Positions 1 through 34,159 of a stretch of DNA of 34,159 nucleotides are shown here, piece after piece. The notes below the pieces were generated by a model. The model was not told the origin of the DNA. It saw nothing but the letters and a program-made list of their open reading frames with translations, and did no database searches. Where the stretch lies: positions 1 to 34,159 of the forward strand of contig CAMCTW010000009.1 of the NCBI GenBank assembly GCA_945878645.1, in the 5' to 3' direction. This stretch comes from Bifidobacterium breve. GTDB taxonomy: Bacteria; Actinomycetota; Acidimicrobiia; Acidimicrobiales; Acidimicrobilacustridaceae. The translations under genes and the position numbers were made by a program. How positions within the stretch are numbered: the stretch's first letter is position 1; each line of letters starts with the position of its first letter.

Positions 1-35
1 GTCACCAGAGCGACTCTTCCCTCAACGACTCCCAT
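1..35 (-). CDS. Partial CDS (5' end only), possible short-chain dehydrogenase N-terminus
   Basis: Reverse complement from 35 reads ATG GGA GTC GTT GAG GGA AGA GTC GCT CTG GTG AC = MGVVEGRVALVT, typical of the SDR first strand; AAAGGGGAG lies just upstream as a possible RBS. Truncated by the window edge. Confidence 0.4.
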   Translation of the reverse strand, partial: MGVVEGRVALV

Positions 36-112
36 GGCTCCCCTTTGATCCCCAGCATTAACTTCCGTGGCCGACGCTACCGGTCCACGGCCTAACATCG
101 CCCCCGCACCAG

Positions 113-127
113 CAGACCAGTGGTCTG
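113..127. promoter_or_regulatory. Operator-like inverted repeat CAGACCA-g-TGGTCTG
   Basis: Perfect 7-bp arms with a 1-nt spacer, in the intergenic region between the divergent partial CDS (1..35 -) and the phosphotransferase (149 +). Confidence 0.5.
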
Positions 128-148
128 TTCAGATTCAGGGGGAACAAA

Positions 149-1273
149 ATGCCAGTTGCAGGTCAACGCGATCCAGACGAGATCCGAGGCGCACTCACCG
201 AGTGGATGGCTCGACAGATGCCTGAGGCCACTGAAGTCACCATTACGAATCTCGTTGTCCCGCAATCAAGCGGTTTCTCAAATGAGACATTCCTGCTCGA
301 CGCCAGCTGGGTGGAAGACGGCAAGAAGGTCGATGCCGAACTCGTCTTGCGCAGTCAGCCAGTGATGAGTTTGTTGTTTCCCGAGATTGATCTCGTTACG
401 CAGCAGTACCTCTCGATGAAACTGCTCGGTGAACATTCGAATGTTCCTGTTCCCAACACGCGTTGGGCCGAACGCGACACCTCCATCATCGGTGGACCGT
501 TCTTCATGATGGATCGTCTGAACGGTGTCGTCCCTGGTGATGCACCGCCGTATACCGAATCTGGTTTTGTCGTCGATATGACCGACGAACAGCGAGCACG
601 TTGGGCCCACAACGGCGTTGAAGCGCTCACGCGTGTCGGCCGCGTCGATTGGAAGGCTGCAGGGTTCGATCATCTTGATCAAAAGCACCACGGCAAACTT
701 GGCCCTGAACAACGTCGCGGGTATTTCCAGAACTACAAAAACTGGGCGATGAAGGGCGAGGCACACCCCGTCATTGATCCGGCATGGGACTGGCTTGTTG
801 CGAACTGGCCCGAAGACGGCGAGCACATTGAATTGTGTTGGGGCGATTCGCGTCCGGGCAACCAGATGTACGGCGGCGCAGACAACACCGAAGTCATTGG
901 CGTATTCGATTGGGAAATGGTGTCGCTCGGCAATAGTGAAAGCGATCTTGGTTGGTGGGTGTTCTTGCAGCAGTTCTCGATTGAAAGCGCGGGCGCGACC
1001 TTGCTGCCCGGCATGCTTGATCGCGCGCAGACCATTGCGTTGTGGGAAGAGCTCATGGGTCGTCCCGCAAACCATGTCGACTTCTACGAGATCCTTGCCG
1101 GATTCCAGTTCGCTCTCGTCATGGTGAAGTTGGCCGAGATGTACGTCGCTGAATCAGGCGACCCGTCGATCGGCGCCATGGCTCTCTACAACCCGGTCAC
1201 GGCAATCACGGCTCGCCTTCTTGGTATCGAGGTTCCGGGCTTGGCTGACGTGTTGAAGCGACCAGAGGCGTAA
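149..1273 (+). CDS. Phosphotransferase family protein (APH/choline kinase-like fold)
   Basis: 374-aa ORF with APH-type motifs: 'ELCWGDSRPGNQMY' (HxDxxxxN-like) and 'GVFDWEMVSLGNSESDLGWW' (DFG-like DWE); AGGGGGAACAAAATG RBS context. Confidence 0.85.
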   Translation: MPVAGQRDPDEIRGALTEWMARQMPEATEVTITNLVVPQSSGFSNETFLLDASWVEDGKKVDAELVLRSQPVMSLLFPEIDLVTQQYLSMKLLGEHSNVPVPNTRWAERDTSIIGGPFFMMDRLNGVVPGDAPPYTESGFVVDMTDEQRARWAHNGVEALTRVGRVDWKAAGFDHLDQKHHGKLGPEQRRGYFQNYKNWAMKGEAHPVIDPAWDWLVANWPEDGEHIELCWGDSRPGNQMYGGADNTEVIGVFDWEMVSLGNSESDLGWWVFLQQFSIESAGATLLPGMLDRAQTIALWEELMGRPANHVDFYEILAGFQFALVMVKLAEMYVAESGDPSIGAMALYNPVTAITARLLGIEVPGLADVLKRPEA

Positions 1274-1278
1274 GCCGC

Positions 1279-1494
1279 TCATCTTTCAGCGACAACTCGG
1301 GCGGCGATGCCCTCAAATTCAACAACATCGCCAGCGCGCAACTGACGACCACGGCGAATCTCAACCTCACCGTTCACCGTGATCTCGCCCTCGGCGAGCA
1401 AGAACTTCGCGTCGGAACCCGAATCGACAAGGTTCGCCAACTTCAGAAACTGGCCGAGACGAATGGTGTCGGTGCTGATTTCGATCTCGTGCAT
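1279..1494 (-). CDS. S4-domain RNA-binding protein
   Basis: MHEIEISTDTIRLGQFLKLANLVDSGSDAKFLLAEGEITVNGEVEIRRGRQLRAGDVVEFEG fits the small standalone S4 domain pattern (YbcJ/YaaA-like). An alternative start lies at 1503. Confidence 0.75.
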   Translation of the reverse strand: MHEIEISTDTIRLGQFLKLANLVDSGSDAKFLLAEGEITVNGEVEIRRGRQLRAGDVVEFEGIAARVVAER

Positions 1495-1552
1495 GGGCAC
1501 CATCTTCGTCGGTGTCGTACGCTGCCGCACACACAGTCGTGAAGGAGTCGTC

Positions 1553-1987
1553 ATGGACAGCAGCGAAGCCCGCAATAAAGAGGTCGTCGAGAACTACTGG
1601 TACGCCCATTTCGAGCGGGACTGGGAGACCATGGCCACCTTCTTCACTGACGATTGCCACTACACCGACGTCGGCATGGACCCAGTGGGGGCCGTCGGGG
1701 GCGCCGCCATCGTTCGTCGCCTCAAGATCGGCATCGAACCGCTGCAGGGCTACTTCCACTTCCCCAAACACATCGTCGCCCAGGGCAACATGGTGATTTG
1801 GGAACATATGGAACGCTGGATGTTCCATACCGGCGAGGTCATCGACCATCCGTTCGTGACCGTGATGGAAGTTCGTGACGGCAAGATCAGCCGCTGGCAT
1901 GACTATTCACATATCGGTCACCTGATCGACAACGCGCCGCAGTGGTGGCTCGATCACATCATCACCGCATCTGCCGAACCAGCCTGA
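1553..1987 (+). CDS. SnoaL-like / nuclear transport factor 2-like protein
   Basis: MDSSEARNKEVVENYWYAHFERDWETMATFFTDDCHYTDVG... matches the NTF2-like layout; GAAGGAG upstream of ATG 1553. Confidence 0.72.
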   Translation: MDSSEARNKEVVENYWYAHFERDWETMATFFTDDCHYTDVGMDPVGAVGGAAIVRRLKIGIEPLQGYFHFPKHIVAQGNMVIWEHMERWMFHTGEVIDHPFVTVMEVRDGKISRWHDYSHIGHLIDNAPQWWLDHIITASAEPA

Positions 1988-2246
1988 AGTCCTCGCCCGC
2001 AAGGGCATTTCTGGCCCATTTCCAAGACCGAGCGCTACGAACAGCAAAGTTCCCAGAAACCCAAAGTTCGAAGGTTTCGGACCGATTTCGCGCTCCGATG
2101 TGCAAACTGGGTCCCGGGCGAACTAAGAAACATGTCGGACACTTCAAGGGGCCATCGGTGGACGACCGGGCTTCCTGATCGACGGACGGTTCTGTTTCCG
2201 TCATGTCCTGACAATTCGCCTCAACCTTTCCGGAGAGTCACACTCC

Positions 2247-2585
2247 ATGACAACGACGACCGAAGAAGAAGAACTGCTCGGTGTTGTACTTACACCTCGA
2301 CAGATCTGGGAACTTCTCGACCTTCTCAACGATGCGCCCGGCGATGCCGACGAAGACGTGCTCGACGCAGTAGCCAACAAGTTGCGTTCACCTCGGGTAT
2401 TCACGCGTGTCAGCGCTGCTCGCTACCAGGGCCGACTTCTTGCGCTCACTCCCGACGAGCATCGTGCGCTTGTTGACCTTGTTGAAAACGACAACACGCC
2501 CTCTGATGACATCATCAGTGTGGTGGGTGCTCGTCTTGTTGGGCTTGTGCCCGATCGCACTCGCACCGGCAAGATCCGCGACTGA
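2247..2585 (+). CDS. Hypothetical protein, 112 aa, acidic N-terminus
   Basis: Intact ORF with a start preceded by CCGGAGAG; no family recognised. Confidence 0.55.
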   Translation: MTTTTEEEELLGVVLTPRQIWELLDLLNDAPGDADEDVLDAVANKLRSPRVFTRVSAARYQGRLLALTPDEHRALVDLVENDNTPSDDIISVVGARLVGLVPDRTRTGKIRD

Positions 2586-2587
2586 TC

Positions 2588-2608
2588 TGTTCGTTCTTCG
2601 AACGAACA
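2588..2608. repeat. Perfect inverted repeat TGTTCGTTC-ttc-GAACGAACA
   Basis: 9-bp arms, 3-nt loop, starting 3 nt after the stop codon at 2585 and about 20 nt before the next start (2630). Confidence 0.6.
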
Positions 2609-2629
2609 TCCAACGTTCCGGGGGGAACC

Positions 2630-3046
2630 ATGACCGAGCTTGTACTTGATGATCACCGCCAGCGGAATTTCGATCTCGTGCTGCAAGTATTTGCTGCTGT
2701 CAGTGCCGGCGATGCCGATGCCCAGGTCATCAATTACACCGAGGACATCGTCCTCGACTTTCCCTTCACCGACCCGCCCTCTGTCGTAAGCGGCCGGACT
2801 GCAGTTCACGAACGCCTCATCAACGCGTTCAAGGTCTTCCAGTTCGATCTCACCATCACCGATCTTCACCCATGCCTTGATCCCGACGAACTCATTATCG
2901 AGTTCACCGGTGCCGGTTCGTATTTGCCTAACAATGCTCCGTACGTCAACCGCTACATCGCGGTGTTTGGTTTTCGCGACGGATTGATTTATCGCCAGCG
3001 CGAATACTTCGATCCAACGCAAGCCGGAAAATCAGCGAACGCGTAA
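2630..3046 (+). CDS. SnoaL-like / ketosteroid-isomerase-type NTF2 protein
   Basis: 'DIVLDFPFTDPPSVVSGRTAVHERL...YVNRYIAVFGFRDGLIYRQREYFDP' fits PhzA/B/SnoaL-like proteins; CGGGGGGAACCATG start context. Confidence 0.75.
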   Translation: MTELVLDDHRQRNFDLVLQVFAAVSAGDADAQVINYTEDIVLDFPFTDPPSVVSGRTAVHERLINAFKVFQFDLTITDLHPCLDPDELIIEFTGAGSYLPNNAPYVNRYIAVFGFRDGLIYRQREYFDPTQAGKSANA

Positions 3047-3058
3047 ACGCTCGCCCGC

Positions 3059-4060
3059 CTACTTCTCTGCGGGCTCCCAATACGGACGACGGAACGGATA
3101 CTGCACTGCGGTAACGACTGATTTCGCGTGGATCATCTTCTTGATCATCGAGACGTTCTCGTGGAACATGATCGGCATGACGCGGAAGGTTCCAACAGGA
3201 ATCGTGAGTCCGTACACAGGATGCACTTTCTCGACCTCGGCATAGGTTCCGAAGATTCGATCCCACAAAATGAAAATGCCGGAGAAGTTCTTATCGATGT
3301 AGAGCTTCTGGCGCGCGTGATGGGCCTGATGATGTTCCGGCGTGTTGAACACGTATTCGATTGGTCTTGGAAAGCGTCCTCGCCAACTCACGTGAAGTGG
3401 CAACTGGTACAGCATCACGAATCCATAGATCACGAAAAGAGCCGCCGGCGAAAATCCGAGCAGTGCCCAAAGCGATACGAGAACGAGGTCCCAGGCTTCA
3501 TCAAGAAAGGAGATCCGCACCGCTGTCGATGGGTTGTAGTGCTCACTTGAATGGTGAACGGAATGATTTGCCCAAAACAGTTCCATCGTGTGGCCTAAAC
3601 GATGGGCCCAGTAGTAAGTGAAATCCACGACGATGAACAGGAGAACCGCGATGACACCGGTCGATGCGCCTCCAAAAATATCCTTTAGGCGGTCATTGAT
3701 CTGGAAGATGGAGTGACCTTGCAACCATTGTGCAAAGGCGTAAAGCAAAGGAATCACGATCAATGCGGAGCCAATGCCATAAATCAGCGCGATACAAAAT
3801 GATGAGGCGCCGTCGACAAATGTTGTGCTGTCCAACTTCTGACCAGTTCGCGAACGAGACCGTCTCCAGCGAAGGAGTTCGACGCCGAGAAGTAAAACGA
3901 CACCAACTGCGAAAATGATGCCCTGCAATTTGTGGGTTCGGAACTTTGAGATCACCCAAACAGCGCCGATTATGAGCGCAATAGCAAGCGGAAGCCACGA
4001 AAACCGCTCAAAGATTTTTGATTCGGATTTCGTTGGATGCGGATCAATTGGTGTCGTCAT
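3059..4060 (-). CDS. Sterol desaturase / fatty acid hydroxylase superfamily membrane protein
   Basis: His-box motifs 'AHRLGH', 'HSVHHSSEHYN', 'HHQAHH' with several hydrophobic helices. Start chosen at MTTPIDPHPTK. Confidence 0.87.
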   Translation of the reverse strand: MTTPIDPHPTKSESKIFERFSWLPLAIALIIGAVWVISKFRTHKLQGIIFAVGVVLLLGVELLRWRRSRSRTGQKLDSTTFVDGASSFCIALIYGIGSALIVIPLLYAFAQWLQGHSIFQINDRLKDIFGGASTGVIAVLLFIVVDFTYYWAHRLGHTMELFWANHSVHHSSEHYNPSTAVRISFLDEAWDLVLVSLWALLGFSPAALFVIYGFVMLYQLPLHVSWRGRFPRPIEYVFNTPEHHQAHHARQKLYIDKNFSGIFILWDRIFGTYAEVEKVHPVYGLTIPVGTFRVMPIMFHENVSMIKKMIHAKSVVTAVQYPFRRPYWEPAEK

Positions 4061-4121
4061 TCCAAATTCCTGTCTCAAGTGGTCGGTAGTTGTTTCGGCG
4101 CCGCAAAAAATTGAATCGCTC

Positions 4122-5285
4122 TTAGACCCCTAGCGATTTCTTGAACAATCGAAGGTCGTTGACGAACGCTTCGGGACGCTCGAACGCGGCAAAATGTCCG
4201 CCGCGTTCTTGTTCGGTCCAGTGAACGATGTTGTATTTCTTCTCGGCCCACGCTCGTGGCGTTTGCAATAGTTCGTAGGGGTACTGCGCGTGTCCGGTGG
4301 GAACCTCAACGCGTCCTGACCAGCCTTGTGCAGCGCCATTATTGGCTCGCTGCGACTCGGCGTAAAGACGCGCGGCCGAGCCAACCGTGTTCGTGACCCA
4401 ATAAACCATGACGTTGTCGAGCACTCGGTCCCATGTGTAGGTCTCCGCAATGCTGTTGTTGTCCAGATCGCTCCAGGCGTTGAACTTTTCAAGAATCCAT
4501 GCCGCCAGGCCAGTGGGTGAATCGGTCAACCCGTAGGCAAGTGTTTGTGGCTTCGTGCTTTGGATCGCCATGTAGCCCGTGCCATCGGCAATACGGGCGC
4601 CGGCAGCGGCAAAGCGTTCGTTATCGGCATCGGTCACGCCCGCCATTGCGTCGGTGTCATCAGCTCCTGGAAACGCAAAAATCATGTTGAGGTGAATGCC
4701 CAGAAGGCGATCGCCATAGGTCTCACCCAGTCGGCGAGTAACAATCGCTCCCCAATCGCCACCCTGAGCGACGTAGCGGTCGTAACCGAGTTGTTGCATC
4801 ACGTCGGCAATGGCATCAGCAACGCGATTCACATGGAATTCGGGCTGCACCGTTGGCCCAGAAAATCCGTAACCGGGCATGGACGGCATCACAACGTGGA
4901 ACGCATCCGCAGCGCTACCGCCATAGGCCTCAGGATCGGTCAGCGGACCGATGACATCGAGAAATTCCACGAACGAACCTGGCCAACCATGGATCAACGC
5001 CATCGGCGTCGCATCGGCATGCTTCGAACGAACGTGGATGAAATGCACCTGTTCGCCGGCGGCGGTGGTCATGAAGTTGGGCCACGCGTTCATGCGGGCT
5101 TCGCGGGCACGCCAGTCGTACTGGTTGCGCCAGTAGTCGACGGCCGCCTTCACTTCGGTGACCGGAATGCCGAGCGACCAAAGTTCGCCTGGTGCCTGGT
5201 CGGGCCAGCGAGCGTTGTCGAGACGAAGGTTCAGATCCTCAAGGACCTCGTCGGGAATAGCAATGGTGAACGGTTGCGGCGTCAT
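4122..5285 (-). CDS. Epoxide hydrolase (EHN domain plus alpha/beta hydrolase)
   Basis: N-terminal 'FTIAIPDEVLEDLNLRLDNARWPD' (EHN), 'LIHGWPGSFVEF' oxyanion loop, 'AQGGDWGAIVTRRLG' nucleophile elbow, C-terminal 'GGHFAAFERPE'. Confidence 0.9.
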   Translation of the reverse strand: MTPQPFTIAIPDEVLEDLNLRLDNARWPDQAPGELWSLGIPVTEVKAAVDYWRNQYDWRAREARMNAWPNFMTTAAGEQVHFIHVRSKHADATPMALIHGWPGSFVEFLDVIGPLTDPEAYGGSAADAFHVVMPSMPGYGFSGPTVQPEFHVNRVADAIADVMQQLGYDRYVAQGGDWGAIVTRRLGETYGDRLLGIHLNMIFAFPGADDTDAMAGVTDADNERFAAAGARIADGTGYMAIQSTKPQTLAYGLTDSPTGLAAWILEKFNAWSDLDNNSIAETYTWDRVLDNVMVYWVTNTVGSAARLYAESQRANNGAAQGWSGRVEVPTGHAQYPYELLQTPRAWAEKKYNIVHWTEQERGGHFAAFERPEAFVNDLRLFKKSLGV

Positions 5286-5299
5286 GGCCAAACGCTACG

Positions 5300-6154
5300 T
5301 CAGCCGGCGAAGGTCACGGTTACTCGGCTGGTTTCGCGACCATCAACTACAGCCGACACCGTCGTTGTGTGTTCATCTTCGATACCACCCAACGTGACCG
5401 TTGCGCCCGGCAGGATCGAACGCTTCATGGCGAGATCAATCTCAACAATGCGGTCATTCGGGCGACGACGCTGCGCTGCGCCCGCCAATCGAGCGACCTG
5501 TGACGAGGTGTCGAGGATGATGTCGGCGAGACCGGCTTTCTGAGCGGCTTCGGTGTGGTGATGTGCGCCCGCCCACACATGATTCGCCTCTGCTCCGCTC
5601 CGGATCGATTCGGTGCTCACGGTGAAGTCTTCTGTCCACGCGAATATCGCTGGCTCCTGTGGGGTCCGTGGTGGAGCGGCTCCCGGTTCACCGGGTCGGT
5701 AACCCAACATTCGAAATCGCTCGACGCCAACAAGTTCTCCGGCAGTCGTTGATGAGGTCACCTCGATCACCCAATCGCGACCCGGCCCAAACTTTGTCGA
5801 ACGCTCAGACCCGAGTTCGGCGATGCGTTCTTCAGACAACAGTTGATCGCCGATGCGAACCATGCCAGTGAGTTTGAGTTCGTAACCAACCGCGATCGCA
5901 ACCGGGAGTTCGAGCAAGTTCTTCAGCTCATCGTGCAGCGCGACGCCCGTGGGCGCTGCTTCGCCAGGAACTGGTGCATACAGTGATCGAGCAAAGGTCG
6001 TGTACATGATCGATGGAACAACATCACCGACGCATTCAGGCCATTCAGTTCCGAACACCGCTGTCCATGCATCAACAACATCTTGAGTGACTACGGAAGA
6101 TGGATCACGCGTCACGCGTCGCTCGAGCAATTGCCCAAGCGCGTCGTCGGTCAT
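5300..6154 (-). CDS. MaoC-like / hot-dog-fold dehydratase-type protein
   Basis: 'HDELKNLLELPVAIAVGYELKLTGMVRIGDQLLSEERIAELGSERSTKFGPGRDWVIEVT' and 'ANHVWAGAHHHTEAAQKAGL' fit double hot-dog layouts. Start overlaps the upstream gene's stop (TGATG). Confidence 0.6.
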   Translation of the reverse strand: MTDDALGQLLERRVTRDPSSVVTQDVVDAWTAVFGTEWPECVGDVVPSIMYTTFARSLYAPVPGEAAPTGVALHDELKNLLELPVAIAVGYELKLTGMVRIGDQLLSEERIAELGSERSTKFGPGRDWVIEVTSSTTAGELVGVERFRMLGYRPGEPGAAPPRTPQEPAIFAWTEDFTVSTESIRSGAEANHVWAGAHHHTEAAQKAGLADIILDTSSQVARLAGAAQRRRPNDRIVEIDLAMKRSILPGATVTLGGIEDEHTTTVSAVVDGRETSRVTVTFAG

Positions 6155-6873
6155 CAGCGCTTCATTGCGCCGGCGGTAATGGCACCGTCGACGTAGATGA
6201 CCTGACCGCTCACGTAACGAGAATCATTGCTGCAAAGAAACGACACCACGTCGGCAATGTCGTCAGGAGCACCCACGCGCTTCATGGGAACGCCCTGCGC
6301 GCGTTCATTGGCGCGCTCTCCTTGAAAATTGCCGGCGGTTCCGTCGCTCACAATGAGGCCTGGCCCGATGGCATTCGAACGAATGTTGTCGGCACCAAGT
6401 TCAAGCGCCAGTGTCTTCGAAAGAGATTCAACCGCCGCCTTAGTTGCCGGATAAATACCGATATCAGGTGAGTTCGTCCATGCCGCACCCGATGACATGT
6501 TCACAATGCTTCCGCCACCGCCGGCGCGCATCTTCGGAACAAATGCTTGGCAACACCACACGATGCCTTTCACGTTGACTTCAATGACCGACTGCATTTG
6601 CTGTTCGGTGACATCGAGAATCGATGGAAAGTTCCAGATACCTGCGTTGTTCACCAACGCAAAGCATTCGGGAATCTGATCGGCAACGGCAAATACTGCT
6701 GCACGATCGGTGACATCGAGTTGAAACGCTATGCCCCCACAAAGGTCGGCAGTTTCGCGCGCAGCATCGAGGTTGAGGTCGAGACACACCACATCGAAAC
6801 CATCTTCGGCTAAACGAAGACAATCAGCGCGGCCTAATCCTTGGCCTGCTCCGGTAACAACGGCAACTGACAT
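6154..6873 (-). CDS. SDR family oxidoreductase (classical)
   Basis: TGAGQGLG nucleotide-binding motif, 'NNAGI', 'YPATKAAVESL' catalytic YxxxK. Confidence 0.9.
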   Translation of the reverse strand: MSVAVVTGAGQGLGRADCLRLAEDGFDVVCLDLNLDAARETADLCGGIAFQLDVTDRAAVFAVADQIPECFALVNNAGIWNFPSILDVTEQQMQSVIEVNVKGIVWCCQAFVPKMRAGGGGSIVNMSSGAAWTNSPDIGIYPATKAAVESLSKTLALELGADNIRSNAIGPGLIVSDGTAGNFQGERANERAQGVPMKRVGAPDDIADVVSFLCSNDSRYVSGQVIYVDGAITAGAMKR

Positions 6874-7742
6874 CAGGGCACTCCATCCATTTTGAAAAGC
6901 TTCATGGCATTCTCACGCAAAAACTTGGGCCAGACACTGTCCTTCAATGGAACGTTTTTCATTTCGGTGAATATTCGCTCAAGTGTGAGACCTGCGGGGA
7001 AATACCCGGCGTACATGATCTTCTCCGAGCCTCGCGAGTTGGCGTAGTCAAGAATCGCTTTCGGGTAATGCTTCGGTGCGAATGCACTCGGCATGTAATA
7101 CAGACCCGGCCACTTGAGCATGAGTTTCACGGCAAGCGCTTCCCACGGCTCGGCTCCATGGCGCATCACGATCTTCAATTCCGGGAAGTCGTAACAGACT
7201 TGGTCGAAGTGCATGACGTGCTGGCATTCGGCAGGGAAACGAGGACCAGGAATACCGGCGTTGGAAATAATCGGAATGTCGAGATCAATGCAGGTTTGGT
7301 AGATCGGGTAGTACCGACGATCACTCACCGGAACCTGCGGGAGACATCCAGCGGGAAATGTGGTGACCGCGCTAAGGCCATCGGAGTCATTGGCTTCACG
7401 AATTTTGCGAACCGCACCTGTGATGTCGTTGGGATCAACTTCAAGACTGAAGAACACGCGACCAGGGTGGCGCTTCTTTGCTTCACGGCTCGTGTCGGTC
7501 AGACCAAACAACCCCGCAGCGACGCCGTACTTGTCCATTTCGGAGAAGGTGAAGTCGATGGGGTCGACTTCTTCGCCTGCTTCTTCGGGAACGTCTTTGA
7601 ACATGTAGCCAGCGGGCATTGCAAGATCGTCAGAACCCTTGTCCTTGATCCCGCCCTGCAAGTACTCGTAGACGGCCTTCTTGTCGCGGAACGGAAATCC
7701 GATCATCAGATCGATTGCGCCGACGTTTCCTTCGTATCCCAT
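6873..7742 (-). CDS. Amidohydrolase-2 family-like protein with atypical metal site
   Basis: Overall amidohydrolase_2 pattern ('PELKIVMRHGAEPWEALAVKLMLKWPGLYYMPSAFAPKHYPKAILDYANSRGSEKIMYAGYFPAG', 'NAMKLF'), but no N-terminal HxH and no C-terminal GSDYP. Confidence 0.75.
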   Translation of the reverse strand: MGYEGNVGAIDLMIGFPFRDKKAVYEYLQGGIKDKGSDDLAMPAGYMFKDVPEEAGEEVDPIDFTFSEMDKYGVAAGLFGLTDTSREAKKRHPGRVFFSLEVDPNDITGAVRKIREANDSDGLSAVTTFPAGCLPQVPVSDRRYYPIYQTCIDLDIPIISNAGIPGPRFPAECQHVMHFDQVCYDFPELKIVMRHGAEPWEALAVKLMLKWPGLYYMPSAFAPKHYPKAILDYANSRGSEKIMYAGYFPAGLTLERIFTEMKNVPLKDSVWPKFLRENAMKLFKMDGVP

Positions 7743-7769
7743 TGGTGTCCTCAGTGCTTGATGTGCGGG

Positions 7770-8663
7770 TCAGTCAAGCACATCAAGATTCCACTCCCGG
7801 AAATAATCGGGATTGCGTCGATCGCGCATCGATTCGTAACGCTTACGCATCGTTTCCTCACTCGAAGGGTTTTCGGGGAGGATCCAGAACTGATCGTCGC
7901 GGATCGCGTTCGACACTCGATCGGCAACTTCTTCTAGCGGCGTGACTTCGAGATCCGGATTGGCGGAACGCATAATTTTTTCCACATCGTCATAGGTGAA
8001 GTGACCCTGAGTGCGTTCCTCTTCGCGCGCGTATTCCTCGGGACGAGTCGACCAGGCCTCGAAAAGTTTCGTGCGCAACATTCCCGGTCCGGGGAACAAC
8101 ACCGAAGCTCCAAGTTTCGTCTTCCGAGTGCGCAGATGAAGCAGGAGTGCCTCGGTCATCGTCACGACCGCGGCCTTACTAACCGAATAGATCGGGGTGT
8201 CGGCCATTGGAGCGATGCCGCCGTTACCTGACGTCGTGTTCACGATGTGTCCCTCGGTGCCTTGGGCGATCATGATCGGGATGAAGGTCTTGATCCCCCA
8301 CGCCACACCGAACACATTGACGTCGAGACACCAATTCCAGTCGGCTTCCTCGTACTCCCACAACGCAAGTTGTCCACCAGGACCAATACCCGCGTTGTTG
8401 CACACGACATGTACTGCCCCGTAGGTATCGAGTGTCGCCTGCGCGAGTGCTTCGACCGACTCGAGTTTGGTGACATCACACTGAACGCCCGTAACTTCAA
8501 GGCCCTCACCCCGCAACAGGGCGACGGACTCTTCGATTCGTTCTGGGACGATGTCGGCCATAACGACCTTCATCCCGTCCTGCCCGAAGCGTTGGCACAT
8601 CGCGAGACCAATTCCGCTCGCGCCTCCGGTGACGACCGCGACGCTGCCGGTGAAGTCCTTCAT
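7770..8663 (-). CDS. SDR family oxidoreductase (classical)
   Basis: TGGASGIG, 'CNNAGIG', 'YSVSKAAVVTMTEAL'. Confidence 0.9.
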   Translation of the reverse strand: MKDFTGSVAVVTGGASGIGLAMCQRFGQDGMKVVMADIVPERIEESVALLRGEGLEVTGVQCDVTKLESVEALAQATLDTYGAVHVVCNNAGIGPGGQLALWEYEEADWNWCLDVNVFGVAWGIKTFIPIMIAQGTEGHIVNTTSGNGGIAPMADTPIYSVSKAAVVTMTEALLLHLRTRKTKLGASVLFPGPGMLRTKLFEAWSTRPEEYAREEERTQGHFTYDDVEKIMRSANPDLEVTPLEEVADRVSNAIRDDQFWILPENPSSEETMRKRYESMRDRRNPDYFREWNLDVLD

Positions 8664-8672
8664 GATGTCCTC

Positions 8673-9959
8673 TCAGGAACGTTGCAGTTGAGTGTGTGGT
8701 GCGAGCCCGGGACACTTTGACGCGTCTTCGGGAACCTCGCGAAAATCGAGGAACTCGAACACCTCGGCCTTCGTCGGACACCACTTGTCGGCAAGAGGCT
8801 GCAGGGCCTCGACATCGAAGTGATAGAGCCGAGCCGCGTTGGTGGTCAGCATCTTGGTTGTCTCGTCTGGGTCGACTCCACCAAAGGTGAGACGGAGTTG
8901 CTCACGGGTGTAGGGATAGGTGGCCTCGAGATGCGGGTAATCACTGCCCCACGCGATGTTGTCGACACCGACCTGATGACGCAGCGCCCCTTCGATCGGT
9001 CGCAGGAAACTGGCGCCGATCGCGCATTGGCGCTTCCAGTACTCGCTCGGCTTCATCGTCATCTGTTCGGTCGCTACTCGACCGAACAACGCCTCTGATC
9101 CGTAATTGGCATGCTTCATCCGCTCAAAGAAGACATCGAGTTCGTCGAGTGTGTCGACGATCCACTTCGTGCCTGTTTCGGTATTGACGAACCGGAGATT
9201 CGGATATCGCTCGAAGACACCACTGAACATGAGATGCCACAACGCCCGATGACCCCACCAGGTGACTTCGAGCATGAACATGGCCATTGACGCCGGGTAA
9301 TACGGGCCGAAGTCCGGAGTTCCTCCGCCACTGTGATGGGTCACCGTGAAATCGAGATCGGCACACGCAGCCCATAGCGGTTCGTAAATCGGCGAATACA
9401 GCGGTTCGAAACCAGAACCAGGGGGGGCGCCAGGCAGCAACATGCCACCGCGCAAATTGTTCTCGCGGGCCCATTCGAGTTCGCGCACCGATCCTTCGAC
9501 ATCGCCGAGGAACACCTGCACGACACCCGATCGCTGCAGGGGTGCTTCGGCGACGAAATCGGCAAGCCATCGATTATGGGCGCGCAATCCGGCGAAACGG
9601 AGTTCGGCGTTGTCGATGGCGAGCGGTGGAGCTTCGAACATCGTGGAGGGAACGGGCGCGAAAGGAGGCTGGGTGTTGGGGAAGATCACTTCGGCAACGA
9701 CGCCATCGGCTAACTGCTCGCTCCAGCGTCGCTCGAGATCCCAATTGCGATTCGCATCGGCAACTGGATCGCCGCCTACACCAACGTTGAGCACCGATTC
9801 ATCGCCCATGCGTTCACTCATCATCTGATGAGCGGCCTCGATCTGCGCGACCCACTGGTCGAACTGCTCGTGGTACTTCTTCTCGAGATAGGGCTTGTAC
9901 CCACGAATGTCGGAGCCCGCGTGGCAATCAGCAGAGATAACGACGTGGTGTTCGCTCAT
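8673..9959 (-). CDS. Amidohydrolase family protein (amidohydrolase_2)
   Basis: 'VVISADCHAGSD', 'TVTHHSGGGTPDFG', 'IAWGSDYPHLEATYPY'. Confidence 0.88.
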   Translation of the reverse strand: MSEHHVVISADCHAGSDIRGYKPYLEKKYHEQFDQWVAQIEAAHQMMSERMGDESVLNVGVGGDPVADANRNWDLERRWSEQLADGVVAEVIFPNTQPPFAPVPSTMFEAPPLAIDNAELRFAGLRAHNRWLADFVAEAPLQRSGVVQVFLGDVEGSVRELEWARENNLRGGMLLPGAPPGSGFEPLYSPIYEPLWAACADLDFTVTHHSGGGTPDFGPYYPASMAMFMLEVTWWGHRALWHLMFSGVFERYPNLRFVNTETGTKWIVDTLDELDVFFERMKHANYGSEALFGRVATEQMTMKPSEYWKRQCAIGASFLRPIEGALRHQVGVDNIAWGSDYPHLEATYPYTREQLRLTFGGVDPDETTKMLTTNAARLYHFDVEALQPLADKWCPTKAEVFEFLDFREVPEDASKCPGLAPHTQLQRS

Positions 9960-9962
9960 CGG

Positions 9963-10742
9963 TCAGTCCTTTGAACCCAGCACCGACATGTCGTCGTAGC
10001 GCTGGTGGATGAACGGTTCGATGTCGCCACGCGGCACGGTTCCCATCACCTTGGCGTGGATCACCGTGGCGCGCTGTGCCCATGTGGCCTCGATGATTCT
10101 GCGCACGGGCAGATCAGCGATCGGATCAAGCGGAGAGTCTTTGAGAATGACCGTTGCGTCGACGAGTTCGACGTCGCGTTCCTTGTGGTGCTTGTAGGAG
10201 TGGATCAGAAGCGGATCGCTGTCGAGATGATCCTTATTCTCCGGTGAGGGAGAGATCTTGAAATAGAAGTCGCAACTGTCGCGCTCAACGGCAGGACGGC
10301 TTCCGGAAATGGTGCCGGTTACCTCCGCGAGGGTGAAACCGAGACGAGTGAGTTTCCCCGAGACACTGTCGCCATCGCGATCGATTGAGAGTTCGGCAAT
10401 CTTCTTGGGTTCACCGAAGACCTCGCGCCCACCGACGGTGGCCTGTTCCGTCGTCATCGGCATGAAGAGCGGGTATTCGCCCTCCTGATCACCATGCATG
10501 GCATGGACACCGAACCAACCGGCACCGAACCGAAGATTCCCGGGCATCACAACCTGCGTGAGGTTGAGCCTCACGTAGGGCTTTGCGTGCGGAGTGAGCG
10601 GTTTCGGAAGGACCGCTGCGATGACCTCGGGATCGGTCTCGTAGATGACTTCGAGACACGTCGACCAGGTTTCGGTGCCGGTGGCCTCGAGTTCGCGGTT
10701 GCGGCGTTCGGCCGGTGACTTCGCGGCGTAGCGAATAGACAT
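9963..10742 (-). CDS. Acetoacetate decarboxylase family protein
   Basis: 'REVFGEPKKIAEL' (tandem Lys characteristic of ADC-fold enzymes), 'MPMTTEQATVGG'; AAGGGGGATGTCATG start context. Confidence 0.85.
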   Translation of the reverse strand: MSIRYAAKSPAERRNRELEATGTETWSTCLEVIYETDPEVIAAVLPKPLTPHAKPYVRLNLTQVVMPGNLRFGAGWFGVHAMHGDQEGEYPLFMPMTTEQATVGGREVFGEPKKIAELSIDRDGDSVSGKLTRLGFTLAEVTGTISGSRPAVERDSCDFYFKISPSPENKDHLDSDPLLIHSYKHHKERDVELVDATVILKDSPLDPIADLPVRRIIEATWAQRATVIHAKVMGTVPRGDIEPFIHQRYDDMSVLGSKD

Positions 10743-10860
10743 GACATCCCCCTTCAGTGGTCACGCACCCCAGTGTCGTGCCCTGTAGCGAGGTTACTGC
10801 GCACGCGACTCCGAGTGCTCGAAAAACACGAGGGAGGGGGCAGGCGCGCGTCGGTTTCAT

Positions 10861-10866
10861 TAGGGT
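10861..10866 (+). promoter_or_regulatory. Putative -10 element TAGGGT for the methyltransferase gene (leaderless-type spacing)
   Basis: TAGGGT lies 9 nt upstream of ATG 10876, with no SD between. Confidence 0.4.
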
Positions 10867-10875
10867 TTGACCCCC

Positions 10876-11802
10876 ATGGCTGAGCGACGCACCCGAGAGG
10901 GCACTGCCACCTCCGAATTCGGAGTGTCCAAGCGCGAGAACCACGACTCGACGTCGTTCTATGAGCGTTTCCCGGCCCCGACATTGCTCGACGACGACAC
11001 GGTTGTGCCGTGCCCGGTGAAGGACACCATCTTCTGCGGCGACTCTCGCGACCTTTCAGCGATTCCCGATAACTCCATCGCCCTCGTCGTGACCTCGCCT
11101 CCGTACTTTGCGGGCAAGGCCTACGAAACCGAGTTAGGCCAGGGCGCAGTTCCCGCTTCGTATCTCGATTACCTCGTAATGTTGCGCGATGTATTCGCCG
11201 AATGCTGGCGAGTCCTTGAACCGGGCGGCCGCATTGCCGTGAATATCGCGAACCTCGGGCGCAAACCGTTCCGTTCACTCGCCAGCGATGTCACAACAAT
11301 CCTGCAGAACGATCTTGGTTTCCTGCTTCGCGGCGAGATCGTCTGGATCAAAGCCGAAGGGGCCAGCGGCAACTGCGCGTGGGGTTCCTATGCGTCAGCA
11401 GCTAATCCCGTGCTGCGCGATCTCACCGAACGCATCGTGATCGCCTCGAAAGGCCGGTTCGATCGAGCGCAGAAGCGTTCCGTGCGTGAAAAGAACGGTC
11501 TACCGTTCGAGAACTCAATTGATCCCGACGATTTCATGGCCTGGACCCTCGATACGTGGAAGATCGCGCCGGAATCAGCCAAGCGTGTTGGTCACCCGGC
11601 TCCGTTCCCGGCCGAACTCCCCCGTCGCTGCATTGAACTGTTCACTTATGTCGGCGACACAGTGCTCGACCCATTTATGGGAGCCGGCCAAACCGCCATT
11701 GCCGCGATGCGCACCGGTCGTCATTACGTAGGCATGGAACTCGACCCTGACTATGTCGCCCTTGCCGAACGACGCGTGGAAGAAGCCCGCAACGCTGGTT
11801 GA
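10876..11802 (+). CDS. Site-specific DNA methyltransferase (N4C/N6A, beta-like motif order)
   Basis: 'DTIFCGDSRDLSAIPDNSIALVVTSPPYF' (motif IV TSPPY) followed C-terminally by 'DPFMGAGQTAIAA' (motif I). Confidence 0.9.
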   Translation: MAERRTREGTATSEFGVSKRENHDSTSFYERFPAPTLLDDDTVVPCPVKDTIFCGDSRDLSAIPDNSIALVVTSPPYFAGKAYETELGQGAVPASYLDYLVMLRDVFAECWRVLEPGGRIAVNIANLGRKPFRSLASDVTTILQNDLGFLLRGEIVWIKAEGASGNCAWGSYASAANPVLRDLTERIVIASKGRFDRAQKRSVREKNGLPFENSIDPDDFMAWTLDTWKIAPESAKRVGHPAPFPAELPRRCIELFTYVGDTVLDPFMGAGQTAIAAMRTGRHYVGMELDPDYVALAERRVEEARNAG

Positions 11803-11810
11803 CTAGTCCC

Positions 11811-12275
11811 ATGCTCACCAAGGGAATCAACCACGTTGCCTTCATCACCGCTGACCTCGATCGCCTGATCGCGTTCTACACCGAGGTGTTCGACGCAGAA
11901 CTGATGCGCGATGGTTCTGAGTTTCCCGAGGGCAAAGGTCCCCGCCTCGCTGTTCTCAAACTGAGCGAATGGTCAGAGGTGAACGTCTTCGAAATTGAAG
12001 GCAATACCGAACACGAACGTCAGACCCCAATGTTTGGCCGCGGCCGCGTTGACCACTTCGCCATCCAGGCCGAATCACTCGAAGCCTTCGAAACCATTCG
12101 TGAGCGCCTCATGGCCAAGGGCTCGACCGATGATTTCGTCACCGATTTCGGCCCGTTCCTTAGCCTTTTCTGGCGTGATCCCGATGGCCTTGAAGGCGAA
12201 GTATGTGTCGACAACCCCGATGCAACGCCCGGCGTGATGAATCCGCCAGGTACCCGCGCTGCTCGGTACAGCTGA
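11811..12275 (+). CDS. VOC (glyoxalase/bleomycin resistance) family protein
   Basis: 'INHVAFITADLDRLIAFYTEVFDAEL ... VDHFAIQAES ... FWRDPDGLEGEVCV'. Start taken at ATG 11811. Confidence 0.88.
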   Translation: MLTKGINHVAFITADLDRLIAFYTEVFDAELMRDGSEFPEGKGPRLAVLKLSEWSEVNVFEIEGNTEHERQTPMFGRGRVDHFAIQAESLEAFETIRERLMAKGSTDDFVTDFGPFLSLFWRDPDGLEGEVCVDNPDATPGVMNPPGTRAARYS

Positions 12276-12355
12276 GCGATTCGAGGCCCATCGCCTCGTG
12301 CCTTGCTCCCGAGCCCGGATAGGCTGCGCACCAGTCATTTCACCCGGAGGGGACC

Positions 12356-12469
12356 ATGGAGCAGACGCTCGAAATCACCGAAACCGAGGCCGTCGAGACC
12401 GACGAGGCCATCGAAGAAGAAATGCTCGTCGAGGAGATCTCCATCGACGGCATGTGCGGCGTCTACTAA
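12356..12469 (+). CDS. mftA: Mycofactocin precursor peptide MftA
   Basis: Direct translation MEQTLEITETEAVETDEAIEEEMLVEEISIDGMCGVY*, with the hallmark IDGMCGVY C-terminus; SD GGAGGGG upstream; immediately upstream of mftB/mftC. Absent from the supplied ORF track because it is short. Confidence 0.96.
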   Translation: MEQTLEITETEAVETDEAIEEEMLVEEISIDGMCGVY

Positions 12470-12503
12470 GACCCGCCTGAATGTCCTCGGGCATTCACTC
12501 TTC

Positions 12504-12788
12504 ATGACCGCCGTTGCCTTCGATGCCGACCGCCCCTGGCGGCTCCACGAACGGGTCGCGCTGCGGCCCGAGCCCTTCGGCGCGCTCGCCTATCACTATG
12601 GCAATCGCCGACTCACCTTCTTGCGTTCGCCTGATCTGGTGACGCTGGTTGAGTCGCTGAATGACCAGCCTTCGGCACGCGCTGCGTTCGATGCCGCTGG
12701 TCTCGACGCCAAGCGATGGCCGTCATTTGAAAAAGCACTCACCTCACTCGCCGCTGGCGACTTTCTTGTCCTTGAAAACGTCGCGTAG
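12504..12788 (+). CDS. mftB: Mycofactocin biosynthesis chaperone MftB (RRE/PqqD-like)
   Basis: 94 aa from ATG 12504 (MTAVAFDADRPWRLHERVALRPEPFGALAYHYGNRRLTFLRSPDLVTLVESL...), typical MftB between mftA and mftC. Confidence 0.93.
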   Translation: MTAVAFDADRPWRLHERVALRPEPFGALAYHYGNRRLTFLRSPDLVTLVESLNDQPSARAAFDAAGLDAKRWPSFEKALTSLAAGDFLVLENVA

Positions 12789-12799
12789 GAAGACACCAC

Positions 12800-13933
12800 A
12801 TGACCGCGCTCACTGAACAACTCGCCGAGGGACTCAACTCCCCCATCTGTCTCACCTGGGAATGGACCTACGCCTGCGATCTGCAGTGCGTGCACTGTCT
12901 GTCGTCATCGGGCCGTCGTGATCCCGACGAGTTGTCGACCGAACAGATGAAGGACGTCGTCGACCAGCTCGCCGAGATGCAGGTGTTCTACGTCAACATC
13001 GGCGGCGGCGAGCCCATGCTGCGTCCCGACTTCTTCGAGATCGTCGAGTACTGCGTCGAAAAGGGTGTTGGCGTGAAGTTCTCGACCAACGGTGGTCGCA
13101 TCACCGCCGAGACCGCCAAGCGTCTGGCGTCGATGAACTACGTCGACATTCAGATCTCGCTTGATGGTGTCGACGAAGTAACCAACGACGCGGTGCGCGG
13201 TGAAGGCACCTACGCCCGAGTTCGCACCGCCATGAACCACTTGCGCGATGCCGACTTCGGTCAGTTCAAGCTTTCTGTCGTCATGACTCGCGAGAACGTT
13301 GAGCAGGTTGACGCGTACGAGGCGCTCGCCAACGAATACGGCGCCGAGTTGCGACTCACCCGCTTCCGTCCGTCCGGCCGCGGCATCGAGACCTGGCACG
13401 ACCTGCATCCGACGCAGGCACAACAGGTTGAGCTCTACCACTGGCTTCTGGCCCGTCCCCAGGTGCTCACCGGCGATTCGTTCTTCCATCTCTCTGCACT
13501 CGGCGAACCGCTTCCTGGTCTCAACCTCTGCGGTGCTGGTCGCGTTGTGTGTCTGATCGATCCGGTTGGCGACGTGTTCGCCTGCCCGTTCGTCCTACAC
13601 GACGAGTTCAAGGCCGGTTCGATCCACGGCGAAGGCGGCTTCCGTGCCGTGTGGCAAACATCCGATCTCTTCACCTCATTGCGCGAGCCCTCGAACCCGG
13701 GCGCCTGCGGTTCCTGCGGAAGTTTCGATGCGTGCGGTGGTGGCTGCATGGCGACCAAGTTCTTCACTGGCCTGCCGCTTGACGCTCCCGATCCGGAGTG
13801 CGTGTTCGGTCATGGTGAAACAGCGCTGGCCGAACTCGAAGCCAACGGCGGCGCCGTTCGCCCCGGCGTCAGCAAGGATCACTCGAAGCCGATCGGCTTC
13901 GGCAAAAAGCGCATCCCGGTTTCAATCCTCTGA
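12800..13933 (+). CDS. mftC: Mycofactocin radical SAM maturase MftC
   Basis: Radical SAM CxxxCxxC in 'WTYACDLQCVHCLSSSG', SPASM-type cysteines 'CGAGRVVCLIDPVGDVFACPFV...CGSCGSFDACGGGC', next to mftA/B. Confidence 0.97.
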   Translation: MTALTEQLAEGLNSPICLTWEWTYACDLQCVHCLSSSGRRDPDELSTEQMKDVVDQLAEMQVFYVNIGGGEPMLRPDFFEIVEYCVEKGVGVKFSTNGGRITAETAKRLASMNYVDIQISLDGVDEVTNDAVRGEGTYARVRTAMNHLRDADFGQFKLSVVMTRENVEQVDAYEALANEYGAELRLTRFRPSGRGIETWHDLHPTQAQQVELYHWLLARPQVLTGDSFFHLSALGEPLPGLNLCGAGRVVCLIDPVGDVFACPFVLHDEFKAGSIHGEGGFRAVWQTSDLFTSLREPSNPGACGSCGSFDACGGGCMATKFFTGLPLDAPDPECVFGHGETALAELEANGGAVRPGVSKDHSKPIGFGKKRIPVSIL

Positions 13934-13936
13934 CCG

Positions 13937-13942
13937 TAGGAT
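13937..13942 (+). promoter_or_regulatory. Putative -10 TAGGAT (within CCGTAGGAT) before the 75-aa ORF
   Basis: TAGGAT is 6 nt upstream of ATG 13949; the motif recurs at three other gene starts in the window. Confidence 0.45.
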
Positions 13943-13948
13943 TCATCC

Positions 13949-14176
13949 ATGGCCAACCTGCGTCGTGACGAGATCAACCGTTCAGGTGTGAACGATCTCG
14001 AAGACGAGCGCGGCGTGGATGTCTCGCAGATTCAAGCCCAATTGCGACTCAGCGTGCCCGAACGGGTTCGAACGATGGTTGCGATTGCGAACACGAAAAT
14101 CGCCATGCAAGAAGCGGCAAAGAATCAAGCCGCGTTGCCGCACTTGGAAACCTTGCGCGATCAACGAGCGGAGTAG
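13949..14176 (+). CDS. Small hypothetical protein (75 aa) between mftC and mftD
   Basis: MANLRRDEINRSGVNDLEDERGVDVSQIQAQLRLSVPERVRTMVAIANTKIAMQEAAKNQAALPHLETLRDQRAE; promoter-like motif immediately upstream; 'VDVSQIQAQLRLSVPERVRTM' resembles short helical regions of some nucleotidyltransferase-associated small proteins (weak). Confidence 0.65.
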   Translation: MANLRRDEINRSGVNDLEDERGVDVSQIQAQLRLSVPERVRTMVAIANTKIAMQEAAKNQAALPHLETLRDQRAE

Positions 14177-14185
14177 TTCCTACTC
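14171..14185. repeat. Inverted repeat GAGTAG-ttc-CTACTC at the convergent junction (possible weak hairpin)
   Basis: Perfect 6-bp arms with a 3-nt loop spanning the stop codon of the 75-aa ORF, between it and the 3' end of mftD. No T-tract. Confidence 0.35.
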
Positions 14186-14201
14186 GGAGAGTGGTGGCTA
14201 G

Positions 14202-15377
14202 TTACTTGTCGCCCAGAGTGACGAAGAAATCGCGCGGGGCGACCACATCGTCGGGCGTGAGTTCGCTGATATGCGACTTGCCGAGGCCAAGCAGGCATGA
14301 GTCGATGCCGCCGTGCAGGATGTCGAGCACGTTCTCGACGCCGGCCTGACCATTGGCAGCGAGACCCCACAAGTACGCACGACCGATCATCACGGCCTTC
14401 GCTCCCATAGCAACGGCCTTCACAACATCGCTGCCGCGACGAATACCGCCGTCGAGCACAACATCGATGTCGTTACCGACTGCAGCAACAATTGCCGGGA
14501 GCACACGAATTGGCGATGGTGTTCCGTCGAGGTTGTTGCCACCGTGGTTCGAAACGGAAAGGCCCGTGGCACCAAGGTCACGAACGCGTTTGGCGTCGTC
14601 GACACGGCACACGCCCTTGATGACAAACGGTCCGTCCCACTGCGAACGCAACCATGCGATGTCTTCCCAACTGGGAGGAGGCATCTGCATCCACTCGTAG
14701 TACGCACCAAAGAATGCGGGCGGCTTCTGGCCGGGGTGCGCCATGTTCGGCGCACTGAGGTCGGGAAGCTTGCCGGTCTTGAGATAGGCGATGAGCCACT
14801 TGGGCTTTGACAGTGCTTGCGGCGACAACTTGATCATCGTCTTGAGATCAAGTTTCTCGGGGATCCAGGGGCTACCCCAGTCGCGACCGTTCGAGAAGGT
14901 CCAGTCGAGCGTGAGGATGATGCCCTTGGCGCCGGCGGCCTTGGCGCGCTCAAGGCGCTGCACCATGACGTCGCGGCCACCGCTCCAGTACATCTGGAAA
15001 AGCAATTGCGAGTTCACCGCAGCGACTTCTTCCATCGACTTGCTGCCGAATGAACTGAGACCCATCGGGATGCCGCGGTTGGCGGCGGCGCGCCCGACAG
15101 CAACCTCACCGTCGGGATGCACGGCCTGTACGCCCGTGGGCGAAATGATCACGGGCATCGAAATATCGAGACCGAACACCGAAGTGTTCATCGAACGTTC
15201 GGCCTGAAGACCAGCGACATGAGGGGCGAGTCCGAGTTGATCGAACGAGGTCAGGTTGCCGTTAAGCGACAAGCCCTTTTCGGCACCACCGATGATGGCG
15301 CCATAGACCGACTTCGGCAGACGCTTCTCGGCCCGGTGCTGTGCCACGGCAACAGTTTCAAACCACTTATTGGCCAT
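14202..15377 (-). CDS. mftD: Mycofactocin system FMN-dependent (alpha-hydroxy-acid dehydrogenase type) protein MftD
   Basis: 'MANKWFETVAVAQHRAEKRLPKSVYGAIIGGAEKGL', 'GLSVSNHGGNNLDGTPSPIRVLPAIV', 'LDGGIRRGSDVVKAVAMGAKAVMIGRAYLWGL'. Confidence 0.95.
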   Translation of the reverse strand: MANKWFETVAVAQHRAEKRLPKSVYGAIIGGAEKGLSLNGNLTSFDQLGLAPHVAGLQAERSMNTSVFGLDISMPVIISPTGVQAVHPDGEVAVGRAAANRGIPMGLSSFGSKSMEEVAAVNSQLLFQMYWSGGRDVMVQRLERAKAAGAKGIILTLDWTFSNGRDWGSPWIPEKLDLKTMIKLSPQALSKPKWLIAYLKTGKLPDLSAPNMAHPGQKPPAFFGAYYEWMQMPPPSWEDIAWLRSQWDGPFVIKGVCRVDDAKRVRDLGATGLSVSNHGGNNLDGTPSPIRVLPAIVAAVGNDIDVVLDGGIRRGSDVVKAVAMGAKAVMIGRAYLWGLAANGQAGVENVLDILHGGIDSCLLGLGKSHISELTPDDVVAPRDFFVTLGDK

Positions 15378-15444
15378 CTCAGCCCTCCCAGAACGAAGGT
15401 GAACTCTACCGGGACGCCCCGATCAGGCCCCATTCGGCCGTCAG

Positions 15445-16413
15445 TCACCAAAAAATATGGTGACCATCGTTCGGATCATCAGGAGTGAGCACCCCGAATT
15501 CCTGCCGAACCTCTTCGAGTGGGCGTTCCGCTAACAGGAGATGATCGACAAACGCGAAATCTCCTGTGGTTTTCGCCCCACGCTCAAATTCCTGGCCGAG
15601 GAGTTCCGCAGCCCCCGGCCTCGCCAACGTGTACTCGCTTTCGACGATGTCATCGATCGTTCCCAGCCCCGCCTCGTGCACCACCAACGGAGAAAAGAAC
15701 GCAAACGTATTCACGGGGTTGTCGTCCATTGCCATTTGGAATGCGCCAAGGGCAATCTCACCTGGGCCCGTCGGAGCAATGCCCGAGATCACGTGAATCA
15801 TGTCGTGATCAAAATACAGATACGTATTCGGCGTTACTTCGGTTCCGGGAACCGCGAATCCATAGGTTCGGTAGAACTCACTGAGCGACCAACCGACGGT
15901 TCCTTCGGGCAGTGTGTGAAAACGTTCGATGCGCTCTTGAAGTTCAGGATCGAGTTTCGGGGTTTCTACTGCTCGATCGCGGAAAGCGACCTCAGAACGA
16001 TCTACTGCGAACGCGTTGAAAAATCGATCGAAATCACTCTTCGCTTTTTCTACGCCCTCGTCGATGGCGGTTCGGAAAATTTGTACTTCTTCGGGCGAAG
16101 AACCCAAGGCTGCGCTGTAGGACTCTGTGGCTCGCACTTGCTCATCAGTGAGCGGATGGCGACACATTTCAAGGGTGAACATGACTTCACCAAATCGACG
16201 ACGAGCGCCAGCGGTCGTGATGACGGCTGCGACCTCCGCCGACGACAGCGGCGAAAGGCCGGCTGGGTCAAGGTCTGGGCGCTGCCATAAGTGAGCAGTG
16301 ATCGCCCGCAACACCGCGAGTTGTTCATCCGTTGCACCGCCGTCCACATCAATAGCTCCAACGAGCCCACGAACCATCGGTTCAACAAGTTCAGGTGAAA
16401 CAAGCAACGCCAT
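15445..16413 (-). CDS. TerB-like + Coq4-like fusion protein (paralogue 1)
   Basis: N-terminus 'VRGLVGAIDVDGGATDEQLAVLRAITAHLW' is TerB-like; C-terminal half 'LPEGTVGWSLSEFYRTYGF...HDMIHVISGIAPTGPGEIALGAF' matches the Coq4 HDxxH-x11-E pattern. Start at ATG 16413. Confidence 0.72.
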   Translation of the reverse strand: MALLVSPELVEPMVRGLVGAIDVDGGATDEQLAVLRAITAHLWQRPDLDPAGLSPLSSAEVAAVITTAGARRRFGEVMFTLEMCRHPLTDEQVRATESYSAALGSSPEEVQIFRTAIDEGVEKAKSDFDRFFNAFAVDRSEVAFRDRAVETPKLDPELQERIERFHTLPEGTVGWSLSEFYRTYGFAVPGTEVTPNTYLYFDHDMIHVISGIAPTGPGEIALGAFQMAMDDNPVNTFAFFSPLVVHEAGLGTIDDIVESEYTLARPGAAELLGQEFERGAKTTGDFAFVDHLLLAERPLEEVRQEFGVLTPDDPNDGHHIFW

Positions 16414-16464
16414 ATCCGCACGCTTTCTTATGCGAACTTGCACGCTGCCGCCCGCTACTTGTGT

Positions 16465-17433
16465 CTACCAGAACAGGTGATGACCATCGTTCGGGTTGGT
16501 TGGGGTGAGGACACCGAACTCGGTACGGATGTCAGCCAACGGCCGATCAGCCATAGCGAAGTGGTCGATCCGAGAGAAGTCGGCGCGGCATTCGCCACCC
16601 CGGACAATCTCAGCAGCCATCAGTTCGGCCGCTCCGGGCCGAGCCAAGATCCCCTGCTCGGCTTTGACCTTGTTTGAATCACCGAAGCCCGCTTCATGAA
16701 CGATGAGCGAGGCAAGAAGCGCCGACCGGTTCACTGCGTCGTCGGCCATTCCCATGAGGAATGCACTGAGCGCGACTTCGGCTTCGGCCGTGGTCCCCAT
16801 TCCAGAAATCACATGGGTCATGTCATGGCCCACATAGAAGTGATTCATCGGCGAGGCTTCCACGCCAGGCAAGGGCAGGCCGGCGATGTCATAGAACTCG
16901 ACAAACGCGTGGCCAAGCGTGCCAGGTGCACAGGAACGCAACTTCTCGATGCGGGTGACAAGTACCGGTTCACTTGCGCCGTCGATAGCTACCGCATCAC
17001 GAAGCGATGGTTCGACTCGCTCGTTGGTGTTCCCCAGAAGGAATCTTGCGAAGTCCGCCTTCGCTTGTTCGGTTCCTTGGTCGACCATCGTGCGAAACAG
17101 CGCGGCATCAGGACCAACAATGCCGATCGCGCGTTCGTAATCTCCCGCACGTTCAAGTTGCGCGTCAGTGAGCGGGTGACGGCAGGCTTCGAGCGTCACG
17201 ATGAGTTCTTGAAAATGGCGGCGATCGGTCGGTGACGTAACGATTGCCGCGAGTTGTTGCGGGGCGAGTGGCGTCTGCGCACGCAGATCAAGATCGGATC
17301 GATGCCAAACCTGCCCGGCAATTGCCTTCAACACCAAAAATTGTTCATCGGTTGGTCCGCCGTCAACATCGCACGCGCCGAGCAAACCAGCGACAAATGG
17401 CTCAACAAGTTCGGGCAAAAGCGCTAGTGACAC
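16465..17433 (-). CDS. TerB-like + Coq4-like fusion protein (paralogue 2)
   Basis: 'VAGLLGACDVDGGPTDEQFLVLKAIAGQVW' and 'CAPGTLGHAFVEFYDIAGL...HDMTHVISGMGTTAEAEVALSAF'; shares the C-terminus NPNDGHHLFW with paralogue 1 (DPNDGHHIFW). GTG start. Confidence 0.72.
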   Translation of the reverse strand: MSLALLPELVEPFVAGLLGACDVDGGPTDEQFLVLKAIAGQVWHRSDLDLRAQTPLAPQQLAAIVTSPTDRRHFQELIVTLEACRHPLTDAQLERAGDYERAIGIVGPDAALFRTMVDQGTEQAKADFARFLLGNTNERVEPSLRDAVAIDGASEPVLVTRIEKLRSCAPGTLGHAFVEFYDIAGLPLPGVEASPMNHFYVGHDMTHVISGMGTTAEAEVALSAFLMGMADDAVNRSALLASLIVHEAGFGDSNKVKAEQGILARPGAAELMAAEIVRGGECRADFSRIDHFAMADRPLADIRTEFGVLTPTNPNDGHHLFW

Positions 17434-17500
17434 GAAATCTCCTATGCGGAACGTCTATCGACATCCAACCACAGCCTCGGCATCATCGGCATTCGACCCG

Positions 17501-17506
17501 TAGGAT
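17501..17506 (+). promoter_or_regulatory. Putative -10 TAGGAT (within CCGTAGGAT) for the DUF1214 gene
   Basis: Same CCGTAGGAT motif; 25-nt leader to ATG 17532 containing AGGGGGA. Confidence 0.45.
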
Positions 17507-17531
17507 CACAAAAGACTTCCTAGGGGGAACA

Positions 17532-18644
17532 ATGGAATCCGCGCTTGCCATGGCCGAACTGGCCGAACTCATTGCTGCAATCAATACCGACGCCGACGAT
17601 CCGCGTTGGAACTTTGATTCCGATCTTGATCGCGCGTCGTATCGAGAATTCGCAATGCATTGTTTGCACCATTCACTGCAGTTCTGGCTCGAGGCCGACC
17701 CGCTGCGACCGCGATGGAATCGTTGGTTCATGCCAAACAAAAAGTTACTCGGCGATAACCCCGACACCGTGTACTACGGGACTGTTATCGACCCCACGAA
17801 GTCGTATCGAATTCGCGGCAACATCGAGAACGCTTGTTACACGTCATTCACCGTTGAAATCGGCACGGCCGGCGGCACCATGTCGCAGAAACTCGGCCAC
17901 ACGCTCAACAACACCGAATTCGAGGTTGACGCGGCAGGCAACTACGAACTCATTGCGTCACCGCAAGGCAGCGGACCGAACTGGTTGCGGCTCGATCCTG
18001 AAGCCGGTTCCATCACCACTCGCCACTATTTCGAGTGGACGCGTTGCGCCGCGCTCGATCCGAGCCTCCATATTCCGCTCTTGATTGAACCGATTGACGA
18101 TCCCGGTCCGCCTCCGGTGCCCGACGATGCTGCAGTGGCCGCCAACATTCGCCGTGCCATCACGTTCCTCCGCTCGGTTACCGCCGACTGGGGTCATAAC
18201 CCAATGCCTCCTGGCGCGATTCCCTGGGTATCAGCCGAACCGAACGCGTTCACTAATCCACCCGCCCACGACGGCAATCTCGGTATTGGTTACGCGGCCA
18301 CCGATAACATCTACCGATCGGCTCGATGGAAGTTGGCGCCCGACGAGGCGCTCGAGATTCGTGGAAGTTGGCCACGGTGCACATTTGCCAACATTGTGTT
18401 GTTCAACAATCACATGCAGACGCCGAACTACGACCGACGGCTCGTGTCGCTCAACCGAGTGCAGACCGAGGTTGCTGACGACGGTTCGTGGCGAATGATC
18501 CTCGCCCACTCCGATCCTGGACTCCCCAACTGGCTCGATACTCGTGGCCTCGAACACGGCACGATGTTCTGGCGATTCCTCATACCGACCGAACCGCTCA
18601 CGCAGCTCGAAACTCGGGTCGTGAAATTCTCTGACCTTTCCTGA
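17532..18644 (+). CDS. DUF1214-domain protein (paralogue A)
   Basis: 'NPDTVYYGTVIDPTKSYRIRGN...YTSFTVE', 'ITTRHYFEW', 'LAHSDPGLPNWLDTRGLEHGTMFWRF'; TAGGGGGAACAATG start. Confidence 0.8.
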   Translation: MESALAMAELAELIAAINTDADDPRWNFDSDLDRASYREFAMHCLHHSLQFWLEADPLRPRWNRWFMPNKKLLGDNPDTVYYGTVIDPTKSYRIRGNIENACYTSFTVEIGTAGGTMSQKLGHTLNNTEFEVDAAGNYELIASPQGSGPNWLRLDPEAGSITTRHYFEWTRCAALDPSLHIPLLIEPIDDPGPPPVPDDAAVAANIRRAITFLRSVTADWGHNPMPPGAIPWVSAEPNAFTNPPAHDGNLGIGYAATDNIYRSARWKLAPDEALEIRGSWPRCTFANIVLFNNHMQTPNYDRRLVSLNRVQTEVADDGSWRMILAHSDPGLPNWLDTRGLEHGTMFWRFLIPTEPLTQLETRVVKFSDLS

Positions 18645-18667
18645 CCGCGAGCGGGCAAACTAGGCCC

Positions 18668-19222
18668 ATGACTTATGCGCTCGAAGGAACCGTCACCAGC
18701 CTGCATTCCGATGGCGGGCACAACTTCTCGAAGCCATCAATCGATGAAGCGGTGTTCCTTGCCGGCATCGGTATTGAAGGCGACGCGCACTCCGGTCCAA
18801 CCACCCAACACCTAAGTCGACAGAAAAAGGACGCGAGCCGCCCCAACCTTCGCCAGGTCCACCTCGTGGCCAGTGAGATTCATGATGGCCTTCGCAGCGA
18901 GGGGTTCGAGGTTCCTTTCGGTGGTTTCGGCGAGAATCTCACCACTCAAGGTATTGAACTAGGTCAACTACCTGTCGGGACCACGTTGCGTCTGGGCGAC
19001 GACGTGATCATCGCTCTCACCGGCTTTCGCGATCCGTGTTCGCAGATCGACAAATTTCAAGAGGGATTGCGCGCCGCAGTTTCTTTCAAACCCGAGATCG
19101 GGCCCCAGTTGTTTCGCAACGGCGTGATGTCAGTTGTCGTGCGCGGTGGAACGGTGCGCGTTGGCGACACCATCAAGGTTGCGCTGCCGGCCGAACCACA
19201 CCAGACGATGCAAAAAGTCTGA
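18668..19222 (+). CDS. MOSC domain-containing protein
   Basis: 'GIGIEGDAHSGPTTQHLS', 'RQVHLVASEIHDGL', 'FGENLTTQGIEL', 'GFRDPCSQIDKF' with conserved Cys. Confidence 0.88.
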   Translation: MTYALEGTVTSLHSDGGHNFSKPSIDEAVFLAGIGIEGDAHSGPTTQHLSRQKKDASRPNLRQVHLVASEIHDGLRSEGFEVPFGGFGENLTTQGIELGQLPVGTTLRLGDDVIIALTGFRDPCSQIDKFQEGLRAAVSFKPEIGPQLFRNGVMSVVVRGGTVRVGDTIKVALPAEPHQTMQKV

Positions 19223-20341
19223 TCAGACGAGATCGGATGTGAGGTCTGCGAACTTCACGACCTCGCATGTGGGCTTCTCGATCTCACCTTCAGGCAAGAA
19301 GAAGCGGAAAAACATTGTACCGAGATTGCGACCTTCGGTATCGATCCAGTTGGCGTGACCGGGGTCGGAATGAGCCAGCACAAGTGTGAAGGTTCCGTCG
19401 GCGTTCAACGTGGTGTTGGCACGGTTACGACTGACCTGACGGTTCACGTAGTCGTACATCTGTGACCAACGGTTCCAGAGGCAGAGGTTGGCGAACACAC
19501 ATTCGGGCCAGCGACCGCGAATCACGAGTGCTTCGTCGTCACCAATCAAATACGGCGCCATGGAATAGGCCGCGTCGAACGCCGCGAATGCCATGTTGCC
19601 AGGCACAATCGGTTGCGGAAGTTCATTCGGTACACGAGAGACAAACGGAATGGGTGTGTCTTCCGAGGGTGCGACCGAAGCAACGGTCTTGCTGCGCACA
19701 TGGTTGATAACGCGCTGCAACCCTTCTGACACTCGTTCGTCATTCCAACGGGGCGGGGCGGGAACCTTGGTGACCGCTTCAATGCTGATCGGCACATGCA
19801 ATGTCTGCGATGCCGACGATGACCATGGGAACTCGAAATAATGGCGAGTGGTGATCCGTCCACCGTCGGTCGGAATCTCAAGCCAGTTGCGATTGGCTTT
19901 GGCCCCGCCGAGGCGAATCTCGTAATTGCCGTCGGCATCAATGTCCATCTCGGTGTCATTCAGAACACCAGAGGTATGTGTTGCGTACGAACCGTCGGCT
20001 GCGCCGGCTTCCATCGTGAACGAGGTGTAGACCGCGCCAGCAATATTTCCGCGAACGATGTATTCATTGTTCGGAGCGACTGGCGTCTCGAAATAGACGG
20101 CATCGGAATTGTCGCCGGTGAATGAACGGGTCGGCGACACGATGCGATTGAAAACCGGGCGCTGCGGATCGAACTCCTGATGGGAATACAGCGCGCTCTG
20201 GAGAATGTGGGTGAGATTACGGAATCCCTCGGCCACGTCGTCATCGGTCATGACCGGGCCCGGAACCACCCATTCCTCCCCTGCCTGCTGCAGCAGTGCC
20301 ACTAATTCGTTGTACTTCTCTCGCGACTTGAGCTCGCCCAT
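19223..20341 (-). CDS. DUF1214-domain protein (paralogue B)
   Basis: 'NSDAVYFETPVAPNNEYIVRGNIAGAVYTSFTMEAG', 'ITTRHYFEF', 'LAHSDPGHANWIDTEGRNLGTMFFRFFLP'; AAGGGGGAAGACATG start. Confidence 0.8.
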   Translation of the reverse strand: MGELKSREKYNELVALLQQAGEEWVVPGPVMTDDDVAEGFRNLTHILQSALYSHQEFDPQRPVFNRIVSPTRSFTGDNSDAVYFETPVAPNNEYIVRGNIAGAVYTSFTMEAGAADGSYATHTSGVLNDTEMDIDADGNYEIRLGGAKANRNWLEIPTDGGRITTRHYFEFPWSSSASQTLHVPISIEAVTKVPAPPRWNDERVSEGLQRVINHVRSKTVASVAPSEDTPIPFVSRVPNELPQPIVPGNMAFAAFDAAYSMAPYLIGDDEALVIRGRWPECVFANLCLWNRWSQMYDYVNRQVSRNRANTTLNADGTFTLVLAHSDPGHANWIDTEGRNLGTMFFRFFLPEGEIEKPTCEVVKFADLTSDLV

Positions 20342-20453
20342 GTCTTCCCCCTTGAAAACGTCAGGGATGCATCCTCGCGAAGATTGGCCCGGCCTGCACA
20401 CAAGCGCCTCAATCGGTTTGGGAGGCTACGGTCGGCTCCGTCAAGGGGGACAT

Positions 20454-20954
20454 ATGAAAACAACCGAAGAACGACTGGCCGAAGCACTCGATTATCTCGA
20501 TATTCGGCGTCTGCAGGACCGTTATGCCGACATTGTCACCCGTCGGGCGTGGTCCGAGCTCCACGAGATCATGAGGCCGGGCTGCAAGCTCGAACTCGAT
20601 CTCGGCGATAGCCAAATGATGTTTGATGGTCCCCAGGCCATCGGCGATTTCATCAGCGAGCAACTCGAGGCGTTCGAATTTTTTGAATTCGTCATCCTCA
20701 ATACCGTGATCGAGGTTGACGTGGAAGGCGGTGTTGCCGGTGGTCGTATGTACATGCAGGAACTCCGGCAGAACGTGAGCGACGGTCGCCGCACCAACGC
20801 CTACGGCCTCTATCACGATCGTTTCGAACGTCATGACGGTGCCTGGTGGTTGGCCCGCCGTCGCTACGGCTCGTTCTCTCGCACCATCGCTCCGGGCCCA
20901 GAACACGAACAGGTCGTCTTCCCCCTTCCCGTGCACGACCTCCGCACGCTGTAA
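20454..20954 (+). CDS. SnoaL-like / NTF2-like protein
   Basis: 'LDYLDIRRLQDRYADIVTRRAWSELHEIMRPGCKLELDLG...GLYHDRFERHDGAWWLARRRYGSF' is the SnoaL_4 pattern; AAGGGGGACATATG start. Confidence 0.82.
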   Translation: MKTTEERLAEALDYLDIRRLQDRYADIVTRRAWSELHEIMRPGCKLELDLGDSQMMFDGPQAIGDFISEQLEAFEFFEFVILNTVIEVDVEGGVAGGRMYMQELRQNVSDGRRTNAYGLYHDRFERHDGAWWLARRRYGSFSRTIAPGPEHEQVVFPLPVHDLRTL

Positions 20955-20959
20955 TAAAC

Positions 20960-20978
20960 GACCCTAAAAAACGGGGTC
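20960..20978 (+). terminator. Possible weak terminator hairpin GACCC-taaaaaacg-GGGTC
   Basis: 5-bp stem with a 9-nt loop just after the stop at 20954; no downstream T-run. Confidence 0.25.
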
Positions 20979-21029
20979 TAGGCCGCAAATTCAATTCCTC
21001 TTCAAAGTCTCTTCAAATATTGTCTTCTC

Positions 21030-21230
21030 ATGGTGTTCGAAAAAATTGAAATTGATGAAGACGCATGCGCCGCCGTCATGGCGCAGCACGGCTTCAGCAC
21101 AAGGCAGCAAGCGGTCAACTACGCCTTGCGCAAAGCTGTCGTGATCCCGATGACCATCGTGGAAGCGAAAGCAATGAGGGGAACCGGATGGGATGGCGAC
21201 CTCGCTGATCTGCGCCGTCATGATCGTTGA
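21030..21230 (+). CDS. VapB-type type II antitoxin (apparently orphan)
   Basis: 'GFSTRQQAVNYALRKAVVI...AKAMRGTGWDGDLADLRRHDR' fits the ribbon-helix-helix VapB family (C-terminal MRGxGWxGDLxxxR). Confidence 0.75.
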   Translation: MVFEKIEIDEDACAAVMAQHGFSTRQQAVNYALRKAVVIPMTIVEAKAMRGTGWDGDLADLRRHDR

Positions 21231-21273
21231 AGCTAGGTAGACCAATTCTTCGAGAACAGGTCATCCACCCCGC

Positions 21274-21699
21274 TCAGGACTGAAGGTCGACCTCGTTACC
21301 GTTGCCGTCTCGCGCCTCAAGGGTTCGTGTTGTTGAAGGCGCGCCGCCAATTCCAATCGCTGAAAGCACCTCGAATGCTGAATCAGTCGCCGTTGTACCT
21401 GGCGGTTGACGGAGCGTTGCGCCTTGTCGGTCTTCATCGAGATGCCATCCGCGTTTGCTCAGCGCGTCAGCAACGTTGCGGAGACGAGACGCCGAGAGTT
21501 CGTTGAATCGGACAATCAAGACGCTGCTTCCGCCCTGCTTGGCGTTGATCACTAGTGGGTGCCACCCCTCAGGCGCACTCACCGTGGCCGAGGCGTCGAC
21601 CTCTTTTATCAACACATGCGCCCGCAACGACACGATGGCTTCAGTGAGAATGCCAACGGCATCGAAATCAGTGGGGTCGATGACGACAGCGGCGGCCAT
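21274..21699 (-). CDS. Hypothetical protein, 141 aa
   Basis: Start at ATG 21699 (MAAAVVIDPTDFDAVGILTEAIVSLRAHVLIKEVDASATVSAPEGWHPLVINAKQGGSSVLIVRFNELSASRLRNVADALSKRGW...), divergent from the SDR at 21788. No family recognised. Confidence 0.6.
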   Translation of the reverse strand: MAAAVVIDPTDFDAVGILTEAIVSLRAHVLIKEVDASATVSAPEGWHPLVINAKQGGSSVLIVRFNELSASRLRNVADALSKRGWHLDEDRQGATLRQPPGTTATDSAFEVLSAIGIGGAPSTTRTLEARDGNGNEVDLQS

Positions 21700-21758
21700 G
21701 GGCCCAGCCTCGCGCACGGGGCCCAGCACGGGGAATGTCGCCCACGCAGCCGCCCCCG

Positions 21759-21764
21759 TAGGAT
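21759..21764 (+). promoter_or_regulatory. Putative -10 TAGGAT (within CCGTAGGAT) for the SDR-MoxR-VWA-mftE-mftF operon
   Basis: CCGTAGGAT, 23 nt before ATG 21788, followed by GGGGAGGA SD. Confidence 0.45.
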
Positions 21765-21787
21765 CCACAGCGTGGGGAGGACTCATC

Positions 21788-22597
21788 ATGGCTCGTGAAC
21801 ATCCTGTTGCCGTTATTACCGGAGCAGCTCGGGGAATCGGGGCGGCGACCGCGGCCCGGCTCGCCGCGCGCGGCTTCACCGTGGCACTGATCGACCTTCC
21901 GCTGGAATCGCCGGGACGCCATGGTGAGATCCCTGGCCCCTATCGCCCCGCCCACGGACAAGACCTCGATGAAGCGGCTGCGGCATGTAACGGCCGCGGT
22001 CACGCCCACGCCGCTGACGTTCGCGATCCCGAAGCACTAGCTCGCGTCATCGACACCGTTGTCGCACATCACGGTTCAATCGATGTTGTTGTTGCTGCCG
22101 CTGGTGCCGTTGCTGGTGGCGTCCCGCTTTGGGAAACCGAGGACGACACATGGCGAACGATGATCGATATCAACCTCACCGGCGTGTTCAACATCGCTCG
22201 CGCAGCATTGCCCTCGATGCTCAACGCTCCCTTGCCGCGTAACGGTCGATTTGTCGCCGTTGCTTCCGCCGCTGCCCACCACGGACTTCCGCAACTTGCT
22301 GCTTACTCCGCCGCCAAACACGGTGTTGCCGGATTGGTCAAAGCACTTTCTGCCGAACTTGCCGACAGCGGTGTTACCGCCAACGCGGTGTGCCCCGGTT
22401 CAACCGCCACCGGAATGCTCGATGCCAGCGCGGCGATCTACGGGATGGCTGACCGCAGCGAGTTTGCCGGCCAGGCCCGCATCGGTCGCCTTATTGATCC
22501 CGATGAAATTGCCGCAACGATCGAATGGCTGTGCGTCGATGCACCCGCGGCGCTGACGGGTTCACTCATTGATATCGATGGCGGATTCCGCGCATGA
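21788..22597 (+). CDS. SDR family oxidoreductase, likely mycofactocin-coupled type
   Basis: TGAARGIG, YSAAKHG; insertion after the second strand ('LPLESPGRHGEIPGPYRPAHGQDLDEAAAAC') of the kind seen in mycofactocin-dependent SDRs; operonic with mftE/F. Confidence 0.85.
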   Translation: MAREHPVAVITGAARGIGAATAARLAARGFTVALIDLPLESPGRHGEIPGPYRPAHGQDLDEAAAACNGRGHAHAADVRDPEALARVIDTVVAHHGSIDVVVAAAGAVAGGVPLWETEDDTWRTMIDINLTGVFNIARAALPSMLNAPLPRNGRFVAVASAAAHHGLPQLAAYSAAKHGVAGLVKALSAELADSGVTANAVCPGSTATGMLDASAAIYGMADRSEFAGQARIGRLIDPDEIAATIEWLCVDAPAALTGSLIDIDGGFRA

Positions 22598-23499
22598 GTT
22601 CGTTTAACCGCGCCGCGGTCGACGCAATCTGCGCCGACGTTGTCGGACGTCGCAATGAAATCGATGTTGTCGTTGCTGCACTTGCTGCCGAACGCCATGT
22701 CTTGCTTGAAGGGCCCCCCGGAACGGGCAAGTCCTCATTGCTGCGAGCGCTTGCTCATGCGTCTGGGGTTGAACTCGTCTTCGTCGAAGGAAACGCTGAA
22801 CTCACACCGGCTCGTCTCGTAGGAACCTTCGACCCCGCTCGCGTGCTCACCGACGGCTACAGCCCCGAGGTGTTCCTCGATGGTCCGCTTGTCGATGCGT
22901 TGCGCACCGGATCGTTGTTGTACATCGAAGAGATCAATCGTGTTCCGGAAGAAACGCTCAACGTCATCATCACGGCGATGAGCGAACGCGAACTCCACAT
23001 TCCCCGCCTTGGTCGCGTCGTCGCCGAATCGGGTTTCCGGGTTGTGGCCGCAATGAATCCGTTCGACGCGGTCGGCACAGCCCGAATCTCCTCTGCCATC
23101 TACGACCGCGTTTCCCGAGTGTCGATGGGTTACCAGTCGCTGGAAGAAGAAACCGAAATCGTTGGCCGCGAGGCGAAAGGTGCGGGCGCCGGACCACTCG
23201 GCAACCGTGCGGTTCGCGTTGTGCGGGCAACACGAAACCATTCTGATGTTCGTGTCGGTTCTTCGGTTCGAGGAGCGATCGATCTCTCGCTCATCGCCGA
23301 GCAACTCGCCAACCTTCGCGAGCAATCGGTCACCGATGAAGAACTTGGACTCGATGCCGCGCTCGCGGCCCTTTCCGGCCGTATTCGCGTTCGAGAAGGT
23401 TCAGGCCGCACGCCTGAAGCAATCGTGCGCGATCTCTGGGCAGCCAATCCGCTCGAACTCGACGAACAATCACCCGGGAGTGATCCGGGAAAAGCCTGA
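22594..23499 (+). CDS. MoxR-family AAA ATPase (CbbQ/NorQ/CoxD-like)
   Basis: Walker A 'LEGPPGTGKSSLL', Walker B 'LLYIEEINRVPEETLNVIITAMSERE', 'AAMNPFDAVGTARIS'; ATGA overlap with the SDR stop. Confidence 0.9.
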   Translation: MSSFNRAAVDAICADVVGRRNEIDVVVAALAAERHVLLEGPPGTGKSSLLRALAHASGVELVFVEGNAELTPARLVGTFDPARVLTDGYSPEVFLDGPLVDALRTGSLLYIEEINRVPEETLNVIITAMSERELHIPRLGRVVAESGFRVVAAMNPFDAVGTARISSAIYDRVSRVSMGYQSLEEETEIVGREAKGAGAGPLGNRAVRVVRATRNHSDVRVGSSVRGAIDLSLIAEQLANLREQSVTDEELGLDAALAALSGRIRVREGSGRTPEAIVRDLWAANPLELDEQSPGSDPGKA

Positions 23500-23561
23500 G
23501 CCCGTCGCCCGATAACGGCGGCGGGGGCAGCCGACCCCCTCAAGCTCCTGACGAAGAGCGC

Positions 23562-24482
23562 GTGCTTGAAGGCGAAGAAGCCGAAGAAGCGTTGGCCGAG
23601 GCTGGTCGTCAATCGACGTCTCGTCGGCAAATGGAACAACACGAATCATTTCAAGAGATTTCGCCCGAAGTCGGCATCCTCGATGAAGAAGCGTTTGCCG
23701 ATGCTTTGCGCGACGATCCCGACGAGACACTCACGCTGCTGGCGGAACTCGTTGGGGCAACTGATGAGAAGTTGCGCGAGTTAGCTCGTTCGCTCGCCGG
23801 TCGAGTGGTTGTCGATGTGGTTCGCACTGGCGCACCGCGACGCCGAGGAATTGGTCGCTTACGGCACCGGCGCGCTGATCACGGTGGCGAACTCGATGTT
23901 GACCGGAGCCTTGAAACGATTGCTGCATCACGAGCACGAGGCGATGCGCCTTCGCTTGAAGATCTCACTGCCCGTGATTGGTCGAAACCCAATCTTGCCC
24001 TCTGTCTTCTCATTGATCGCAGCGGTTCAATGGGCGGTGAGCGTTTAGCGACCGCAGCCGTTGCCGCAGCCGCATCGCTATGGCGAGCACCAATCGATAC
24101 GAGCGTGATCGCATTTTCCGACGATGCCATCGTTATTGCCTCTCAAGGTTCGGGTCGCGATGCCGAGGATGTCGTCAACCAGATTTTCCGTCTTCGTGGC
24201 CATGGCACAACTGACCTGGCGTTCGCGTTTCGCACCGCAGCAGCGCAACTGGCGCGCTCATCAGCGACTCGAAAGATCACCCTGTTGCTGTCCGACGGCC
24301 GAGCTACTGCTGGCGACGACCCCACTATCGCGGCCACGAGCCTCGACGAACTCATCGTGTTGGCACCAGCCGAGGATGCCGAAAATGCGCAGGCGCTCGC
24401 CGACTCGGTAGGCGGCCGCTGCGTCATGGTCTCAGGACCGGCGCATATCCCCGAGGCATTGGCCGACGCTCTGCAGTCCTAA
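23562..24482 (+). CDS. VWA-domain protein, partner of the MoxR ATPase
   Basis: MIDAS 'CLLIDRSGSMGGERLATAAVAAAA', 'RGHGTTDLAFAFRTA', 'ITLLLSDGRAT'. GTG start; true start uncertain. Confidence 0.85.
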   Translation: MLEGEEAEEALAEAGRQSTSRRQMEQHESFQEISPEVGILDEEAFADALRDDPDETLTLLAELVGATDEKLRELARSLAGRVVVDVVRTGAPRRRGIGRLRHRRADHGGELDVDRSLETIAASRARGDAPSLEDLTARDWSKPNLALCLLIDRSGSMGGERLATAAVAAAASLWRAPIDTSVIAFSDDAIVIASQGSGRDAEDVVNQIFRLRGHGTTDLAFAFRTAAAQLARSSATRKITLLLSDGRATAGDDPTIAATSLDELIVLAPAEDAENAQALADSVGGRCVMVSGPAHIPEALADALQS

Positions 24483-24512
24483 ACGTGTGCGTATTGGGCT
24501 ATCGGTGCGACG

Positions 24513-25205
24513 ATGGTGCCAATGACTTCCGATCACATCCTCGGCGATCTCACCTGGACAGATGTTCGCGACACAACGCGCATTGTGCTGATCCCCGTCG
24601 GAAGCCTTGAACAACACGGCCCCCATCTGCCGCTCGATACCGATACTCGGATTGCAACGTCGCTGGCCGAGCATGTGTGCGAACTACGCGAGGACCTTGT
24701 TCTTGGCCCCGCGCTCACCGTCGGCGCTTCCGGTGAGCACGCGGGTTTCGAAGGTACGTTGTCGATCGGAACCGACGCCCTCACGACGGTTCTTGTTGAA
24801 CTGGCCCGTTCCGCCGACGCATTCCGCGGCGTTGTGTTCGTTAACGGGCACGGTGGCAACCGTGATGCCCTTTTGGCAGCGCGAGCGATCCTTCATCACG
24901 AGGGTCGAACCGTTGTGGCCTGGTCGCCATCGATTCCCGGTGGCGATGCCCACGCCGGCCATACCGAAACCTCAATCCTGCTTGCCCTCGATCCTGACTG
25001 CGTGCGGGTCGATGCCATCGAAGTCGGAGCCACAGCCCCACTCAACGAGTTACTTGAAGACCTGCAGGCTGGCGGCGTGAAGTCACGCAGCGCCAATGGC
25101 GTTCTTGGCGATCCCACAACAGCCACTGCCGAACATGGAAACGAAATTGTCATCACGCTTGTTGCTGATCTGGCGCGAACGATCGACAAAGTATTCACAC
25201 AATGA
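24513..25205 (+). CDS. mftE: Mycofactocin precursor peptidase MftE (creatininase family)
   Basis: 'VLIPVGSLEQHGPHLPLDTDTRIATSLAEHV', 'VNGHGGNRDALLAA', 'GDAHAGHTETSI'; ATGA overlap with mftF. Start could also be ATG 24522. Confidence 0.93.
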   Translation: MVPMTSDHILGDLTWTDVRDTTRIVLIPVGSLEQHGPHLPLDTDTRIATSLAEHVCELREDLVLGPALTVGASGEHAGFEGTLSIGTDALTTVLVELARSADAFRGVVFVNGHGGNRDALLAARAILHHEGRTVVAWSPSIPGGDAHAGHTETSILLALDPDCVRVDAIEVGATAPLNELLEDLQAGGVKSRSANGVLGDPTTATAEHGNEIVITLVADLARTIDKVFTQ

Positions 25206-26659
25206 CGACGTCTGAACTCACCGGTCTGCACGTCATCGCAGATCCGTCGCTTCAGCAACGTGAACGCGGGACTGTTCTGATTGGTGGGTCCCCACTTCGC
25301 ATTGTCCGCATTAGCGAAAAAGGCGCCGACCTCGTCGACGCACTTTTAGATGGTTCGCCCGTTCCGCCGGGAAAGGGCGCGACATCATTGGTTCGCCGAC
25401 TTCTCGATGGCGGATTGTTGCAGCCTGTACCTCAATCAACGCCATTCACCGCCGCCGATGTCACGGTTGTGATTCCTGTTCGCGGTTCGCTTGAACCGAG
25501 CCTGCTAGATGGCATCGGCGAAGTCGCGCACATCATCGTGGTTGATGATGAAAGCTCCGAACCGATCACGGTGCCATCGCACACAATGCACGGCGTAAAA
25601 GTTCGCTGCCTACGTCGCGACACCAACGGTGGTCCCGCCGCCGCGCGCAATACCGGCCTTGGCGCCGTTACCACCACTCTTGTGGCGTTTGTCGATGCCG
25701 ATTGTGTTCCTCGCGCTGGTTGGATTACTTCGTTACTCACGCAATTTGGTGATCCCAATGTTGCTGTCGTTGCGCCACGAATCACGTCAGTTGACCCATT
25801 GGGAACAGCAGATCACCCACTCCTTTCGCGTTATGAACGAGCGCATGCCTCGCTCGATCGCGGGACACAACGAGGGCGAGTGCGTGCTCGGACTCGAGTT
25901 TCCTATGTTCCGTCGGCCGCGCTCGTCTGTCGCGTCGATGCACTTCGGGGAGTCGGCGGCTTCGACGAGGCCATGACTGTTGGCGAAGACGTCGATCTGG
26001 TGTGGCGTCTCGATGAATCAGGCCACACCGTTCGCTACGAACCAAGTGTCACCGTTGGCCACCGCCACCGCACCAGCCCGTGGCCCTGGCTGCGCCGGCG
26101 CTTCGACTACGGGACGTCGGCCGGCCCGTTGGCCAAACGCCATCCCGGAGCACTGGTTCCCATCGAAGCATCGGGGTGGAGCATCGCCACTTGGGGCCTC
26201 GTTGCTGCGGGTCACCCGATTGTGGCGGGTGCCGTTGTCGGGGCCACCGCAGGAATGCTGAGCGGGAAACTCGACGCACTTTCGCGACCAATGCCTGTGG
26301 CTGCGCAACTGGCCGGTCGCGGTCATCTCAGTGCTGGTCGCACCATTGCGCAGGGTCTTGTTCGGCCCCTTTGGCCGCTGACCGCACTCGCAATCATCGT
26401 CATTCCATGGCGCCGTCTGAAACTCGCGCTTCTGGCTGCGGTGCTCGCGCCTTCGATCATCGACTGGATTCGCACTCGACCCAACATCTCGCCCGTTCCC
26501 TACGTCGCGCTGCGCCTTGCCGATGACATCGCCTATGGCGCGGGCGTATGGGTCGGTTCCGTGCGCGCCGGAACCATCGAACCACTCATTCCCGATGTCA
26601 CTAGTTGGCCGAAAGCCAGTCGCTATACGCGCTGGCGCACCAGCAAAGCTCAGCCCTAA
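25202..26659 (+). CDS. mftF: Mycofactocin glycosyltransferase MftF
   Basis: PqqD-like N-terminus, then GT2 motifs 'VTVVIPVRG', 'IIVVDDESSEPI', 'NGGPAAARNTGL', 'FVDADCVPRAGWI', 'GFDEAMTVGEDVDLVWRL'. Confidence 0.93.
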   Translation: MTTSELTGLHVIADPSLQQRERGTVLIGGSPLRIVRISEKGADLVDALLDGSPVPPGKGATSLVRRLLDGGLLQPVPQSTPFTAADVTVVIPVRGSLEPSLLDGIGEVAHIIVVDDESSEPITVPSHTMHGVKVRCLRRDTNGGPAAARNTGLGAVTTTLVAFVDADCVPRAGWITSLLTQFGDPNVAVVAPRITSVDPLGTADHPLLSRYERAHASLDRGTQRGRVRARTRVSYVPSAALVCRVDALRGVGGFDEAMTVGEDVDLVWRLDESGHTVRYEPSVTVGHRHRTSPWPWLRRRFDYGTSAGPLAKRHPGALVPIEASGWSIATWGLVAAGHPIVAGAVVGATAGMLSGKLDALSRPMPVAAQLAGRGHLSAGRTIAQGLVRPLWPLTALAIIVIPWRRLKLALLAAVLAPSIIDWIRTRPNISPVPYVALRLADDIAYGAGVWVGSVRAGTIEPLIPDVTSWPKASRYTRWRTSKAQP

Positions 26660-26665
26660 AGAGGC

Positions 26666-27040
26666 TCAGCCGACGTTGAGAAGGTCGACGACGAACACCA
26701 GAGTTTCGCCGCCCTTGATGACACCACCGGCGCCACGATCGCCATACCCAAGATGCGATGGAATGGTGATGCTTCGGCGGCCACCGATTTTCATACCGGC
26801 AACGCCCTGATCCCAACCAGCAATGACTTGACCGGCACCGAGGCGGAACTCGAAGGTGTCATTGCGATCCCACGATGCGTCGAACTGCTGCCCGTCGCTC
26901 CACGCAACACCGACGTAGTGAACAGTCACGTTCGCGCCGGAAAGAGCTTCGGCACCGGTGCCAACTTCGATGTCTTCGATGACAAGGTCGGCCGGCGGTG
27001 CGGTGTCGGGAATGGTCACGGTGGGTTTGGTATCAGCCAT
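26666..27040 (-). CDS. FKBP-type peptidyl-prolyl cis-trans isomerase
   Basis: 'VTVHYVGVAWSDGQQFDASWDRNDTFEFRLGAGQVIAGWDQGVAGMKIGGRRSITIPSHLGYGDRGAGGVIKGGETLVFVVDLL'. Confidence 0.95.
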   Translation of the reverse strand: MADTKPTVTIPDTAPPADLVIEDIEVGTGAEALSGANVTVHYVGVAWSDGQQFDASWDRNDTFEFRLGAGQVIAGWDQGVAGMKIGGRRSITIPSHLGYGDRGAGGVIKGGETLVFVVDLLNVG

Positions 27041-27059
27041 GGCCGAAACTTAGTGCGAG

Positions 27060-27896
27060 TCAGGAACGATGGGCCACAAGGGCTCGCCATTCCCCATCTT
27101 CTCGAACATCATCAACAACCGCTCCGGCCTGATTGAGTGCTGCCGCGACGGTTTCGGTCTGCTCGGCGAGCAGTCCACTTAGAACCAACACGCCGTCGGG
27201 TTTCGTGATCTGGACCAAACCTTGGGCCATCGAACACAGTGTCGCTGCGCTGATATTGGCCAACACAAGGTCATAGGTCGCGCTGTCGAGTTCCACAATC
27301 GTTGCTGTCGAAACGTCAACGACATCGGCGACATCGTTATGGCGCGCATTTTCGATTGTCGCAATGATCGCGTCAGGGGAAACATCTGTGGCGATTGCCT
27401 CTCTCGCGCCTAGACGCACCGCAGCAATCGCCAAAATGCCACTTCCACAACCAATGTCGGCAACCACTGCACCGGGCGTGACGAACTCTGCCACAGCCTC
27501 CAAACACAGCCGCGTGGTCTCATGCGATGCACTTCCAAACGCGTGACCGGGATCGATCAACAACACAAGGTCATCGGTGGTCACATCTGGCGGGGCATCG
27601 AGCCACGGCGGAACGATCACGATGTTGGAACCGGCTCTCCATACCTGGGCATGTTCTCTCCATGCATCAAGACCGGTCTCCGCGGCCACAGATTCCGCCG
27701 TTACTGTCCAACGATCAGAAAGCGTTTTCACGACGAGTTCTGCCAGCGTTGCCTCGCAGCCAATTCGAAGTTCGATCGACCCGTTGGCCAGTGCGAGTTC
27801 TTCAACCCCGCTGACGCCCAAGTCCCAGACCAACCCCGACACCTCATCAACCTCGTCCTCGTGCACAACGAGAACTACTGCAGCCCATTCGGTCAC
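27060..27896 (-). CDS. prmA: 50S ribosomal protein L11 methyltransferase-like (PrmA)
   Basis: 'DPGHAFGSASHETTRLCLEAV', 'VADIGCGSGILAIAAVRLGA', 'LVLANISAATL'. GTG start at 27896 overlaps the upstream TGA (GTGA). Confidence 0.85.
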   Translation of the reverse strand: MTEWAAVVLVVHEDEVDEVSGLVWDLGVSGVEELALANGSIELRIGCEATLAELVVKTLSDRWTVTAESVAAETGLDAWREHAQVWRAGSNIVIVPPWLDAPPDVTTDDLVLLIDPGHAFGSASHETTRLCLEAVAEFVTPGAVVADIGCGSGILAIAAVRLGAREAIATDVSPDAIIATIENARHNDVADVVDVSTATIVELDSATYDLVLANISAATLCSMAQGLVQITKPDGVLVLSGLLAEQTETVAAALNQAGAVVDDVREDGEWRALVAHRS

Positions 27897-28603
27897 AACG
27901 CGTCGACGCCAAACGGGTTTCCGTCGAATCGATCGACTGTCGCAAAATTTTGAACTGGTTCGCGGCGCAACTTGGTGGGCTGATGCACGGGGTGCCCGAT
28001 CATCATCACACCGGCTAACGAAAGGTTGTCGGGAACGTTGAGCAGTCCACGAACCTCGGGCTCGACCCGCGCATGCATCGTGGTGATGACGCCACCGAGT
28101 CCTTCGGAACGAGAGGCAAGAAGAATGTTCCACATAAACGGATAGATCGATGCTCCCGCAACCATTGTGTAGTGGCCAAGATCACGATCAGTTGCCACTA
28201 ATCGCTCCAAGTCACCGAACACCGCCAAGATGATCGGTGCACCAAAGGTGATTTCCACTCGATCGCGAACGATCTCGTCGTAGTCGCCACTCGCTCGCGC
28301 CGCATCGACGACCTTGTCTTCAAGTTCGCGATCACCAACAGGCGACCAGGGTGTGAAACCGGCGGCAGTCTGGGCGAAGTAATCGCGCCATGGTCCGAGG
28401 TACAACTCGCGCAACGCAGTTCGAAGCGCAGGGTCTTTCATCACAACGACATGCCAGGCCTGACGATTCCCGCCATTCGGAGCGAAACGTGCATGATCGA
28501 GAATGCGCGTCAACGTCGCGTCATCGACTGGTTCATCGGTGAACTCACGTACCGAGCCAGTTCCTCTGATCGTGGCGACCAGATCCGTTGACTTCTCCAT
28601 CAC
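27893..28603 (-). CDS. Nitroreductase family protein
   Basis: 'TGSVREFTDEPVDDATLTRILDHARFAPNGGNRQAWHVVVM', 'EGLGGVITTMHARVEPEVRGLLNVPDN'. Confidence 0.9.
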   Translation of the reverse strand: MMEKSTDLVATIRGTGSVREFTDEPVDDATLTRILDHARFAPNGGNRQAWHVVVMKDPALRTALRELYLGPWRDYFAQTAAGFTPWSPVGDRELEDKVVDAARASGDYDEIVRDRVEITFGAPIILAVFGDLERLVATDRDLGHYTMVAGASIYPFMWNILLASRSEGLGGVITTMHARVEPEVRGLLNVPDNLSLAGVMMIGHPVHQPTKLRREPVQNFATVDRFDGNPFGVDAL

Positions 28604-28654
28604 AATCCTTCCCTCACAAACCTTCTTATGGCCGTCGCCCTTAGGGGCGGATTG

Positions 28655-30193
28655 TCACCGACCGAGGTACTCGTCGCGGATCTGTTGCTTGTAGAGCTTC
28701 CCCGTTGGGAGTCGCGGCAACTCATCACGAAAGTCGATGACTCGCGGCACCTTGAATCCGGCGAGTTGCTCGCGGGCATAGGTACGCAATCGTTCGATGG
28801 TTGCGTCGTCCGCCGCAATTCCGGGTTCAAGCTGCACCACAGCGTGCACGTACTCGCCGAACTCCGGATCGGGGAGGCCGAACACCGCAACATCAACGAC
28901 ATCGGGATGCATGATGAGCGCAGATTCGATTTCGGCTGGGTAGATGTTGACGCCACCGGAAATAATTGTGAACGCGCGGCGATCAGTGAGATAGAGAAAG
29001 CCGTCTTCGTCGAGATAACCAATGTCACCAAGCGTCATCCAGTTGTCGCGCTGCGGATGGCGACTGTCTTTCGTTTTTTCCGGATCTCCGTGGTATTCGA
29101 AATTGGCTTGGGGCTGTTCGAAATACACGAGACCAATTCCACCGGTTTCGAGTTCAGCGCCTTCTTCATCGCAAATATGCGGAATGCCATTAATCGGCTT
29201 ACCGACCGAACCCGGATGTGCCAGCCATTCCTCGGACGTAAGGAATGTCATGCCATTGCCTTCGGTGCCGGCGTAGTACTCGCTCACGATCGGACCAAGC
29301 CACTCGATCATTTGCCGTTTGGCCTCGGGCGGACACGGCGCGGCGGCGTGCACCATCAACTGAAGACTCGACAAGTCGTAACGAGCCTTGACCTCGTCGG
29401 GCAGTCCCAACATTCGCACCATCATCGTGGGAACAACCTGCGCGTGAGTGATCGAATCGCGTTCGACCACGCGCAAGAATTCCTCGGCATCGAACTTCTC
29501 GAGCACGACAACGGTGCCACCGAGTTCGTGAATACCGCAGGACCAAATGATTGCGGCCGAGTGATACAGCGGGGCCGGACACAAATAGATCGACTCAGAG
29601 TTCATCCCCAACATGAACTCAAGGAGCAAGGAAATCGTCCCGCCCTGACCATCGTCAACCATTCGATCAGGAAGTGCGCGCTTAATTCCCTTCGGCCTAC
29701 CGGTGGTGCCCGAGGAATAGAGCATGAAGTCACCGCGGGGTTGCGAGGCAAATGCTTCGTCAGTGGTCGATGCGAGCGCGTCTTCGTAGGACTCAAAACC
29801 GTCAACGGTTCCGTCCATCATCAAACGCACCGGGCAATCCGGGATGAACGCCAGCATTTCCTGGGCAACCTTCGACTGATTCTTCGTGGAAATGAATGCT
29901 TTCGCGTTGGAATCGGTAATTAGGTAGGCAGCTTCCTCCGCTTGCAGATAGCGGTTGACCGTCACCAAATACATGCCAGAGCGCAACGCGGCCCACGCCA
30001 CTTCGAAATACCGCGGATTGTTTTCGGCGAAGATCGCCACCATGTCGCCGCGAACAAGTCCTTGTTCGGCCAAATAGCGAGAGAGTCGCTTTGAACGCTC
30101 ATCGAGTTCGGCGTAGGTCACGACCGTTCCCGAAGAACCCATAATCACTGCCGCTTTGTTTGGCGTCGTACGCCCGTGTTCTCCCGGATACAT
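28655..30193 (-). CDS. AMP-dependent acyl-CoA synthetase (FadD-like)
   Basis: 'MLYSSGTTGRPKGIKRALP', 'YYAGTEGNG', 'TLGDIGYLDEDGFLYLTDRRAFTIISGGVNIYPAEIE', 'LPTGKLYKQQIRDEY'; AAGGGGGAATCATG start. Confidence 0.93.
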   Translation of the reverse strand: MYPGEHGRTTPNKAAVIMGSSGTVVTYAELDERSKRLSRYLAEQGLVRGDMVAIFAENNPRYFEVAWAALRSGMYLVTVNRYLQAEEAAYLITDSNAKAFISTKNQSKVAQEMLAFIPDCPVRLMMDGTVDGFESYEDALASTTDEAFASQPRGDFMLYSSGTTGRPKGIKRALPDRMVDDGQGGTISLLLEFMLGMNSESIYLCPAPLYHSAAIIWSCGIHELGGTVVVLEKFDAEEFLRVVERDSITHAQVVPTMMVRMLGLPDEVKARYDLSSLQLMVHAAAPCPPEAKRQMIEWLGPIVSEYYAGTEGNGMTFLTSEEWLAHPGSVGKPINGIPHICDEEGAELETGGIGLVYFEQPQANFEYHGDPEKTKDSRHPQRDNWMTLGDIGYLDEDGFLYLTDRRAFTIISGGVNIYPAEIESALIMHPDVVDVAVFGLPDPEFGEYVHAVVQLEPGIAADDATIERLRTYAREQLAGFKVPRVIDFRDELPRLPTGKLYKQQIRDEYLGR

Positions 30194-30278
30194 GATTCCC
30201 CCTTGCGAAGACCGAAATGCCCGTGACAAAACGGACCCTAGTCCCGACTCTGCCGGGTGAACTCGGAGTGCAGTGCGT

Positions 30279-30539
30279 TCAGTCGCTGCTATTCATCGTT
30301 GTGAGGGCGGCGCGACAGGCCTCACAAACGGGGTACTGATAGGGGTCGCGCGTAGGGATGAACTTCTCCCCGCACAGTGCGGTGATTTCCTCGCCCAGCA
30401 CGTAGCCGCGCATTTGGTCATCCTTGCGGATGATGTGCGCGACTTTGCCCTCTTCAAGATCAGGGTCAGAGGGCCGGGTGTCTTGGCGTTCACTGACGTC
30501 GGATTCGGTGATCGAGAGACGAACTGCGGTGCTGCTCAC
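30279..30539 (-). CDS. DUF3039 family protein
   Basis: 'GKVAHIIRKDDQMRGYVLGEEITALCGEKFIPTRDPYQYPVCEACRAAL': CGxxxxPxRDPxxxPVCxxC pattern. GTG start at 30539. Confidence 0.82.
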   Translation of the reverse strand: MSSTAVRLSITESDVSERQDTRPSDPDLEEGKVAHIIRKDDQMRGYVLGEEITALCGEKFIPTRDPYQYPVCEACRAALTTMNSSD

Positions 30540-30577
30540 GCTGTCATCGTACCGCTCCCTACAAGAGGGCCCGAAGG

Positions 30578-31846
30578 TCAGGTCCCGCGAGTATCCCAAT
30601 GCCAAGGTTCGCTCGGGAGGTTGTAGAGCCCAAACCGAGCAGCATTCGCCGCCAGCCAGACAAATCCTGGGTTGCTTTGAGAATTGATGAACCGGCCATT
30701 GGCCATGAAATCAATGGCCAAGCCACGCTCATGATACGAGTAACCCGGTCGGGCCGTTGGGGGTGAGCATGCGTCTGGTGGCATCTCCCAAATGGCGTAC
30801 TGCGAGGTTCCGCAGTTCTGACGTCGTAACGCGATCTGGGCATTGAAATCTCGATAGCCATAGCCACTCAGATTGATTCCATCTGCGGATGCTGCATTCA
30901 ACAATCCACGAACTCGGGTGGCGATGCTCGATGCAACCGTGATTCCATTCACCGTCGTTAGCGCAGGTGTCGGATAGGGAGAGTTCCCACCCGGCGGAGT
31001 GGTAGTGGTCGTTGAACCCGATCCCGAACCCGAACCCGAACTCGGGATGCCAATGACGGCGTTGGCGAGCGCAGCGGCTTCGTCGGCAATCTGTCGGCCT
31101 AATCCCGCATCCATCCGCGAGAGAAAAGCCGCATCCGAAAGCGTTTCGTCAAGTCGCTGCCGCACTTGGCTTGCGACTGCTTGTTGCTGAGTTTGCGCAG
31201 CCGACAGCGACTGAAGCGCGCCTTGCGCTTCTGCGGCGTGTGCCTCTGCGTCGGCCTTGGATTGACGTGCACGCGAAAGCTGCTCTTCCAGTCGCGCCTT
31301 GGTGGAACGCAACTGATCGATCACATCGGTATCGGTTCGCGATTGCATATTCAAAAGTGCGTTTCGCGTTGCGTCTTCTTGCGCGCTCATCGCCTCAAAT
31401 CGGCGCATGAGGGCTTCGTCAGGTGGTTCCACGTAGGCCTGGACCGCGTACTTCGCCACGCGCGCCCGCAGCGCATCAAGATCCCGACTGGTCTGTGCCG
31501 CATCTCGCTCAGCCTGCGCTGCCTCTGCCGCGCTGGCATCAGCCTGGCGACGAGCTTCAGAAAGCGCCGCCTGCTGACCGCGCACGTTTTCGTTCAGTGT
31601 GCTGAGCGCCGCAAGAACCTGCGCCTTCGACCCCTCGAGCACATTGACCTGAGCGGCGACCTTGGCCTGCTCGGCCCGAACGTTTGCCCGCTGCGTTCGC
31701 GCGTCGGTGGCCACTGCACCCGCATCGACCGACGAACCAACGGCCACCCCAAGGGTGCTGGCACTCACCAGCACCGCAGCTGTAAGCGCGAAAAAGCGCC
31801 GAGTGCGCCGACTCTGCTTGTCACTGCGGGGGGATGTGGTGGCCAT
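30578..31846 (-). CDS. Secreted/membrane coiled-coil protein with C-terminal M15 (D,D-carboxypeptidase-like) domain
   Basis: N-terminal TM segment, long coiled coil (RAEQAKVAAQVNVLEGSK...), SGSGSGSG/TTTTTPP linker, and C-terminal 'YSYHERGLAIDFM...LYNLPSEPWHWD' (HxxxxxxD and EPWHW zinc motifs). Confidence 0.85.
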   Translation of the reverse strand: MATTSPRSDKQSRRTRRFFALTAAVLVSASTLGVAVGSSVDAGAVATDARTQRANVRAEQAKVAAQVNVLEGSKAQVLAALSTLNENVRGQQAALSEARRQADASAAEAAQAERDAAQTSRDLDALRARVAKYAVQAYVEPPDEALMRRFEAMSAQEDATRNALLNMQSRTDTDVIDQLRSTKARLEEQLSRARQSKADAEAHAAEAQGALQSLSAAQTQQQAVASQVRQRLDETLSDAAFLSRMDAGLGRQIADEAAALANAVIGIPSSGSGSGSGSTTTTTPPGGNSPYPTPALTTVNGITVASSIATRVRGLLNAASADGINLSGYGYRDFNAQIALRRQNCGTSQYAIWEMPPDACSPPTARPGYSYHERGLAIDFMANGRFINSQSNPGFVWLAANAARFGLYNLPSEPWHWDTRGT

Positions 31847-31909
31847 GGTTCCTCGTCAGATCACGTCAACGACGCAATCGTGGAAGGCCCGGTATCCGCC
31901 CGAGAACTT

Positions 31910-31994
31910 CAGACCTTACAACAGGGGCCCCACGGATCGTCAACACCTGTGGAAAACTTTGTGGATCTCACTGTGGAGAGGCCCCTTAGGTCTG
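31910..31994. repeat. Bipartite inverted repeat: CAGACCT-n6-AGGGGCC ... GGCCCCT-n1-AGGTCTG
   Basis: Left arms 31910-31916 and 31923-31929, right arms 31980-31986 and 31988-31994; each 7-bp pair is perfectly complementary, and the loop contains most of the TGTGGA repeats. Confidence 0.6.
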
Positions 31995-32013
31995 GGGATG
32001 ACCCTGTGGGAAA
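31948..32013 (+). promoter_or_regulatory. Cluster of DnaA-box-like sites (TGTGGAAAA, TGTGGATCT, TGTGGAGAG, TGTGGGAAA)
   Basis: Positions 31948, 31960, 31972 (exact 12-bp steps) and 32005, all same orientation, intergenic. Confidence 0.45.
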
Positions 32014-32018
32014 CTTCC

Positions 32019-32219
32019 TCAAGCTGGAGGTGATGCCTTCTCAGGCTGCCAAACACCCTCGGCCATGTAGTCATCGGCCGGGAACTCCGTTACCCACACC
32101 CGGATCGAGGGAAGCGATGCACCGATAGAGGTGTGAACTGCTTCGGTTACGGCACTGAGCAGGGCTTTCTTCTGTTCAGGGGTGCGGCCTTCGAGCATGT
32201 TGATCTGGATCAGCGGCAT
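32019..32219 (-). CDS. 4-oxalocrotonate tautomerase family protein
   Basis: MPLIQINMLEGRTPEQKKALLSAVTEAVHTSIGASLPSIRVWVTEFPADDYM: N-terminal catalytic Pro pattern. Confidence 0.9.
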   Translation of the reverse strand: MPLIQINMLEGRTPEQKKALLSAVTEAVHTSIGASLPSIRVWVTEFPADDYMAEGVWQPEKASPPA

Positions 32220-32258
32220 AGGAGACTCCATTTTGTGGTCGGCAGTACTGTCCTGATC

Positions 32259-32855
32259 ATGACCTCTCCATCTGGATCCGTCGACCCGCTGTCCTCCTTT
32301 GAGCAGGTCGCGGCCCAGCGCCGGTCCTCACTTCTGGTTGATCGAGAGCGTGTCGTTCCCAATGAACTCCTCGACCGTCTCCTCGTTGTGGCGGCCACCG
32401 CTCCGAACCACAAGCGCACGTTTCCGTGGCGGTTCCGCATCATCACCGGCGAAGGTCGGTTGCACCTAGGTGAGGCGTTGGCCCAGGACCTCATCGACGC
32501 CCACCAGGCCGAAGCAAAAATCGAAAAGGCTCGCGCCAAATATCTGCGCGCCCCAGTGGTGATCGCCGTTGCCGCGGTTCAGGGCGAGAACGACACAATG
32601 ACCGCGGAAAATCGCGACGCGGTGTCGGCCGCCATCCAAACGCTTCTGCTCGGCGCCACCGCCGCCGGTCTCGCTTCGTACTGGTCAACAGGCGCGGCCA
32701 TGACATCGACTCGGCTGCACGAGTTTTGCGGTTTTGATCACAGCGACACGGTCGTTGGACTGATTTACCTCGGCTGGCCCACGGGCACACCACCCCCCAT
32801 CAATCGACCCGCTCCCGAGGTCATTCGCATTGGGACTCCGCCCGCGACCCCGTAG
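32259..32855 (+). CDS. Nitroreductase family protein
   Basis: 'FEQVAAQRRSSLLVDRERVVPNELLDRLLVVAATAPNHKRTFPWRFRIITGEGR', 'AAIQTLLLGATAAGLASYWSTGA', 'VVGLIYLGWP'. Confidence 0.9.
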   Translation: MTSPSGSVDPLSSFEQVAAQRRSSLLVDRERVVPNELLDRLLVVAATAPNHKRTFPWRFRIITGEGRLHLGEALAQDLIDAHQAEAKIEKARAKYLRAPVVIAVAAVQGENDTMTAENRDAVSAAIQTLLLGATAAGLASYWSTGAAMTSTRLHEFCGFDHSDTVVGLIYLGWPTGTPPPINRPAPEVIRIGTPPATP

Positions 32856-32858
32856 GGT
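32853..32858 (+). promoter_or_regulatory. Putative -10 TAGGGT (within CCGTAGGGT), overlapping the nitroreductase stop codon
   Basis: 7 nt upstream of ATG 32866; same motif as at 13937, 17501, 21759. Confidence 0.4.
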
Positions 32859-32865
32859 TTCGTCG

Positions 32866-33459
32866 ATGGCATCGACAAAAAAGACCCCCCGAAAATTCGG
32901 ACCTGATCGTCCCGACGCGCCTGGACTTGTTCGCCGTCAACGAATGTGGTCGGTGTGGGGCACTTGGTTGTTCATCCTCGTGTTCTTTGTTGCCCCAATC
33001 ATCTTCGGCAACACCTTCTTCGTTCTGCCCGCCGTCGGCTTCACCGTCGCCCTCATTGCCACAATGCGTCGTTCGCGTCGACCCGACGGCCCCGATGCAG
33101 AAACGCTGTCAAAAGGCGAGTTGCGCGCGGCGAGCCCAGAGCATCCGGTTTCGGTGAACGCGGTGTGGTCTCCGGGCGCTCGCGTGCGCGGTGAGCCAGC
33201 GAGACCAGGCTTCTTACTGTGTGACGGAAAGCGTCTGCGTTTCGAATGTCTCGATGAGCAGATCCGCTTCGATACCAGCATCGACCGCATTTCGCTGATC
33301 ACTGTCCCTAGTTTCATGCGCCCCCAACTCGACCTCTCGATTGGGGGAGCCAATCATTCCGTCCGCTTCTTCCCAGCTTGGGATCTTGGCGCCACCTTCG
33401 TCGGACCAACCCTGGTCGGCGAGTGGTACGCACAATTACGCGAACTCGGAGCTTCCTGA
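32866..33459 (+). CDS. Membrane-anchored hypothetical protein (paralogue 1)
   Basis: Two predicted TM segments, then a soluble domain ending 'MRPQLDLSIGGANHSVRFFPAWDLGATFVGPTLVGEWYAQLRELGAS'. Confidence 0.72.
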   Translation: MASTKKTPRKFGPDRPDAPGLVRRQRMWSVWGTWLFILVFFVAPIIFGNTFFVLPAVGFTVALIATMRRSRRPDGPDAETLSKGELRAASPEHPVSVNAVWSPGARVRGEPARPGFLLCDGKRLRFECLDEQIRFDTSIDRISLITVPSFMRPQLDLSIGGANHSVRFFPAWDLGATFVGPTLVGEWYAQLRELGAS

Positions 33460-33460
33460 C

Positions 33461-34096
33461 ATGGCCCGGATCAATCACACGCCTGATCCGAATCCCACCC
33501 GAGCCAAAGCACGCGCTCGTCGCAACCTCACGCTTGTCGTGTGGTGGGGTGTTGCGCTGTTGTTGCTCTTTCTCCTTTCAACCGGCGCACCGTGGGTACT
33601 GGTCATTCCCCTCTTGGTCATTGGCGCGCTGGTCATCACCAACACCATCCAGGTTGTTCGCGGCGAAGGCGCAGAGCAGTACGCGATCGAACCGGGTCGA
33701 CTTTCACAGTCAACGCTGGACTCCGACCCCATTGCCGTTCCGGTTACTCGCGCACCTGATCGCCGAGAAAAGGGACGGCGCCGCGGCACGCTTCACTTTG
33801 CGGGAGGGCGATTGTCGTTCGTGTTCAGTCCCGACCCTCAATCTCGTTCCAAAAGGGTCAAGGACGATCTTGAAGGGACCACTGCCTTCGATGCCTGGCC
33901 TTCAGACATTTCGCTCGGCCCCCGCCCGTCAACGATGCGCCCACAACTTGTCCTCGTAGTCGATGGAATCACCCATGTCATCGAATTCACGATGCCTGAG
34001 GATCTCGCTGCAGGGATGCTCGGCAAGGTTGTGGCCGGCGCGTGGTTCACGCAGCTTCTCGAGCTTGGCGCGATCCCTTCAAACGCAAATTCTTAA
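33461..34096 (+). CDS. Membrane-anchored hypothetical protein (paralogue 2)
   Basis: Two predicted TM segments, then 'MRPQLVLVVDGITHVIEFTMPEDLAAGMLGKVVAGAWFTQLLELGAIPS', parallel to the upstream gene. Confidence 0.72.
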   Translation: MARINHTPDPNPTRAKARARRNLTLVVWWGVALLLLFLLSTGAPWVLVIPLLVIGALVITNTIQVVRGEGAEQYAIEPGRLSQSTLDSDPIAVPVTRAPDRREKGRRRGTLHFAGGRLSFVFSPDPQSRSKRVKDDLEGTTAFDAWPSDISLGPRPSTMRPQLVLVVDGITHVIEFTMPEDLAAGMLGKVVAGAWFTQLLELGAIPSNANS

Positions 34097-34138
34097 ATGC
34101 GCCAAGGTTTCTGCTCGTCGCCGTGTCAGCATTAGTAC

Positions 34139-34159
34139 GTGACTGCTCCCCCCGCTGAT
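34139..34159 (+). CDS. Possible start of a truncated CDS (GTG ACT GCT CCC CCC GCT GAT = MTAPPAD)
   Basis: In-frame GTG near the window edge following ATTAGTAC; too short to identify. Confidence 0.2.

Follow-up and report, generated by a model that had tools for sequence, protein, structure and literature searches.

Why do two genes encoding Coq4-like proteins lie directly upstream of mftD? The genes are in a stretch of DNA of 34,159 nucleotides, hereafter the window, that also carries a mycofactocin locus. On the forward strand are mftA (positions 12,356–12,469), encoding a 37-residue precursor peptide that ends IDGMCGVY, mftB (12,303–12,788; TIGR03967), the radical SAM maturase gene mftC (12,800–13,933; TIGR03962) and mftE with mftF (24,513–26,659; TIGR03964 and TIGR03965). 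The mftB reading frame as listed extends too far in the 5' direction; residue 74 is where the match to MftB begins. The pre-mycofactocin synthase gene, mftD, is on the reverse strand (14,202–15,377) and matches TIGR03966 with 653 bits against a cut-off of 471. A mycofactocin-coupled SDR is also encoded. Like the mycobacterial mycofactocin cluster, the window therefore has mftA–F and the SDR. Unlike that cluster, which includes MftG, the window has no MftG, mftD diverges from mftABC, and mftD is preceded by the two genes of interest, here called A and B. A record titled Bifidobacterium breve (CAMAYJ010000046.1; locus L001) is 93–100% identical to the window and is surely mislabelled.

Gene B (reverse strand, 16,465–17,433) encodes 322 residues. 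Gene A (reverse strand, 15,445–16,443) encodes 332 residues from a GTG at 16,443 or 322 residues from an ATG at 16,413, which is the likely start. The stop of B is 51 nt from this ATG, and 67 nt separate A from the start of mftD. The two proteins are 46% identical without gaps. The Coq4 signature HDxxH-x11-E occupies residues 213–229 of A (15,757–15,807, reverse strand; HDMIHVISGIAPTGPGE) and residues 203–219 of B (16,777–16,827, reverse strand; HDMTHVISGMGTTAEAE). These motifs, and the others quoted in the original prediction (LPEGTVGWSLSEFY and CAPGTLGHAFVEFY), were all found in the two reading frames. Both genes are intact, and the description of two same-strand genes bearing a Coq4 signature upstream of mftD was correct. 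The reading frame is retained among homologues. For both genes, dN/dS in comparisons within the host genus is ~0.07–0.2, indicative of purifying selection. All 22 of the aligned relatives keep the signature unchanged, as do 38 of 38 actinobacterial relatives sampled more widely. Hence, the motif is not a product of chance.

Does the motif reflect genuine kinship with Coq4? Pfam Coq4 (PF05019) is the sole family matched by either protein, at 17.0 bits for A and 22.2 bits for B. Both scores are below the curated cut-off of 22.9, and no NCBIfam family is matched by A or B. However, all 22 family members match Pfam Coq4 (best E-value 1.6e-7) and some relatives score above A and B. When a profile of the 22 sequences was compared with the PDB, only the Coq4-family structures 6E12 (E 5.2e-7) and 3MSQ (E 1.8e-6) were significant. 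In the alignments, the LPxGtlG segment and HDxxH-x11-E line up precisely. The same two structures were returned by Foldseek (probability 1.00, E 2e-6 to 1e-4) using an AlphaFold model of A (pLDDT 89, pTM 0.89). The predicted relationship is thus upheld by profile, fold and motif, if not by single-sequence Pfam scores. A and B are real, distant relatives of Coq4. Like Nostoc Alr8543 (6E12) and human COQ4, they have the LP.GtlG...-FY segment, HDxxH-x11-E and a helical fold. They differ in their low identity to the Coq4 family (~17%), in their sub-cut-off Pfam scores, in an extra N-terminal domain of ~100 residues and in being actinobacterial proteins that belong to no identified ubiquinone pathway. 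A and B represent a Coq4-fold branch from actinobacteria, which carries this added domain and occurs in hosts where ubiquinone is not expected. This branch could help to show the general role of the Coq4 metal site.

The N-terminal halves had been described as TerB-like. AlphaFold models this region, with confidence, as a helical bundle. The best sensible Foldseek matches are the TerB-like structures 2H5N and 2OU3 (probability 0.63–0.95, TM 0.48–0.63, E ~1). The N-terminal bundle with its DxDGG.T.EQ loop is the feature that A and B may share with TerB-fold proteins. In contrast to this weak structural likeness, Pfam TerB (PF05099) matched 0 of 22 family members, the PDB profile search gave nothing significant for TerB, and hhalign of the family against one TerB protein from the class returned a probability of 0.2%. 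We suggest only that the N-terminal half may resemble the TerB fold; the likeness is plausible and unproven.

In Alr8543, residues of the HDxxH-E motif ligand Mg2+, adjoining a hydrophobic ligand (PMC9774615). For human COQ4, oxidative decarboxylation at ring C1 has been reported (PMC11495197). The AlphaFold model has a large overall rmsd to the Coq4 structure (11.7 Å) and, hence, ligand binding by A and B is an extrapolation from the motif region. The proteins would be soluble or membrane-peripheral, with the N-terminal bundle joined to a C-terminal Coq4-like domain in which the metal site is intact. By homology to Alr8543 and Coq4, they most likely clasp a long hydrophobic molecule, such as a prenyl or acyl chain, among their helices, the head group of that molecule lying at the HDxxH-E metal. 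A and B would chemically modify this molecule or present it.

The original prediction suggested a role for A and B in the mycofactocin system, such as binding or modifying the redox head group. We assessed linkage to mftD in 21 genomes of the host genus, 14 of which have a readable junction upstream of mftD on the contig. In all 14, mftD is immediately preceded, in the same orientation, by B alone or by B followed by A. A B-type orthologue holds this place across the genus and, in most members, is alone beside mftD. The only genomes in which A intervenes between the two are G000, G145 and G306. In the window, a gene for a DUF1214-like protein (forward strand, 17,532–18,644) diverges from B across 98 nt. 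Two genomes (G304 and G301) have lost this gene and kept the adjacency to mftD. Adjacency in 14 of 14 genomes that survives such loss is more than pure accident predicts over this divergence; we count it against the reading preferred below. One genome (G309, 96% complete) has mftC and lacks any member of the family; with a contig end close to mftC, this is either a loss or an assembly gap. In G306 (L002, L092), B is interrupted; residues 188–204 (~17 codons) are missing and the frame is shifted, while the adjoining A is intact. The disrupted B is a decaying gene or an assembly error. The mycofactocin link of A and B is a positional association at the level of the genus.

Co-transcription of A and B with mftD had also been proposed. 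Orientation and spacing fit this proposal. The 67-nt spacer before mftD (reverse strand, 15,378–15,444) contains a strong ribosome-binding site and a TAnnnT element (TAGAGT in the window). Judged by eye, both are conserved in 15 of the 15 sequences compared. Hence, mftD may be transcribed alone, from its own promoter. Scanning the region for promoters and terminators gave matches at chance level.

Outside the host genus, the family occurs independently of mycofactocin. Profile searches of 296 genomes from the class detected the family in 58 and MftD, counted when above cut-off, in 41. Both are present in eight genomes, against 8.0 expected by chance, a comparison uncorrected for phylogeny in which several genomes are incomplete. 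One of the eight (G165) has a marginal fragment match and, in G047, G165, G254 and G285, the family gene and mftD are on separate contigs. In the 37 MftD genomes outside the host genus, genes of the family are absent or away from mftD. Two genomes (G028 and G119) have up to seven family copies and no MftD over the cut-off. The family is mostly found in Acidimicrobiia; a phylum-wide sample of 297 genomes contains four carriers outside the class, a thin scatter among other actinobacterial classes. In public genomes, 18 loci carry close relatives of A and B. The neighbours of other homologues are diverse and mutually unrelated (MFS, GDSL lipase, AMP-ligase/thiolase, GMC, integrase and ABC genes). 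Conserved operon partners outside the genus were rejected, since only common transporters (MFS, five loci) and scattered enzymes recur. The proposed role in the mycofactocin system is weakened by these data. Homologues distributed without regard to mft genes, the pattern that the original prediction named as refuting it, are what the class shows. The association is particular to one genus rather than general, and the support for a putative role in mycofactocin comes only from the conserved adjacency to mftD there.

The histories of mftD and B are also discordant within the genus. In two members (G311, locus L086, and G293, locus L051), mftD is 98–99% identical to the window and B is 51–52% identical. 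For G303, the corresponding values are 81% and 70%. A nucleotide profile of G311 against the window gave ~86–96% identity in the mftC and mftD blocks, 55–67% in B and 70–80% further out. This pattern is consistent with exchange of mftC–mftD between lineages without B. For A and B themselves, a tree constrained to unite the mycofactocin-linked copies in a single clade is worse by 65 log units (p-AU 0.0044). An origin of A as a tandem duplicate of B is rejected by the tree. Rather, A and B represent, on this phylogeny, two subfamilies that did not arise by recent duplication. The nearest relatives of A are in G119 and G028, from another family of the class.

The best reading of the data, to which we assign a probability of roughly 0.55, is a metal-binding, hydrophobic-ligand Coq4-like family that is locally parked at the mycofactocin locus. 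Such a family would work apart from mycofactocin in most hosts. In the host genus, a B-type copy would have become established immediately before mftD; in one sub-lineage, an A-type copy would have settled between the two. The genes would probably be expressed under conditions similar to mftD without being obligatory for mycofactocin biosynthesis or reoxidation. In this reading, homology, motif, adjacency across the genus and independence across the class are demonstrated; ligand, chemistry and co-expression are inferred. A pure neighbourhood effect is a somewhat unlikely alternative. The genes would have landed next to mftD by chance in the ancestor of the genus and been kept by synteny of the whole 15-kb region, with no functional or regulatory link. 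All neighbours (DUF1214a/b, MOSC, SnoaL, MoxR and VWA genes) are likewise syntenic, and both the suggested independent mftD promoter and the discordant divergence of mftD and B favour this account. It sits poorly with a slot and orientation that persist while B falls to ~51% identity and DUF1214a is lost from two genomes, and with an A-type insertion that likewise retained its orientation. We are doubtful that A and B are a working pair, or hetero-oligomer, for which the mft location is secondary. Pairing would suit proteins of different subfamilies, and B-then-A tandems are not confined to the genus: one is present in G119, a genome of a different family with no MftD over the cut-off, and further tandem pairs are found in G310 and L017. 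However, the majority of genus members, with B alone beside mftD, and the intact A next to a disrupted B in G306, indicate that pairing is not obligatory.

A third possibility is that A and B are dedicated mycofactocin accessories that stand in for MftG. They would bind reduced mycofactocin, alter the p-hydroxyphenyl-derived head group or transfer the electrons of mycofactocin to menaquinone. In mycobacteria, MftG links mycofactocin to respiration (PMC11778925). We sought this GMC oxidoreductase using TIGR03970, run without a confirmed mycobacterial positive control, and TIGR04542, a Gordonia-only MftG model (PMC11778925). None of the 296 class genomes, host genus included, had a match over cut-off; a GMC paralogue below cut-off (E 1e-50) was detected in 11 of the 41 MftD genomes. 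The lack of MftG speaks for an accessory role, as does the adjacency to mftD kept in 14 genomes. Furthermore, menA is present in the host genome, so a menaquinone pool is likely, and Coq4 acts on p-hydroxybenzoate-derived rings (PMC11495197). However, MftG is missing class-wide, including from the 37 MftD genomes outside the genus, and its absence is not specific to genomes with the family. Hence, A and B are not an obvious MftG substitute and replacement was rejected. Chance-level co-occurrence with MftD and the discordance between mftD and B also count against an accessory. In addition, we know of no redox cofactor by which Coq4 could carry electrons. On balance, we consider the accessory role unlikely. 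We consider it highly improbable that, in one genus of MftG-less Acidimicrobiia, a Coq4-like metalloprotein family was recruited to link mycofactocin with the menaquinone pool or to tailor the head group. If true, this would be a function never before assigned to Coq4 relatives; a literature search pairing Coq4 with mycofactocin, with TerB and with actinobacteria found no relevant report and no published Coq4–mycofactocin link. By the curated models, a whole class of mycofactocin bacteria is without MftG, the enzyme known for mycofactocin reoxidation.

Other features of these loci were also observed. In the window, a second DUF1214-like protein is encoded at 19,223–20,401 and, together with the product of 17,532–18,644, flanks a MOSC protein. 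At locus L007, from another genus, a DUF1214 gene is also near genes of the A and B family. Between the mycofactocin SDR gene and mftE, at 22,594–24,482, are genes encoding an AAA ATPase of the MoxR type and a chelatase/VWA-like protein. Their synteny is conserved throughout the genus. In G311 and G293, the mftC product is 98–99% identical to that of the window and the mftF product is 53% identical. Finally, a third, more distant family member is encoded in the genome of the window (G000:C43:2413-3342; L052), with an AMP-binding ligase on one side and a thiolase on the other.
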